In this document: one piece after another, positions 1-64,000 of the stretch
Layout of the letters: every line of letters starts with the position of its first letter
How positions within the stretch are numbered: position 1 is the first letter of the stretch
Assembly (NCBI GenBank): GCA_903906315.1
Contig: CAIVJW010000132.1
Span: forward strand, 124,001 to 188,000
Origin: an uncultured delta proteobacterium
Lineage (GTDB): Bacteria > Myxococcota_A > Polyangia > Polyangiales > Polyangiaceae
Direction of reading: 5' to 3'
Length of the DNA: 64,000 nucleotides
Program-made: the position numbers and the translations under genes
The notes under the pieces: generated by a model
What the model was told of the DNA's origin: nothing
Databases searched by the model: none
The model's input: only the letters and a program-made list of their open reading frames with translations

Positions 1-202
1 CCTTGAGCTTCTTCCTCGGGATCCACGTCTCCGGCGTGAAGCCCTTCACCTCACCGGCGAAGCGCGTCGTGTACTGGCTCGCGTCGAAGAGCGTGATCGG
101 GCCGATGCCCGACTCGGCGGCGAGCACCGCCCGCCAGGTCTCTTCGGTCCCGATGCCGTTCGGCGTGCAGAGGCCGATGCCCGTGATGACGACCCGTTCC
201 AT
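1..202 (-). CDS. fabF: Beta-ketoacyl-ACP synthase II (FabF), 5' part only
   Basis: This is the N-terminal part of a KAS II condensing enzyme, which elongates acyl-ACP with malonyl-ACP in cytosolic type II fatty acid synthesis. The minus-strand reading begins at ATG 202 with MERVVITGIGLCTPNGIG, the thiolase-fold start typical of FabF. About 67 codons are present before the window edge, so the catalytic Cys-His-His residues lie outside and activity cannot be judged. It is the last visible gene of a fabD-fabG-acpP-fabF run, and the acpP-fabF order is the classic one. A 165-bp gap with two hairpins separates it from acpP. The family call is secure; FabF rather than FabB is inferred from the acpP neighbour. 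Confidence 0.93.
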   Translation of the reverse strand, partial: MERVVITGIGLCTPNGIGTEETWRAVLAAESGIGPITLFDASQYTTRFAGEVKGFTPETWIPRKKLK

Positions 203-266
203 GCCTCGATCTCCCGATGGCCCTGGTGGAATTCCTGACGATGTTCGTGCGGGACCACGCCCGGCG

Positions 267-332
267 CGGCTCATCGTGGGGAGCCGTGGGCGTCGACGGG
301 GCGCCGCAGAGGCTCCCGCGACGTGGGGAGCC
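267..332 (-). other. Two hairpins in the acpP-fabF gap
   Basis: Two short inverted repeats lie in the untranslated gap: 267-272 pairs with 281-286 (6 bp, 8-nt loop), and 311-317 pairs with 326-332 (7 bp, 8-nt loop). Neither is followed by a T run on the minus strand, so they are not clear intrinsic terminators. They could set the acpP to fabF mRNA ratio by processing or partial termination, since ACP is normally needed in large excess. That role is inference. Confidence 0.35.
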
Positions 333-367
333 TCGCCCGGGCTTCGGTGCGTCAGGCGCGGTCGCGC

Positions 368-616
368 CTACTTCTTCGCGTGCGCCTCGATGTACTCGAC
401 CGCGTCCTGAACGGACCGGATCTTCTCGGTGTCCTCGTCCGGGATGTCGATCTCGAACGCCTCCTCGAAAGCGAGGACGAGCTCCACCAGGCCGAGCGAA
501 TCCGCACCGAGGTCGTCGATGAACGTCGCCTCGGGCTTGATGTCCTTCTCGTCGACGTCCAGTTGCTCCTTGATGATCCGCTTCACTTCGGCCGTGATGT
601 CGCGACCTTCCGCCAT
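368..616 (-). CDS. acpP: Acyl carrier protein
   Basis: This 82-residue acidic protein carries growing acyl chains on a 4'-phosphopantetheine arm. The attachment serine is S40 in the motif [10 protein letters not shown], followed by the helix II/III acidic stretch typical of AcpP. Length and composition match the family. One small difference is that the usual DSLD/DSLT is DSLG here. ATG 616 is supported by a strong ribosome site (GGGAGGA) about 8 nt upstream. It sits 74 bp downstream of fabG and upstream of fabF in the same direction, as in most bacterial fab clusters. Confidence 0.98.
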
Positions 617-690
617 GGTATTTCCTCCCGGACTGATAACGAGGGCGCTTCCTAGCCGATCGCCCGCAGGGTTGCGATAGGCAAAATCGT

Positions 691-1440
691 TCACACGTAC
701 ATCCCGCCGTTGACCCGCAGCGTCTGACCCGTGACGTACGCGGCCTCGTCCGAGCACAGGTAGGCGATCGCGGCAGCGACCTCCTCGGGGCGCCCCGTCC
801 GGCCGGCGGGGATCGTCTTGAGCATGCCGTCCTTCACCTCGGCGGAGATGCTCGTGGTCATGTCGGTGTCGATGAAGCCCGGCGCGACGGCGTTCACCGT
901 GATGCTGCGGGAGGCGTATTCGCGCGCGATGGTCTTGGTCAGGCCGAGCAGCGCTGCCTTCGAGGCCGAGTAGGCCGCTTGCCCGGCGTTGCCCATCTCG
1001 CCCACGATGCTCGAGAGGAAGATCACGCGCCCGGTGCGCGCCCGCATCATCACGCGGACCGCGGCCTTCGCGCTCGCGAGCGCGCCGCGCACGTTCACGT
1101 CGAAGATGCGGTCGAAGTCCTCGTCCTTGACCCGGAGTAACAGGCCGTCGACCGCGACGCCCGCGTTGGCGACCAGGATGTCGAGGCGGCCCAGGCGCTT
1201 CGCGATGGCCGCGATCGCGTCCTCCGTGGCCTTCGATTCTGCGACGTCGAACTGGGCGATTTCGGCCTTCCCGCCGCGCTCCACGATGGCGCGCACGACG
1301 TCGCGCGCGGCATCTTCGCCCCTCACGTAGTTCACGACGACGGTGGCGCCCTGGGCTGCGAGCACCTCGCACGTCGCCCGGCCGATGCCGAGCGACCCTC
1401 CGGTGACGATCGCGACCTTGCCTGTCAGATCGAACATCAT
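691..1440 (-). CDS. fabG: 3-oxoacyl-ACP reductase FabG
   Basis: NADPH-dependent reductase of the fatty acid elongation cycle, in the short-chain dehydrogenase family (249 aa). The cofactor motif GGSLGIG is at residues 14-20, NAG at 92-94, the structural Asn at 116, Ser at 143/144, and the catalytic Tyr157-Lys161 pair in YSASK. The C-terminal GGMYV ending is typical. The start at 1440 overlaps the fabD stop as ATGA; a second ATG follows at 1437, so the true start is one or the other. Coupling to fabD supports a FabG role over other short-chain dehydrogenases. Confidence 0.97.
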
Positions 1441-2381
1441 GACGCCTCCGAGAGGAACGCGCCGACGCGCTCCACGCCCTCGGCGTCGGCGACGGCGAGG
1501 ACCTTGATCGATTTCGCGATCCGCTTCACGAGCCCCGCGAGCACCTTGCCGGGGCCGATCTCGAGCGCGTGCGTGACGCCCTGCGCGGCCATGTGCTCGA
1601 CGGAAGCGACCCATTGCACGGGCCCGTCGATCTGCCGCACCAGCAACTCGCGCACGCGCGCGGGGTCCGCGTTCGGCGCGCCATCCACGTTGGCCAAGAC
1701 CGGGAATGCGAAGGACGCGACGTGCACCTCCGCCAGCAGCGGCGCGAGCCGGTCGGCCGCGGGGCGCATGAGCGCGCAGTGGAACGGCGCGCTCACCTTG
1801 AGCGGAATGGCCTTGCCGCCGCGCGCACTGGCGGCGGCGGTCGCGCGCTCGACCGCCGCGACGTTGCCCGCGATGACGATCTGCCCGGGCGCGTTGTAGT
1901 TCGCGACGCTCAGGACCTCGCCTTCGGCAGCCTCGACGCAGATGCCGTCGAGCGCGCGCGCGTCGAGGCCCATCATCGCTGCCATCGCGCCGAGCCCGGG
2001 CGGCACGGCGTCCTGCATTGCCTGCCCGCGCGCGCGGCAGAGGCGCACGGCATCTTCGAGGGAGAGCGCGCCGGATGCGACGAGCGCGCTGTACTCGCCG
2101 AGCGAGTGCCCGGCCGCGAACGCGGGCGCTCGCAGGGACGGGTAGCGCTCGCGCAGCGCCGCGACGAGCGCGGAGCTGGTCGCGACGATGGCCGGCTGGG
2201 TGTTGGCCGTGAGCGTCAGGGCCTCCATCGGCCCCTCGAAGCACAGCGTGGAGATCGACGCGCCGAGCGCCGCATCCGCGCGGGAATACGCGGCGCGCGC
2301 CGCCACCGACGTCGAGGCGAGGGCCTTGCCCATCCCGACCTCTTGCGACCCTTGCCCAGGGAACAGCCAGGCGACCTTCAC
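1437..2381 (-). CDS. fabD: Malonyl-CoA:ACP transacylase FabD
   Basis: Transfers malonyl from CoA to ACP to supply extender units. The 314-aa protein starts at GTG with [13 protein letters not shown]. It carries the nucleophile motif GHSLGEYS (Ser93), the carboxylate-binding Arg118 and the catalytic His201 in APFHCALM, so it looks fully active. A GAGGAG ribosome site precedes the GTG. A strong stem-loop at 2471-2500 lies upstream, so fabD-fabG-acpP-fabF probably forms its own transcript, separate from fabH. Confidence 0.97.
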
Positions 2382-2460
2382 GGCGAATCACCTCTCCTCG
2401 CGCCGCCAGAACGGCCGACGCGGCGCGCGCCTTAGCACGGCCCACGAGTCGAGGGTATCG

Positions 2461-2500
2461 AGACAAACGACGAAGCTCGGCCGCCAGGGGCCGAGCTTCG
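2461..2500 (-). terminator. Intrinsic terminator between the lipoprotein gene and fabD
   Basis: A perfect 12-bp stem (2471-2482 with 2489-2500) has a 6-nt loop. On the minus strand it is followed by TCGTTTGTCT, a short T-rich tract. It lies just after the stop of the Ser/Thr-repeat lipoprotein gene (2556) and before fabD. It probably ends the rpmF-fabH-lipoprotein transcript. Confidence 0.72.
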
Positions 2501-2555
2501 CGTCATGCGGCCTCGGGATGCCTCGAAAGCGGAGGCGCCCGCCGGCACACCTCGC

Positions 2556-3035
2556 TCACGGGAAGCCGCCGTCGAGGCCTGGCAGCCCGCCGCCGCCGCA
2601 GCCCGCCGCCTCGGCCACGCAATCCATGATCTGCCCGCCACACTCGCACGCCGCCCCGTTGCAGACCGGACACGACAGCTGCATGACGCAGTCGCAGAGG
2701 CAGTCGGCCGGATTGCAGGCGCCGCTGCTCGTCGTCGAGCTGGAGGACGACGTCGTCGACGACGTCGAGCTGGTGGAGCTGGTGCTCGAGGTCGAGCTGG
2801 TGCTCGAGGTCGAGCTGGTGCTCGAGGTGGAGCTCGTCGAGCCGCTCCCGCCGCTCGCGCTGCCGCCCCCGGAGGCGTTACCGCCGCCGACCCCGCCGCC
2901 GCCCAATCCGCCCGTGGTGGTGGTGCTGGCGCTGCTGCCGCCTTCCAGCGTGCCGGTGCCCGTGGGCGATGCGCACGCCCACACGTTGAGCCCACCCAAA
3001 CCGAGCCCGAGGATAAGGATGCCGTACCGCTTCAT
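2556..3035 (-). CDS. Probable lipoprotein with Ser/Thr repeat linker and Cys-rich C-terminus
   Basis: This 159-aa secreted protein of unknown function starts at ATG 3035 with a GGAGGAGCG ribosome site. An N-terminal hydrophobic segment (residues 5-20) ends in VWAC, an atypical but possible lipobox with Cys21. A Gly-rich spacer follows, then a long run of (Thr-Ser-Ser) repeats around residues 68-105. The C-terminal domain has ten cysteines, including CNPADCLCDC and CPVC, which suggests a disulfide-stabilised or metal-binding knob held away from the membrane by the flexible linker. It sits 59 bp downstream of fabH and is not part of any known fab operon, so it is probably a lineage-specific surface protein. 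Confidence 0.8.
   Translation of the reverse strand: MKRYGILILGLGLGGLNVWACASPTGTGTLEGGSSASTTTTGGLGGGGVGGGNASGGGSASGGSGSTSSTSSTSSTSSTSSTSSTSSTSSTSSTTSSSSSTTSSGACNPADCLCDCVMQLSCPVCNGAACECGGQIMDCVAEAAGCGGGGLPGLDGGFP
2781..2834 (-). repeat. Three tandem 18-bp units coding the Thr-Ser-Ser linker
   Basis: The 18-base unit ggtgctcgaggtcgagct occurs twice exactly and a third time with one change, head to tail. It lies inside the Ser/Thr-repeat lipoprotein gene and codes two Thr-Ser-Ser triplets per unit. Less regular 9-bp relatives flank it on both sides. Because units are multiples of three, length changes would stay in frame. Confidence 0.9.
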
Positions 3036-3094
3036 CGCTCCTCCAGCCATCATCCTACCCGGAATCGGTCCGCCGCCGGGCGAGGAAAGAATGT

Positions 3095-4126
3095 CTACAT
3101 CCGGACCATCGCGGCGCCCCACGAGATACCGGCCCCTAGGGCGCACAGTAGCACCGTCTGGCCCGGCTGGATGCGACCATCGCGAACGGCCTCGTCGAGC
3201 GCGATCGGGATCGAGGCGCTCGAGGTGTTGCCGTACTCCTCGATGTTGAGGATGAACCGCTCGAGCGGGAAGCCGAGTCGCGACGAGACCTGGTTGATGA
3301 TCCTCAGGTTTGCCTGATGGGCGACGACCCAGTCGAGCTCCGCGCTCGTCAGACCGGCCGCCTTGAGGGCGTGCGTCGAGGCGCTCGTCAGGTTCTTGAT
3401 CGCGACCCGGAAGATGTCCTGGCCGATCATCTGCACCTTGTTCCGCTTTGCGGCGAGGCGCTCCTCGGTCAGCGGCTCCGCGGTCCCGCCTGCCGGGATC
3501 GCCAGGGACTCGGCCAGCGACCCGTCGGTGAAGATGCGTGTCGAGAGGATGCCTCGCCCGTCGCCCTTGGCAGGCCCGAGAACCACCGCACCCGCGCCGT
3601 CGCCGAAAAGGACGCAGGTCGTGCGATCCTGCCAGTCGAGGATCCGCGAGAGCAGCTCGACGCCGATCACGAGCACGCACGTCGCCGCGCCGGTCGCGAT
3701 GAACTGGTCGGCGATCGTCACGCCGTAGACGAAGCCTGCGCAGGCGGCCGAGATGTCGAAGGCCGGGATGTCGTCGGCGCCCAGCTTGCGCTGCACGTGC
3801 ACGGCGCACGACGGCACCGGCGTGTCGCCGCTGATCGTGCCGACGATGATCATGTCGAGGTCGGCGACGTTGAGGCCGGCTGCCTCGAGTGCTCGGCGGC
3901 CCGCGGCGGCCGCCATGTCGCTCGTGACCTCGCCGTCCGCGGCGAGGTGGCGACGGCGTATGCCGGTGCGCTCCGTGATCCACGAATCGGTCGTCTCGAC
4001 GACCTTCTCGAGCTCGGTGTTAGGGACGACGCGCGCGGGCGTGTAGTGCCCGGTGCCGAGGATGCGGCTCTTCGGCGGAGGTATCTTGGAGGGTTGGAGG
4101 GCCGTCGCGTCACCGGACGAGGTCAT
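3095..4126 (-). CDS. fabH: 3-oxoacyl-ACP synthase III FabH
   Basis: Starts fatty acid synthesis by condensing an acyl-CoA primer with malonyl-ACP. The 343-aa thiolase-fold protein has the catalytic triad Cys129 (DISAACAG), His270 (VVAHQANLRI) and Asn300 (IEEYGNTS). The N-terminal 18 residues before SRILGTGHYTP are a low-complexity extension. ATG 4126 is used. The gene follows rpmF after a 93-bp gap containing a strong hairpin. In many bacteria plsX occupies this gap, and here it is missing. Substrate preference (acetyl or branched) cannot be read from the sequence. Confidence 0.97.
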   Translation of the reverse strand: MTSSGDATALQPSKIPPPKSRILGTGHYTPARVVPNTELEKVVETTDSWITERTGIRRRHLAADGEVTSDMAAAAGRRALEAAGLNVADLDMIIVGTISGDTPVPSCAVHVQRKLGADDIPAFDISAACAGFVYGVTIADQFIATGAATCVLVIGVELLSRILDWQDRTTCVLFGDGAGAVVLGPAKGDGRGILSTRIFTDGSLAESLAIPAGGTAEPLTEERLAAKRNKVQMIGQDIFRVAIKNLTSASTHALKAAGLTSAELDWVVAHQANLRIINQVSSRLGFPLERFILNIEEYGNTSSASIPIALDEAVRDGRIQPGQTVLLCALGAGISWGAAMVRM

Positions 4127-4175
4127 GGATAGGCCTTGGCCGCGCGTCGCGGCGGTCGTGCGGACGGGGCGATGA

Positions 4176-4210
4176 CGACGGCGCGGCGCTCGAGGGGCCC
4201 CGCGCCGTCG
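4176..4210 (-). other. Strong hairpin between rpmF and fabH
   Basis: An 11-bp perfect stem (4176-4186 with 4200-4210) encloses a 13-nt loop just downstream of the rpmF stop. There is no T tract after it on the minus strand, so it is better viewed as an attenuator or mRNA-stability element than a full terminator. fabH could still be read through from the yceD-rpmF promoter. Confidence 0.5.
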
Positions 4211-4219
4211 AGCGTCGGG

Positions 4220-4411
4220 CTAGGACGCGGCCGTCTTGACGGCCTTGACCTTGCGCCCCTTGTAGTGGCCGCAGGCGCCGCACGCGCGGTGGGGCAACAC
4301 GGCCTCGCCGCACTTCTCGCACGAGCCGAGCTGCACGGGCGTGACCTTGTCGTGGTTGGCGCGCCGCATGTTGCGCTTGCTCGGGGTGGTTTTCCTCTTG
4401 GGGACGGCCAC
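4220..4411 (-). CDS. rpmF: 50S ribosomal protein L32
   Basis: A 63-aa ribosomal protein of the large subunit. It begins MAVPKRKTTPSKRNMRRANH, typical of L32, and has the zinc-binding pairs CEKC (Cys31, Cys34) and CGAC (Cys44, Cys47), so it is the Cys-containing C+ form. It lies 4 bp downstream of the yceD-family gene and upstream of fabH, an arrangement conserved across many bacteria that couples ribosome and lipid synthesis. Confidence 0.98.
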   Translation of the reverse strand: MAVPKRKTTPSKRNMRRANHDKVTPVQLGSCEKCGEAVLPHRACGACGHYKGRKVKAVKTAAS

Positions 4412-4415
4412 GGTG

Positions 4416-5258
4416 CTACTCCTTCTTCGTCGACTTCTTCTTGGTCTTCATCAGATTGGCCTTGAGCGGGGTCGGCCGGGATCGCCGCGTGGTGACCGGC
4501 TTCGCCGCGCTGGCCGCGCGTCGAGGTGCGGATTCCTCGCCGTCCCCGGCCGCCTCGAAGAGCTTTGCTCGAAGCGCGCTCAGGGGCTGGAGGCGAGGGT
4601 CGAGGGGCTTCTTGGTCTCCGCGCTCGTGCTGCCGCTCTGCACGGCCGCGCGGGGACGGATACCTGCGCACGCCTCGGAGCACAAGGGGAAGTTCGGCAG
4701 CTCGAGGAGGAGAACCTCCCGGACGAACTCGTCGAGGATGACCGTTTCGCCGTCGAACGTGTCGTGCTCGGCCTCCTCGGCGGAGAACTCGTACTCCTCG
4801 TCCTTCGCCGTCGTGCGGCGGTCCTTGGCTGCGCCGACAGCCTCGTCGCCTTTCCCACCGGACGGCGTGCGGGTTCCGTGTGCGCCGTGTGCGTGCCCGT
4901 GCCCGTGCGCAGCCTTCGCGGAGGCCGTCGGGACGAGCAGCAGGGACAGGTCCGCGTCGACGGCGGTGCGGGTCGGTCCGAGGCAGCGGACGCAGGGGGC
5001 CTCGACCTCCGCCTTCACGCGTCCGCGGACGACCACGCACTTGCCGGATCGCGAGAGGCGCGCCGCGATGTGCCCGGGGGCCACCGCGTGAACCAGGGCG
5101 TCGGCGAGCTCGTGGTCGAGCCACTCGACGGGCAGACCCGCGTCGATCGGGTAGCCGGCGGTGTCGATGTCGTTGGCAGTGACGGCGAGGAGAGGCACGG
5201 GGGCCCGAGCCTTATCGCGAGGACGGTCGCCCCGCAAGCAATTGGCCGCGGATCTCAC
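4416..5258 (-). CDS. yceD: YceD/DUF177 family protein (23S rRNA accumulation protein family)
   Basis: A DUF177 protein next to rpmF, the usual location. Members are known to affect 23S rRNA accumulation. The family signature is visible: the N-terminal domain ends in CVRCLGPT and a downstream FPLCSEACAGI Cys pair precedes a C-terminal LDPRLQPLSAL segment. It is long for the family (280 aa). A His/Gly-rich insertion sits around residues 115-135, and a Lys/Arg-rich tail ends KTKKKSTKKE, suggesting RNA contact. The start is uncertain: the first ATG (5258) adds about 20 atypical residues, and a GTG at about 5198 would begin right at the conserved domain. Confidence 0.85.
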   Translation of the reverse strand: MRSAANCLRGDRPRDKARAPVPLLAVTANDIDTAGYPIDAGLPVEWLDHELADALVHAVAPGHIAARLSRSGKCVVVRGRVKAEVEAPCVRCLGPTRTAVDADLSLLLVPTASAKAAHGHGHAHGAHGTRTPSGGKGDEAVGAAKDRRTTAKDEEYEFSAEEAEHDTFDGETVILDEFVREVLLLELPNFPLCSEACAGIRPRAAVQSGSTSAETKKPLDPRLQPLSALRAKLFEAAGDGEESAPRRAASAAKPVTTRRSRPTPLKANLMKTKKKSTKKE

Positions 5259-5300
5259 GGGATCCTCTGGCGCGGGCGCGTGCTAGCGTCGCCGCCACCG

Positions 5301-6665
5301 ATGACGTCCGCCAAGGCAACGGCCCCGAGCGGGCCCGGTGACGCGGCCGCGCCTGCCCGGGCGCGCCGCGATCGAGCCCTCCTCGTAGCGGCGTTGCTCT
5401 ACGCGGTGACGACGGCGCTGTTCGCGGCGACGATGCTCGATCGGCTGCGGCAGCACACCGCGTACAACCACTTCGCGCTGCTCGCAGAGGCCTGGCTGCA
5501 CGGCCGCCTCGACCTCGGCGGCAACCCGCCGGACTACACGGGGATGAACGACTTCGCCGTCCACAATGGCAAGTACTTCGTCAGCTTCCCCCCCTTCCCC
5601 GCCGTGCTCCTCGTCCCCGTCGTCAAGCTCGTGGGCGGCGCGGCGCACGTCCGCGACGGCGCCTTCTTCCTGGGCATCGCGGGGCTCGGCCCGCCGGCGC
5701 TGCTCCTCGCGCTCGAGCGGCTGACCTCCGCCGGCCGCAATCGTCGGAGCCTCGCGGAGAACGGGGTGCTGGCCGCGCTTTTCGGCTTCGGGACGGTCTA
5801 TTGGTCGACCGCGGTGCAAGGCACCGTGTGGTTTGCCGCGCACGTCGTCGCCGTGCCGCTCTGCGCGCTGTACCTCTACGCATCCGTCGACGCCGCGCAC
5901 CCCGTGCTCGCCGGGCTCGCGATCGGGCTCGGCTTCGCGACGCGGACCCCGCTCGCCTTCGCGTTCCCGCTCTTCCTCTTCGAGGCCACGCGCGCCGCTC
6001 GTCGCGCGGATGCCGACGCGGACGCGGGCTTCGCGCCCCGCCTGGCAGGCGTCGCGCTCGTGCCACTGACCAAGCGCCTCGTGCTCTTCGCGCTACCCGC
6101 GGCGCTCGTCCTCGGCGCGCTGCTCTGGCACAACCGCGCGCGCTTCGGTGACCCCTTCGAGTTCGGCCACCGGATGCTGGCCATCGCTTGGAGGCCCCGC
6201 ATCGAGAAATGGGGCCTCTTCTCGTACCACTACCTCGCGCGCAACCTCTCCATCGTGGCCGCGGGGCTCCCGTTTTCGCGCGTCGAGGGGGCGCCGTTCC
6301 AGATCAACGTCCACGGCCTCGCGCTCTGGCTCACGACGCCGCTCTATGCGTGGGCGATCTGGCCTCGCCGCACGGGATCGACGTTCTGGGCGCTCGCCGC
6401 GACGGCAGCCGCGGTCGCCGCGCCGAGCCTCTGCTACCAGAACTCCGGCTGGATCCAGTTCGGCTACCGGTTCTCGAACGACTTCGCCCCGTTTCTCTTC
6501 GCGATGATCGCCGTCAGCGGCCGCCGCTTCGGTGCCGGGTTCGTCGGCGCCGCCGCCGTCGCCATCGCGGTCAATGCCTTCGGCGCCGTCACGTTCCAGC
6601 GGTCGCGCTTCGATCGCTTCTACTACGTCGATCACACGCAGAAGGTCCTCGTCCAACCCGACTGA
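5301..6665 (+). CDS. Multi-pass membrane protein resembling GT39-type glycosyltransferases
   Basis: A 454-aa integral membrane protein with about nine to eleven hydrophobic segments, the first at residues 26-46. After TM1 there is a long conserved-looking loop containing [18 protein letters not shown] and [12 protein letters not shown]. This resembles the first periplasmic loop of GT-C fold (ArnT/PMT-like) transferases that use polyprenyl-phosphate sugars. No experimentally known member is recognisable, so substrate and acceptor are unknown. It is divergent from yceD with only 42 bp between them, and a TAGCGT hexamer lies 11 nt before the ATG, so the mRNA leader may be very short. It could also be a non-enzymatic family relative. 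Confidence 0.75.
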
Positions 6666-6712
6666 CCTTCTCCCCTTGACGCGCGCCAGCCGTTGCCGCT
6701 TGCTGCCGCGTC

Positions 6713-7273
6713 ATGGCGGGAAACGACTACATCCTGCTCGACGCCGACGCGGCGCACCGCGGCCTGCGGCGGGTCGCCGGCGAGATCGCGGAGCGCGGCC
6801 GCGGCGTGGCGGGGCTCGCGATCGTGGGCATCCGCCGCGGAGGCGAGCCCCTCGCGATGCGGCTCGCCGATCTCGTGGCCGATCTCGAGGGCGTACGCCC
6901 GCCCGTGGGATCTCTCGACATCACGCTCTACCGCGACGATGCGGCGACGGCGCTCCCGAGCCCGCGCATCGGTCCGAGCCGCATCCCGTTCTCGGTCGAG
7001 GGCCGCCGGATCGTGCTCGTCGACGACGTGCTCTTCACGGGCCGGACCATCCGCGCGGCGGTCGACGCATTGCTCGACTACGGCCGCCCGCGGCGCATCG
7101 AGCTCGCCGTGCTGGTCGACCGCGGAGGGCGCGAGCTGCCGATCCAGCCGGACTACGTGGTGCGCACCGTCGGCTTGCCCGACGGCGCGCTGGTCGAGGT
7201 GGCGGAGCGCGACGGCGGGTTCGTCGCGACGGTGAGCGGCGCCGCGGCGCCTGCAAAGGAGGCGGGCGCGTGA
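6713..7273 (+). CDS. pyrR: PyrR-type uracil phosphoribosyltransferase/regulator
   Basis: A 186-aa PyrR family protein. The PRPP-binding loop is [12 protein letters not shown] at residues 101-112 and the N-terminal IVGIRRGG segment is typical. In Gram-positive bacteria PyrR binds pyr mRNA to control attenuation and has weak UPRT activity; here only the second activity is safely implied. It overlaps pyrB by four bases (GTGA), so the two are co-translated. Only 47 bp separate it from the upstream gene, which leaves little room for a classical PyrR-controlled attenuator ahead of it. Confidence 0.93.
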
Positions 7274-8223
7274 GCGAGCGAGCCAGGTTCGACGAGCGTC
7301 ACTTGCTCGCCATCGAGGGCCTCCGCAAGGACTCGATCCTCGCGGTGCTCGACGCCGCCGAGCCCTTCTTCGACGTCTCCCGCCGCAGCGTGCGCAAGGT
7401 GCCGACCCTCCGCGGCAAGACCGTAATCAACCTCTTCTACGAGGCGTCCACGCGCACGCGCACGTCGTTCGAGCTCGCCGGAAAGCGCCTCTCCGCGGAC
7501 GTCGTCAACATCAGCGTGTCGACATCGAGCGCCGTCAAGGGCGAGACGCTCCTCGACACGGTGAAGAACCTCGAGGCGATGCAGCCCGACGTGCTCGTGG
7601 TGCGCCACGCGGCCTCCGGCGCGGCGGCGTTCATCGCAGCGCGCACGCGCGCCGCCGTCGTCAACGCGGGCGACGGCACCCACGAGCACCCCACCCAGGC
7701 GCTGCTCGACGCGTTCACGATCCGTCGCGCGAAGGGACGCATCGAGGGCCTGGAGGTCGCGATCTGCGGCGACGTCCTCCACAGCCGCGTGGCTCGCTCC
7801 AACGTCGCGCTCCTCACGACGCTCGGCGCGAAGGTGCGCTTCGCCGGCCCGCGCACGCTGCTACCGCCCGGGCTCGAGGCGCTCGGCGCCAAGGTCTACG
7901 ACCGCCTCGAGCCGGCGCTGGAGGGGGCGGACGTGGTCATGATGCTGCGCGTGCAGCGCGAGCGCCTCGGCGGCTCGTTCTTGCCGAGCACGCGCGAATA
8001 CGGGCGCATCTTCGGGCTCAACGAGGCTCGCCTCGCCCTGGCGAAGCCCGACGCGATCGTCATGCACCCGGGGCCGATGAACCGAGGCGTCGAGATCGAT
8101 CCGGCGGTGGCCGATGGCCCGCGCAGCGTGATCCTCGATCAGGTCGAGGCCGGCGTGGCCGTCCGCATGGCCGTGCTGTGGCTCCTCGCTGCGGAGCCGA
8201 GCGAGCGCGTCCCGTCGGCGTAG
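7270..8223 (+). CDS. pyrB: Aspartate carbamoyltransferase catalytic chain
   Basis: Condenses carbamoyl phosphate with aspartate, the first committed step of pyrimidine synthesis. The 317-aa protein carries the carbamoyl-phosphate motif STRTRTSFE at residues 60-68, the SAVKGET loop around Lys90, HPTQ at 140-143, and the aspartate-domain [15 protein letters not shown] 7270 overlaps the pyrR stop, which fixes the start. No pyrI or pyrC follows: the next gene is convergent, so the unit is just pyrR-pyrB here. Confidence 0.97.
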
Positions 8224-8246
8224 CGTGTCGCCGGCCGCCGCGGCGG

Positions 8247-8507
8247 CTACCAGCGCGGACAGGCGAGCAGCTCGGCGCATTCGCGCTTGATGCCCTCGCA
8301 TTTCATGAAGTCGTCGTGGCGATCCTCGCAGCGCACCATGCACGCCGAGTCGGCGGGGAGCTTGCCCTCGCCCAGCATGCGTTCGCCCTGCGACGCAGCG
8401 AGGCTGCAGTTCGCCTCGCGCTTGCACGTCGTCTCGCACGAGGATTTGTCGCAGCCGGCGAGCGCGAGCAGCGCGCCGATCATGGCGGATGCGCGCCGCA
8501 CCGTCAT
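8247..8507 (-). CDS. Small Cys-rich lipoprotein
   Basis: An 86-aa predicted lipoprotein of unknown function. The signal peptide ends in the lipobox LAGC (Cys19). The mature part has eight further cysteines in C-x(3)-C and C-x(5,6)-C spacings (for example CETTCKREANC and CEGIKREC), suggesting a compact disulfide-bonded domain. Its ATG overlaps the stop of the upstream M16-family gene (ATGA), so it is translationally coupled to the peptidase pair. It could be a periplasmic accessory or inhibitor of those peptidases, but that is inference from position only. Confidence 0.82.
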   Translation of the reverse strand: MTVRRASAMIGALLALAGCDKSSCETTCKREANCSLAASQGERMLGEGKLPADSACMVRCEDRHDDFMKCEGIKRECAELLACPRW

Positions 8508-9784
8508 TCGAAGTCGAACGGGAGGACGCTGACCTCCGCGAGCCCCGGGATCGCCTGCGCTAGCTTGGCGCCGAGCTCGGCGTTCGTGGCCACGACGGCG
8601 ATGACGAGGTCGTCCTCGGGGACGCGGAGCCGCACGGCCTCGTTCGCGCTCGCGCGGTCCACCGCGAGCACGTGCTCGACGTGCCGGTCGTGGTACCCCG
8701 CGGGCAGATCGTAGAGCGCCGTCTCCAGCTTCTGGTGCACCCGCTTGCGGGCGGTGTCGATCTCGAAGGCGTGCGACCGCACGAGGTACTTCTTGACGAA
8801 ATCGAGCTCCTCCTGCGTCACGCCGTCGGCACGGAGCGTGTGCAGCAGCTCAAGCTCGAGCCCCAGGCACGCCGCGGCGTCGCCCGTCGCGGGCGCCGTC
8901 CAGAGCGTGAAGGCCTCGCGCCGTCGATCGACCCCCGCGCGGGCGGACGCGCCGTACGACCAGCCGCGCTTGGCACGGATTTCCTGCATCAGCCGCGACG
9001 TGAACGTGCCGCCGAACGCCGTGATCGCCACCTGCAGCGCAACGTGATCCGGATCGTGCGCCTCGGTCCCGAGCCCACCGACGACCATCTGCGTCTGCGT
9101 GCGGTCCGCCTTGTCGACGATGACCAGGCGCCGCCCGGGGCGCGCCGCGGGGGGCGGTACGGGATCGGCGATGGCCTCGCCCTCCGCGAGGCCTACAAGG
9201 AGCTTCTCGGCCAACGCAGCGCCCTCGGCTTGCGTGACATCACCGGCCACGGCGACGAGCGCGTTGGCGCGGGTGAAGTGTCGTCGATAGCAGGCCTCGA
9301 CGTCGTCGCGCACGATCGTCCCGAGCGACGCGATCGTCCCGCTCACGCGCCGACCGTACGGGTGTCCGTCGAACAGCGTTCGCCGCAGCGCGCGCGCGGC
9401 GAGCGCGCGGTCGCTGTCGCGAGCCTCGACGAGCTCCGCCTGCGACTCGCGCAGCAGCCGCTCGAGCTCGTCGGTCGGGAACGTGGGCCGAGCGAGCAGC
9501 GTCGCCACCAGGTCCGAGAAGGGCTCGAGCGAACGCCGGATCACCTCGAAATGAAGGCTCGACGAGCTTACCGAGGTGTCCGTCGCGAGGTCGCCTCCGA
9601 GCGAGTCGATGCGCTCCTCGATCGCGTTCGCGCCGAGGCCGTCGGCGCCGCGGCGCAGCATCCGGGCGGTGGCTCGCGCGAGCCCTTCCTTGCCGGCGGG
9701 GTCGTGAGCGGAGCCCGATCGGAACGAAACCACGACGCTGACGAGCGGTAGCGCGTGGCTCTCCTCGACGAAAATCTGGGTCAC
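8504..9784 (-). CDS. M16 peptidase-like subunit lacking the zinc motif
   Basis: A 426-aa member of the pitrilysin/insulinase fold. The position of the zinc motif HxxEH is occupied by GLARATARML (residues 34-43), so it cannot bind zinc in the usual way. The C-terminal half keeps a substrate-contact RLMQEIRAKRGWSYG segment. It starts at GTG 9784, overlapping the stop of an active M16 gene by GTGA. Such active/inactive pairs are known in bacterial M16B and mitochondrial processing peptidases, where both are needed for a closed chamber. No signal peptide is obvious. Confidence 0.9.
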   Translation of the reverse strand: MTQIFVEESHALPLVSVVVSFRSGSAHDPAGKEGLARATARMLRRGADGLGANAIEERIDSLGGDLATDTSVSSSSLHFEVIRRSLEPFSDLVATLLARPTFPTDELERLLRESQAELVEARDSDRALAARALRRTLFDGHPYGRRVSGTIASLGTIVRDDVEACYRRHFTRANALVAVAGDVTQAEGAALAEKLLVGLAEGEAIADPVPPPAARPGRRLVIVDKADRTQTQMVVGGLGTEAHDPDHVALQVAITAFGGTFTSRLMQEIRAKRGWSYGASARAGVDRRREAFTLWTAPATGDAAACLGLELELLHTLRADGVTQEELDFVKKYLVRSHAFEIDTARKRVHQKLETALYDLPAGYHDRHVEHVLAVDRASANEAVRLRVPEDDLVIAVVATNAELGAKLAQAIPGLAEVSVLPFDFE

Positions 9785-11238
9785 GACGCAGCCTCCTCCT
9801 CGCCCGCTCCGGCTTCGTCGTCCGCGTCCACGCCCGGCGGAGGCGTCGGCGTCGTCTGCGGCCCCATCGTGTCGTCCGGGTAGACCTCGATCACCGTGCG
9901 CGCCTCGCGTACGAGGTAGCGTCGCGCGACGCGGAGCAGGTCGGCAGGCGTCGCGCGGCGGTAGTCTCGCAGCTTGTCGAAGAGCGCCGCCGGGTTCCCG
10001 AGCACCGTCTCGTAGAAGCCGAGCTGCTCGGCCTTGCCGGCGACCGTCTCGAGACCCTGCAACGTCCCGAGCTCGAGCCGCGCCTTCGCCTTGTCGAGCT
10101 CGAGGTCGGGCACGGGCCGCGCGCGCACGTCGTCGGCGACCTCGTCGAACGCGGCGACGAGCTCCGCCACGGTGTGGTCGTCGCGGGCGGACAGGAACAC
10201 GTCGTAGAGCGACGGATCGCGGAAAGGTCCGAGCGAAGCGCGCACCTCGCTGGCGATCTCGAGCTTCTGGACGAGGGCGCGGTGCACGCGCGACGATCGC
10301 CCCCCGAAGAGGATCTCGCTCAGCAGCACGAAGGGCGCGTAGTCGAAGTCGCCCAGCGCGGGGGAGCGATAGCCGATGGCGGCCTTCTGCGTCGGCGTGG
10401 GCTTCTCCACTCGGGCGCGGCGCTCGGCCGTCTGCGGCGGCTCCGGCCTCACGTCCTCGACGGGGATCGTCGACGACGCCAGCTTGCCGTAGTGCTCCTG
10501 GACGAGCGCGAGCAGCTCGCGCGCCGTCACGTCGCCCACCGCCACGAGCGTGGCGTTGTTCGGCGCGTAGTACGTCTCGTAGAACGCGACGCAGTCCGCC
10601 GTCGTGAAGCCCTGGATGTCCTCCATCCAGCCGATCGTGGGCCAGCGGTACGCGTGCGTGGAGAGCGCGGTCGCGTACAACAGCTCGCTCACCGCGCCGT
10701 CGACGTCGTCGTCCACGCGCTGTCGGCGCTCGTTCGCGACGACGTCCTTCTCGCTCGCGACCTGCGGGTCGCGCAAGACGAGCCTCGACATGCGGGTGGC
10801 TTCGAGCCGCACGGTGAGCTCGAGCGCGTCCTTCGGCAGGTTCGTGTGGTAGTAGGTCCAGTCGAGGAACGTCGCGGCGTTCGTCTCCGCACCCGCCTCC
10901 TCGAGCAGCCGATCGAACGCGCCGTGCTCGAGCCCCTCGCTCTCGCCGAACATGAGGTGCTCGAAGAGGTGCGCGATCCCCGTCTTGCCCGGCTTCTCGT
11001 GACGCGACCCGACGCCGAACCACGTCTGCAGGCACACGACGGGCGCGGAGTGGTCCTCCAGCAGCAGCACGCAAAGCCCGTTTCCGAGCAAGAAGCGCTC
11101 GACGCGCAGCGCGGGTCCGTAGGCGATCGTCTCGAGGTGCCGAACGCGCGCGTCGTCAGCGCGTCCCCGGCTCAGCTCCTCGGCCAGCGCCCCGAGGTCG
11201 ACCGCCGTCGTGTCCGTGCGCGTCGTCGTCTCCGCCAT
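9781..11238 (-). CDS. M16 family zinc metallopeptidase, active subunit
   Basis: A 485-aa pitrilysin-type peptidase with the inverted zinc motif HLFEH (residues 90-94) and a third ligand, probably Glu170 in SEKDVVANE, 76 residues after the motif as the family requires. It is preceded by GIAH and followed by a LMFGES loop. ATG 11238 is chosen because GGAGG lies 8 nt upstream; a longer in-frame start exists but would run into the upstream gene. It pairs with the downstream motif-less subunit. The natural substrate is unknown, probably unfolded peptides. Confidence 0.93.
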   Translation of the reverse strand: MAETTTRTDTTAVDLGALAEELSRGRADDARVRHLETIAYGPALRVERFLLGNGLCVLLLEDHSAPVVCLQTWFGVGSRHEKPGKTGIAHLFEHLMFGESEGLEHGAFDRLLEEAGAETNAATFLDWTYYHTNLPKDALELTVRLEATRMSRLVLRDPQVASEKDVVANERRQRVDDDVDGAVSELLYATALSTHAYRWPTIGWMEDIQGFTTADCVAFYETYYAPNNATLVAVGDVTARELLALVQEHYGKLASSTIPVEDVRPEPPQTAERRARVEKPTPTQKAAIGYRSPALGDFDYAPFVLLSEILFGGRSSRVHRALVQKLEIASEVRASLGPFRDPSLYDVFLSARDDHTVAELVAAFDEVADDVRARPVPDLELDKAKARLELGTLQGLETVAGKAEQLGFYETVLGNPAALFDKLRDYRRATPADLLRVARRYLVREARTVIEVYPDDTMGPQTTPTPPPGVDADDEAGAGEEEAAS

Positions 11239-11261
11239 CCCCGTGTCCTCCGTTCGATCGT

Positions 11262-11894
11262 TCAGTGGCGAGGCGCCGCTAGGCACAGCACGTCGCCGGC
11301 ATCGCGTGTGGACTGGTGGCACTCCCACTTGTCATCGTGGCACATCACGACCAGCACGCCTGCGTCGAAGGCCGCCTTGAGCGAAGACCCCGCGCGCTGC
11401 GCGATCAGGTTCGACGGCGTCTTCTCGGTGCACCCCTTGCCGAGCTCGACCTCGAGCTTGCGGTTGCCCTTCGTCGCCTTCGCCGGGTTCGCGGGCGTCT
11501 TGCCCTTGTCTGCGGTGCGCGCCGCGACCTCGAGCTTCTTCACGATGTCTGCGACGTAGCCCTTGTCGACGAGCGCGTCGGTCGGCTGCGGCGACACCAT
11601 CGCGATCGTGTACTGGATCGCCATCATCTGCTGCTCGGCGGGAGCGCTAGGCTGAATGGGTCCGCTCGATCCGAGCGGAACGGGCCTCGGTGGCATCACG
11701 CGCGGGGTCGTCGTCACCGCCGCGGGAGCGCTCGCCGTCGCCGTCGCCGTCGCCGTCGCCACGGCGATCGCGGTCGTCGTCGTCGCGCTGCCCTTCTTCG
11801 CGGGCTCGTCGTCGCAGCCCGTCGCCAGCGCGAGCGCGGAAGCGAGGAGCACCGCATTCGAGATCGTGGACGCTCCGAAGCGTTCGAGGGTCAT
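11262..11894 (-). CDS. Lipoprotein with Ala/Thr-rich linker
   Basis: A 210-aa predicted lipoprotein of unknown function. The signal peptide ends LATGC (Cys27), followed by DDEPAKK, which avoids inner-membrane ambiguity only weakly. A low-complexity Ala-Thr-Val linker (about residues 38-60) and a Pro-rich stretch precede a globular part with KLEVELGKGCTEK and VVMCHDDKWECHQST. The latter are scattered cysteines likely to be disulfides. ATG 11894 has a GGAGG site. It lies 11 bp after lepA and 23 bp before the M16 gene, so it is probably in one transcript. Confidence 0.82.
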   Translation of the reverse strand: MTLERFGASTISNAVLLASALALATGCDDEPAKKGSATTTTAIAVATATATATASAPAAVTTTPRVMPPRPVPLGSSGPIQPSAPAEQQMMAIQYTIAMVSPQPTDALVDKGYVADIVKKLEVAARTADKGKTPANPAKATKGNRKLEVELGKGCTEKTPSNLIAQRAGSSLKAAFDAGVLVVMCHDDKWECHQSTRDAGDVLCLAAPRH

Positions 11895-11905
11895 GTCCGC
11901 CTCCG

Positions 11906-13708
<1,803 letters not shown>

Positions 13709-13913
13709 GGCTCGGTCGGAGGCCGGCGCGTCGGGTGGCGAGCCCGGACGGGAGCACGGGGCTGGCGTGTGGTTGGCCGGAGCGGCAGTGGCGCCGGGCC
13801 GCTCGCTAGTGCGGCTCCGCACTCCCGGCAGTCCATCGGACGCCGTGAGCGAGTGCGGCTCTTACCGCGGCCCGTAGGGTTTGGCTACGGTGCTTCGCGA
13901 CCCCGAGGGCCGA

Positions 13914-14138
13914 TCACCGCTTCGGGATCGCCGTTCCGGACGGTCCCGAGGCGCCGGGGGCGGACCCGTCGAGGCTCATCTGTCCCGGCAGCACGTGGTC
14001 ATAGTGCTTGAGCACCATATCGATGCCCTCGCGGACATAGACCGCGATGGGCACCTTCGTGCGCTCGTGCAGGAGCTTCAGGTGCTCGGCCTGCTCGGTC
14101 GTGATGTAGATGGTCGTCGAGACTTTCTTTCGCGACAT
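13914..14138 (-). CDS. Ribbon-helix-helix (CopG/Arc-type) small DNA-binding protein
   Basis: A 74-aa protein beginning MSRKKVSTTIYITTEQ. The beta-strand KVSTTIYIT followed by two helices (EQAEHLKLLHERTKV and AVYVREGIDMVLKHY) matches the RHH fold of CopG/Arc repressors. The tail after residue 50 is Gly/Pro/Ser-rich. The ATG 14138 start places the strand at the N-terminus as the fold needs; an in-frame GTG at 14159 is an alternative. No partner toxin gene lies next to it, so it looks like a stand-alone regulator. A good promoter lies about 100 bp upstream. Targets are unknown. Confidence 0.8.
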   Translation of the reverse strand: MSRKKVSTTIYITTEQAEHLKLLHERTKVPIAVYVREGIDMVLKHYDHVLPGQMSLDGSAPGASGPSGTAIPKR

Positions 14139-14541
14139 GTCACGCCGTGCGGTGGCCACGACGCGCCGAGGGGCGCGCCGCGACCGGCAGGTGAGCTATG
14201 GGTCCGGCCAACGCCTTCGCCAGTCTGACAAGGCGTTACCCTAGATGCCTGTACGTGTGTTGTCAATCGGCTCCTTTCCGACCTCGGCGTCGCTTTGCGG
14301 CGTATCCTCGCAGAACCTTATCTGGTTTCAGCGGAACCGCCGGCTCCATGGCTTGCTCGACACCCTGCGAGCGGTCTAGACTCCGCGCCGGCGCCGGCAT
14401 GCCGTGCGCCAAGCCGGCGGTGGAGGCCGCATCGCTCCTCCGTCGCACGTTCCGGGCATCAGCTCGAGCGCTGCATGGCGCGCCTGAGACGTGAGCGCTC
14501 CCCATCCCCCGAGGCCGACCGACGGCCTCTGAACGGCCCCG
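14139..14541. other. Divergent intergenic region, RHH gene / calcium-loop lipoprotein
   Basis: A 403-bp gap without a convincing gene. It holds the minus-strand promoter at 14238-14266 for the RHH gene, and by position must hold the plus-strand promoter for the lipoprotein pair beginning at 14542, which I could not place. Open frames here overlap one another and lack codon bias or recognisable products. Confidence 0.6.
14238..14266 (-). promoter_or_regulatory. Sigma70-type promoter for the RHH gene
   Basis: On the minus strand, a perfect -35 TTGACA (14266-14261) is followed after 17 bp by TAGGGT (14243-14238). The spacing is ideal, and the -10 keeps the T-A...T positions. Transcription would begin near 14231, giving a leader of about 90 nt before ATG 14138. 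The whole element lies in a non-coding gap, which supports it. Confidence 0.65.
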
Positions 14542-15411
14542 ATGACGCCTCCCTCCCGTCCCCATCTCCCGCCCACCGCCCGCGCGCTTCGCGCCCGGGC
14601 CATCGCGTTCGCGTTCGCGTTCGCACCACTCGCCGCGCTGGGTGCCGGGGCTTGCGCCGGCGCCGAGTCGGCGGGCTCCAGCGCGCATTCGCCGACTTCC
14701 GGCCCGCAGCAGCGGAGCACGGTCATCACCCACGACCCGTGCGACGGGAGCGGCAAGTCCGCGAAGACGGTCGACGTCAACGGCGACGGCAAGCCCGACA
14801 TCACTCACGTGATGAGCGGCGAGCGTGAGGTCTGCCGCATCGTCGACCTGAACTTCGACGGCGCGATCGACGCGTTCATCTACTACGACGACAAGGGACG
14901 CGAGCGGCGGCGCGAGTCCGATTTCGATCGCGACGGGCGCCCCGACGAGGTCGCCTTCTACGAGAACGGCGCGCTCACCCGCAAGGAGCGCGAGACGAAC
15001 TTCGACAACAAGATCGACACGTGGGACTACTTCGAGGGCGGGCGTCTCGCGAGGCGCGACCGCGACTCCGACGGCGACGGCGTCATCGACCAGTGGTGGA
15101 CGTACAACAACCCGCAGAACCCCAAGTGCGCGGTCGTCGCGACCGATCGCAACGGCGACGGCAAGCCGGACCCCGAGAGTGCCGTGGACCTCTGCGCCGA
15201 AGGCGGGGCGCAGAAGACCGCGCCGGCGCCTTCCGCTGCCCCGTCGGCCTCCGCCTCGGCGGCAGCCTCTGCGGCGCCGGCGCCCCCCGTGGCGTCAGCC
15301 GTCCCCTCCGCCGTGCCGGCGGCGTCATCGGCGTCACCGGTCGTGTCGGCCGCGCCGGCCGCATCCGCCGCGCCTGCGGCACCGAGCAAGCCGTCTGGCA
15401 AGGGCAAGTGA
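14542..15411 (+). CDS. Lipoprotein with repeated calcium-binding-type Asp loops (paralogue 1)
   Basis: A 289-aa predicted lipoprotein. The signal sequence ends in LGAGAC (Cys38). Residues 75-210 contain about six loops of the form D-x-N-x-D-G-x-x-D (for example DVNGDGKPD, DLNFDGAID, DFDRDGRPD, DSDGDGVID, DRNGDGKPD). These are spaced by short strands such as IYYDDKG and AFYENGAL. They resemble dockerin/thrombospondin-type-3 or EF-hand loops and should bind calcium. The last 70 residues are an Ala/Ser/Pro-rich low-complexity tail. It lies 7 bp upstream of a clear paralogue. Function is unknown; surface or periplasmic location is inferred from the lipobox. Confidence 0.85.
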   Translation: MTPPSRPHLPPTARALRARAIAFAFAFAPLAALGAGACAGAESAGSSAHSPTSGPQQRSTVITHDPCDGSGKSAKTVDVNGDGKPDITHVMSGEREVCRIVDLNFDGAIDAFIYYDDKGRERRRESDFDRDGRPDEVAFYENGALTRKERETNFDNKIDTWDYFEGGRLARRDRDSDGDGVIDQWWTYNNPQNPKCAVVATDRNGDGKPDPESAVDLCAEGGAQKTAPAPSAAPSASASAAASAAPAPPVASAVPSAVPAASSASPVVSAAPAASAAPAAPSKPSGKGK

Positions 15412-15418
15412 GGCAACG

Positions 15419-16213
15419 ATGAAACTCGAACGACGTTTGGCCGGCGCGTGCCTTCTCACCGCGCTGCTCGCCCTCGGATGCGCAGGCGGGTCGGCGAGCG
15501 GCGGTTTCGCCGGCAAAGTGGCAGGCTCCGGCAAGCAGGCTCGCGGGCCGAACGCCGACGACCGGTCGATGTGCGAATGGCGTGGCAACAGCGACCGGGA
15601 GGCCAGCGAGGTCGCTGGGCCGGGCGCGCTCCAGCCGAACGTGCGCCGGGTCTATCAGCTCATCGGAACGGGCGACGATCGCCACAAGATCCTGGTCTGC
15701 CGCGAGATCGACACGAACTTCGACGGGATCAAGGACGTCGTTCGCCGCTACAACGAGAAGGGCGAGTCGGCGAAGGAGGAGGCCGACACGAACTTCGACG
15801 GTCGGCTCGACACGTGGATCGTCTTCGCCAAGGGCCATCTCGCCGAGGTCCGGCTCGACACGGACTTCGACGGCAACGTCGACGAGTGGAAGTACTACGC
15901 AACCGGTAAGCTCGCGCGCGTCAAGCGCGACACGAACCACGACGGCAAGGCCGATATCTGGGAGATTTACCAGAACGGCAAGCTGGAGCGTATCGGCGTC
16001 GACGCCGATGCCGACGAGCGCGTCGACCGCTGGGACCACGACAACGAGGTCCGCCGCAAGACCGAGGAAGCCGAGCGCAAGAAGGAAGACGAGGCGGCTG
16101 CCAAGGCTGCGGCGAAGGCCGCTGTCGACAAGGCCGCGGCCGAGAAGCTCAACGAGGACGGCCCGGCGTCCGGGTCGAAGCCCGTGACGCACAAGCGCAA
16201 GAAGAAGCTCTGA
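15419..16213 (+). CDS. Lipoprotein with repeated calcium-binding-type Asp loops (paralogue 2)
   Basis: A 264-aa lipoprotein (lipobox LALGC, Cys21) made mainly of five units with the pattern DTNFDGxxD-x-W-x-x-F/Y-x-x-G-x-L. Examples are DTNFDGRLDTW, DTDFDGNVDEW and DTNHDGKADIW. Each unit joins an Asp loop to a short hairpin, giving a period of about 21-22 residues. The C-terminal 55 residues are a charged Glu/Lys/Ala helix ending in KRKKKL. It differs from paralogue 1 in the tail: basic and helical rather than Ala/Ser-rich. Tandem duplication is evident, and the two are surely co-transcribed. Confidence 0.87.
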   Translation: MKLERRLAGACLLTALLALGCAGGSASGGFAGKVAGSGKQARGPNADDRSMCEWRGNSDREASEVAGPGALQPNVRRVYQLIGTGDDRHKILVCREIDTNFDGIKDVVRRYNEKGESAKEEADTNFDGRLDTWIVFAKGHLAEVRLDTDFDGNVDEWKYYATGKLARVKRDTNHDGKADIWEIYQNGKLERIGVDADADERVDRWDHDNEVRRKTEEAERKKEDEAAAKAAAKAAVDKAAAEKLNEDGPASGSKPVTHKRKKKL

Positions 16214-16227
16214 GCGCGCGCGGGTCG

Positions 16228-16254
16228 GGGGCGTCGCACGCGGATGGCGACGCC
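16228..16254. terminator. Hairpin between convergent lipoprotein and cupin genes
   Basis: A 9-bp perfect stem (16228-16236 with 16246-16254) with a 9-nt loop sits between two convergent stop codons (16213 and 16273). There is no T run on either side, so termination efficiency is uncertain. The position fits a bidirectional terminator. Confidence 0.5.
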
Positions 16255-16272
16255 CGGAGCCTGCGCGGCGTG

Positions 16273-16626
16273 CTACGGGGCGCTGGTGCCCGTACGCCCG
16301 TACACGTCCTCGAGCCGCACGACGTCGTCGAGCTCCGGGGTCGAGACCTCCACGACGTCGACGTCCGTGACGGCGACCATCCGGTGGATCGTGCCGGGGA
16401 CGACGTGGAACACGTCGCCGGCGCGCATTCGGCGCTCGTCGACCGATCCGTCCGGCCCGATCTCGAGGACCATCTCGCCGCTCTGGAGGAGCAACGTCTC
16501 GTCCTTGACCCGGTGGTACTGCCGCGAAAGCCGCTCGCCGGCCTTGATGTGCAGCACTTTCCCGACGTAACGGGCCGTCTCGGCCCAGATCAGCTCGTGT
16601 CCCCACGGCTTTTCGACGCGGCGCAT
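16273..16626 (-). CDS. Small cupin protein, mannose-6-phosphate isomerase type II-like
   Basis: A 117-aa single cupin. The N-terminus RRVEKPWGHELIWAE and the barrel motifs SRQYHRVKDETLLLQSGEM and VPGTIHRMVAV match the C-terminal isomerase domain of ManC/AlgA-type bifunctional enzymes, here as a stand-alone domain. The metal-site His/Glu residues are plausibly His38, Glu43 and His81. A sugar-phosphate isomerase or epimerase role is likely but unproven. It is divergent from the pseudouridine synthase gene with about 50 bp between starts. Confidence 0.82.
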   Translation of the reverse strand: MRRVEKPWGHELIWAETARYVGKVLHIKAGERLSRQYHRVKDETLLLQSGEMVLEIGPDGSVDERRMRAGDVFHVVPGTIHRMVAVTDVDVVEVSTPELDDVVRLEDVYGRTGTSAP

Positions 16627-16677
16627 GGCCGCTCTTTACCACGGCCGTGAGGCCCCTGCTCGGAGTTCGGAGTCTCG

Positions 16678-18027
16678 ATGGAACGCCTACAGAAGATCAT
16701 CGCCCACTCGGGGGTCACGTCGCGGCGCGCAGCGGAGGACCTCATCACGGCCGGCCGCGTCCGCGTGAACGGTCGCGTCGTGACCGAGCTCGGTGCGAAA
16801 GCCGATCCGCGCGAGGATCGCATCGAGGTCGACGGCAAGCGCCTCGTCGCCGAGGACCCGGTCTACCTGGTCCTGCACAAGCCGCGCGGCGTCGTGTCGA
16901 CGCTGAACGATCCCGAGGGGCGACCGACGGTCGGTGAGATGATCAAGGGCGTGGACGCGCGGCTCTACCCGGTCGGGCGGCTCGACTACGCCACGAGCGG
17001 CGTCCTGCTGATGACGAACGACGGCGATTTTGCCAATGGCCTGCTGCACCCGCGAGGCGGCGTCTCGAAGACGTACGTGCTCAAGGTCCAGGGGTCCATG
17101 GCCGACACCGATCTGGAGGTGTGGCGGACCGGCATCGAGCTCGAGGACGGCCTGACGCAGCCGACCGAGGCGCGCATCATCCGCCACGAAGACGACAAGA
17201 CCTGGCTCGAGGTCACGCTCCGCGAGGGGCGCAACCAGCAGATCCGCCGCATGGGGGACGCTACCGGGTGGCGCGTGATGCGGCTCGCCCGGACGATCTT
17301 CGCCGGGGTGACGTCGGAGGGGCTCCGGCCCGGCGAGTGGCGGGCGATGACCGCCGACGAGCTGCTCGACATCCGCAAGGCGTTCGGTGTCCCTCGGAAG
17401 GTGCGCAGCGCGGCAGCGCGGATGGCGGCGTCCGACTTCGGCGGACCGAGGCCGCACGGCACGGTGAGACGCAGCCTGAGCGCGCATCACGACGGGGCGA
17501 ACGAGGGTGGGCCCCGCCAGGACGAGCGGTCGGATCGGGCTCGACCCGCGCGCGGTGACCGATCCGGCGATGTTCGCGCCGATCGAGGCGCGGACCGGCG
17601 TCCGCACGAGCGCGAGGAGAGCGGTCTCGGCGCACGAGGCGGTCGTGAGGCCCCGCGGCGAAGTGACCGAACGCCCGCCGTTCGGGGGGAGCCCGCCGGA
17701 GCGGAACGCCACGACGAGCGGGGCCTCGCGGGCCAGCGCGCGGCCGTCACCGATCGCGCTCGGCCGCGAGTCGACGACCGGGGCCGCCGTGGTGAGGGGC
17801 CGCCTCCGCGGGGCGATGCCCGCCAGCGGCCGAGCAGCGCGCAGCGCCCCGAGCACCGCGAAGCGCGACCCGCGAACGTCGACCCGCGGCGTCGCACGAG
17901 CAGCGCGCAGCGCCCCGAGCGCAGTGAAGCGCGACCGGTCAGAGCTGGGCGAAGCGACCGCTCCGAAACGACGCCTCGAGGAGCTGCGACACGCGCCCCT
18001 CGAGCTCGCGGGCGCGGGGGTCGTTGA
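16678..18027 (+). CDS. rluB: RluB/RsuA-family pseudouridine synthase with long Arg/Gly-rich tail
   Basis: Converts uridine to pseudouridine in rRNA. An S4 RNA-binding domain occupies residues 1-60. The catalytic Asp103 lies in PVGRLDYATSGVLLM, and the family motif GRNQQIRRM follows near residue 185. The enzyme proper ends by about 245; residues 250-449 are a disordered-looking tail rich in Arg, Asp, Gly and Pro with a repeated SSAQRPE motif. The tail frame keeps a raised GC third-position bias, so it is probably real, but a frameshift cannot be excluded. The gene's last 89 bp overlap the convergent MoxR gene. RluB rather than RsuA is inferred from domain similarity. Confidence 0.9.
   Translation: MERLQKIIAHSGVTSRRAAEDLITAGRVRVNGRVVTELGAKADPREDRIEVDGKRLVAEDPVYLVLHKPRGVVSTLNDPEGRPTVGEMIKGVDARLYPVGRLDYATSGVLLMTNDGDFANGLLHPRGGVSKTYVLKVQGSMADTDLEVWRTGIELEDGLTQPTEARIIRHEDDKTWLEVTLREGRNQQIRRMGDATGWRVMRLARTIFAGVTSEGLRPGEWRAMTADELLDIRKAFGVPRKVRSAAARMAASDFGGPRPHGTVRRSLSAHHDGANEGGPRQDERSDRARPARGDRSGDVRADRGADRRPHEREESGLGARGGREAPRRSDRTPAVRGEPAGAERHDERGLAGQRAAVTDRARPRVDDRGRRGEGPPPRGDARQRPSSAQRPEHREARPANVDPRRRTSSAQRPERSEARPVRAGRSDRSETTPRGAATRAPRARGRGGR
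17831..17936 (+). repeat. In-frame direct repeat in the RluB tail
   Basis: Copies of about 40 bp begin at 17831 and 17897, nearly identical over cgagcagcgcgcagcgcccc and beyond. The offset is 66 bp (22 codons), so both code the peptide SSAQRPE followed by EARP. The repeat lies in the Arg-rich tail of the pseudouridine synthase. Confidence 0.85.
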
Positions 18028-19102
18028 GGCTCGCGAGCGCGGACTTGATCTCGCCGAGCGCCTTGAGCTGACTGAAGAGCTGCACGTCGCCGAGGGCCGC
18101 TCCGCCGGTGAGGATCTGGCGGATGCGGTCGATCTCGGCGGCGAGCGCTTCGACACCGACGCCGAGCGCCCCGACTCGGCGCCGATCGGGGTGCTCGCGG
18201 AAAAAGGCTTCGAGGACGGGCTGGACTAGGCCGTCGAGGATCGCGGCCTGATCCTGGTTGTTCCAGATGTGCTTCAGGATGAAGAAATCGCTGGCGTCCG
18301 TGGCACTGCGACCGTCGAGGTAGGCGCTCGCCGCGAAGAGCTTGAGGAGCTTCACGACGCGCCGGTCCGAGAGCGAGATCCCCTCGGCGCGGACCTGGAA
18401 GACGAGCCCCTTGTACGCCGACAAGAACGCGTCGGAGAAGACCATCCTGGCCCCGAAGCTGCGCGAGAGATCGGCGAGCTCGCGGGCGGCGACCAGCGGC
18501 TGCGGCGGCTCGCCGGACATCTGGCGGATCTCGTGCTGGATGCCTCGCTGGAGCAGCTCGCTGAAGTGGTACGCGTCGAGGTTGTTGGAGACGACGCGCA
18601 GTAGGAAGCGATCGAAGATCGCCGTGAGGTTCTCGTCGCCGGGGACCTCGTTCGAGGCGGCGAACACGCTGATGAGCGGCACGCGCACGACCTGCCCGCC
18701 GCTCGCGAAGCGGCGCTCGTTGAGCAGGGTGAGCAGCGCGTTCAGGATCGCGCTGTTCGACTTGAAGACCTCGTCGAGGAAGACGATCTCCGCCTCGGGC
18801 AGCATGCCGGTCGTGTTGCGGCGGTAGACGCCCTCGCGGAACGCGCCGATGTCGACCGGGCCGAAGATCTCGTTCGGCTCGGTGAAGCGCGTCAGCAAGT
18901 ATTCGAAGTAGTGAGCCTGCATCAGCTCGGCGAGCGAGCGGATGAGGGCGCTCTTGGCCGTGCCGGGGGGGCCGATCAGGACGCAGTGCTCACCGGCGAC
19001 GACGGCGACGAGCAGCAGCCGGATGATCTCGTCCTTGCCGAGAAACTGGCGCTCGAGGGTGCTGGCCAGCTGGCGCAGGCGCTCGTGGAGGGGCGCGGGC
19101 AT
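17939..19102 (-). CDS. MoxR/RavA-type AAA+ ATPase
   Basis: A 387-aa AAA+ chaperone-like ATPase. Walker A GPPGTAKSA lies at residues 44-52 and Walker B IVFLDEVFK near 105-113; sensor-1 is SVFAASNE and an Arg-finger-like DRFLLR follows. The sequence FTEPNEIFGPVDI is typical of the RavA branch. MoxR ATPases usually assist assembly of metal-binding or VWA-domain proteins. No VWA gene is adjacent here, so its client is unknown. ATG 19102 is chosen because upstream codons run into the tRNA terminator. It is convergent with, and overlaps, rluB. Confidence 0.93.
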   Translation of the reverse strand: MPAPLHERLRQLASTLERQFLGKDEIIRLLLVAVVAGEHCVLIGPPGTAKSALIRSLAELMQAHYFEYLLTRFTEPNEIFGPVDIGAFREGVYRRNTTGMLPEAEIVFLDEVFKSNSAILNALLTLLNERRFASGGQVVRVPLISVFAASNEVPGDENLTAIFDRFLLRVVSNNLDAYHFSELLQRGIQHEIRQMSGEPPQPLVAARELADLSRSFGARMVFSDAFLSAYKGLVFQVRAEGISLSDRRVVKLLKLFAASAYLDGRSATDASDFFILKHIWNNQDQAAILDGLVQPVLEAFFREHPDRRRVGALGVGVEALAAEIDRIRQILTGGAALGDVQLFSQLKALGEIKSALASLNDPRARELEGRVSQLLEASFRSGRFAQL

Positions 19103-19170
19103 GCGCTCGACCCCTATCACAAGCGTCCGGGCTTTCGCGCCGAACGTTGCGCAGGGCGCCGCGGGGGCTG

Positions 19171-19208
19171 AAATGAAGAAGACCGGCTCGGGCTTGGCCC
19201 GGCCGGTC
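19171..19208 (-). terminator. Intrinsic terminator of tRNA-Gly
   Basis: On the minus strand a two-part stem (19202-19208 with 19181-19187, and 19197-19201 with 19189-19193, one bulged base) with a 3-nt loop is followed by TTCTTCATTT. It starts 17 nt after the tRNA 3' end and ends before the MoxR start codon, so it should separate the two transcripts. Confidence 0.75.
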
Positions 19209-19225
19209 ATTCATGCGTCACTAGC

Positions 19226-19692
<467 letters not shown>

Positions 19693-20958
19693 ATGGGTGA
19701 GCGGCAGCCTTCGAGGTCCGGCGGAGCGGAGGCGGCGACCCCGCCGTCTGTGACGGCGGCGGACGAGGAGCACCGCTCGGGTGTGTTCCCCACGGCTCCG
19801 CGGGACGGCGGCGGCTGGGGGCTCGTCTTCGCCGACCTCTCCGGAGCGCTGGAGACGGTGCCGCTCTGCGACGGAGTCGTGATCGGGGCGGGCTCGCGGG
19901 ACGCGAAGGTCGAGGGGCCCGGCGTCGCGGCGGAGCACGCGCGGGTGAGCGTGCGGTCGGACGGCTGCTACCTCGAGGACCTCGGCACTCCCGAGGGGAC
20001 CTTCATCGACGGCATGCGAGCGCAGCGGTTCGGGGTGATGCACGGGGACGTCGTCCGCCTCGGTCGCCGGCTCGCGGTGTTCGTCGAGCGCGACCTCACT
20101 TCCTACGTAGGTGCGGTTGTTCGCCGCGGCGACCTGGTGCACGGTCCGAAGCAGCAGGCGGACTGGGTGGACCCGGTCCTGGAGCTCGTGCGCGCAGGCT
20201 CGTCCGTGTGCATCGAAGGCCCCCCCGGTGTGGGCAAGCGCGCGCTCGCTCGGCTCGCCGCTGCGGCACGGGAGCCGGCCGGTGGGGTCGTCGTGGTCGA
20301 CGGCGCGGGGGACGCGAAGACGTCGCTGCCTTCGGGTGCCCGCCCGCAGACCTGGGTCGTCCTCTCCGCGGACCGGCTCGCGCGCCCGCAGCAGCTCGAG
20401 GTCGCGCGCGCCGTCGGGCAGGGCGGAGGCGTGAGCGTGGTCATCACCGTCGGGCAGCCCCTCGACAGGGCGACCGGGGACGGCGTGATCGCTCCCTGGT
20501 TCGCGTCGCTCTTCTCGGGCAAGCGCGTCGCCGTGCCTGCGCTCGAGCGCCGCCGTGAGGACGTGCCGGCGATCCTGGGCGCGCTGGCGGCGAAGCGCGG
20601 GATCTCGTTCGATCGGATCGGGGCCGATTTCCTCGAGGCGCTCGTCCGATCGGGCTGGCCGGGAGGCGTCCCGCAGCTGGACGCCATGCTGGGCGCAGCG
20701 CTCGAGGCGACGCCGGACGGTCCGCTCACCGTCGCGAGCGTCGCGGCCTCGCTGACGCGCGCCGCGCGCGTTCAGTCTTCGCTTCCTGCCCATGCCGCCC
20801 CGGGTCTCGCGCGCGCGCGCCTCGAGGACGCGCTCGCGCGGGCCGACGGTTCGGTCGCGTCCGCGGCGCGCTCCCTCGGGATGTCACGCCAGGCGATCTA
20901 CCGTGAGGGCGAGCGGCTGGGCCTCGACGTCGCACGACGCAAGGCTCCGCGCGCCTGA
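19693..20958 (+). CDS. FHA domain / AAA-like / Fis-type HTH protein
   Basis: A 421-aa protein resembling a reduced sigma54 activator. An FHA phosphothreonine-binding domain spans about residues 50-135 (strand GVVIGAG, then EHARV and GTFIDGMR). A P-loop GPPGVGKRAL lies at 176-185. The Walker B position reads WVVLSADRL, lacking the usual acidic pair, and no GAFTGA sigma54-contact loop is seen. The C-terminus is a Fis-type helix-turn-helix (GSVASAARSLGMSRQAIYRE, about 390-409). It probably binds DNA in response to a phosphorylated partner, without being a normal sigma54 activator. ATG 19693 has a GGGAGA site. Confidence 0.85.
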   Translation: MGERQPSRSGGAEAATPPSVTAADEEHRSGVFPTAPRDGGGWGLVFADLSGALETVPLCDGVVIGAGSRDAKVEGPGVAAEHARVSVRSDGCYLEDLGTPEGTFIDGMRAQRFGVMHGDVVRLGRRLAVFVERDLTSYVGAVVRRGDLVHGPKQQADWVDPVLELVRAGSSVCIEGPPGVGKRALARLAAAAREPAGGVVVVDGAGDAKTSLPSGARPQTWVVLSADRLARPQQLEVARAVGQGGGVSVVITVGQPLDRATGDGVIAPWFASLFSGKRVAVPALERRREDVPAILGALAAKRGISFDRIGADFLEALVRSGWPGGVPQLDAMLGAALEATPDGPLTVASVAASLTRAARVQSSLPAHAAPGLARARLEDALARADGSVASAARSLGMSRQAIYREGERLGLDVARRKAPRA

Positions 20959-21202
20959 GCCGAGCTCCGCGGCGCCCGAGTGCCCACGCGCTCGCATGCG
21001 TCCGCGTCGCGTGTCCGACCGCGTGCTAGGACTGCCGGGACGAGTCCGGACCGTGGCCCGGTGGAGCGCCGACCGTCCGGATGCGAGGGCGCGCGACCCC
21101 GAATACGCTCAGTATGCGGAGGAGCGCTGACGCAGCAGGCGGACCGACGCCACCTGCCTGACGACGCGTGCGAATCGTCCGACACGCTCCCCGAGGACCG
21201 CG

Positions 21203-21733
21203 ATGGCCAGGCCGACCAGGAGAGGCGACGACGGGGCCGAACGCGCGCGGCTCGATGAGCTCGCGGAGGTGTATTCAGCCGCCGACGCACTCTTCGCAGG
21301 GCACTCGTGCCCCGCGTCCACCGAGTGTTGCCGGTTCGGCGTGACGGGACGCGAGCCCTACGTGACGTCCGTCGAGGTCGCTGCGCTCCGCCGCGCGATC
21401 GCAGCGCTGGGGGGCATTCCCGCGCTGCGCAACCGGATTCGAACGGCGCCGGACGCGGAGCTCGCGGGCGCTCGTCCCCTCCCCGCCCTGCGCACCGTGC
21501 GCGACGAGCGTCGCTGCGCTTTCCTCACCGACTCCGGGCGCTGCGCCGTCTACGAGGCGCGACCCCTCGGCTGCCGGACGTACTTCTGCGAACGCGCGAC
21601 GGTCGAAGCCACCGTGCGGCACGAACGCGTGCGCGAGCTCGTGCGACGCGTGCAGGACGTCGCAGCGAAGCACCGGTCCGAGGGCGACCGCGGCCGACCC
21701 CTCACGCGAGCCCTCGCCGACCTCGGCATGTAG
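21203..21733 (+). CDS. YkgJ-family cysteine-cluster protein
   Basis: A 176-aa cytosolic protein of the YkgJ (zinc/iron-chelating domain) family. The Cys pattern is C36-x5-CC in CPASTECCRFG, then CAFLTDSGRCAVYEARPLGCRTYFC, which is characteristic. These cysteines are thought to bind a metal. The wider family contains poorly studied proteins linked to metal centres and flagellar methylation. A helical C-terminus follows the cluster. It stands alone on the plus strand, convergent with rel with 18 bp between stops. A 244-bp stretch before it (20959-21202) has no gene. Confidence 0.85.
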   Translation: MARPTRRGDDGAERARLDELAEVYSAADALFAGHSCPASTECCRFGVTGREPYVTSVEVAALRRAIAALGGIPALRNRIRTAPDAELAGARPLPALRTVRDERRCAFLTDSGRCAVYEARPLGCRTYFCERATVEATVRHERVRELVRRVQDVAAKHRSEGDRGRPLTRALADLGM

Positions 21734-21751
21734 TGGCGCCGAGGCGGGCTA

Positions 21752-23908
21752 TCAGGTGCGCTCGACGGCGATCACACCGGGGATCTTCTGCAGGCGCCGG
21801 ATGACGCTCTTGAGCTGCGCGAGGTCCGAGCAGAGGAACGTGAACGTGTTGGTCGCACGCCCGTCGTCGCCGGCGCGGCAGGTGGCCTCGCTGATGTTGA
21901 TGCCCTGCTCGTGGAACGTGTGTCCGACGGTGGCGAGGATGCCCGGGCGGTTCGCGGTCATGACCTTGAGCTCGACCGGGCGGTTGATCTTCGCCTTCGC
22001 GTCCCACGAGATCTCGACGCGGCGTTCCGGGTCCGTGTCGAAGGCCTTGGTGCAGTTGCGGCGGTGGACGGTGATGCCGCGGCCGCGGGTGATGAAGCCG
22101 ACGATCTCGTCGCCCGGCAGCGGGTTGCAGCACTTGGTGTAGCGGACGAGGACGTCGTCGATGCCGTTGAGGCGGATGCCCTGCGTGTGGCGGCCGGTGA
22201 CCTTGCGAACGAGCGACTCGATGCGCCCTTCGCGGATGCTCGGCGGCGGCGCCTCGTTGGCCTCCTTCGGCGCGAGGAACTCGACGATCGCCTTCGCCGC
22301 GATCTTGCCGTAGCCGATCGCAACGAAGAGCTCGTCGGCGGAGGAGACGCCGAATTGCTCGATGACCTTGCGCAGATCCTCGGTGGACTTGAGCAGCTTG
22401 GCGAGGCTCAGGCTCGCCTGGTGCATCTCCTTCTCGAGGAGCTCGCGGCCCAGCTTGAGCGACCGGTCGCGCTGCTCGGCGCGGTGGTAGCCGCGGACGT
22501 GCGATCGCGCCCGGCTGGTGACGACGAAGTCGAGCCAGTCCTTCGAGGGATGCTGGTTCGGGTTCGTCATGACCTCGACGAGGTCGCCGTTGCGGAGCTT
22601 GTAGCGGAGCGGGACGATCGCGCCGTTCACGCGCGACCCCGAGCAGTGCTCGCCGACCTGGCTGTGGATCGCGAAGGCGAAGTCGACGGGCGTCGAGCCG
22701 CGCGGGAAGACCCGCACGTCCCCCTTCGGGGTGAAGACGTAGACCTCGTCCTGGAAGAGGTCGACCTTCACGCTCTCGAGGAACTCGGCCGGGTCCTTGA
22801 GGTCCTTCTGGAACTCCATGAGCTGGCGGAGCCAGCCGAAGCGCTCGGCGTCGCGTGGGTCGATGCCGCCCGAGTTGCGCTCCTTGTACTTCCAGTGCGC
22901 GGCGATGCCCGCCTCGGCGACGCGGTGCATGTCGTGCGTGCGGATCTGGATCTCGATGCGCTCGCGGCCGGGACCGATGACCGTCGTGTGGAGCGACTGG
23001 TACATGTTCGGCTTCGGGAGCGCGACGTAGTCCTTGAAGCGCCCAGGGATCGGCGTCCACTGCGAGTGCATGACGCCGAGTGAGGCGTAGCAATCGCTGA
23101 CCGTCTCGACGAGCACGCGGAACGCGATCACGTCGTAGACCTGGTCGAAGTCGGACTGCTGCGCCTGCATCTTGCGCCAGATCGAGTAGAGGTGCTTGGC
23201 GCGACCGGTCACGTCGCAGGCGAAGCCTTGCTCGTTCAGCTTCGCGGCGATGAGGCGCGAGGTGTCGATGATGTAGTCGTCGCGCTTGCCCTTGGACGTG
23301 GCGATCTTGCGGCTCAGGTCGGCGTACGCATCGGGCTCGACGTACTTGAACGCGAGGTCCTCGAGCTCGCTCTTGAAGCGCGCGATGCCGAGGCGGTTCG
23401 CGAGGGGCGCGTAGATCTCCATCGTCTCGCGCGCGATGCGGTCCTGCGCCTCGGGCTTCATGAACTCGAGCGTCCGCATGTTGTCGAGGCGGTCGCAGAG
23501 CTTCACGAGCAGGACGCGGATGTCCCGCGCCATGGCCACCAGCATCTTGCGGAAGTTCTCCGCCTGCCGGTCCTCCTTCGAGGCGAAGTTGATCTTCGAG
23601 AGCTTGGTGACGCCGTCGACGAGGAACGCGACCTCCTGGCCGAAGTCGCGCTCGATGTCGTCGACGGTCGCGAGCGTGTCCTCGACGACGTCGTGAAGCA
23701 ACCCGGCGCAGACGCTCGCCGTGTCGAGCTTCAGCTCGGCGATGATGCCGGCGACGCTGACCGGGTGGCAGAAGTACGGCTCGCCGCTCTTGCGGACCTG
23801 GCCCTCGTGGGCCTTCTTGCTAGAGTCGTACGCTCTCGCGATGAGGTCGAGGTCCGCACCCGGCTGATATGCGCGAACCCGGTCGACGAGCTCGGTGACG
23901 GAAAGCAT
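21752..23908 (-). CDS. rel: Bifunctional (p)ppGpp synthetase/hydrolase
   Basis: Makes and degrades the alarmone (p)ppGpp. The 718-aa protein starts at ATG 23908. The hydrolase HD domain is intact (His48 in YFCHP, His72-Asp73 in LLHDVVEDT). The synthetase domain has YDVIAFRVLV and YQSLHTTVIGPG. Then come the TGS domain (EVYVFTPKGDVRVFPRG), a helical region, the conserved-cysteine segment RYTKCCNPLPGD and a C-terminal ACT domain. With both catalytic sites intact, it is the long bifunctional Rel/SpoT type. It is divergent from hemW across a 105-bp gap. Confidence 0.97.
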   Translation of the reverse strand: MLSVTELVDRVRAYQPGADLDLIARAYDSSKKAHEGQVRKSGEPYFCHPVSVAGIIAELKLDTASVCAGLLHDVVEDTLATVDDIERDFGQEVAFLVDGVTKLSKINFASKEDRQAENFRKMLVAMARDIRVLLVKLCDRLDNMRTLEFMKPEAQDRIARETMEIYAPLANRLGIARFKSELEDLAFKYVEPDAYADLSRKIATSKGKRDDYIIDTSRLIAAKLNEQGFACDVTGRAKHLYSIWRKMQAQQSDFDQVYDVIAFRVLVETVSDCYASLGVMHSQWTPIPGRFKDYVALPKPNMYQSLHTTVIGPGRERIEIQIRTHDMHRVAEAGIAAHWKYKERNSGGIDPRDAERFGWLRQLMEFQKDLKDPAEFLESVKVDLFQDEVYVFTPKGDVRVFPRGSTPVDFAFAIHSQVGEHCSGSRVNGAIVPLRYKLRNGDLVEVMTNPNQHPSKDWLDFVVTSRARSHVRGYHRAEQRDRSLKLGRELLEKEMHQASLSLAKLLKSTEDLRKVIEQFGVSSADELFVAIGYGKIAAKAIVEFLAPKEANEAPPPSIREGRIESLVRKVTGRHTQGIRLNGIDDVLVRYTKCCNPLPGDEIVGFITRGRGITVHRRNCTKAFDTDPERRVEISWDAKAKINRPVELKVMTANRPGILATVGHTFHEQGINISEATCRAGDDGRATNTFTFLCSDLAQLKSVIRRLQKIPGVIAVERT

Positions 23909-24013
23909 TCGCGATTCGTGTCGACGTCGGCCCAGCTCCGCGAGGTTGCGGGGCGACGCGTCCTCTTCTTGAAACGCTAACACCCCGCACGAACCCTCGC
24001 AAATCCGTCGCCG

Positions 24014-25243
24014 ATGATCGCCCCCGCAGCGACGTTCCCGGTCCCACCCGCCGCCCCGATCGGCGTCTACGTCCACTTCCCCTTCTGCCTGAAGAAGTGC
24101 CCGTATTGCGACTTCGTGTCGTACGCGCGCGACCGCGCCGCGATCGATCACGAGGGCTACGCCGACGCGGTGCTCGCCGAGCTCGACCGACGCGCCGAGG
24201 TGCTCCGCGATCGGGAGCTCGTGACGGTATTCTTCGGTGGCGGCACGCCCTCGCTCTGGGAGCCGCGCGCGCTCGGCCGCGTGCTGGCAGGAGTGCGTCG
24301 GGCCGCGAGCCGGCAAGCCGACGAGGTCGAGGTCACGGTCGAGTGCAATCCGAGCTCGCTCGACGAAGCACGCGCCCGCGCACTGATCGACGTCGGCGTC
24401 GATCGCTTGAGCATCGGGGTGCAGGGGCTCGACGCGGGGCGCCTCGCGTTTCTCGGGCGGCTGCACGACCCCGAGGGCGGGCTCGCGGCGGTGGAAGCGG
24501 CCATCCGGGCCGGCGTGCCGCGCGTTTCCGCGGACCTCATCTACGGCGTCGCGGGCGGGGCGCCGGCCGAGCAGACCGCGCGCGAGAGCGCGGACGAGGC
24601 GCGGCGGCTGGCCGAGACGGGGGTGACGCACGTGTCCGCCTACGGGCTGACGGTCGAGGCGGGCACGCAGTTCGGCGAGCTCGCGCGGCGCGGGCGTCTA
24701 CCCATCGCGACGGACGACGCGCAGGCCGACGGCTTCGCGGCCGTCGAGGAGGCGCTGGGCGGCGCGGGGCTCGCGCACTACGAGGTGTCGAACTTCGCTC
24801 GCCCAGGGCACGAGGCTCGGCACAACCTCGGCTACTGGCGCGGTCACGACTACCTCGGGCTCGGGTGCGCTGCGGTCGGCGCCGTCACGGGGTACGCCGA
24901 GGCCTCGGGGCTCGCGCACCATGCGGCGCGATGGCGCAACTGGGTCGATCCGGCCCGGTACGTCCAGGCGGCGCTCGGCGACGCGGCGCTCGGCGACGCG
25001 GGTGAGCTGCTCGACCCCGAGACGCGGCTCCGCGAGCGGATCATGCTCGGGCTGCGGCTCGGCGACGGGCTCGATCTGGGGGTTGCGGCGCGGTCGCTCG
25101 GGCTCGAGCCCTGGACGGCGGCGCGACGGAGGGCCGCCGAGCGCCTGGCCGCGGCCGGGCGGCTCGCGGTCGAGGGCGATCACCTGCGGGTGACGCGCGC
25201 TGGCTGGGTGTTCGCGGACGGCACCGCGGCGGCGCTCTTCTAG
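24014..25243 (+). CDS. hemW: HemW-like radical SAM heme chaperone
   Basis: A 409-aa radical SAM protein of the HemN/HemW family. The [4Fe-4S] motif CLKKCPYC (Cys25, Cys29, Cys32) is followed by FFGGGTPS and ECNPSS. The short N-terminus and length fit HemW, a heme-binding chaperone for respiratory enzymes, rather than coproporphyrinogen dehydrogenase HemN. A duplicated AALGDAALGDAG near residue 320 is a local repeat. The gene ends in a tandem palindrome shared with the convergent PEGA gene. A heme role suits the respiratory gene clusters elsewhere in the window, though that link is only thematic. Confidence 0.92.
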   Translation: MIAPAATFPVPPAAPIGVYVHFPFCLKKCPYCDFVSYARDRAAIDHEGYADAVLAELDRRAEVLRDRELVTVFFGGGTPSLWEPRALGRVLAGVRRAASRQADEVEVTVECNPSSLDEARARALIDVGVDRLSIGVQGLDAGRLAFLGRLHDPEGGLAAVEAAIRAGVPRVSADLIYGVAGGAPAEQTARESADEARRLAETGVTHVSAYGLTVEAGTQFGELARRGRLPIATDDAQADGFAAVEEALGGAGLAHYEVSNFARPGHEARHNLGYWRGHDYLGLGCAAVGAVTGYAEASGLAHHAARWRNWVDPARYVQAALGDAALGDAGELLDPETRLRERIMLGLRLGDGLDLGVAARSLGLEPWTAARRRAAERLAAAGRLAVEGDHLRVTRAGWVFADGTAAALF

Positions 25244-25258
25244 AAGCTCTTCTAGAAG
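25235..25258. repeat. Tandem palindromic 12-bp repeat over two convergent stop codons
   Basis: CTCTTCTAGAAG occurs twice head to tail (25235-25246 and 25247-25258). Each copy contains the self-complementary CTTCTAGAAG, so the pair can fold as one hairpin. The first copy holds the hemW TAG stop (25241-25243) and the second holds the TAG stop of the convergent PEGA gene (25252-25254 on the other strand). It probably works as a compact two-way terminator. Confidence 0.85.
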
Positions 25259-26499
25259 CGGGCCGTGAGCGCGCCCCCGACGAAGCCGGGTGAAATCAGT
25301 GGCACGGCCGACATCTCGAGCGCCGGCGGGGCGGCGGGAGCCTCGGCGGGCGCCGGGCGGGCGGGCTTCTCGTCGCGCGCGAGGGCCGGCGCGAGCTTGG
25401 GCTGATCGAAAGCGAAGAGGACCAGGCCGGTCGCCGCGACGACCGCCCCGGCGCCGAAGGCGATGCCGGCGGCTCGCCTCCAGGTCTCGCGCTGGTCGAG
25501 CGATCGGTTGTAGTCGTCGAGTTGCTGGCCGGTGATGTTGCCGGATGCGCGGGCGTCGTCGATCTCGCGCGCGGATCGCTGTGCGCCGAGCGCGAGTCCG
25601 GTGAGTACCCCGCCGACCACGAGGCCGCCCGCGCCGATCGACATGAGCGCGTAGGAGGCGTAGCGCTGGCCGGTCGTCTCGAGCCGCACGTCGAGGCGGC
25701 GCTCCTCGCCGCGGGCGAGGTCGACCTCGACGCTGTACGCGCGGGATCCGTTGCGGACCACGGTGACGAGGTGTCGTCCCGAGGGGAGCTCGATCGGCGC
25801 GCTGAGCGGCGCGCTCCCGGCGGGGCGACCATCGACGGAGACCTGCGCCCCGGAGGCGGCGTTCACGCTCACGCGCGCGGGCCGCTCGCGGAGGGGGATG
25901 TCGACCGCGACGAGGCTGCCGTCGGCCGCGAGCACCTCGCGCTCCTCGGAGAAGAAGCCGGTGGCCTCGATGCGCACCGTGTGCTTGCCCGGCTTCACGT
26001 CGCCGATCAGCGGAGCATCGCTGGGGGCGGCGCCGTCGAGCGTCACGCGGGCGCCTCTCGTCTGCGAGGAGACCATGAGACGGGTCGGTGCCTTGACCTC
26101 GCCTGCGGGAGCAGCCGGCGCGGGGTCGAGGCGACCGGCGATGGGCTCGAGCTCCGCGAGCGCGGCGGCGGCGTCCGCGCGTCGCCCTCCCTGCTCGACC
26201 TTGGTGATGTAGTCGCGGTAGAGCCGGAGGGCCTCGCGAAGGTGATCGGGGCGCCGGTCGAGGTAGTACTGGCGGCGGTGAGCCTGAGCGACCGAAAACA
26301 GGATCGCGGGCTTGGGCGCGAGACGGTACGCCTGCTCGAAGGCCTGGATCGCGGCGTTGAAGCTGCCCGCCTCGAAGGCCTGGGCGCCGGCGTTGAAGTA
26401 CGTCTTGGCTTGCGCCAGCGCGGCCGCGTCGTCGGCCACGGCGGGGCGAGCGAGCGCGATCACGGTGGCGGCTGCGGCGGCGAGCTGTGCGCGTCTCAC
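25252..26499 (-). CDS. TPR/PEGA domain membrane protein
   Basis: A 415-aa envelope protein. A signal-like N-terminus (to about residue 22) precedes a TPR-type helical region (AKTYFNAGAQAFEAGSFNAA and on, to about 120). Then come two PEGA domains (about 141-205 and 208-273, with VTLDGAAPSDAPLIGDVKPGKH and VSVDGRPAGSAPL). Two C-terminal membrane spans follow at 283-307 and 343-364, joined by a charged helix. The GTG start overlaps the upstream FG-GAP gene by GTGA. It is the third gene of the kinase operon, so a role in sensing or building the envelope under kinase control is possible, by inference. Confidence 0.87.
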   Translation of the reverse strand: MRRAQLAAAAATVIALARPAVADDAAALAQAKTYFNAGAQAFEAGSFNAAIQAFEQAYRLAPKPAILFSVAQAHRRQYYLDRRPDHLREALRLYRDYITKVEQGGRRADAAAALAELEPIAGRLDPAPAAPAGEVKAPTRLMVSSQTRGARVTLDGAAPSDAPLIGDVKPGKHTVRIEATGFFSEEREVLAADGSLVAVDIPLRERPARVSVNAASGAQVSVDGRPAGSAPLSAPIELPSGRHLVTVVRNGSRAYSVEVDLARGEERRLDVRLETTGQRYASYALMSIGAGGLVVGGVLTGLALGAQRSAREIDDARASGNITGQQLDDYNRSLDQRETWRRAAGIAFGAGAVVAATGLVLFAFDQPKLAPALARDEKPARPAPAEAPAAPPALEMSAVPLISPGFVGGALTARF

Positions 26500-29117
26500 T
26501 GGACCTCCGGGCGGGCACGGTACACGTGGAGCCCGGCGGCGTCGGCGATGGCCAGGTCCTGCAGGCCGTCTCCGTCGATGTCCGTGGCGACGCAGTCGAC
26601 GCCTCCCTCGAGGGCGTCGGTATTCGTCTCGAACAGCTTCCTGGTCGACGAGACCTGACGTGTCGCCCGGTCGATCTTGACGACGTAGGCGCCACCTGCG
26701 AGGAGGACGGTGACCTGCCCCGCGGCGTCGCGATCGGTGCGGAGGCACGCCACGCTCGTCAACCGACCGTCGTCGCCCGCCGCCGTCGTCGAGGCGGTCG
26801 GGTCGGGGTTGGAGATGACGGTCCGCTTCGCGATGTCGAGGTCTCCGGTGCCGTCGTTCCACAGCACGAACGCCGCCCCAGGCGCGTTGCCCGTCGGGGC
26901 GGCCGCGACGACCACGTCGACGAAGCCGTCGCCGTCGACGTCGCAGGGCAACGCGCGCCCCGAGAGCCCATCATCCCGCGCTACCTCCTCACCGATGAGC
27001 TTGGGCTTCCCGAGCGACCACTGATCACCGTCCGGACTCGCGATGATCACGGCGCTCCGCATGCTCGCGTCGTCGCCGCCGTTCCACCGCGTCAGGACGA
27101 CGAGCGAGTCGGCACCGCTCGAAGGGCCCAGGTTCACCGGTACGAGGTGCGTGTCCTTGAGGAGGCCGGAGCCCGCCAGCTCCTTGTTGGGCAAGCCGGG
27201 CACCGAGAGCGAGGCCGCCTCCGTGGCGGGCAGGAGCCACAGCGCGAACGCCGACGGTTTGTTTCCCGCGACCGCCACGTCCAAGTGATCGCGGCCTCCG
27301 GAGAAGTGTCCCGTCACGACGTGTTGAGGGACCGAGATGTGGCGGCGCGTGCTCTCGTTCGGTGTGTCGGTGTAGATGGCGAAGGGCGATTCGAGCAGGC
27401 GACTCGAGTTGCCGGAGAAGAATGACAGCCGAGACGTCGTCGTCGCCTCGTACGAGTACGAGACGACGACCAGGTCGGTGATCGCGTCGACCGGGTCGTT
27501 CGCCCCCTGTCCGGCCTGCAGCGTGTTCTGGGCAGCGATCTGGCCGATCGTGTCGAGCCGCCCGAACGAGATGGGCAGGCCGGGTGGACCCGCAGGTTGG
27601 CCGAAGAGGATCGAGAGTGAATCGCCGCCGACCTCGAAGCTCCCGCGCTCGCTTACGGCGAGGTCGTTCACGAGATCGCCGTCGAAGTCGCCGACCGTTA
27701 ACTGCGTCGGCGCGCCGGTCGTCGGGACCTTGGCGTAGGCGAAGCGCCCAGCGCCGGCGCCGTTGTAGAAGTCGAGCCCCGCCGACGTGGACACCGACGC
27801 GACGACGTCGGAGATGCCGTTGCCGTTGAGGTCGACGATGACCGCCTGGTCCCAGGCCGTGCCTTGAGGCGGAGCGATCGCCGGGTGCCTGACTACGCCC
27901 TGCTCGATGACGCTCACGTGGACGCCGGACGAATCGACGAAGTCGAGCACGCCGTCGTCGTTCAGGTGGCCCACCGCGAGCGGGCTAAGGATCGTTTCGC
28001 TCGCGTAGGGGATCGCGGTCTGCGGCTTCGATGGGCCCTCCCCCGGCGGTGCGGTCGCGAACGTACCGTCCCCCTGCCCGTACGCGACGGCGATGCCCCG
28101 CTGCCCGCCGGTCTTGGTCCAGATCACGAGGTCGAGTTTGTCGTCGGGGTCCACGCGGTACGCGATGACGCCACCTCCGTCGTCGACCACGGCACCTTCG
28201 GGCAACGCGATCGGCTTCCCGATGCGATTGCCCGCCGGTTTGCATGGCGCGAGGAGGGCCACGGAAGTGGCTTTCCGCCACGCGAGAGCGACCTCCTGGC
28301 ACGAGAGGGTCGGATCGAACGAGCCCACTCCGTAGCGCGGGGCGAGGTCCTTCACGTTTTGCGGGAGCGGTGCGATCGGCATCGCCTTCTGGCCGGCGCG
28401 CGCGAGCAGCGCGGTCGAGCCCGTCAGCGCGAGCGTCTCGTCACCGGACAAGCTGGAGTCGGCGTCGATCGGGACGAGGATGACCGTGCCGGCGAGGTCC
28501 GTCGAGTAGGCGATCGGTGACAGCGACCGATCGGCGCTGCCCTCGAGGACGCCGAGCCCCGCTTCGAGCGGCTGAACGATGTCGTCGATGCCGTCCTGGG
28601 TGAGGTCGCCGATGGCGGGGATGGCCGCTTGCGCAGGGATCCGGGTGGTCTTCACGCCGACCCCCGTCGGATCGAAGTAGCTCACCGAAAGGCCCGCGCT
28701 GCCGACACCGAGCAGGTCGCCGCGACGGTCGCCGTCGAAGTCGCCGGCCATGAGGCGCAGCACCGCCCCGTCGACGTTCGGCCCCCAGGTGTCGAAGACC
28801 CCCGAGGGCGCGCGGCACAGGCCGTCCTGGCCGCAGCCCATGCTGGACGGGCACGCGCTGCCGGCGGCGCTGCAGTCGAGGCGGCACTCGCCGATCGACC
28901 CTTTGGGGCGGCACGCGGCCGAGCCCTGCGCGAAGTCGTCGCAGTCCTCCCCGCGCTCCGGCTCGACCACGCCGTTGCCGCAACGGCCGGTCTCGAGGGG
29001 TTGCAGGTCTGCGCAGGCGCCCTGCGTGGCGGCCAGGAGCAGCGCGGCGACGCCCCGGAAGGCCGCGACGCCGCGGCGGGAGCGGCGGCGCTGGGCGCCG
29101 GATCGGTCGAAGCTCAT
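26496..29117 (-). CDS. Large secreted FG-GAP/VCBS repeat protein, probable lipoprotein
   Basis: An 873-aa exported protein. After a basic N-terminus and hydrophobic stretch, the sequence QGAC gives a candidate lipid-anchor Cys35 (a poor lipobox). Residues 46-95 form a myxobacterial-type Cys-rich module starting CGNGVVEPERGEDCDD. The rest is built of FG-GAP/VCBS units of the form GDFDGDxxxDL, DLNGNGISDV and DVDGDGFVDV, pointing to a calcium-stabilised seven-bladed beta-propeller like integrin alpha heads. ATGA overlap with the kinase gene and GTGA overlap with the PEGA gene show tight coupling. A ligand is unknown. Confidence 0.87.
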   Translation of the reverse strand: MSFDRSGAQRRRSRRGVAAFRGVAALLLAATQGACADLQPLETGRCGNGVVEPERGEDCDDFAQGSAACRPKGSIGECRLDCSAAGSACPSSMGCGQDGLCRAPSGVFDTWGPNVDGAVLRLMAGDFDGDRRGDLLGVGSAGLSVSYFDPTGVGVKTTRIPAQAAIPAIGDLTQDGIDDIVQPLEAGLGVLEGSADRSLSPIAYSTDLAGTVILVPIDADSSLSGDETLALTGSTALLARAGQKAMPIAPLPQNVKDLAPRYGVGSFDPTLSCQEVALAWRKATSVALLAPCKPAGNRIGKPIALPEGAVVDDGGGVIAYRVDPDDKLDLVIWTKTGGQRGIAVAYGQGDGTFATAPPGEGPSKPQTAIPYASETILSPLAVGHLNDDGVLDFVDSSGVHVSVIEQGVVRHPAIAPPQGTAWDQAVIVDLNGNGISDVVASVSTSAGLDFYNGAGAGRFAYAKVPTTGAPTQLTVGDFDGDLVNDLAVSERGSFEVGGDSLSILFGQPAGPPGLPISFGRLDTIGQIAAQNTLQAGQGANDPVDAITDLVVVSYSYEATTTSRLSFFSGNSSRLLESPFAIYTDTPNESTRRHISVPQHVVTGHFSGGRDHLDVAVAGNKPSAFALWLLPATEAASLSVPGLPNKELAGSGLLKDTHLVPVNLGPSSGADSLVVLTRWNGGDDASMRSAVIIASPDGDQWSLGKPKLIGEEVARDDGLSGRALPCDVDGDGFVDVVVAAAPTGNAPGAAFVLWNDGTGDLDIAKRTVISNPDPTASTTAAGDDGRLTSVACLRTDRDAAGQVTVLLAGGAYVVKIDRATRQVSSTRKLFETNTDALEGGVDCVATDIDGDGLQDLAIADAAGLHVYRARPEVQ

Positions 29118-30775
29118 TGGAACGGGTTCTCCAGCTCTCCGTGGCCAGTGCTCCTCGCGGCAGGCTTGCCGAGGGCGGCCGCCTTTGCCGGGGGCGGCGC
29201 GAAGAGCTCCTTGTCCTTCGAGGGTATGACGGGGAGATCGCGCGGCAGGAAGCCTGCGGCCTTCAGGGTCAGCGTGAGCTCCTTGTCGTCCCGCTTGAGG
29301 CGGACCGGCCCGGGAGCCGCACCCAGCCGCTCCGCGCCGAGGAATATCTCGGTGCCGGGCGGCTCCGCGGCGACCGTGATGGCCACCTCCCCGCCGGGCT
29401 CGGGGGTGACCGCGGGCGTGGAGTTCGCCGGGGACGCGGCGCTGGCGGTCGAGGCCGCGCTCGGCGCGACGACGGGGAGCTGAGCGTTCGCGTTCCGCGG
29501 GGGGACGGCGTCCGGACCGGCCGCAACGTCGCGAGGCGGGCGCCCAATGCCGAAGGCCGCCGTGACGAGGACGCCGACCGCGACCGCTGCGACCCCGACG
29601 AAGAGCGTCGTGGCGCGGCCCTTCGTCGCGGCGGTCGGGAGCGCGGAGGCGTCCGGTCCCGCGACGCTGCCGGCGGTGCCGCTGGCGCCGGTCGCGCCGA
29701 GCACGGTGCGCGCCTCCGCGAGCGCGCCGGTGTCGCCGGGCGTCTTCCGGCTGGACGCCGAGAGGTCGCCGGTGCGACGCCCGTCGGGCTTCAGCGCGAC
29801 GACCCGCACCGCGTAGCCCGCCCCGGAGGCGGCCTGCGCCAGCGCCTCGAGGCCGGCGCCGAGCGACTCGGGGCGCGCATCCGGGCTCTTCTCGAGCATG
29901 CGGAGCACGGGCGCGTCGAGGGCGGTCGCGAGCCCGGGCAGCACCGAGGACATCGCCGGCGCAGGCGACGCGGTTTGCTTGAAGAGGAGGTCGACGAGGG
30001 TCTCACCGTCGAAGGGGAGCTGCCCGGTGAGCGTCAGGTGCACCATGATCCCGAACGAGTAGATGTCGGTGCGAAGATCGATGTTCTGCCCGCGGCACTG
30101 TTCGGGCGACATGTAGTGCGGCGTGCCCATCGGCGTGCCGGTGCGCGTCCGGTGGCCGCTCATGGCACCGTCGCCCATGAGCTTTGCGATGCCGAAGTCG
30201 AGGAGCTTCGGGACTGGGGTGCCCTCGTCGTCGAAGCTCAGGAACACGTTCTCGGGCTTGAGGTCACGGTGCGCGATGCCCGCCGAGTGCGCGGCGTCGA
30301 GCGCGCGCGCGACCTGGCGCAGGATCGGGATGGCCTCCTCGGGAGGGAGCGCTCCGCGCCGCTCGAGGTAGGCGTCGAGCGTCTCGCCCTCGAGCAGCTC
30401 CATCACGTAGTACTGGCGCCCGTCGTCCAGGGCGCCAAACGAGAAGATGTCGATGATGCCCTTGTGGCGGATCTGGTTGACCGCTCGCGCCTCGGCGATG
30501 AAGCGCGACACCATCTGCGGGTTCGACGACCACTGCCGGTTCAGGACCTTGACCGCCGCCCGCTTGCCGATGAGCGGGTGCACGCTCGCGTACACCGATC
30601 CGAAGCCACCCTCGCCGATCTTCGACTCGACGCGGTACTCACCGACCATGCGGCCGGGCTCCAGGTCGGCGTCCGCGTTGGCGAAGGCTTCGTCGGGCAA
30701 CAGCCCCTCGCCGTCGTCCTCGCAGTGAGTGGATTCAGGCGGGTAACGCCTACGGCATGTGGGACAGGTCGCCAT
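29114..30775 (-). CDS. Ser/Thr protein kinase with zinc-ribbon N-terminus and membrane span
   Basis: A 553-aa Hanks-type kinase. A short zinc-ribbon-like start CPTCRRRYPPESTHC precedes the kinase domain (about 47-315): GEGGFG loop at 54-59, Lys76, HRDLKPEN with catalytic Asp171, DFG at 193-195 and a SPE motif. All key residues are present, so it should be active. A single membrane span lies at 389-410, and an outside domain resembling PEGA follows (VAITVAAEPPGTEIFLGAERLG). The kinase is cytosolic with an extracytoplasmic sensor. It heads a three-gene unit with overlapping stops and starts, and is divergent from a TPR gene 149 bp away. Confidence 0.96.
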   Translation of the reverse strand: MATCPTCRRRYPPESTHCEDDGEGLLPDEAFANADADLEPGRMVGEYRVESKIGEGGFGSVYASVHPLIGKRAAVKVLNRQWSSNPQMVSRFIAEARAVNQIRHKGIIDIFSFGALDDGRQYYVMELLEGETLDAYLERRGALPPEEAIPILRQVARALDAAHSAGIAHRDLKPENVFLSFDDEGTPVPKLLDFGIAKLMGDGAMSGHRTRTGTPMGTPHYMSPEQCRGQNIDLRTDIYSFGIMVHLTLTGQLPFDGETLVDLLFKQTASPAPAMSSVLPGLATALDAPVLRMLEKSPDARPESLGAGLEALAQAASGAGYAVRVVALKPDGRRTGDLSASSRKTPGDTGALAEARTVLGATGASGTAGSVAGPDASALPTAATKGRATTLFVGVAAVAVGVLVTAAFGIGRPPRDVAAGPDAVPPRNANAQLPVVAPSAASTASAASPANSTPAVTPEPGGEVAITVAAEPPGTEIFLGAERLGAAPGPVRLKRDDKELTLTLKAAGFLPRDLPVIPSKDKELFAPPPAKAAALGKPAARSTGHGELENPFQ

Positions 30776-30924
30776 TTCGTCGCGGGAGCGTCGTGGGGAC
30801 GCGGCGGAAGCATATCCGAGGCTCGCGCGAGCGCCAGAACGGGCGGCTGTTCGTTTGCGGCCTCCGGTCGCGGCGGTTACTCTCTCGTCGCGATCGAGCC
30901 CCGCGACGACGACACGAGATCCCC

Positions 30925-31596
30925 TTGCGTCCGCCTGAAGCTGCCACCGCCCTTCGCTTCGCGTTCGCCCTCCTGGTCGCGGCCGGCGTGGTCCTTGGGA
31001 CCGCTTCCGACGTGCGGGCCGAGACGAACTGGGCGACGCTCCAGGCGATCGAGATGACGCGCCAGGGAAGCGAACATGCGGCCCGGGGCGACGGATCGGT
31101 GGGCGTTCGGCGCTTCCTCGAGGCGATCGCGTTCGACCCGACGTACGCGCCGGCCTACCTCGCCCTCGGCGAGCTGCACGAGGCGAGCGGCGACCCGGCC
31201 GAGGCCGAGCGCGCGTACTCGATGGGGATCGACCACGTCGGGCGGTGGGCGGGCGGGCTGCGCGCGCGCGCCAAGCTGCGGGCGCGTTCGAGCCGGCTGA
31301 CCGAAGCGATCGCCGATCTCGAGGCCGCGGCCGACGTCGAGCCGGAGGACGCCGCGCTCCTGCTCGAGCTCGAGGAGGCGTACGTCGCGAATCGGGCGCT
31401 CGTCGCAGCGCTCGCGGTCGCGCGACGTCGCGAGTCCCTCGCCTCGAAGCAGGGGGAGCGGCCAGCCATGGCCGAGGCGCGCGTGCGCGTGCGAGCGCTG
31501 GCCACGCTCGTGGGCGACGTCGACCCCGTGGCCGCGTGGGCGCGCGAGCGCGGGCTCGTGCGCAGCGCGCTCGCGCGCCATGCCCGGCGCCGCTGA
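30925..31596 (+). CDS. Secreted TPR protein, start uncertain
   Basis: A TPR protein of about 223 aa. With the TTG at 30925 as start, a clear signal peptide (ALRFAFALLVAAGVVLG ... RA) appears at the N-terminus, which is why it is chosen. An upstream in-frame ATG would add 56 Arg-rich residues and hide it. Two or three TPR units follow (FLEAIAFDPTYAPAYLALGELHEASGD and YSMGI), then helical Glu/Ala repeats. It is divergent from the kinase operon and 52 bp upstream of the prenyl synthase gene. A periplasmic scaffold role is likely, but no partner can be named. Confidence 0.72.
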   Translation: MRPPEAATALRFAFALLVAAGVVLGTASDVRAETNWATLQAIEMTRQGSEHAARGDGSVGVRRFLEAIAFDPTYAPAYLALGELHEASGDPAEAERAYSMGIDHVGRWAGGLRARAKLRARSSRLTEAIADLEAAADVEPEDAALLLELEEAYVANRALVAALAVARRRESLASKQGERPAMAEARVRVRALATLVGDVDPVAAWARERGLVRSALARHARRR

Positions 31597-31648
31597 CGCG
31601 CATTCCCGGGCGCCGAGGGGCGCGACCTGGTGCTAGGCTCCGCCGCCC

Positions 31649-32737
31649 ATGCCGAGCGCGCGACCTGGTTTCGCGGGGGGTCACGCGGCCGACGCCTTCG
31701 CCGCAATGACGGCCGAGGTGAGGCCCGAGGTCGAGCGTCGCCTCGCGCGCTCGTGGGCACGCGAGATCCGGGCGCTGAAGAATCGCGGCGGTGAGGTCGT
31801 CGCGATGGCGAACGCCGCGCGCGATCTGACGATGCGCGGGGGCAAGCGGTTCCGCGCGGTCCTGGTCGTGGCGGCGCACCTCGGCGTCGCCCCGCGGGCG
31901 CGGCTCGACCCGGCGCTCGACGCGGGTGCGGCGTTCGAGCTGCTGCAGACCTACTTGCTCGTGCAAGATGACTGGATCGACGGCGACGCCACGCGGCGCG
32001 GTGGCCCCAGCGTGCACGCCGCGTTGCGGGGCGTCCTCGGCGACGAACGGCTCGGCGACGTGTCCGCGATCCTCGCGAGCGATCTCACCTGGGGGCTCGC
32101 GGTGCGGACGCTGGCCGCGGTCGACGCGCCCGCCGCGCGCGTGCTGGCCGCGGTGGACCTGCTCATGGCGGTGCACCGCGACGTCGTCGTGGGTCAGCAG
32201 CTCGACGTCCTGGGTCGCGCCGAGGACGTGGAACAGATGCATGCGCTCAAGACGGGCAGCTACACGGTGCGCGGTCCGCTCTTGCTCGGCGCGACGCTCG
32301 CGGGCGCGCCCAGGGCCACGCTGCAGGCGATCGAGCGCTTCGCGGCCCCGCTCGGCGTGGCGTTCCAGCTCCGCGACGATCTGCTCGGCGCGTTCGGCAC
32401 GGCCGCGGAGACGGGCAAGCCGATCGGGGGCGACCTGCGCACCGGCAAGCGTACGGCCGTCCTCGCCGAGGCGGACGGGCGCGTCGACGCCGCGGGGCGC
32501 GAGGCGATCGCGCGCGCGCTCGGGCGGGCCTCCGCGACCGACGACGACGTGCGCGAGGCGACCGCGGCGCTCGAGGCCTCGGGCGCACGTGCGGCGGTGA
32601 CGGCGCGCCTCGCGGCGCTGTGCGATCGTTCGGTCGCCGCAGCCGCGAGGCTCCCGCTGTCGGCGCGCGCGCGGGCCGTCCTCGCGGGAGCGGCCGACGC
32701 CCTGCGCTGGCCGCCGATCACGCGAGGCGCGGCGTGA
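31649..32737 (+). CDS. Polyprenyl (farnesyl/geranylgeranyl) diphosphate synthase
   Basis: Condenses IPP with allylic diphosphates. The 362-aa all-helical protein has RGGKRFRAV at 63-71, a first Asp-rich motif DDWID at 107-111, and a second motif DDLLGAFG at 243-250 with the GGDLRTGKRT signature common in E-type synthases. Chain length cannot be set from sequence alone. It opens the isoprenoid operon and overlaps mevalonate kinase by GTGA, so enzymes from mevalonate to prenyl diphosphate are made together. A TAGGCT hexamer 10 nt before the ATG may be the promoter -10, which would make the mRNA nearly leaderless. Confidence 0.93.
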   Translation: MPSARPGFAGGHAADAFAAMTAEVRPEVERRLARSWAREIRALKNRGGEVVAMANAARDLTMRGGKRFRAVLVVAAHLGVAPRARLDPALDAGAAFELLQTYLLVQDDWIDGDATRRGGPSVHAALRGVLGDERLGDVSAILASDLTWGLAVRTLAAVDAPAARVLAAVDLLMAVHRDVVVGQQLDVLGRAEDVEQMHALKTGSYTVRGPLLLGATLAGAPRATLQAIERFAAPLGVAFQLRDDLLGAFGTAAETGKPIGGDLRTGKRTAVLAEADGRVDAAGREAIARALGRASATDDDVREATAALEASGARAAVTARLAALCDRSVAAAARLPLSARARAVLAGAADALRWPPITRGAA

Positions 32738-33702
32738 CCGCGACGGCGCACGCACCGGGCAAGGTGATCCTCCTCGGCGAGCACGCGGTCGTCTACGGGC
32801 GCCCGGCGCTCGTGGCCGCGATCGACCGCGGTGCGCGGGCGACCGCGGGGCTCGCGGCGCGGGGCTTCCCGAGCCAGCTCACCGTCCTCGGGCGCAGCTT
32901 CGACGCGGATCCGGGCGGGCACGAGGACCTCGCCCGCGCGTTCGCCGCGTTGCTCGCGCCGGCGGGCGGCGGTGCGGCGGCGACGCGGAATGTCGTCGTC
33001 GACGCATCGAGCGAGCTTCCTCCCGGCGGCGGCCTCGGCAGCTCGGCGGCCCTCGGCGTCGCGATCGCGCGCGCGGTCTGTGCGGTCGTCGACGGCGACG
33101 CGATCGAGCCCTCCGTGATCGCGCGGGCGGATGCGTGGGAGCGGGTGTTCCACGGCAATCCGTCCGGCATCGACACGGCGGCGTCGGTGCGCGGCGGCTG
33201 CCTGCGCTTCGTGCGCGGAGCTGGCGCGACGGACGCGACGCTGGCGCGCGAGCTGCGGCTCTGCGTCGGCTGGAGTGGTCGTTCGTCGTCGACCCGCGTG
33301 ATGGTGGAGCGCGTCGCGGCGCTGCGCGAGCGCGACGCCGATCGAGTCGACCGCGACCTCGACGCCATCGCCGCGCTCGTCGAGGGGGCGGTCGTCGCCC
33401 TGTCCGCAGGAGACCTCGCCGCCCTCGGTGAGCGAATGGACCGCAACCAGTCCTTGCTAGGCGGGCTCGGCGTGTCGACGCCCGCGATCGAGGCCATGTG
33501 CGACGCGGCGCGCGGGGCGGGCGCGCTGGGAGCCAAGCTCACGGGCGCAGGCGGCGGTGGCTCGGTGATCGCGCTCCTGCGGTCGAGCGACGACGGCGGC
33601 GACGATCCCGCGGCAGGCGAGGCGGTCCTCGACGCGTGGCGCGCCGCAGGATTCGACGGGTTCGTCACGCGCGTCCGGCGTGGCGCCGCGGAGGTCCGAT
33701 GA
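32734..33702 (+). CDS. mvk: Mevalonate kinase
   Basis: A GHMP-superfamily kinase of 322 aa that phosphorylates mevalonate. It begins at GTG with APGKVILLGEHAVVYGRPAL, the hallmark of mevalonate kinase. The ATP loop is PPGGGLGSSA (97-106), the catalytic Asp147 lies in NPSGID, and the third motif is LTGAGGGGS near the C-terminus. It overlaps the prenyl synthase upstream (GTGA) and the decarboxylase downstream (ATGA). All three GHMP proteins of the cluster share motifs, but only this one has the GEHAVV start. Confidence 0.95.
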   Translation: MTATAHAPGKVILLGEHAVVYGRPALVAAIDRGARATAGLAARGFPSQLTVLGRSFDADPGGHEDLARAFAALLAPAGGGAAATRNVVVDASSELPPGGGLGSSAALGVAIARAVCAVVDGDAIEPSVIARADAWERVFHGNPSGIDTAASVRGGCLRFVRGAGATDATLARELRLCVGWSGRSSSTRVMVERVAALRERDADRVDRDLDAIAALVEGAVVALSAGDLAALGERMDRNQSLLGGLGVSTPAIEAMCDAARGAGALGAKLTGAGGGGSVIALLRSSDDGGDDPAAGEAVLDAWRAAGFDGFVTRVRRGAAEVR

Positions 33703-34727
33703 ACGCGACGGGACGCAGTGAGGATCGCGGACCAGGCTTCGCAGAGGCGATCGCACACCCGAACATCGCGCTCGCCAAGTACTGGGGCAAGCGCGATGAC
33801 GGCGATCGACTGCCTGCGGTGCCGAGCCTTTCGGTCACCCTCGCGGGCATGCTGACGCGTACGCGCGTGCGGTTCGACGCCGCGCTCGACGCCGCTGAGC
33901 TCGTGATTGGCGGCGCCCAGGCGTCCGTCGGGGCCACCGCGCGAGTGGCGGCGCTGCTCGACCGGGTGCGCAGCGCGTCCGGCCGCCTCGAGCGCGCGCG
34001 CGTCGAGAGCGCGAACGACTTCCCCACCGCTTCGGGCCTCGCCTCGAGCGCCTCGGCCTTCGCGGCGCTGGCCGCAGCAGCGACCGCAGCCGCCGGGCTC
34101 TCGTGGTCCGCGGCGCGGGTGAGCGACCTGGCGCGCCGCAGCTCGGTCTCGGCTGCACGATCGGTGCTCGGTGGCTACGTCGAGCTTCCCGCCGGCCGCG
34201 CGGGCGATCTCGAGCTCCCCGCCCTGCCCGTCGCCTCGTCCGATCACCTCGATCTCCGCATCGTCGTGGCGGTGACCCGAGAAGGGCCGAAGGACATCGG
34301 TTCGACCGAGGGCATGTTGCACACGACCAGGACCAGCCCGTTCTACGCCGCGTGGGTGGCTCATGCGCCCTCGCTGTGCGCGCGCGTTCGCGACGCCGTC
34401 CTGGCCCGCGATCTCGAGGCGCTCGGCGCCGCGGCCGAGGAGAGCGCGCTTTGCATGCACGCCTCCGCCATCGCTGCGGCTCCGGGCCTGATCTACTGGA
34501 CGGGAGCGACGGTCGAAGCGATCGCCGAGGTGCGCCGGCTCCGCGCGCGTGGCCTGGCCGCGTGGGCGACGATCGACGCGGGGCCCCACGTGAAGGTCAT
34601 CACCACGCCCGCCGACGAGGACGCCGTCACGCGCGCGATCGCCGGGGTGCCTGGCGTGTTGCGTACGATCGCGACCCGCCCCGGTCCGGGGGCGACGGTG
34701 GTCGCCGGGGCGCCGGCGGAGCGCTGA
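33699..34727 (+). CDS. mvaD: Diphosphomevalonate decarboxylase
   Basis: Converts mevalonate diphosphate to isopentenyl diphosphate with ATP. The 342-aa protein has HPNIALAKYWGKRD, the family signature, the SANDFPTASGLASSASAFAA phosphate-binding stretch, and RSSVSAARSVLGGYVEL in place of the common GSGSACRSxxGGF. The start ATG overlaps the mvk stop (ATGA), and the stop is one base before the next ATG. The GPKDIGSTEGM segment is also typical. It is the clearest sign that the cluster makes IPP through mevalonate. Confidence 0.95.
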   Translation: MNATGRSEDRGPGFAEAIAHPNIALAKYWGKRDDGDRLPAVPSLSVTLAGMLTRTRVRFDAALDAAELVIGGAQASVGATARVAALLDRVRSASGRLERARVESANDFPTASGLASSASAFAALAAAATAAAGLSWSAARVSDLARRSSVSAARSVLGGYVELPAGRAGDLELPALPVASSDHLDLRIVVAVTREGPKDIGSTEGMLHTTRTSPFYAAWVAHAPSLCARVRDAVLARDLEALGAAAEESALCMHASAIAAAPGLIYWTGATVEAIAEVRRLRARGLAAWATIDAGPHVKVITTPADEDAVTRAIAGVPGVLRTIATRPGPGATVVAGAPAER

Positions 34728-34728
34728 C

Positions 34729-35691
34729 ATGCCCGGCGTCGCGCGCGCTCCTGGGAAACTGGTGCTTTCCGGCGCTTACTCGGTGCTCGAGGGGGCGCCC
34801 GCGATCGTCGCGGCGGTCGATCGGTTCGCGACCGCCGACGCGGGTCGGGCGGCGGACCGCGTGACCGACGAGGTGCGCGCGGCGATCGAGGCCGGCGTGC
34901 TCGAGCGTGCTCCTTGGTTCGATGCGTCGCCGTTGCGCTGCGCTGCGCCGACCGCCGATGACCCGACCGCGACGCGCAAGCTCGGACTCGGCTCGAGCGC
35001 GGCGATCCTCGTGGCATCGATTGCTGCATGCATCGCGGAGGCTCCGCGCGACGAGGGCGCCCTGCGTCGACTGGTCCTCGACCGGGCGCTCGCCGCGCAT
35101 CGCCGCGCTCAGCACGGTGGGAGCGGGGTCGACGTCGCGGCCAGCGTGCACGGCGGCGTCGTCGCGTGCCGCATCCTGGGCCCCGCGTCCTCGGGACCGC
35201 TCGCGCGCACAGGCGACCTCCAGGTGCAGCCACACGCGCTGCCAGCCGCGGTGGTCCTGCGGGTGTTCGCCAGCCGGACCGAGGCCAAGACCTCGACCAT
35301 GCTGGCGCAGGTTCGCGATCACGCACGAGCCCGCGCTGCCGACTACGACCGCGCGATGGCGAGGGCGATCGCGGGCGCCGAGGCCGCCTTGGCGGCGCGC
35401 GACGTCGCCTCGTTCGTCGCCGCGCTAACGTGTCAGGCGCTCGCCCTCGCCGAGCTGGGCCGCGCCGCAGGAGCCCCGATCGTCACGCCCGACGTGGAGC
35501 GCCTGGCGCTCGTCGCCGCAGAGGAAGGCGCCGCGTTCGTCCCGTCGGGGGCAGGTGGCGGCGACATCGCGCTCTACGTCGGTCCGGCCGAGCCCTCCGC
35601 CGAGCTCGTCGCGCGCGCCCTCGAGGAAGGGCTCTACCGGCTCGAGATCGCGGTGGGCGCGCGGGGCGTTCACCGGATGCCAATCGGCTGA
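34729..35691 (+). CDS. Phosphomevalonate kinase (GHMP family)
   Basis: A 320-aa GHMP kinase. APGKLVLSGAYSVLEGAPAI at the start and KLGLGSSAAILV (about 83-94) mark the phosphomevalonate kinase branch. GSGVDVAASVHGG carries the catalytic-region Asp, and PSGAGGGD near the C-terminus is the third motif. It follows mvaD with a 1-bp gap, completing the phosphorylation pair. The assignment depends on context as well as on the KLVLSGAYSV start. There is an 82-bp gap to HMG-CoA reductase. Confidence 0.9.
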   Translation: MPGVARAPGKLVLSGAYSVLEGAPAIVAAVDRFATADAGRAADRVTDEVRAAIEAGVLERAPWFDASPLRCAAPTADDPTATRKLGLGSSAAILVASIAACIAEAPRDEGALRRLVLDRALAAHRRAQHGGSGVDVAASVHGGVVACRILGPASSGPLARTGDLQVQPHALPAAVVLRVFASRTEAKTSTMLAQVRDHARARAADYDRAMARAIAGAEAALAARDVASFVAALTCQALALAELGRAAGAPIVTPDVERLALVAAEEGAAFVPSGAGGGDIALYVGPAEPSAELVARALEEGLYRLEIAVGARGVHRMPIG

Positions 35692-35773
35692 CGCGCCATT
35701 CGGCCCCTCCACGCGCGCTCCCCGAGTTTTCCCTGAACGCGGCCGGTCCGCCGCGCTAGAGATCCTGCGCCTC

Positions 35774-36952
35774 ATGAAGCAGCGCACCTCTTCCCTCCCC
35801 GGCTTTCGCGGCCTCGACCCCGCCGCGCGACGCCGGCGAATCGCCGAGGCGTGCGGTCTCGACCCCGCCGAGATCGATCGCGCGTTCACGACCGGCGGCC
35901 TCGACGAAGACGGCGCCGACGCGATGGTCGAGAACGCGATAGGGACGCTCGGTCTGCCGTTCGGGGTCGCGCTCAACATCCAGGTCAACGGCGCGGATTA
36001 CCTCGTGCCGATGGCGATCGAGGAGCCCAGCGTCATCGCGGCAGCTTCTCACGCGGCCAAGCGTGTGCGCGCCGGCGGGGGGTTCACGGGATCGGTCGAT
36101 CTGGCGATCATGCACGCGCAGATCGAGCTCCACGCGGTGACCGATCCCGCGGGGGCGTGCGCGCGGATCCACGCCGCTCGAGCCGAGCTGATCGGCGCTG
36201 CCAACGAGGCAGTCCCCGGTCTCGTCCAGCGCGACGGCGGCGCGCGCGACCTCGAGGTGCGCGACCTCGGCGAGGGGTGTCTCGTCACGCACGTCCACGT
36301 GGACTGCCGGGACGCGATGGGCGCGAACCTCGTCAACACGATCGCCGAAGCGCTCGGTCCGCGCATCGCCGAGCTCGGGGGCGGCGAGCTCGGCCTCCGC
36401 ATCCTGTCGAACCTCTGCGACCGCCGCTGCACGCGGATCTCGGCGCGCGTACCCGTCGCCGCGCTCGCCGAGGACGCCGAGGCCGGGCGCGCCGTCGCCC
36501 GCGGCATCGCGAGCGCGTCCCGCTTCGCCGAGCTCGACCCGTACCGCGCCACGACGCACAACAAGGGCATCATGAACGGGGTCGACGCGGTCGTCGTCGC
36601 CACCGGCAACGACTGGCGCGCCGTCGAGGCCGGGGCGCATGCGTTCGCCGCGCGCGACGGCCGCTACCGCCCGCTCGCGGTGTGGCGCCTCGCCGACGGC
36701 GACGATGTCCTCGAGGGCCACCTCGAGCTGCCCCTTGCGCTCGGCACCGTCGGCGGTGCGCTGCGGGCCCACCCCGGCGCGCGCATCGCCCTGGACATCC
36801 TCGGCGTGCGCTCCGCCGCCGAGCTCTGCCTCGTCACCGCCGCCGCCGGCCTCGCGACGAACCTGGCTGCGCTGCGAGCGCTCGCGACGGAGGGGATTCA
36901 GCGCGGGCACATGGCGCTGCACCGTCGCGCGACGAAGGGCCCGCCGCAGTGA
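35774..36952 (+). CDS. mvaA: HMG-CoA reductase, class II
   Basis: Reduces HMG-CoA to mevalonate. The 392-aa length and motifs match the bacterial class II enzyme. Catalytic residues line up as Glu83 (IEEPSVIAA), Lys264 (HNKGIMNG), Asp280 (ATGNDWRAVEAG) and His379 (IQRGHMALH), at almost the same numbers as in the well-studied Pseudomonas mevalonii enzyme. ENAIG at 53-57 and DAMGAN at 180-185 are also present. Cofactor choice (NADH or NADPH) is not clear. The GTGA overlap ties it to hisC downstream. No HMG-CoA synthase gene lies in the window. Confidence 0.97.
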   Translation: MKQRTSSLPGFRGLDPAARRRRIAEACGLDPAEIDRAFTTGGLDEDGADAMVENAIGTLGLPFGVALNIQVNGADYLVPMAIEEPSVIAAASHAAKRVRAGGGFTGSVDLAIMHAQIELHAVTDPAGACARIHAARAELIGAANEAVPGLVQRDGGARDLEVRDLGEGCLVTHVHVDCRDAMGANLVNTIAEALGPRIAELGGGELGLRILSNLCDRRCTRISARVPVAALAEDAEAGRAVARGIASASRFAELDPYRATTHNKGIMNGVDAVVVATGNDWRAVEAGAHAFAARDGRYRPLAVWRLADGDDVLEGHLELPLALGTVGGALRAHPGARIALDILGVRSAAELCLVTAAAGLATNLAALRALATEGIQRGHMALHRRATKGPPQ

Positions 36953-38049
36953 GCGCCGCGCGGACGCGCTCGCCGCTCCTCGCCTCGCTCCTCCGCCCGG
37001 AGCTCGCCGAGCTGACGGCCTACGAGCCCCTCGCGGGAAGCTACCCAGTTCGGCTCGACGCGAACGAGGCCCCCGCCCTCGTCTCGGACGAGGCTCGCAG
37101 CGTGCTCGCGCGCGCGATGGCCGCGTGCGAGCCGACCCGCTACCCCGACGCGCGCATGGTCGCGCTGCGCGAGGCGATCGCCGATCACATGGGCGTCCGC
37201 GCCGAGCAGGTGCTCGCTGGTTGCGGCTCCGACGAGGTCATCGCGCTCCTGCTCACGGCGCTCGATCACGCTCGCCCCGGCGAGCGCCACAAGACCATCC
37301 TCACGACCACCCCCACGTTCGTGATGTACCGGCTGACCGCGCGCGCTCGCGGGATGCAGGTCATCGAGGTGCCGCTCGATCGCGCCTGGGACCTGGACGT
37401 CGGGTCGATGAGGCGCGCGATCGAGATGATGCGACCGCGCGTGATCTTCATCGCGACGCCGAACAACCCGACCGGCAACCTCGCGTCGCTCGACCGGCTA
37501 GAGGCCGTCATCGAGGCCGCTTCCGAGTCGCTCGTCGTCGTCGACGAGGCCTACGTCGACTACGCGCCGCGCGCGCAGCTCGCCCTGCTGGCCCATCCCA
37601 ACGTCGTGGTCATGCGCACGCTCTCGAAGATCGGCTTCGCGGCGCTCCGCGTAGGTTGGCTCGTCGGCTCCGAGGAGCTCGTGCGCGAGGTCGACAAGGT
37701 GCGCCAGCCGTTCAACATGGCCGCGCCCATCCAGGCGGCGGCGGTTGCCGTGCTTCGCGACCTCGGGCCCGAGCTTGGCAGGATCCGCGACGCGGTCCTC
37801 GCGGAGCGCGCTCGCGTCGCCGCCGGCCTGACGTCGCTCGGCTTCGATCCCACGCCGAGCGACGCGAACTTCCTGTGGGTGGCGTGCCCGCGCCCCGCAG
37901 ACGAGGTCGCGCACCACCTCGCCTCCCGCGGGGTGCTCGTGAAGAGCTTCCACGCGCGCGGAGGGCGCCTCCTGCGCCAGGTCCGCATCACCATCGGAGC
38001 GCCGCACGAGAACGATCGCCTCCTCGAGGAGCTCGCGGCGTGCACCTGA
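36949..38049 (+). CDS. hisC: Histidinol-phosphate aminotransferase family protein
   Basis: A 366-aa fold-type I PLP enzyme. It has LDANEAP near residue 37, PNNPTGN (171-177), DEAYVDYA (199-206) and the Schiff-base Lys227 in TLSKIGFAALRVGWL, all typical of HisC. It should transaminate imidazole-acetol phosphate in histidine synthesis. No other his gene is nearby, and it is translationally coupled to HMG-CoA reductase. A related aromatic or other aminotransferase role is therefore possible. The start GTG 36949 is set by the GTGA overlap. Confidence 0.9.
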   Translation: MSAARTRSPLLASLLRPELAELTAYEPLAGSYPVRLDANEAPALVSDEARSVLARAMAACEPTRYPDARMVALREAIADHMGVRAEQVLAGCGSDEVIALLLTALDHARPGERHKTILTTTPTFVMYRLTARARGMQVIEVPLDRAWDLDVGSMRRAIEMMRPRVIFIATPNNPTGNLASLDRLEAVIEAASESLVVVDEAYVDYAPRAQLALLAHPNVVVMRTLSKIGFAALRVGWLVGSEELVREVDKVRQPFNMAAPIQAAAVAVLRDLGPELGRIRDAVLAERARVAAGLTSLGFDPTPSDANFLWVACPRPADEVAHHLASRGVLVKSFHARGGRLLRQVRITIGAPHENDRLLEELAACT

Positions 38050-39155
38050 GGCCCGGCGCGATCGCGCTCGGCGGCCTCGCGATCGCGCTCGCCGCCGGCT
38101 GCGCCTCGTCGGGGGTCGTGCGCGTCGTCGACGGTCGACCCGTCGAGGGGCGCTTCGTCTCGCCACGCGCCTACGCATACTACGCGCGCGGCGCCTCCGC
38201 CGAAGCTCGGGGCGATTTGCCCGACGCGCTCCGTGACTACGAGGCCGCCGTCGCCGAGGACGAAGGCGCCGATCTCTGGACGCGCATCGGCGCGGTGCGC
38301 TGCGCGCTCCTCGGCGCGGCCGGCGAGGGCGTGATCGACGCCTGGCGACGCGCGGAGGTCATCGACGCCGCCTTCGAGCCGCTCTGGCGCGCGCGCGCCC
38401 GCTGTGAGCTCGCCGCGGGCCACGCCTCCTCTGCTCTCGTCGCCGCGGAGCGCGCGCTCGCGCTCGACCCGGAGCAGGTCGAGGCCAGCCTGGTCGTCGC
38501 CGACGCTCTCGCGGGCGTCGGTCGCCTCGAGGACGCGCGGCGCCTCCTCGGCGCACTCCTCGCGAGGAGCCCCACCACGACCTCCGCCTGGCGCGCGCTG
38601 CGCGACCTGGCTCGCCGCTCGGGGGACGCCGCCACGCTCGCGCGAGCGACCGAGCGGCTTCGCACCTCGGCGGAACACGCCCCGGTCGTCGCCTCCGAGC
38701 GAGCGAGCGAACGCGCGGCCCAGGTGGACCGCGCGCTCGTTCACGGCGATCTCGTCACCGTTCGCCGCCTCGCGCTCGCCGCGCACCAGCCGCTCGCCGA
38801 GGTCGCCGTGCGCGCGGCTGCCCTCGCGCGCCCCGCGGCGGCTCGCGAGCTGGCCGAGACCGTGCTCGCCGCCGATCCGCACGAAGGCTCCGCGCTCATC
38901 GCGCTCGCGGCGGCTGCCGACCTCGAGGGCGACTCCGCCGCGCTCGACCGAGCGCTCTCGGCTCCGCTACGGTCGCCTCCCTCTCCGCCGTCGCCTCTCG
39001 CCCGCCTCGTCCTCACGGAGCTGATCGCCCGCCGCGTGGGGCCGGCCCCCGCACGCGCGATCCTCGACTCGACGGCGCCCGCCCCGGGGGAACCCGACCC
39101 GCTCGTCGACGCCCTCGCCAGCCGGCTCCGGGTGCGCCTCGCGCCGGCCGGCTGA
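38040..39155 (+). CDS. TPR-repeat lipoprotein
   Basis: A 371-aa predicted lipoprotein. The start GTG overlaps the hisC end by 10 bp. The signal peptide ends LAAGC (Cys21). The mature region has TPR-type helix pairs (YYARGASAEARGDLPDALRDYEAA and ALALDPEQVEASLVVADALAGVGRLEDARRLL among them) across most of its length, with an Ala/Arg/Leu-rich composition. Such proteins usually scaffold outer-membrane or surface complexes. It ends the isoprenoid-hisC transcript and is convergent with the next lipoprotein, 6 bp between stops. Confidence 0.85.
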   Translation: MHLRPGAIALGGLAIALAAGCASSGVVRVVDGRPVEGRFVSPRAYAYYARGASAEARGDLPDALRDYEAAVAEDEGADLWTRIGAVRCALLGAAGEGVIDAWRRAEVIDAAFEPLWRARARCELAAGHASSALVAAERALALDPEQVEASLVVADALAGVGRLEDARRLLGALLARSPTTTSAWRALRDLARRSGDAATLARATERLRTSAEHAPVVASERASERAAQVDRALVHGDLVTVRRLALAAHQPLAEVAVRAAALARPAAARELAETVLAADPHEGSALIALAAAADLEGDSAALDRALSAPLRSPPSPPSPLARLVLTELIARRVGPAPARAILDSTAPAPGEPDPLVDALASRLRVRLAPAG

Positions 39156-39161
39156 GGCGCC

Positions 39162-40103
39162 CTATTTCGCGGGGGCGCCGGCGTCCCCGCCGCCCCGCTT
39201 CCACGTCAGCTCGAAGTCGAGGGTGTTGTCCCCTTCCCTCACGTCGAGCTCCTTCTCGACGCGCCACTCGATCGCCGGCAGGTACGCGTTCACGCGGACA
39301 CGCCCCACGGGGACGCGCGTGACCTGGTACCGGCCATCGAGCCCGGTCACGTCGTGCGTCGAGAACTTCACCACGAAGACGTCCCCGACCAGCCACGTCT
39401 TGTCGAGCTGATCGCGCAGTCGGTACTGCGCGGCCGGCTCCGTCGGGTAGAGCTTCACCGGACCGCCGCCCGGCACCGCGACCATGATGGCCTTGCCCGG
39501 CGCGCCGTCGAGGTACGGCATGTACGCCTCGACCGAGTCCGTGTTGAAGACCTCGAGCCATTGCCCGAACGTGACCGCGATCGTTCGCTTCGACAGGGCG
39601 CAGCCGTGAATCACGACCTTCTTGGCGTCGTGGACCTCGGGCACGAAGCCCGGGTAGCCCGTCACCGTCACGAGCGCGTCAGCCAGCGTGCCGTCCTGCC
39701 CGGTGCGAAAGAGCCGGCCGTGAGTCGCCGAAGCTTCGCCGCACCTCGGCGGGAACGCCGTCGAGGTGGTCGGCGCCGCGTCGCCGGCGATGCGCACGAT
39801 GCCTCGGACCACGCCCGTGGGACCCGAATACGGAGCTTCGTGCTTCGGGTTGACCGCCTCCTCGACCTTGCCTGGTGGATAGGGACCGGCGACGACCCCG
39901 CCCCCCTTCGAGTCGACGGGCGCCTCGGCCGACCTGGCAGTCGGCGGCGTCGCCGAGGCGATCGCCGACGCCGACCCGACCGCCGTCGTGCGCACGGTCG
40001 CCGCCTGCGCGCTCGGGGCGGTCAGGGGCGGCGACGGCTTGGCATCGTCGCAGGCTCCGAGCGAAGCGAGGAACAACGTCGCGAGCCCGAGTTCGAAACG
40101 CAT
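39162..40103 (-). CDS. Lipoprotein with cupredoxin-like / carboxypeptidase-regulatory-like domains
   Basis: A 313-aa lipoprotein (lipobox SLGAC, Cys18) with an Ala/Thr/Ser linker to about residue 65. The mature part resembles exported proteins annotated as methylamine-utilisation-type. It has a plastocyanin-like segment (HGCALSKRTIAVTFGQWLEVFNTDSVEAYMPY) and a C-terminal strand region (GLDGRYQVTRVPVGRVRVNAYLP) of the regulatory-like beta type. A copper ligand set is not evident. It lies 98 bp downstream of nuoN behind a hairpin, so it may be a separate transcript. Function is unknown. Confidence 0.75.
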   Translation of the reverse strand: MRFELGLATLFLASLGACDDAKPSPPLTAPSAQAATVRTTAVGSASAIASATPPTARSAEAPVDSKGGGVVAGPYPPGKVEEAVNPKHEAPYSGPTGVVRGIVRIAGDAAPTTSTAFPPRCGEASATHGRLFRTGQDGTLADALVTVTGYPGFVPEVHDAKKVVIHGCALSKRTIAVTFGQWLEVFNTDSVEAYMPYLDGAPGKAIMVAVPGGGPVKLYPTEPAAQYRLRDQLDKTWLVGDVFVVKFSTHDVTGLDGRYQVTRVPVGRVRVNAYLPAIEWRVEKELDVREGDNTLDFELTWKRGGGDAGAPAK

Positions 40104-40115
40104 CCGAGCTCCTTG

Positions 40116-40137
40116 CGGTGGCGAGTCGCCGCCACCG
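40116..40137 (-). terminator. Hairpin after nuoN
   Basis: A 7-bp stem (40116-40122 with 40131-40137) and 8-nt loop in the gap between nuoN and the downstream lipoprotein. No T run follows on the minus strand. It may mark the end of the nuo operon or act as an mRNA 3' stabiliser. Confidence 0.45.
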
Positions 40138-40201
40138 GATGCCTGAAGCGCGGGCGGCGCCTCCGACGGCCACCGCCCGTTGGTTCGTGGGTGAGCGGAG
40201 G

Positions 40202-41722
40202 TCAGCGTGCCGTGAGCGCAGCCTGCACGGCGAGCTCGATCGGCGTCGTGGGCCAGATGCCGAGCGCGAGCACGAGCACACCGGCGATGACGAGCGCGCC
40301 CACGACGTATCCCGAGCGCATCGGCTTCGCGATCGGCGCGCCCGGCGCGGGATCACGCATGTACATGTAGACCAGCACGCGGAGGTAGTAGTAGGCGGCC
40401 AGGGCGCTGTTGAGCAGGAGCACGATCGCGAGCGGATAGAGCCCCGCCCCGATCGTCGTCTTCGCGACGTACCACTTGCCGAAGAAGCCGGCGGTCGGCG
40501 GCACACCGGTGAGCGACAGCAGGAACAGCGTGAAGGCGATCGCGACCGCCGGATGGCGCTTGCCGAGCCCCGCGAGGTCCTCGTAGCTCACCGCCTCGGC
40601 CCCGCGGCTACCGCACAGCACGAGCGCGCCGAACGCGCCGATCGTCGAGACGGTGTACGCGAGGAGATAGTACATCACGCTCGCCTGGGCCTCCTCGCTC
40701 GCCCTCGGGATCGTCGCGACCGCGACGAGCACGTATCCGGCGTGCGCGATGCTCGAGTAGGCGAGCATCCTCTTCACCGACTCCTGCCGCCCAGCGACCA
40801 GGTTCGCGCCCGTCATGGTCACCACGGCGAGGAGCGCGAGCACCGGCGGCCAGCCAGCGGCCCACGACGCCAGCGCGCCATCGCCGAAGCCACCCACCAG
40901 CACACGGAGCATCATCGCGAACGCCGCCGTCTTGACCGCGACCGCCATGTAGCCCGTAGCCGGCGTCGGCGCGCCCTCGTAGGCGTCGGGCGTCCACATG
41001 TGGAACGGCACCGCGCTCACCTTGAACGCGAGGCCACAGAGGATCAGCGCCGCGGCGACGAGAACCAGCGCGAGGTTCGCCGGCTTGGCGGCCGCAGGGT
41101 GCATGATCGCCGCACGGATCCCAGCCAGGTCCGTGTGCCCCGTCGCGCCATAGAGCAGCGCTCCGCCGTAGAGCAGCAGCACCGCCGCGAACGACCCGAG
41201 CAGGAAGTACTTCACTGCGGCCTCGGTGCTGCGCGGCGAGGTGCGTCGGAAGCCCGTCAGCGCGTAGACCGCGAGCGACATCGTCTCGAGCGCGATGAAC
41301 AGCGAGAGCAGGTCGCCAGCCGCCGCGAGGAGGATCGCCCCGACGGTGCCGAACGTGAGCAGCGGGTAGAACTCGCCGCGGTCGAGCTTGTGCTCCGGTA
41401 GGTACCCGCCCGCCAGGAGCGCCGCGAGGGCGCCGCCGAGGCAGATGGTGAACGTGAAGAACAGCGTGAACCGGTCCGCCACGTAGTACGGCGCGAGTCC
41501 CGGCAGCGTCTCGAGCTTTTCGGGGCCGACCATCCACACGGCGGCCGCCATGATGGCCCCGGCGAGCAGCGTCACGGCCGTCCCGAGCGCGAGCTCGGAG
41601 GACGGGCCCGTGTGGCGGACGTCCCCTTCCTCACGTCGGTGCGAGAACGCCTCCGCGAGCATCAGCAACACCCCGCCGAGAGCGACGACGAGGAGGGGCG
41701 AGATGGCCATCAAGCGGGTCAC
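40202..41722 (-). CDS. nuoN: NADH-quinone oxidoreductase subunit N
   Basis: Proton-pumping membrane subunit of complex I (506 aa, about 14 spans, antiporter-like). The discontinuous-helix regions and charged residues of the family are visible, for example SLFIALETMSLAVYALTGF with the key Glu, KYFLLGSFAAVLLLYGGALLYG, and LAYSSIAHAGYVLVA. GTG 41722 overlaps the nuoM stop (GTGA); an ATG 12 bp in is the alternative. It is the last nuo gene of the cluster. Confidence 0.96.
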   Translation of the reverse strand: MTRLMAISPLLVVALGGVLLMLAEAFSHRREEGDVRHTGPSSELALGTAVTLLAGAIMAAAVWMVGPEKLETLPGLAPYYVADRFTLFFTFTICLGGALAALLAGGYLPEHKLDRGEFYPLLTFGTVGAILLAAAGDLLSLFIALETMSLAVYALTGFRRTSPRSTEAAVKYFLLGSFAAVLLLYGGALLYGATGHTDLAGIRAAIMHPAAAKPANLALVLVAAALILCGLAFKVSAVPFHMWTPDAYEGAPTPATGYMAVAVKTAAFAMMLRVLVGGFGDGALASWAAGWPPVLALLAVVTMTGANLVAGRQESVKRMLAYSSIAHAGYVLVAVATIPRASEEAQASVMYYLLAYTVSTIGAFGALVLCGSRGAEAVSYEDLAGLGKRHPAVAIAFTLFLLSLTGVPPTAGFFGKWYVAKTTIGAGLYPLAIVLLLNSALAAYYYLRVLVYMYMRDPAPGAPIAKPMRSGYVVGALVIAGVLVLALGIWPTTPIELAVQAALTAR

Positions 41723-43571
41723 TTTGCGCCTCCGTTGGCCGCGTCGTTCTTCGCGTGCGGCTCAGCGTCCTTCGGGCCGGTCATGCGGCTCGGCGATCCG
41801 TCGAGGAACGCCGGGGAGAAGACGTCCTCGGGAAGGAGCTTTGCGTCCTTCTCGTCCGAGTAGAGGACCGCCTGACCCGACACCGTCTTGAACTGGCTGT
41901 GGTGCATGTCGATCGCGTCCTTCATCCGGTCGAGGAACACGCCCGGGAAGAAGCCGATCACGAAGATCATGACGATCAGGGGGGCGAGCGCGAGCGCTTC
42001 GCGCGGCGTCAGGTCGGGCAGGTGCTTGTTCTTCGGATTGGTGAGCGGTCCGAAGAACATCTTCTGAACGACGCCGAGCATGTAGACGGCTGACAGGATG
42101 ACGCCAGCGGCCGCGCCCACGGTGTGAATGCCGCCGAAGACGCCGAGCCGCTCCGAGACGTACGTGCCGCTGATGACGAGGAACTCGCCGATGAACCCGT
42201 TGGTCCCCGGCACGCCCACGCTGGCGAACGTCACGATCAGGAAGAGCGTGGCGTAAGCGGGCATCACCTTGGCGAGGCCGCCGAACTCATCGACCTGGCG
42301 CGTGTGTCGACGGTCGTAGATCACGCCGACGAGCAAGAAGAGGGCGCCCGTCGAGATCCCGTGGTTGACCATCTGCAGCACGGCGCCTTGCATTCCGCTC
42401 GGCGTGGCGCCGAACAGACCGAGCATGACGTAGCCGAGGTGAGCGACCGACGAATACGCGACCAACCGCTTCACGTCCTGCTGCTTCCACGCGACCAGCG
42501 CGCCGTACAGGACGCCGCCGAGGACCGCGACGCCCGCGAGGTTGGCTGCGAGGCTCGAGGCCGGTCCGGCGAAGAGGCCCATCGAGAAGCGCAGGTACGC
42601 GTACGTTCCGAGCTTCAGCAGCACGGCCGCCAGGATCACGGAGCCGCCGGTCGGCGCCTCCGTGTGCGCATCCGGCAACCACGTGTGCACCGGCCACATC
42701 GGGACCTTGATGAAGAAGGCCAGCGAGAAGGCCCAGAAGCAAAGCATCTGTGCCGGCCGCGCGAGCACCACGCGGGAGAGATCGATGTAGTCGAACGACC
42801 ACTGCCCCGTGAGCTTCTGGTTCGCCCACACGAGGTAGAGGATCGCCGCGAGGAGCAGCACCGACCCCACCATCGTATAGATGAAGAACTTCACCGCCGC
42901 CTTGATGCGATCGGTCCCGCCCCAGATGCCGATCATCAGGTACATAGGCACCAGGACCAGCTCCCAGAACACGTAGAAGACGAAGAGGTCGAGCGCGACG
43001 AACGCGCCGATCATCGCCCCCTCGAGGAACAGGAGCGCGATGCACAGCTCCTTGATCCGCGTCTTGATCGAGCCGAACGACGCGAACGCCGCGATCGGGG
43101 TGATGAACGTGGCGAGGATGACGAGCCAGAGGCTGATCCCGTCGACCGCGACGTGGTAGCGGATGCCGAGACCCGGCATCCAATCCTTCGAGTAGTTGAA
43201 GTGCCAGCCTGCCGTCATCGGGACCGTGAGCAGCCCGAGCGAGGCGAGGAACGCGGCGGCCATGACCACCAGCGTGAAGCCCCGGACCAGCGAGAGGAGC
43301 TGGCGCGGCATGAACATGACCACGACGCCGCCGACGAGCGGCAGGCCGACGATCAGGTTCAAGAGGTGAGGCCACTCCTCGGGCGCCTTCGCGCCCTCCG
43401 CCACCACCGCGGGCAGCTCGGACGGCCAGAGCCATTTCACCGAAGCGAGGCCGATAGCCGCGATGAAGCCGAGCGCCACCCGTTGCCTGGGCGACATCTC
43501 GCGTGGCACGAACGCTGCGACGATACCCGCGAGGATCGCCGGCCAGATCGCGAAGAGGAAGTCCGTCGCGC

Positions 43572-43575
<4 letters not shown>
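41719..43575 (-). CDS. nuoM: NADH-quinone oxidoreductase subunit M
   Basis: A second antiporter-like proton channel of complex I (618 aa). Typical segments include FWELVLVPMYLMIGIWGG with the conserved Glu, KFFIYTMVGSVLLLAAI, VAYSSVAHLGYVMLGLF and PGTNGFIGEF. It is longer than the usual ~510 residues: the extra length is mainly a C-terminal hydrophilic tail (about 90 residues, ending in Asp/Lys/Ala-rich sequence) and some N-terminal sequence. Start is GTG 43575, overlapping the nuoL stop. Confidence 0.95.
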
Positions 43576-46145
<2,570 letters not shown>

Positions 46146-46151
46146 GGGTCA

Positions 46152-46463
46152 CTAGTTCCTGAGCAGGTCGGCGTCGTCGGAGCGAATCGTCCGACGCACG
46201 CGGAAGAAGGCCAGCACGATGGCGAGACCGACGGCGGCTTCGGCGGCCGCGACCGCGATGACGAAGAACGCGAAGATCTGGCCGGCGTGGTTCTCGGGGC
46301 GGAACCGGTTGTAGGCGACGAGCGTCAGGTTCGTCGCGTTGAGCATGAGCTCGATGCTCATCAGGAGCACCAGCAGGTTCCTGCGCAGCAGGAAGCCCAC
46401 GGCCCCGATGACGAAGAGCAGCGCGGCGACCAAGAGGAAGTACTCGAGAGGGATGCTGTTCAC
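46152..46463 (-). CDS. nuoK: NADH-quinone oxidoreductase subunit K
   Basis: A 103-aa complex I membrane subunit with three spans. It begins VNSIPLEYFLLVAALLF, has the conserved Glu in MSIELMLNATNL and the second Glu in AAAEAAVGLAIVLAFFR, both important for proton translocation in the family. Start GTG 46463 overlaps the nuoJ stop (GTGA). A 6-bp gap precedes nuoL. Confidence 0.96.
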   Translation of the reverse strand: MNSIPLEYFLLVAALLFVIGAVGFLLRRNLLVLLMSIELMLNATNLTLVAYNRFRPENHAGQIFAFFVIAVAAAEAAVGLAIVLAFFRVRRTIRSDDADLLRN

Positions 46464-47074
46464 GAGTGCGCCTCCTTGGGCGTGGGGCGACGCGAGGGGG
46501 CCTTCTCCGGCGCGGCCTCGGGCTCCTCGCCCTTCGGCGTTGCGACGGCGAGCGTGGGATCGGGCTGCTTGCCGCGCGCGACCGCGATGGCGCCGACGAT
46601 CGCGACCAGCAGCAGGGCGCCGCTGAACTCGAGCGGGGCGATGCTGGACGTGAAGAGCTCCTTGCCGACGGCCTCGATGGTGCCGAACCCGGCCGGCTGC
46701 GTGGCGAGCGTGGTCGTCGCGCCCTTGGTCGCGCGAAGCACGAGCGCGAGCACGCCCGTCGCCGAAAGCAGGAACGTCGCCGCGCCGAGGTAGCGCGAGA
46801 TCGCCGACCGCGCGTCCGCTGGCGACTGTGCGGCGGGGCCGAGGAGCATGATCACGAACAGGAAGAGGACGACGACCGCGCCCGCGTACACGAGCACCTG
46901 GATCGCGGCGAGGAACTCGGCCGCAAGCAGCAGGAACATGCCGGCGATGCCGAGGATGCTCACCAGCAGCGCGATCGCGCTGCGGATCGGGTTCTTCGAC
47001 GCGACCGTGCCGAGCCCGCCGCCGAGGACGAGCAGCGTCGACAGGGCGAAGATGCCGAAGTCGAGCGCCTTCAC
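46460..47074 (-). CDS. nuoJ: NADH-quinone oxidoreductase subunit J
   Basis: A 204-aa membrane subunit of complex I with five spans. The segment FLAAIQVLVYAGAVVVLFLFVIMLL is the family's best-conserved stretch and is present. The C-terminal 35 residues are a hydrophilic Pro/Glu/Lys-rich tail. The start GTG 47074 overlaps the nuoF stop (GTGA). The direct junction nuoF-nuoJ means nuoG, H and I are skipped. Confidence 0.95.
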   Translation of the reverse strand: MKALDFGIFALSTLLVLGGGLGTVASKNPIRSAIALLVSILGIAGMFLLLAAEFLAAIQVLVYAGAVVVLFLFVIMLLGPAAQSPADARSAISRYLGAATFLLSATGVLALVLRATKGATTTLATQPAGFGTIEAVGKELFTSSIAPLEFSGALLLVAIVGAIAVARGKQPDPTLAVATPKGEEPEAAPEKAPSRRPTPKEAHS

Positions 47075-48417
47075 GTGAGCCTCCGGGTGGACGACTTGCC
47101 GCCGGTCCTGACGAAATCCTCGAGCTCCGGGCGGAACTTCCGCAGGAAGCCGAGCGCCGGCATCGCCGTGCCCTCACCGAAGGCGCAGATCGTGTTGCCC
47201 ATGATGTTGTCTGCGATCTCGTGCAGTTGGTCGAGCTCCTCGAGCGTGCCCTCACCCGCGACGATGCGGTCGAGGATGCGGAAGATCCAGGCGCTCCCCT
47301 CGCGGCAGGGCGTGCACTGGCCGCACGACTCATGACGGTAGAACCGCATGAGGTTGTGGAAGGCGAGGACCGGGTCGACGCGGTCGCTCAGCACGATCGC
47401 GCAGCACGTCCCGAGCATCGTGCCGAGCGCGCGGAACGTGTCGACGCCCATCGGCACGTCGAGCACGCTCTTGCCGTGCCACGGGTGGATCGGCGACTTC
47501 GGGTCCGGCGCGTTGACGAGCTCGTCGGCGCGGAGGATCGGGCAGGAGGATCCGCCCGGGATCACGGCGAGGAGCTCTCCGTCCACGCCGCCGCCCAGCT
47601 CGTAGATGAGGTCGCGCAGCGTGACGCCGACGCAGGCCTCGAAGACGCCGGGCTTCTTCACGTGGCCGCTGACCCCGTACAGCCGGCAGCCGCCGTCTCG
47701 CAGGTTGTGCAGGTCGGACAGCTTCGAGAAGGCGTCGCCGCCCATCGCGAGCACGGTCGGGACGGCCGCGATGGTCTCCAGGTTGTTGACGGTCGACGGC
47801 ATGCCGAACGCGCCGACCTGCGCGGGAAACGGCGGCTTGAGTCGGGGCTCGCCTCGCTTGCCCTCAAGCGAGTTGAGGAGCGCGGTCTCCTCCCCGCAGA
47901 TGTATGCGCCGGCGCCCGTGTGGACGTAGACCTCGACCGGATAGTCGAGGCCGAACGGCTTCGCGCCGAGGTAGCCCTTGGCCTTCGCCTCTTCGATCGC
48001 GCCCCACAGGCGCTCCTTCGAGAGGTGCAGCTCGTCGCGGACGTAGATGTACGCGGCGTGTGCGCCGATGCCGAAGCAGCCGATGATGCAACCCTCCACG
48101 ATCGCGTGAGGGTTCTTCTCCATCAGCGTCCGGTCCTTGAAGGTGCCCGGTTCGCCTTCGTCGGCGTTGATGACGAGGTAGTGAGGGCGCTCCGGCTTGG
48201 GCGGCCAAGGCATGAAGCTCCACTTCACGCCCATCGCGAAGCCGGCACCGCCGCGGCCGCGGAGGTTGGCCGCCTTCATGTCGTCGACGAGCGCCTCGCG
48301 AGGCATGCGGAGGGCGCGGCGGGCCTGCTCGTAGCCGCCCTCCTTCTCGTAGGCGGGGAGCTTGTGGCCGTCGGGCAGGCCGTAGTTCTTCGTCAGGTAG
48401 TTCGTCGGACGCAGCAT
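47071..48417 (-). CDS. nuoF: NADH-quinone oxidoreductase subunit F
   Basis: The NADH- and FMN-binding subunit of complex I (448 aa). The FMN loop LRGRGGAGF lies at 52-60. The NADH region includes GAYICGEETALLNSLEG, and the N3 [4Fe-4S] ligands are CGQCTPC near 364-370 with a final Cys in NTICAFGEG near 410. It starts at ATG 48417, overlapping nuoE by one base. It should be the electron entry point if a complete complex I is assembled. Confidence 0.97.
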   Translation of the reverse strand: MLRPTNYLTKNYGLPDGHKLPAYEKEGGYEQARRALRMPREALVDDMKAANLRGRGGAGFAMGVKWSFMPWPPKPERPHYLVINADEGEPGTFKDRTLMEKNPHAIVEGCIIGCFGIGAHAAYIYVRDELHLSKERLWGAIEEAKAKGYLGAKPFGLDYPVEVYVHTGAGAYICGEETALLNSLEGKRGEPRLKPPFPAQVGAFGMPSTVNNLETIAAVPTVLAMGGDAFSKLSDLHNLRDGGCRLYGVSGHVKKPGVFEACVGVTLRDLIYELGGGVDGELLAVIPGGSSCPILRADELVNAPDPKSPIHPWHGKSVLDVPMGVDTFRALGTMLGTCCAIVLSDRVDPVLAFHNLMRFYRHESCGQCTPCREGSAWIFRILDRIVAGEGTLEELDQLHEIADNIMGNTICAFGEGTAMPALGFLRKFRPELEDFVRTGGKSSTRRLT

Positions 48418-48899
48418 CAGGACCTCTGGAGCTCGTCGAGGATCCGGTCGACATCGGCGAGGGTGAGGTTCTCGTGGTACGTCTTGTCGACCTGCATCAT
48501 CGGGCCCTGCCCGCAGGCGGCCAGGCACTCGGCGGTGCGCAGGGTGATCTTGCCGTCCTTCGTGGTCTCCCCGGGGTGGATGCCGAGGCGCTTCTCGCAG
48601 TGCGAGAGGACGCTCTCCGCTCCCCGCAGCGCGCAGCTCAGCGTGCGGCACACCCAGACCTGGTGCTTGCCGACGGGGTGCTGGTTGAACAGCGTGTAGA
48701 AGGTGACCACACCTTTCACATGCGCGGAGGACACGCCGAGCCGTTCGGCCACCACCTGCATGATCTCCTCGGAGATCCAGCCGTGCTCGTCCTGGTACAC
48801 GTGAAGTACAGGGATCAGCGCGGCTTGCCGGTTGGGGTAGCGCGAGAGGATTTGCTCGACTTGCCGCTCGCGCTCGGGGCGTAGAGCGATTTGACTCAT
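48417..48899 (-). CDS. nuoE: NADH-quinone oxidoreductase subunit E
   Basis: The thioredoxin-fold [2Fe-2S] subunit of complex I (160 aa). The cluster ligands are Cys84, Cys89, Cys125 and Cys129 (CRTLSC and ECLAAC), in the standard spacing. ATG 48899 gives a normal-length protein with the helical N-terminus. It is the first gene of the nuo operon, and a promoter lies about 140 bp upstream (49042-49070). Confidence 0.97.
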   Translation of the reverse strand: MSQIALRPERERQVEQILSRYPNRQAALIPVLHVYQDEHGWISEEIMQVVAERLGVSSAHVKGVVTFYTLFNQHPVGKHQVWVCRTLSCALRGAESVLSHCEKRLGIHPGETTKDGKITLRTAECLAACGQGPMMQVDKTYHENLTLADVDRILDELQRS

Positions 48900-49327
48900 C
48901 GTCTGGGCCGACCTGGGTGAGTGGGGGCTCCCGGTACGTCGTGGGAAGCTCCGACCCGACGACGCCTGCCGGGCAGCCCCACGTGCTGGGGAGAGACCAC
49001 GACAGTGCGGACCGGGCGGACCGCGACGGGAAGCGGCGCGCACGCTAGTGAGGCCCCCCCATCGTGTCAAGGTGCGCGATGGGCGCGGTCTGGCTCCGGA
49101 TTTCGGCCGTCCGGCACGCACATCACGCGGCGGAAGTCACCTCCGCTCGGCGCTCGTTCCCGGTAAGGTGACCCGGCTCGGCTCCCGGGTCGTCCGACGT
49201 CGACCGAAATCCAGACGCCGGAGTCGCCTTTCGCTTGAGGTACCCCGCCTCCTTCCGATACGCTTCCGCGCACTTTCGCAGCGCGGCATCAAGCGCGGCG
49301 GCAAAATGAACCTCACGGAGGTGGTGC
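48900..49327. other. Divergent control region nuoE / zinc-ribbon membrane protein
   Basis: A 428-bp gap. It contains the minus-strand nuo promoter at 49042-49070 and a GGAGGT ribosome site just ahead of GTG 49328 on the plus strand. No RNA gene or further coding sequence was recognised; open frames in it have no codon bias of their own. Confidence 0.6.
49042..49070 (-). promoter_or_regulatory. Sigma70-type promoter for the nuo operon
   Basis: On the minus strand the -35 TTGACA (49070-49065) is perfect, the spacer is 17 bp, and the -10 is TAGCGT (49047-49042). Transcription would begin near 49035, giving a leader of roughly 136 nt before nuoE ATG 48899. It lies in a non-coding stretch. Confidence 0.65.
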
Positions 49328-50677
49328 GTGTTCTGTCCGAACTGTGGGACGCAAAACTCCGAAACGGCGTCCACGTGCACGAAGTGCGGCTTCAACTTGA
49401 AGGGCGCCGCCGCCCCGAAGTTCAAGGGCACGATGCTGATGAACCAGCAGCCGGCGATGCCGCCGCAACAGCCGGCTCAGCGGCCGGTTGGCCCTCCGCC
49501 CGCCGCACCGCCGCCGAGCGCAGGTCCTTCTCAAGGCCTGGCGGGCACCGTGGTCGGCGTGGCGCCGGCGGGCCTGGGCGCGGCAGCGGGACCGCCGCCC
49601 GCTCCGCCGCCGCCCGGGCCGCCGCAAGGCTTCGGGCAGCCTGCGTACGGGGGGGCCGCTGCCGCTCCCGGTGGGTACGGTGCGCCGCAGCCACCCCAGC
49701 AGCCGGTCAACCCGCTCGGCGGCACGATGGCCATCGACATGCCGCCGCCGGGCTTCGGTCCGCCAGGAGGCTTCGGCCCGTCGCAGGGGCCCCCTCAGGG
49801 GGCGTTCCCGCCGCCCGCCGGTCCACCTGCGGGCGGCGGATTCGGCGCTGCACCTCCTGGGCAGCAGGGGTTCGGCGGTCCTTCGGCCGGCGTCCCGGGG
49901 GGGTACGGGGCCCCGCCCGCGGGGCCGGGCGGGTTCGGGTCGGACCCGGGCCAGGGCGGGTTCGGCGGTCCTCCGGCCGGCGGTCAGCCTGGCTTCGGTG
50001 GCCCGCCCGGCGGTTCGGGCGGCTTCGGTCCGCCTGCGGGCGCTCCGCCCGGTTTCGGTGGCCCGCCAGGGGGCGCTCCGCCCGGCTTCGGCGGCCCCCC
50101 TCCGGGCGGTCAGCCGGGTTTTGGCGGGCCCGACCCGATGGGAGGGCAGCCCGGAGGCTTCGGGGCTCCCCAGCCTGGTGGCTACGGCGCCCCTCCGGCG
50201 CAGCAGGGCTTCGGAGGTGACCCGTTCGGCGCGCAGCCCGGTGGGATGGGCGGCGCGATGATTCAGGCGGGCGGGCAGTACGGTGGTGCACCAGGCGGGG
50301 GCTTTGGCGCCCCGCTGGGCGCGCCTGGCGGCGGCATGGGCTCTGGCGGTGGCGGCCCGCGCGGGGAGATGCGAAACCCCGTGATGGTGCTCGTGATCTC
50401 GATGATCTGCTGCGTTTACGGCTTCATCCAGCTCTGGTCGATGCTGTCGGAGCTCAAGGAGTACACGCGGGACGAGTCCTTCGCTCCGTGGCAGGTGCTC
50501 ATTCCCGTCCTGAACATCTATTTCCTCTTCATCAAGGTTCCGGAGCAGGTCAACAAGGCCAAGCAGATGGCCGGCTCCCGCAACCCGCAGAACGCCGGCA
50601 TCCTGCTCTACATTCTCATCCCGTACTTCGCGCTCGCGAAGGACCTCAACGAGGTCTGGGATCCGAACGCCAGCTGA
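49328..50677 (+). CDS. Zinc-ribbon, Gly/Pro/Phe-rich membrane protein (DUF4234-like C-terminus)
   Basis: A 449-aa protein. The N-terminal zinc ribbon CPNCGTQNSETASTCTKCG (residues 3-21) is followed by about 320 residues of low complexity with GFG, GGPP, QPGFGGPP and similar units. The last ~110 residues contain hydrophobic segments (PVMVLVISMICCVYGFIQLW, VLIPVLNIYFLFI and ILLYILIPYF) resembling the DUF4234 family. GTG 49328 has GGAGGT upstream. The repeat region with aromatic Phe spaced in Gly/Pro is the kind of sequence that can phase-separate. Function is unknown. Confidence 0.82.
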   Translation: MFCPNCGTQNSETASTCTKCGFNLKGAAAPKFKGTMLMNQQPAMPPQQPAQRPVGPPPAAPPPSAGPSQGLAGTVVGVAPAGLGAAAGPPPAPPPPGPPQGFGQPAYGGAAAAPGGYGAPQPPQQPVNPLGGTMAIDMPPPGFGPPGGFGPSQGPPQGAFPPPAGPPAGGGFGAAPPGQQGFGGPSAGVPGGYGAPPAGPGGFGSDPGQGGFGGPPAGGQPGFGGPPGGSGGFGPPAGAPPGFGGPPGGAPPGFGGPPPGGQPGFGGPDPMGGQPGGFGAPQPGGYGAPPAQQGFGGDPFGAQPGGMGGAMIQAGGQYGGAPGGGFGAPLGAPGGGMGSGGGGPRGEMRNPVMVLVISMICCVYGFIQLWSMLSELKEYTRDESFAPWQVLIPVLNIYFLFIKVPEQVNKAKQMAGSRNPQNAGILLYILIPYFALAKDLNEVWDPNAS

Positions 50678-50687
50678 CCGAACGACC

Positions 50688-51119
50688 GTGACCGTTCCCG
50701 GCGCGTGGGCCGCGCCGCTCGACGCGGCGCGGCCCACGGGGCGTGCGGCTCGGTTGGCGCTCGTCGCTTTGGTCGGTGCGTTGGCGGTCCTCGCCAACGC
50801 GCCGATGTGTCCCTTCGCAGCCGTCACAGGGCACCCTTGTCCCGGCTGCGGGCTGACGCGCGCGACACTTTCGATCGTCCACGGCCAATTCGCCCAGGCC
50901 TTCCAGCTGCACCCGTTGTCGTTCGTCGTCTCGCCCCTCGCTGCGGTGGGCGGGGTGGTCAACGCGGTGAGCTACGTTCGCTCCGGGCGCTGGTCGGCTG
51001 TGGAGGGGCTGCGTGGCCGATGGGTCACGGGCGGCGCTGTCGCGCTCGGGGCGATCATGATCGCGCTCTGGCTGGCGCGCTTCCTCGGAGCGTTCGGCGG
51101 CCCGGTCGCCGTCGGTTGA
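50688..51119 (+). CDS. DUF2752 family membrane protein
   Basis: A 143-aa protein with three hydrophobic segments and the DUF2752 signature CPFAAVTGHPCPGCGLTRA (about residues 41-59), whose Cys pairs may bind a metal. Members are small membrane proteins of unknown function. GTG 50688 is 10 bp downstream of the zinc-ribbon gene, so the pair is likely co-transcribed and may act together in the membrane. It is convergent with mutS, 65 bp between stops. Confidence 0.88.
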   Translation: MTVPGAWAAPLDAARPTGRAARLALVALVGALAVLANAPMCPFAAVTGHPCPGCGLTRATLSIVHGQFAQAFQLHPLSFVVSPLAAVGGVVNAVSYVRSGRWSAVEGLRGRWVTGGAVALGAIMIALWLARFLGAFGGPVAVG

Positions 51120-51184
51120 CCGCCCTCCCGGGCTTCACCTACCGGCCCGCGCGGTCTCAGCGCGATCACGGCCGGCGCGCGTCG

Positions 51185-53860
51185 TCACGCTCGGGGGCTC
51201 ACGAGCGCGCGGAGCTTCACGACGAGCTGGAGCGCATCGAGCGGGGTGAGCCGGTCGATGTCGACGACGCGCAGGGTGTCGACCGCCGCCTTGCTGCCGT
51301 CGTCCTCCGGGGGCCGCGGCGTCCCGAAGAGGTCGAGCTGCGGTGAGCCGGCACGCGAGCGGCCGCGCAGAGTCGACGGTTGACCGCTCGGCAGCGCGGC
51401 CCCCGCCTCGAGGGTGCCGAGGATCGCCTTCGCCCTGGCGACGACCCCCTCGGGGATGCCCGCCAACCGCGCAACCGCGACGCCATAACTGCGGCTCGCC
51501 GCGCCTTCGCAGAGCTTGTGCAAGAACACGACGTCGTCACCGTGCTCCCGTGCCGAAACCGAGTAGTTCGCGATGCCCTGCGCGGTCTTCGCGAGCTCGG
51601 TGAGCTCGTGGTAGTGCGTCGCGAAGAGGGCGCGACAGCCGACCGCTTCGTGCAGGTGCTCCGCCACGGCCCATGCGATGGCGAGCCCGTCGTAGGTGCT
51701 CGTTCCGCGGCCGATCTCGTCCAGGATGACGAGCGATCGCCGCGTCGCTTCGCGGAGGATCGACGCGGTCTCGCGCATCTCGACCATGAACGTGCTCTCA
51801 CCGCGCGCGACGTCGTCGCTGGCCCCCACGCGAGATAGCACGCGGTCGACCACGCCGATCCGTGCCTCGCGCGCCGGCACGTAGCTGCCCGCCTGCGCGA
51901 GGACGACGATGAGCGCGACCTGCCGCATCAGCGTCGACTTCCCCGCCATGTTCGGCCCGGTGACGAGCCACAATCGCTCTCCGCCGAGGTCGAGCACCGT
52001 ATCGTTTGGCACGAACCGCCCCGCCGCGGCGAGGCGCTCCACGACGGGATGCCTTCCATCCTTGATGGCGAGCACCTCGCCTGCGTCGACGTGTGGCCGC
52101 ACGTAGTCGAAGCGATGCGCGACGTCGGCGAGCGCCGCCGCCACATCCCACGTCGAGAGCTGCGCGGCGAGGCGGCGCACGCGATCGGCGCCCTGGGCCG
52201 CGAGCAACGACAGCTCTCCGACGAGCTCGGTCTCGCGATCGATTGCGCGCGCTTCCGCGTTCTCGATCCTGTCGGCGAGATCGTCGAGCGCGGCGTTCGT
52301 GAAGCGCTCGCCTCCTGCGACGGTCTGCTTGCGCCTCCACGTCGACGGAGCCTTCGCGAGGTGGGTCTTCGTGACCTCGATGTACCAGCCGAACACCCGC
52401 GTGAAGCGCACGCGCAACGACGTGGCGCCGGTCTGCGCCCGCAGCTCGGCCTCGAGGGCGAGCACCAGCTCGGTGGCGGAGCGCTTGAGGTGCCGCTGCT
52501 CGTCCAGCGCGCGGTCGAAGCCGTCACGAATGACGCCGCCCTCCCGGGCGTGCGGCGGCGGTCGGTCGACGACGGCAGCAGCGAGCCGCGTCGCGAGGTC
52601 GGTGACGAGGTCCGTTCCCTCGACGGCGAGGAGCTCGCGCGCACTCGCGTCCGGCAGCGTCTCGAGCGCGCGGAGCGCGACGGGCGCCGCCTCGAGCCCG
52701 TCGCGCAGCCCCGCGAGGTCGCGCGGTGTGGCTTCACGCAGGGCGGCGCGCACGGCAAGGCGCTCGAGATCGCCGACGCCGCCGAGAGCCTGGCGTAGCT
52801 CGCTTCGCGCGCGGGTGTGCGTCACGAACGCTTCGACCTCGTCGAGCCGCCGCCGGATGGCAGCGACATCCAGCAGCGGCGACAGCAACCGGCGGCGGAG
52901 CAAGCGGGCACCGCCGGGGGTGACCGTGGCGTCGACGACGTCGAGCAGCGAACCCTTCGTGGACCCATCCGCGCCGCGGCACAGCTCGAGATGCGCTTGC
53001 GCAGTCTCGTCGAGGCGCAACGTCGCCGAGGGGTCGAGCGGCGCGACGCGGCGCACGGGCACCGGAGCGCCAGGCGTGCAGCGCCGCGCGAAGCGGAGAG
53101 CGCGTGCGACCGCACGGAGCGCGAGCGGAGCGTGGACCTTCGCCGATTCGGCAGCGAGCGGCGGCGCCGCGGCCTCGTCGATGGTGGTGCTGATCTCCGC
53201 GTCCAGGAGGGGCTCGTCGGCTCGCGCCGCCGCTCGGGGCGCTGCCATGCGAGTCAGCGCGGCGACCTCGGCAAGGCCGGCTGGAATCAGCGCCTCGCGC
53301 GGGTCCGCGCGACCGAGCTCAGCCATCAGCGACGCGAGGTCGGGCACGACGGCGGCCGAGAGCTCGCCCGTCGACAGGTCGAGCAATGCGACGCCGAATG
53401 GTCCCCTCCCCGCCCCCGCCGCTTCCTCCCCCGCGTCCACTGCCGCGAGGTAGTTGTTGGCGCGTGCATCGAGCTGGTCCGTCTCGGTGACGAGTCCCGG
53501 GGTGACCACCCGCACCACCTGGCGTGGAACGATGCCCTTGACCTTGGAGGGGTCGGCCATCTGGTCGCAGATCGCGACCTTGTAGCCTTTGGCGAGCAGC
53601 TTCGAGACGTACCCGTGCGCGGCGTGATGCGGCACTCCCGCCATCGGGATCTCGTCCGGCGCCCCCTTGTTCCGGCTCGTGAGCGTCAGGCTGAGCTCAC
53701 GCGCGACGAGCACGGCGTCGTCGTGAAACATCTCGTAGAAGTCGCCCATCCGAAAGAAGAGCACGGCGTCTGGGTACGCGGACTTGGCGTCCTGGTACTG
53801 CCGCATCACGGGCGTGAGCTTCTTCGCGTCGCTCTTGGGCGTGGGCGGCACGGCGGCCAC
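51185..53860 (-). CDS. mutS: DNA mismatch repair protein MutS
   Basis: Recognises base mismatches and starts repair. The 891-aa protein has the mismatch-probing FYEMF (Phe41, Glu43), long core and clamp domains, and the ABC-type ATPase with Walker A GPNMAGKST near residue 635 followed by a Walker B DEIGRGTSTYDG. It starts at GTG 53860. It lies 3 bp after a gene for a large secreted protein and may share its transcript, an odd partner for a repair enzyme. Confidence 0.98.
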   Translation of the reverse strand: MAAVPPTPKSDAKKLTPVMRQYQDAKSAYPDAVLFFRMGDFYEMFHDDAVLVARELSLTLTSRNKGAPDEIPMAGVPHHAAHGYVSKLLAKGYKVAICDQMADPSKVKGIVPRQVVRVVTPGLVTETDQLDARANNYLAAVDAGEEAAGAGRGPFGVALLDLSTGELSAAVVPDLASLMAELGRADPREALIPAGLAEVAALTRMAAPRAAARADEPLLDAEISTTIDEAAAPPLAAESAKVHAPLALRAVARALRFARRCTPGAPVPVRRVAPLDPSATLRLDETAQAHLELCRGADGSTKGSLLDVVDATVTPGGARLLRRRLLSPLLDVAAIRRRLDEVEAFVTHTRARSELRQALGGVGDLERLAVRAALREATPRDLAGLRDGLEAAPVALRALETLPDASARELLAVEGTDLVTDLATRLAAAVVDRPPPHAREGGVIRDGFDRALDEQRHLKRSATELVLALEAELRAQTGATSLRVRFTRVFGWYIEVTKTHLAKAPSTWRRKQTVAGGERFTNAALDDLADRIENAEARAIDRETELVGELSLLAAQGADRVRRLAAQLSTWDVAAALADVAHRFDYVRPHVDAGEVLAIKDGRHPVVERLAAAGRFVPNDTVLDLGGERLWLVTGPNMAGKSTLMRQVALIVVLAQAGSYVPAREARIGVVDRVLSRVGASDDVARGESTFMVEMRETASILREATRRSLVILDEIGRGTSTYDGLAIAWAVAEHLHEAVGCRALFATHYHELTELAKTAQGIANYSVSAREHGDDVVFLHKLCEGAASRSYGVAVARLAGIPEGVVARAKAILGTLEAGAALPSGQPSTLRGRSRAGSPQLDLFGTPRPPEDDGSKAAVDTLRVVDIDRLTPLDALQLVVKLRALVSPRA

Positions 53861-53863
53861 GGC

Positions 53864-56800
53864 TCAGTAGAACTGACGACTGACCTGGATTGACTGCGTG
53901 CTGACGAGGAAGAGGCCGTTGATCGAGCCGTCGGTGACCGCGATCTCGCCCGTGGACGACAGGAACCGGAGCGCCTGCGGCTGGACATCCTTCGTCGACG
54001 AGGCGAGGTCCACCGCGAGGGCCTGAAAGGCGCCTTGCGTGGTGAACCGGAAGTTCATGTCCCGTGCCGGCGGGACCACGCACTTGCCGGTCTTGCACTC
54101 CGCGCCGCCGCACTCGATCGTCGACGTGCAGGAGCGCGGGCCACCCGCCACGATGGCAAATCGGAACATCGGGTTGATGAACGCGACGGAGTCGCCGTCC
54201 TTCACCGGTGCCGCGCCCGCGAGCCAGGCTCGCCCGTTGCGACGGGCGAGCCGCGGATCGCACGAGCTTCGGCATGCACCCGTTGCGGGATCCGCGATCA
54301 CGTGGTGCAGGAACCCGGCCTGGTCGCCTTGCACGATCCACTGAGAGCCGCCACGGACGTAGAACGTCACGTCGGACGGGAAGCAGCACTTCAGCTTGTC
54401 GGTCGAGAGGCCCGTCTCCTGGACGCGGAGCTCGAGCAGCAGGCGGTCCTGGTATGCCTCACGAATGCGCATGTCGCGCTCCGGGCGCGGGACATCCGGC
54501 GTGCCGAAGAGGCCGCTGCAGACCGCGTAGCCGCACTCGCCTCCGTTGGCCCCCCAGTACGCGTCGTTCTCGGGGGGGATCGGCGAGGTGATCTGAACGT
54601 AGTCGGCGGCCCCTCCCGACTGCGTGTCCGCCTCATCCGGCGTCGCCCCCTGAGCGACGAGCAGATCGCGCACGGCCTCGCGGCTCTGAATGCCGGCGTC
54701 GCAGTAGCGACCGTTCGGGTCGCGCAACCCATCGTCGGGGGAGCCCCCGGGGGCCAGGCGCAAGTTCGTCAATCGCCTCGAGTAGTCGGCGACGCCACCC
54801 TCCCACGCCACGACCCAGTTCTGGTCGCCGACGTGGACCCGCGGATCCTCGACGTTCATCGCGAGCGCGTAGCGCAGCTGCGTCTCCGCCTTCGTGCCCT
54901 CCTGGTTCGACGAGCGGCTCTCGGTGCCCTCACCGCTGTCGCGGAGCACCTCGAGGTTCGAGCCCACCGCGAGAGGCGGGGGCGCTCCGCCATTCGAGGG
55001 TGCCGTCCCGACCATGAACGGCAGCGATCCGCGGGAGTCCGTCGTGGCATCGCTCGCAATGAGGGCGCCCGTCTTGTCGTAGAGCAGCGGGAGGGACGTC
55101 AACCCTGGGGCGTGGTGACCGACGCGTTCGTCGACGACCGCGTATTGAGCGCTGCGCGGAGCGTTCGCCTCGACCACGTTGCACGAGACCTCTCGCGTGC
55201 TGGCTAGGCCCGTGCCTTTGCGGTCACCGCAGCCCGCGGACGGCGAGAGGTCTTGCGGAGCGCGGCAGTCGGCGTCGAGATCATCGATGTCGACGACGCC
55301 TATCTGGCCGCTGGAAAGCAGAACGAACCCGAACGTGCCGCGAAGCAGGTTCGGACCGGCGCCGCTCTGGTACGTGCACTGGTTCTGCGCTTGCTCGGTC
55401 GGGTGAGCGGCGAAGTACTGGTCGTCGACGCAGCCCGAGGTGCGGTAGAGCGTGCGCAGATCGCACGTCGAGGGCGGGCTCGACGTCGCGGCGCAGAGCG
55501 GCAGACCGCTCTCTGGGCTGCACCGAATCCCAGCCGAAGCGGTCCCGGTCGCCGGGTTCGCCGCAGGCAGATCGCGGGTGAGGACCAAGAGGTCTTGCGC
55601 GGGAGCGGTGTACTTGATGCGGTCGGGTGCCTGGAAGGGGTTCCACTCCGGGTGCGAACGCTGGAGCGGGTAGCGCGAGGTCGCGCCTTCGCTGACGTCG
55701 AAGGCCATCGTGCTGCCGTCCTCGACGTCGATGGCGTAGACGTACCGCTTCAGCTTGGCGGTGGGGGCGGACGTGGTCGCGACGCGGCTCGTCACGACGA
55801 CCCGCGCAGGGTCCCGCGCGTCCGTGGGGAGGAGCGGTGGCCTCTCCATGGGTTCGCACGGAGTGGGGAGGTCGATCACGTGAACGACCGGCGCGTCGAG
55901 GTCCGCGACGAACATTCGATCGCCTGCCACCGCGACCCCGGCCGGGCGCGACCGCGCGCTGGCGACCACCGCGGGGGCGGGCACGGAGGGCTCGACGCAT
56001 CCGGGGGCCGGCTTGGGTGTCGGGCCTCCGGGCTCGGGAGCAGGAAGGTGGACGGAGAGAGGCACCCATCGCTCGATGGGACAGGGGTCGAAGGTACCTG
56101 CGTCGAGGTCGAGCACGGTCTGCGCGTCGATCACGGCGAAACCGCCGAGATCGGGCAGCGTCACGAGCAGCTTCTCCCGCCCCGGGCCTTCGCGCGAAAG
56201 GTCTCCGTGCGCTGCGTTCTTCAGCGCAGGGGGCTCGGCTTCGTACACGCCGTCGCAGCTCGCGCGCACCGCACCGTTCTTCGCCGGGTCGAGCGCGACG
56301 ATGACCTCGCCCGGAGCCGCGGGCAGACGGCACGCCGGCCACGACGAGAGCACGGGCTCGGTGGTGCGTTCGCTGGGGCGGATGCTGTTGCTCGGTAGCG
56401 CGAAGATGGCCTCGCGGCCGATCTCCGCGACGCCGACGAACGAGGCGGTGCCGCCCGGCGTCGAGACGATATCCGTCGGCTGGGCGCCGATTGGCAGGAA
56501 GTTCGCCCCCGGAACGCCCGGGTCCTCGTCGACGATGTTGCCAGTGGACGCCGTCGTGTCAACGAGCGCGACCTCCCCTCGCGTCGTCTGTGTCACGAGG
56601 GCATAAAGGTGCGGCACCGTTGTCGCGCCGGTCTCGGTCTGGCCGAAATCCTGGGCCGTGCTCGCCACGGTGCCCGTGCAGCGCTCGAGCGGCAGGGCGG
56701 CGCTCGGCTGGGTACCCGGTGCCGCGAGGCACACGAACGAGGTCCGCCCGGAGCGCTCGAGCGATCGCACGGCGACCTCCTGCGCTTGCTGGGTGCACCC

Positions 56801-56887
56801 CTCCGAAGGAGCCAGCGCGGACGTACACGCGATCAGCGCCGCGACCGAGGCCAGACGGCCGGCGCGCCGCGAGGAAGCCGCCCTCAC
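53864..56887 (-). CDS. Large exported Cys-containing protein of unknown function
   Basis: A 1007-aa exported protein with an N-terminal signal-like segment (VAALIACTSALAPSEGC, Cys21 or Cys31 as possible lipid anchors). The middle has repeated short strands with a beta-propeller feel (for example PAGVAVAGDRMFVADLDAPVVHVIDL) and many dispersed cysteines (CTSTIECGGAECKTGKC near the C-terminus). Near the C-terminus, ALRFLSSTGEIAVTDGSINGLFLVST suggests more propeller strands. Start GTG 56887 overlaps the upstream lipoprotein stop by GTGA. No catalytic motif was found. Codon bias is normal. Confidence 0.8.
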   Translation of the reverse strand: MRAASSRRAGRLASVAALIACTSALAPSEGCTQQAQEVAVRSLERSGRTSFVCLAAPGTQPSAALPLERCTGTVASTAQDFGQTETGATTVPHLYALVTQTTRGEVALVDTTASTGNIVDEDPGVPGANFLPIGAQPTDIVSTPGGTASFVGVAEIGREAIFALPSNSIRPSERTTEPVLSSWPACRLPAAPGEVIVALDPAKNGAVRASCDGVYEAEPPALKNAAHGDLSREGPGREKLLVTLPDLGGFAVIDAQTVLDLDAGTFDPCPIERWVPLSVHLPAPEPGGPTPKPAPGCVEPSVPAPAVVASARSRPAGVAVAGDRMFVADLDAPVVHVIDLPTPCEPMERPPLLPTDARDPARVVVTSRVATTSAPTAKLKRYVYAIDVEDGSTMAFDVSEGATSRYPLQRSHPEWNPFQAPDRIKYTAPAQDLLVLTRDLPAANPATGTASAGIRCSPESGLPLCAATSSPPSTCDLRTLYRTSGCVDDQYFAAHPTEQAQNQCTYQSGAGPNLLRGTFGFVLLSSGQIGVVDIDDLDADCRAPQDLSPSAGCGDRKGTGLASTREVSCNVVEANAPRSAQYAVVDERVGHHAPGLTSLPLLYDKTGALIASDATTDSRGSLPFMVGTAPSNGGAPPPLAVGSNLEVLRDSGEGTESRSSNQEGTKAETQLRYALAMNVEDPRVHVGDQNWVVAWEGGVADYSRRLTNLRLAPGGSPDDGLRDPNGRYCDAGIQSREAVRDLLVAQGATPDEADTQSGGAADYVQITSPIPPENDAYWGANGGECGYAVCSGLFGTPDVPRPERDMRIREAYQDRLLLELRVQETGLSTDKLKCCFPSDVTFYVRGGSQWIVQGDQAGFLHHVIADPATGACRSSCDPRLARRNGRAWLAGAAPVKDGDSVAFINPMFRFAIVAGGPRSCTSTIECGGAECKTGKCVVPPARDMNFRFTTQGAFQALAVDLASSTKDVQPQALRFLSSTGEIAVTDGSINGLFLVSTQSIQVSRQFY

Positions 56888-58551
56888 TTGGACTCCTTCG
56901 GCGAAACGGGCTGACCCAGGCTCGCGAACATGGATCCAAACGTGTATTCGTGGCGCATGTCCAGGTCCACGACGCCGACGTACGAGTCGGTGAAGTGCCC
57001 GACCAGCAGAAAGGAGTGCATCCCGTCCCCGTCGTCCCCCGTGTCGAAAGCGATGGCGTGCGGCCCGCGCCCCGTTCGGATCACCTGGTCCACGCGGCGC
57101 GCCTCCGGGTCGTAGGAGAAGACGAACCGGGAGTCGAAAGCGACCGCGAAGACCCTCAACGCGAGCTTGCCGTCACGGTCGACCACGTGCCCGAGGGCGA
57201 CGTGCGAGGCGCCGTACGTCAGCGGCACCGCTTCGTAGATGGACACCTTGTCGAAGGCGCTCGCGACCTTGCCGGTCCCGGTCGGGTCCGCCTGCGTCAG
57301 GATGGTCTCGATCCGACCCACGAGCAGGGACGCCGGGGTCCGGTTCGCGACGAAGAAGCGGAGGGGGATCGACACGCACGCCGTCAGGCATGCCGTCGGG
57401 TCGGCGTTCGGGCCCGACACGCAAGCCGCCTCGCAGGATTTCCGCTCGCTCGCGTCGAGCGCGATGCCGCGCGAGTCGGTTCCCTTCGCGAGCGCGGTGA
57501 TCCCGGCGCCACCGGCGCGGGTCAAGAACGGGCGCGACGGGTCACCCTCGTCGACGTGATAGCGGAGGAGATCGACCTCCGGAGCGGCGCGGAACGTGAC
57601 CAGGAAGCCCGGTTCGTAGCCGATCGAAGCCGGCTTCGTCCCCGCTCGGCTGGCCGTGATCAGCGCTGGCTCGGGCACGGTGGCGATCGCGGTCGGACCG
57701 TCGGGTAGCCCCGACACCGTGAACTGAAGCGCGGGCCGGTCGCTCGGCGTCCACGGGCCCGCCGCGTCCCACGGGTTGGTCACGAGGCTGGCCGACCCCT
57801 GCGTCTGGTGGGCTACGACGAGCAGGTTTCCGCCATCGTAGGTCGCGGCATCGACGCCGACCGGCTCGACCGGCAGCACGATCCCGCGGCTGTTTTCCGT
57901 GGGATTCTGACCGACGCGGTGAGAATCGGCGCAGCGCTGGTCCGCCATCCCGTTCTGGCCGCAGTCGAGACAGAACGCGCTGCCGTCGGCGCACGGGCTG
58001 TACGGATGCGCGGGGTCCGAGTCGTCGGTGATGTCGAAGTAGGTGAGCGACGGGTCGCCACGCACCGGGACGAACAGCCGTGCGCCGGCGACCCCATCGG
58101 GCCTACGCACGATGATCTCACCGGAGGCGAATGCGCCGATCGTTGCGGCGCTCCGGACGTAGCTGTTCGCTTCGAGGGCCGTGCACGGGGCCGGTGACAG
58201 CAGGCGGTTGTTGTTCGGGACGAGGCCCGCTGCGACGCAACCGGCCTGACTGCCGCGGCTGCCCTCGAGCGCGGCGCGCAGACCGCCCAGGCGGCCGCGC
58301 ACGCCCGCGAGGTCCATCGCCATCACGCTGCCGCCGTTGTACTGGAGGTCGAAGTCCGAGTTCGCGACGAACAGCGTCGAACGCCCCGGCGAGACGGCGA
58401 GGCCGGTCGGGAAGTAGAACGAATCCAGCGGCGGAGGCTGTCCCGAGCTCGGCGTGATGCACGACGCCAGCGCGAGGGAGACCGCGCCGAACGCGGCGGC
58501 TCCAGCTGCGACTCGCGTGCGAAACCGGCGGTCCGTGGTGGGGACGGTCAT
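56884..58551 (-). CDS. Lipoprotein with YVTN/beta-propeller-like repeats
   Basis: A 555-aa lipoprotein (lipobox LALASC, Cys31). The mature part opens with FYFPTGLAVSPGRSTLFVANSDFDLQYNGG, a YVTN-type propeller strand, and has similar strands later (GFDTGDDGDGMHSFLLVGHFTDSYVGVVDLD-like sequence near the C-terminus). It also has several cysteine pairs, such as CADGSAFCLDCGQNG. It starts at ATG 58551 behind the promoter at 58685-58713 and overlaps the next gene by GTGA. It is likely a surface or outer-membrane protein; the ligand is unknown. Confidence 0.82.
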   Translation of the reverse strand: MTVPTTDRRFRTRVAAGAAAFGAVSLALASCITPSSGQPPPLDSFYFPTGLAVSPGRSTLFVANSDFDLQYNGGSVMAMDLAGVRGRLGGLRAALEGSRGSQAGCVAAGLVPNNNRLLSPAPCTALEANSYVRSAATIGAFASGEIIVRRPDGVAGARLFVPVRGDPSLTYFDITDDSDPAHPYSPCADGSAFCLDCGQNGMADQRCADSHRVGQNPTENSRGIVLPVEPVGVDAATYDGGNLLVVAHQTQGSASLVTNPWDAAGPWTPSDRPALQFTVSGLPDGPTAIATVPEPALITASRAGTKPASIGYEPGFLVTFRAAPEVDLLRYHVDEGDPSRPFLTRAGGAGITALAKGTDSRGIALDASERKSCEAACVSGPNADPTACLTACVSIPLRFFVANRTPASLLVGRIETILTQADPTGTGKVASAFDKVSIYEAVPLTYGASHVALGHVVDRDGKLALRVFAVAFDSRFVFSYDPEARRVDQVIRTGRGPHAIAFDTGDDGDGMHSFLLVGHFTDSYVGVVDLDMRHEYTFGSMFASLGQPVSPKESK

Positions 58552-58684
58552 CCTCGACCTGCCCGGCGCGCCGCGCGGGCGACTCGCGTTTTCGCGAGCG
58601 CAGCCGAGCCTCGCGCCGCTCCAACCGAGGTCGACGGGGGCGGAGGTGAATGGATTCGTTGCGCGCCGCCCATGATGCGGGCGC

Positions 58685-58713
58685 AGCCTAGTCACACGCC
58701 CGAGCACCTGCAA
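58685..58713 (-). promoter_or_regulatory. Sigma70-type promoter for the two secreted proteins and perhaps mutS
   Basis: On the minus strand the -35 TTGCAG (58713-58708) and -10 TAGGCT (58690-58685) are separated by 17 bp. Transcription would begin near 58678, about 127 nt before ATG 58551. The -35 is less perfect than at nuoE but the -10 form matches the other promoters of the window. Confidence 0.5.
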
Positions 58714-58779
58714 CACGCATGACGCGGAGCCGAACGAGAACCCCGCGCTTGTCGGACCCGTGGTCGGACGATAGAGTCG

Positions 58780-59727
58780 ATGATGGTGCTGGGGAAGCGC
58801 GCGGTCGCGTTCTGGACGCTTGCGCTTGCCTGCACGGGCTGCCTGGAGCAGCGCGCGCGCCGCCATCTCGAGGGCGCCGAGGCGATGACGGAGGTCGAGC
58901 TCCGCGTCGACGACGACGGGCTCGTTCATTTCGCCGGGCTTCAAGAGGGGCGCCGTTGCACCGGTTCGCTCACGATGGACCGCCGGCTGCGCGGCTCTTC
59001 GATTCACCAGAGCATGAACTGCATCGGCCCGGTCGAAGCCGGCCTGCCCGAGCTCCGCACCCCAAGGGCGCGCGGCGCGGCGCGCGGGTGCGACATGCAC
59101 GACGAAGACTGCTGCGGGCTGCTCGGGATCTTCCTCGTGCGAGGGGAGGACGTGCCACGCGACGAGGAGCGAGGACGTCGACTCGCGTCGACGGCGTGCG
59201 ATGGGGGCGCGCCGATGGCGTGCGCGGAGCTCGGCCGCCTGCATGCCGAGGGGATCGGCTACCCGCGCGACCTCGCGGTGGCGTCCGAGCTCCTCGACCG
59301 AAGTTGCAAGCTCGGGCACATGGTCGGGTGCGTTTACCTCGCCGAGCTCGTCGATTCGGCCGGGGGGCCCCCGAGCAGCCACCCCGAGGCGCTCGTGCAT
59401 TTTCGCGATGCGTGCGGCAAGGGAGTGGGCGCTGGATGCGTGCAAACGGGCCGCATGCTCACCGTCGGCATGGGTGCGCCGCAGAGCTACCCGGGGGCGA
59501 TCGCCGCATTCTCACGAGCGTGCGAGCTCGGCGATCCGTTCGTGTGCAACGACGTCGGTGGGATGTACGGCGAGGGACGGGGCGCGCCGCGTGATCTCGT
59601 CGCAGCCGCACGATTCTTCGACGCGGCGTGCCGTGGTGGCGACGCGCGTGGCTGTCGCAACCTGAGGCGGACGTGCGACCGGGGCGTCCTGGAAGCGTGC
59701 ACGGGTACGGCACCTCCCACGCTGTGA
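58780..59727 (+). CDS. Sel1-repeat (Hcp-like) lipoprotein
   Basis: A 315-aa protein (lipobox ACTGC, Cys21). Residues 125-300 are Sel1-like helix pairs, with cysteines in each repeat: for example ACDGGAPMACAELGRLHAEGIG, SCKLGHMVGCVYLAEL, ACGKGVGAGCVQTGRML, ACELGDPFVCNDVGGMYGEGRG and ACRGGDARGCRNL. The two Cys per unit, eight residues apart in most units, match the disulfide-locked repeats of Helicobacter cysteine-rich proteins. An N-terminal ~100-residue domain is unassigned. Start is ATG 58780 (a second ATG follows directly). Confidence 0.88.
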   Translation: MMVLGKRAVAFWTLALACTGCLEQRARRHLEGAEAMTEVELRVDDDGLVHFAGLQEGRRCTGSLTMDRRLRGSSIHQSMNCIGPVEAGLPELRTPRARGAARGCDMHDEDCCGLLGIFLVRGEDVPRDEERGRRLASTACDGGAPMACAELGRLHAEGIGYPRDLAVASELLDRSCKLGHMVGCVYLAELVDSAGGPPSSHPEALVHFRDACGKGVGAGCVQTGRMLTVGMGAPQSYPGAIAAFSRACELGDPFVCNDVGGMYGEGRGAPRDLVAAARFFDAACRGGDARGCRNLRRTCDRGVLEACTGTAPPTL

Positions 59728-60022
59728 GGGCGCCGCGCCCCCGATTCTCTCCCCTGCGCTCCTTCGGCCGATCGCGTCGGTGCGCGGCCCGCCCACACAT
59801 ATTTCGCTCACGCCCGCGACGCGAGGTTGGTCGTCACGCGGGTCGTGAGCGGCTCGGAGCAGGCGGCCGTGCGGTGCGTGACCGTGTCGGGGGGCGAGCT
59901 CCCCCTTCGTGGCGAAGCTCCCCGAACGTATTCGGGGCTCATCGTCATCGTCGCCCCACCGTGCTCGAACCCGACGCCCGCCACCGCAGGCGGCGGGCTC
60001 GGCGAAGGCCTCGGGCGGCTCG
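59728..60022. other. Convergent gap with hairpins
   Basis: A 295-bp gap between convergent genes with no convincing coding sequence. It holds a 7-bp stem with a CGTA loop at 59920-59937 and a smaller 5-bp stem at 59905-59917. They lack clear T runs but could end transcripts from either side. Confidence 0.55.
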
Positions 60023-62140
60023 TCAGTCCTTGCGGAAGCGCACCGAGGCGGACGCGGATTCACCGGCGCGAATCGTCACGGTGACCGACTTCTTGCCGAG
60101 GTCCGGGTGGACGAACGTCACGGTGTGGGTGCCCGCCGGCACGGGGACGTCCACCTTGGGCGTGCTACCGAGCGGACGGCCGTCGATGAGCACCTTCGAT
60201 AGCGGCAGCGAGTTCATGCTCAGCGTGCCGGTCCCGCTGCTCGATGCGACCGCCGGGCGATCCGGCTCCGCGGCTGCACGAGGCGACGGAGCGGGTGCGG
60301 GCGCAGGGGCTTCGCGTGGGCCGGGGCGCGGGGGCGTGCGCGTCGGACCGGGGTCGCGGGCGGCGACGGCCATCGGAGCCGAGGCCGGCGCGCTCGCGCT
60401 GGAGTTCCCGGACAGCTCGAGCCGTACCTTCTTGTCGACCTGGCCGTCCTCGAAGCTGACCTCCTCGGTGACCTCCCCCTGGCCCTTCTTCGACGCGATG
60501 ATTTGCCAGCTCACCGCGTCGACCTCGAAGGTCATCGGCCACGGCCCCGCGAGCACCCGCTCCGAGCTCGGCGGTGTGTTGCGGACCAGCACGACGCGGG
60601 CGCCAGCGGGCGCGTCGTCGACCGTGATGCGGCCCTTGAGGAGCTTCAAGCGGATCGACCCCAGGTCGACCGACCGGCCCGCGCCGACCTCCACCTGTCG
60701 CTCGAGCGTCGCGTAGCGCTCGCCACCCTCGAAGCGGATCCGGTGAGCTCCCGCGGGGACGTCCCTCATGTCGAGCGGCAGCATCCCGTGATCGACCCCG
60801 TCGACGAGGACGCGGACGCCGGGATGGACGCTGCTCACGTGCAGCTCGCCTGCTCCGCCGACCGGCGTCGCGGGCGCTGCCTCGTTGCCGATCGGCACCA
60901 TCGCCAGGCGCTCGCGCCCTGCCTCGACGCTTGCGGTCACGACGGCCGAGCCGCCCGGAATGCCGGGGCCGATCACCCGGATGGTCTTCAAGCCGGGCGT
61001 GAGGTCAGCGACGATGCACGGCGCGACGTCGCACACCTTCTGCCCGTCGATGAAGACCTCCGCCTTCTCGGCCGCGGAGCGGCGAGTGGTCTCGAGCTCG
61101 ACGCGCAAGGAGCCGTGGCGCGGGAGGAGGGAGAGGACGCCGATGCCGAGGCTGAGCACGAGCGATGCGGCGCCGCAGATTGCGCCGAGCTTCGCTGCGC
61201 GGCTCGGCCCGGTTCGCGGTAGCGCGTACGAAGGCGCCGCGACGGGCGGCTCCGTCAGGTAGCCGGTCGGGACGTCCGACATCGCCTGCCGCGTGAACGG
61301 CGTCGGGTGATGCGGCGCCGAGACGGGGGCCACGGGGACCGACGGTGCTGGCGTCGGCAGCGGTTGCGCGGCGACCGGCATCGGCGAGAGCTGGACCGGC
61401 GCCGGCATCGGCTGCGCGGTGTACGCCGTCGGCGGCGGCATCGTCCGCCCGGGCGGAGGGGCGGACGACGTCGGAGCTCGGGCGTGCGCGCTGAGCGCCG
61501 GCAGTAGGTCGGTCGCCTCCCCGAGGTCGATCGGCGGCGGCGGCAGCGGAGGAAGCGGCGGCAAAGGGGCGGGCGCGCCGAGCAACACCCTCGGCAGCGC
61601 GCTGGCACGAGCGGGAGCCGGCGCGCCTTGGAACCTGTTCGATGACGGCCCGGAGAAGTCCGGCCGGCGACGAGCGGCGGGGACTCCGCTCGGCTCGGGA
61701 ACCGTCCAGCGCGCGGAGCTCGCCGGCGGGGCGACGACGCGCAACGGCGACAGCGCGGCGGGCCTGCCGAACGGCGCCGGCCCCGCGAACCCGTGGCGGC
61801 GCGGCGGTGACGAAGCTCGCGGAAGCTCCCGCGGCGGCGGGCTCGTCGGCGGCGGTAGTGCGCCGAGCGACGTTGCAGGTCGGCGAAACAGTCGAAGGTC
61901 GACGCTCGACGAAGACTGGTCGGCGACGAGCGTCACGTCGTCGGGAGCGATTTCCTCGAGCTGCCCGTCCGGAAGCGTGCTCGCCTCGCGCGTGGGCTCG
62001 TCGTCGTCCGCGAGGACGACCATCGTCCCCGGATACTGCGGACGCCCGGCCATCTCCGTCGAAAGCTCGCGCGTCAGGGTCTCGTCGTCTCCCGACCCGG
62101 GGAGTCGTGAATACGGGAGCGAACGAGTGGCCACCGGCAT
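60023..62140 (-). CDS. Pro-rich single-span protein with PEGA-type repeats
   Basis: A 705-aa protein without signal peptide. Residues 90-310 are very Pro/Ala/Ser-rich. A membrane span lies at about 317-339 (GAICGAASLVLSLGIGVLSLL), after which come several PEGA-type units: AEVFIDGQKVCDVAPC, VRVLVDGVDHGMLPLDMRDVPAGAHRI, and a final SKVLIDGRPLGSTPKVDVPVPAG. So a long disordered domain likely faces the cytosol and a PEGA array faces outward. The arrangement resembles the outer part of the kinase at 29114-30775 but without the kinase. Start is ATG 62140. Confidence 0.82.
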   Translation of the reverse strand: MPVATRSLPYSRLPGSGDDETLTRELSTEMAGRPQYPGTMVVLADDDEPTREASTLPDGQLEEIAPDDVTLVADQSSSSVDLRLFRRPATSLGALPPPTSPPPRELPRASSPPRRHGFAGPAPFGRPAALSPLRVVAPPASSARWTVPEPSGVPAARRRPDFSGPSSNRFQGAPAPARASALPRVLLGAPAPLPPLPPLPPPPIDLGEATDLLPALSAHARAPTSSAPPPGRTMPPPTAYTAQPMPAPVQLSPMPVAAQPLPTPAPSVPVAPVSAPHHPTPFTRQAMSDVPTGYLTEPPVAAPSYALPRTGPSRAAKLGAICGAASLVLSLGIGVLSLLPRHGSLRVELETTRRSAAEKAEVFIDGQKVCDVAPCIVADLTPGLKTIRVIGPGIPGGSAVVTASVEAGRERLAMVPIGNEAAPATPVGGAGELHVSSVHPGVRVLVDGVDHGMLPLDMRDVPAGAHRIRFEGGERYATLERQVEVGAGRSVDLGSIRLKLLKGRITVDDAPAGARVVLVRNTPPSSERVLAGPWPMTFEVDAVSWQIIASKKGQGEVTEEVSFEDGQVDKKVRLELSGNSSASAPASAPMAVAARDPGPTRTPPRPGPREAPAPAPAPSPRAAAEPDRPAVASSSGTGTLSMNSLPLSKVLIDGRPLGSTPKVDVPVPAGTHTVTFVHPDLGKKSVTVTIRAGESASASVRFRKD

Positions 62141-62704
62141 AGCCTACACGAAGCAGGAAGCGAGCCACCAGCGGAAGTCGCCCGCAACGGGCGCGACATT
62201 CCAATTCGCCGGCGTGTTTGAGCGCGGAGGCTTCGAGCGATGGAAACTTTCGACGTGCGAACACCGAGCACGGATGGATCGGCGAACCATCACCGTCGGG
62301 GCGTGCGTCGCGGGAGCGCCTCACGACCGACGCCTGGTGACCACGCCGCAGCGCGCCACGCCTCCCCCGTGGCGCCGCCACATTCGACGCGGACCTCGCT
62401 GAAAATGGCGCGCGGCGAATTGCCCTCGCGTCCCCTCGGTCGTTGCAGGCGTGAAAAGATGGCCCGCTCGGGCCCCGCTACAAACACCCAAAATGGCGGG
62501 CGCGCTCCTCGTTTCGACGCTCTGCGCGCCCGCCGGCGGCTCGGCACCGGCTCGGCATGCGGCAACATGCCGCAGGTGGGTGGCAAGTTGCCCATTGTGC
62601 TAAATTGCGCACGACGCTACTTCTGCGCCCGCTGAAACAGGAGCGCGAATTCTGCGCTCGCTGAGTGCAGTCGTGGTTGGGGAGAACGAGCGGGGCCTAG
62701 CATC
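62141..62704. other. Large divergent control region ahead of alternative complex III
   Basis: A 564-bp gap with no credible gene, somewhat richer in A and T than its surroundings. It contains two nearly identical 15-bp direct repeats (62621-62664), an inverted repeat TGCGGCA/TGCCGCA (62558-62574), a GGCAA-G-TTGCC element (62582-62592), and two AAAATGGCG copies (62402 and 62490). I found no clear -35/-10 pair. It must control actA on one side and the PEGA gene on the other. Confidence 0.6.
62621..62664. repeat. Two 15-bp direct repeats upstream of actA
   Basis: TTCTGCGCCCGCTGA (62621-62635) and TTCTGCGCTCGCTGA (62650-62664) differ at one base. They are 29 bp apart start to start, about three helical turns, and end 41 bp before the actA start. 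The layout suits a dimeric regulator binding on one face of the helix. Confidence 0.7.
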
Positions 62705-63364
62705 GTGGCGCGGTACCTCTTTCCGAGATGGTCCAACAAGGTTCTGCCGTTGGCCTTCTTCTTCGGGCTCAGCCCGGTGGGGACGGCTGCCGTTGCAGGA
62801 GCTTGGTACTACGGCGGCAACAAACACCTGGAGGTGGGCTACCAGCCCAGACAGCCGGTCGAGTTCAGCCACAAGCTGCACGCCGGCGACCTAGGGATGG
62901 ATTGTCGCTACTGCCACTCGACGGTCGAGCGGTCGCCGATGGCGGCCGTGCCGGCCACCGAGACGTGCATGAACTGTCATTCCAAGGTGAGGACGGACAG
63001 CAGCAAGCTCCTCCCGGTGCGGGAGAGCTTCGCCACCGACCAGCCGATCCCTTGGGTCCGGGTGCACAACCTCCCCGATTACGTCTACTTCGATCACAGC
63101 GCGCACCTGGCGGTCGGCGTCGGCTGCGTGACCTGCCACGGGCGCATCGACGAGATGCCCCGCGTGAGGCAGCAGATGCCGCTCTCGATGGGCTGGTGCC
63201 TCGAATGCCATCGCGATCCGGCCCCCAACCTCCGCGATCCGGCGCTCGTCACGAAGATGGACGGCGTGGAGCCGAGCAAGGCCGTGCCGCTCGGAACCGG
63301 CATGGCGAAGGCCAACGGTAGGACGATCCAGCCTCCGCTCCACTGCTCGGGGTGTCACCGATGA
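62705..63364 (+). CDS. actA: Alternative complex III pentaheme cytochrome c subunit ActA
   Basis: A 219-aa membrane-anchored cytochrome with five heme motifs: CRYCH (67-71), CMNCH (88-92), CVTCH (141-145), CLECH (165-169) and CSGCH (214-218). A single N-terminal span (about 13-36) anchors it. Five hemes and the CxxCH spacing match ActA of alternative complex III, which oxidises quinol and passes electrons to cytochrome c or oxidase. It starts at GTG 62705; the upstream ribosome site is weak, so the start is less certain. It overlaps actB by ATGA. Confidence 0.95.
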   Translation: MARYLFPRWSNKVLPLAFFFGLSPVGTAAVAGAWYYGGNKHLEVGYQPRQPVEFSHKLHAGDLGMDCRYCHSTVERSPMAAVPATETCMNCHSKVRTDSSKLLPVRESFATDQPIPWVRVHNLPDYVYFDHSAHLAVGVGCVTCHGRIDEMPRVRQQMPLSMGWCLECHRDPAPNLRDPALVTKMDGVEPSKAVPLGTGMAKANGRTIQPPLHCSGCHR

Positions 63365-64000
63365 AGCGAGCTCCGTATCCGCTCCGAGAGGATCTCTCGG
63401 GCAAGTCGTACTGGCGCAGCCTCGGCGAGCTCGAGGGCTCGGCCGAGTTCCAGGAGTCGCTGCCGGCCGAGTTCCCCGAAGGGGCCGCCGAGCCGCCGAC
63501 GGGCGTCGCGCGCCGACAGTTCCTCACGATCATGGGCGCCTCGATGGCGCTCGCGGGCCTCACGGCGTGCCGCCGACCCGAGGAGAAGATCGTCCCGTAC
63601 GCGCGCGCTCCCGAAGAGGTCATCCCGGGCAAGCCGCTCTACTTCGCGACGGCGCTCGCGATGCACGGGACGGCGATCGGCTTGGTCGTCGAGAGCCACG
63701 AGGGCCGCCCGACGAAGCTCGAGGGCAACCCGAAGCATCCCGACAGCCGTGGCGCGACGACGCACTTCGTGCAGGCGACGATGCTCGACATGTACGACCC
63801 GGACCGAAGCGAGTCGCCGCGCGAGCGCGGCACGCCGCGGCCGTGGGAGGACGTGTCCTCGTACCTGCGGACGCTCGGCGACAAGCTCAAGGTGAAGCGC
63901 GGGAAGGGCCTCGCGATCATCACCGACGAGCAGCGGTCCCCCACGCTGGCGCGCGTGCTCGGCGAGCTCAAGGCCGCCATGCCGGACGCGAAGATCGTGC
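63361..64000 (+). CDS. actB: Alternative complex III iron-sulfur/molybdopterin-like subunit ActB, 5' part
   Basis: The first 213 codons of the ActB family, cut by the window edge. The sequence opens with a soluble leader containing SYWRSLGELEGSAEFQESLP. A twin-arginine signal RRQFL (51-55) is followed by a hydrophobic core and LTAC (Cys70), a candidate Tat-lipoprotein anchor. After it come PEEKIVPYARAPEEVIPGKP and HPDSRGATTHF, typical of ActB N-termini. The iron-sulfur-binding region lies beyond the edge. ATGA overlap with actA and the known actA-actB order make the call firm. Confidence 0.95.
   Translation, partial: MKRAPYPLREDLSGKSYWRSLGELEGSAEFQESLPAEFPEGAAEPPTGVARRQFLTIMGASMALAGLTACRRPEEKIVPYARAPEEVIPGKPLYFATALAMHGTAIGLVVESHEGRPTKLEGNPKHPDSRGATTHFVQATMLDMYDPDRSESPRERGTPRPWEDVSSYLRTLGDKLKVKRGKGLAIITDEQRSPTLARVLGELKAAMPDAKIV

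Follow-up and report, generated by a model that had tools for sequence, protein, structure and literature searches.

A conserved three-gene unit of Myxococcota encoding a transmembrane Ser/Thr kinase, a predicted double-propeller lipoprotein and a TPR/PEGA protein

Three overlapping genes and their products

In the window, the stretch of 64,000 nucleotides of Polyangiaceae DNA that was analysed, three minus-strand open reading frames are joined by 4-bp overlaps, as an earlier note on this DNA had claimed. The first gene, K (29114-30775, ATG start), encodes a transmembrane Hanks-type Ser/Thr kinase of 553 aa. It is followed by F (26496-29117, ATG start), whose 873-aa product is a predicted lipoprotein with a Cys-rich neck and, according to Pfam and AlphaFold2, a double FG-GAP propeller. 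For the third gene, T (25252-26499, GTG start), the same sources indicate a periplasmic protein of 415 aa with a TPR domain, two PEGA domains and a membrane hairpin. The K stop codon (TGA, 29116-29114) and the F start codon (ATG, 29117-29115) share the sequence ATGA (29114-29117), and the F stop and T start codons share GTGA (26496-26499). An extracytoplasmic part is predicted for all three products, in agreement with the earlier note.

The downstream flank of the unit is a HemW-like gene (24014-25243, plus strand), and the upstream flank is a TPR gene inside a plus-strand open reading frame (30757-31596). Because both flanking genes lie on the opposite strand, the operon consists of exactly K, F and T. 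The HemW-like gene converges on T and is accompanied by a RelA/SpoT-like gene on the minus strand (together 21752-25243). Beyond the upstream flank, a plus-strand run of isoprenoid genes (31649-35691) begins with a polyprenyl synthetase (Pfam, 5.1e-44), after which frames resembling mevalonate kinase, diphosphomevalonate decarboxylase and a further GHMP kinase were recognised by eye.

The catalytic domain of K (residues 47-261, 29993-30637) matches Pfam Pkinase at 2.6e-45 and contains the glycine loop, catalytic Lys, HRD and DFG that mark Hanks-type kinases; GxGxxG, K, HRD, DFG and APE-region residues are invariant across 35 relatives. At the N-terminus there is a zinc-ribbon-like motif, CPTC...C..DG (residues 4-22, 30710-30766), which is present in 31 of 55 unit kinases. 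Hydropathy indicates a single transmembrane span (residues 392-410, 29546-29602), and exactly one was found in 49 of 53 family members. The region outside the membrane contains a PEGA-like domain (residues 463-529, 29189-29389) that was delimited by alignment. The earlier note had called it PEGA-like; Pfam PEGA matches 12 of the 35 close relatives, but the K protein of the window itself stays below the Pfam model. K is not an Stk1/PknB equivalog (NF033483, 265.5 bits vs. a cut-off of 450), has no PASTA match and gave no TPR match in Pfam.

The F protein matches Pfam FG-GAP_3 in four stretches (3.6e-25), and no NCBIfam model was found for it. A signal peptide is followed by a lipid-anchor Cys35 (29013-29117), which is invariant in 65 aligned F proteins, as expected for a lipoprotein; the lipobox of the window protein, TQGAC, is atypical at position -3. 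According to the established +2 rule for lipoprotein sorting, if it also holds in this lineage, Asp at this position leads to retention in the inner membrane. Since only 1 of 83 sequences has Asp at +2, F probably sits in the outer membrane. The best conserved part of F is the Cys-rich neck, CGNGVxExGEDCD ... C (residues 36-103, 28809-29012), with invariant Cys residues 46, 59, 69, 78 and 101; mean conservation is 2.22 bits at residues 35-103 vs. 1.45 bits in the propellers. The remainder (residues 104-873, 26499-28808) was modelled as a double beta-propeller with integrin-alpha-like blades and Asp-rich loops (AlphaFold2, pLDDT 87.2, pTM 0.88). The approximately 56 strands of the model fit two seven-bladed propellers, and blades from both the N- and the C-terminal part make up the propeller to which known folds correspond (model range 104-872). 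These folds were integrin alpha, BBS1/BBS9 and aldos-2-ulose dehydratase, with Z between 24 and 27, and together with the FG-GAP repeats the predicted seven-bladed fold places F among FG-GAP/integrin-alpha-like proteins. Foldseek also gave hits to DDB1 and SF3B3, which, at TM-scores of about 0.2, were read only as a multi-propeller arrangement. The earlier note had described F as an exported propeller; we refine this description, since F is predicted to be a lipoprotein in which two propellers interlock.

T gave a strong PEGA match in two stretches (Pfam, 6.7e-18, 64.8 bits vs. a cut-off of 20.8) and a TPR_2 match, and no NCBIfam model exceeded its cut-off. The AlphaFold2 model is confident (pLDDT 91.7) and begins with a signal peptide. 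It comprises a TPR domain (residues 26-125, 26125-26424), two PEGA domains (residues 140-272, 25684-26082) and a helical hairpin (residues 277-363, 25411-25671), in which hydropathy and the model agree on two C-terminal spans, as predicted earlier. The spans lie in two long helices (277-318 and 324-363). With the signal peptide cleaved, the predicted topology has both ends of T outside and the short loop that joins the spans in the cytoplasm. The model also adds a beta-hairpin after the spans (residues 395-415, 25255-25317), which ends in Phe in 61 of 62 sequences. On a protein whose membrane hairpin is helical, this near-invariant terminal Phe resembles the C-terminal signal of outer-membrane proteins.

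Conservation of the unit and its kinase subfamily

To study conservation, 60 loci were picked for encoding T or F, and more were taken from outside the order; K played no part in the choice. K, F and T were found within 9 kb in 63 loci from 46 genomes and 30 genera, and most loci outside those 63 were cut by contig ends. The order is K-F-T in 50 loci; others have F-T-K, K-T-F, a divergent F or several F copies. The 4-bp overlap of F and T recurs in most loci. The association was also found in further families of the same class and in other parts of the phylum, and some genomes carry multiple copies. Thus, the co-occurrence search that the earlier note had proposed did not find the three families scattered. 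Strong F was detected in 36 of 379 genomes of the phylum, all of which also carry strong T; the F-T pair is present, for example, in Polyangia bacterium Co_bin.42 and Polyangiaceae bacterium LS_FP_2_bin.137. Many genomes within this family lack all three genes, indicating that the module is not essential.

Several loci deviate in the number or form of F. Tandem arrays with up to three F paralogues per single K-T pair were observed in three loci (L109, L110 and L131), which suggests diversification of the sensor. In another locus (L100:4220-6151), a kinase and the end of a propeller share one open frame. It was rejected as a fusion: the kinase domain is cut mid-way, and a deletion or mis-assembly is more likely.

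We then compared the unit kinases with other kinases. This genome contains 149 Pkinase matches at E <= 1e-20. When eight genomes were searched with a K profile, 12 intact kinases scored above 590 bits, and all 12 belong to K-F-T units; the next ordinary kinase scored 383 bits. The lone orphan of the subfamily (516 bits) has an in-frame TGA, its match ends short of the outer end of the profile, and neither F nor T adjoins it. In these eight genomes, kinases of this subfamily were found almost only within K-F-T units. Together with the kept adjacency and the overlapping genes, this supports the view of the earlier note that the three genes form a single functional unit.

Tree-distance correlations were calculated for 62 units, giving 0.83 for F-T, 0.57 for K-T and 0.48 for K-F, each above 1000 permutations. 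They support inheritance as a unit rather than contact, because shared species history contributes to them. Such a shared history, with co-expression, could in principle be all that keeps three genes of separate function together. In its favour, some genomes of this family keep the surroundings of the unit: RelA/SpoT and HemW genes, which are present on one side of the unit in the window, also flank it at L062, L065, L087, L091 and L093. The distribution over 30 genera and other families, the several gene orders and the multiple copies per genome stand against this explanation, which we regard as very improbable; neutral synteny was dismissed since the set survives rearrangement across families. 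When antisense shadow frames and local synteny were set aside, the only further families that recurred near the unit were loosely linked histidine-kinase and FHA/sigma54-like ones, and no cytosolic partner was found encoded with the unit.

The propeller, in turn, can be exchanged. In one genome (G428), the F slot next to K-T is taken by a lipoprotein whose Cys-rich neck is of the same kind as in F (DUF4215-type) but whose propeller is NHL/SGL-like, not FG-GAP, a swap that fits the expectation for an exchangeable sensor. NHL/SGL-like propeller lipoproteins with a DUF4215 neck occupy the F slot of divergent K-T units at L141:5309-7852 and L144:7102-10056.

Elsewhere in the phylum, in other families, transmembrane kinases are often the neighbours of more distant T relatives, and F was not detected beside these pairs. 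This arrangement was observed at L185, L190, L191, L194, L198, L200 and L202, where some kinases end in [LIM][ND]P[FW]. Some further kinases of this genome also adjoin a T-like gene. K-T may therefore be the older association, which propeller lipoproteins joined later.

Tail, groove and the proposed route of the signal

After about 200 weakly conserved residues, K ends in a short motif, ELENPF (residues 547-552, 29120-29137), which is the only strongly conserved stretch in this part of the protein. Its L and E columns are as conserved as the kinase core, and in most K members the tail has the form [DE]LE(x)PF. Of 75 unit K proteins, 52 carry the pattern [DE][LIV][ESPQ] within their final 14 aa, as do 3 of 28 other kinases from this genome; the counts are not independent, since unit kinases share ancestry. 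Several kinases beside the distant T relatives have tails such as DLMNPF, DIIDPF and DILDPF. In this genome, two further kinases, L006 and L179, end in the tail-like sequences VVDPWGG and VIDPWG, and no T-like gene was found beside either in the short flanking stretch examined. The comparison of tail-bearing kinases with adjoining T-like genes gave a mixed result, in part owing to short flanks; the link between tail and T is not strict.

The most conserved candidate binding surface of T is the peptide groove of its TPR domain, with F35, F42, F68, Q72 and R75 conserved in the alignment. Positions 2, 5, 9, 12 and 13, which bind ligands in known TPR proteins, were taken as ligand-facing; their conservation (3.01 bits) equals that of structural positions (2.99 bits) and exceeds that of other positions (2.18 bits). 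Structural neighbours of the domain include peptide-binding TPRs. Together with the conservation of the ligand-facing positions, this suggests that the groove holds one conserved peptide ligand, for which the K tail is a candidate. The Lys/Asn/Asn/Lys/Arg residues of the classical carboxylate clamp were not seen in the T groove in a hand alignment.

Based on these data, we propose that K, F and T form one envelope-spanning receptor-kinase module in which F senses, T couples and K phosphorylates, and we assign this reading a probability of roughly 0.6. F, probably an outer-membrane lipoprotein, would bind an extracytoplasmic ligand or surface with its double propeller, and its Cys-rich neck would connect it to the rest of the module. 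T would be anchored in the inner membrane by the two-helix hairpin, and its TPR and PEGA domains in the periplasm would couple F to K. K is predicted to cross the inner membrane once, with the kinase domain inside and the PEGA domain and the short conserved tail outside. Occupied F would alter the T-K complex, possibly via the TPR groove of T gripping the C-terminal tail of K. K would then dimerise, autophosphorylate and phosphorylate cytosolic targets.

The earlier note had the propeller sensed through PEGA domains. Read in this way, F would bind the outer PEGA domain of the kinase directly, and T would be an accessory periplasmic or cell-wall anchor. Most K members do have an outer PEGA-like domain, and PEGA-type folds can bind, the PEGA of T matching a 77-residue chain (9k1u_D) of the RtkS-PpkA crystal structure. 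In the unit kinases of L092, L099, L106 and L109, however, PEGA is not recognisable in the outer region while the C-terminal tail stays, and among the pairs K-F shows the weakest distance correlation. We consider direct binding of F to the kinase PEGA unlikely. A chain from F through T to K is at least as likely as this contact, because PEGA-less unit kinases keep the tail, the T groove is conserved and F is tied closest to T.

The close tie of F and T also fits another explanation. These two could form the principal complex, such as a scaffold positioning or displaying F at the envelope, and K could regulate in response to the assembly or stress of that complex, not as a receptor for an F ligand. 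F and T are the tightest pair by both gene overlap and distance correlation, K changes place within the unit (FTK, KTF, divergent), and the terminal Phe of the T beta-hairpin recalls outer-membrane assembly signals. Against this, the kinase subfamily hardly occurs apart from the unit, the K-T pairing is also old judging from the distant T relatives that adjoin kinases with no F detected, and the propeller type was swapped while K and T stayed. We hold an F-T scaffold watched by K to be rather improbable, and clearly less probable than the receptor-kinase module.

Extending the receptor-kinase module further, we tentatively suggest a class of three-part receptor kinases in part of the Myxococcota, with an exchangeable FG-GAP or NHL propeller lipoprotein, a T groove holding the K tail, and the tail, not PEGA, as key contact. 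We see this broader proposal as possible, with the odds against it.

Novelty and comparison with known systems

The K-F-T unit is real and previously unnamed, and it most likely relays a signal from a lipid-anchored double-propeller protein, located outside the inner membrane, to a kinase inside the cell. A full-text literature search, with subscription journals mostly outside its reach, found no paper describing the combination, in line with the earlier note, whose author knew of no named system with this composition. In myxobacterial-type genomes, Ser/Thr kinases number from one to several hundred, and what stimuli activate bacterial kinases is described as a question still outstanding (PMC6069109). 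For the subfamily of K, genomics provides a tie to two specific partners outside the cytoplasm, and the short tail motif and the peptide groove yield direct predictions. The unit is a concrete entry point to the input of a whole kinase clade. If the broader proposal is true, a separate sensor would switch the kinase from outside, and the tail instead of PEGA would be the key contact.

A precedent is the GlnH-GlnX-PknG system of Corynebacterium and Mycobacterium, whose Ser/Thr kinase is controlled by two products of the same putative operon, one a lipoprotein and the other a membrane protein (PMC9769921). It is similar in its three clustered genes for an extracytoplasmic lipoprotein, a membrane protein and a Ser/Thr kinase. 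The route of the signal from lipoprotein via membrane protein to kinase corresponds to the one that we propose for K-F-T. The components differ: GlnH is a solute-binding protein, whereas F is an FG-GAP propeller; GlnX, unlike T, is not a TPR/PEGA protein; and PknG is soluble with its own TPR, whereas K spans the membrane once and gave no TPR match. The two systems also belong to different phyla.

In type VI secretion, the envelope proteins TagQRST and RtkS act on the periplasmic part of the kinase PpkA, and RtkS binds this periplasmic domain and promotes the stability and activity of PpkA (PMC6082577). PpkA, like K, is a membrane-spanning Ser/Thr kinase, and the PEGA of T resembles the chain from the RtkS-PpkA structure. 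In contrast, the linkage to secretion and Fha genes that marks the PpkA pathway was not seen, as no neighbour family of this sort recurs in the unit loci. As far as compared, the input proteins show no sequence relation, the partners of K being a double propeller and a TPR/PEGA protein. The K-F-T unit thus falls into neither the GlnH-GlnX-PknG nor the PpkA system.

The PASTA kinases PknB and Stk1 share with K the succession of kinase domain, single span and extracytoplasmic repeat domain, but K has a PEGA-like domain instead of PASTA. F shares the seven-bladed FG-GAP fold and the Asp-rich loops with the integrin alpha headpiece (Z about 24), and differs in being a predicted lipoprotein of bacterial origin, in which two propellers interlock and the neck is rich in Cys. 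Finally, kinases of Planctomycetota and Myxobacteria with periplasmic WD40 or TPR domains (PMC11032199) likewise link a cytosolic kinase to a periplasmic propeller or TPR. In those kinases the parts are fused in one chain, whereas in K-F-T they are three separate proteins.
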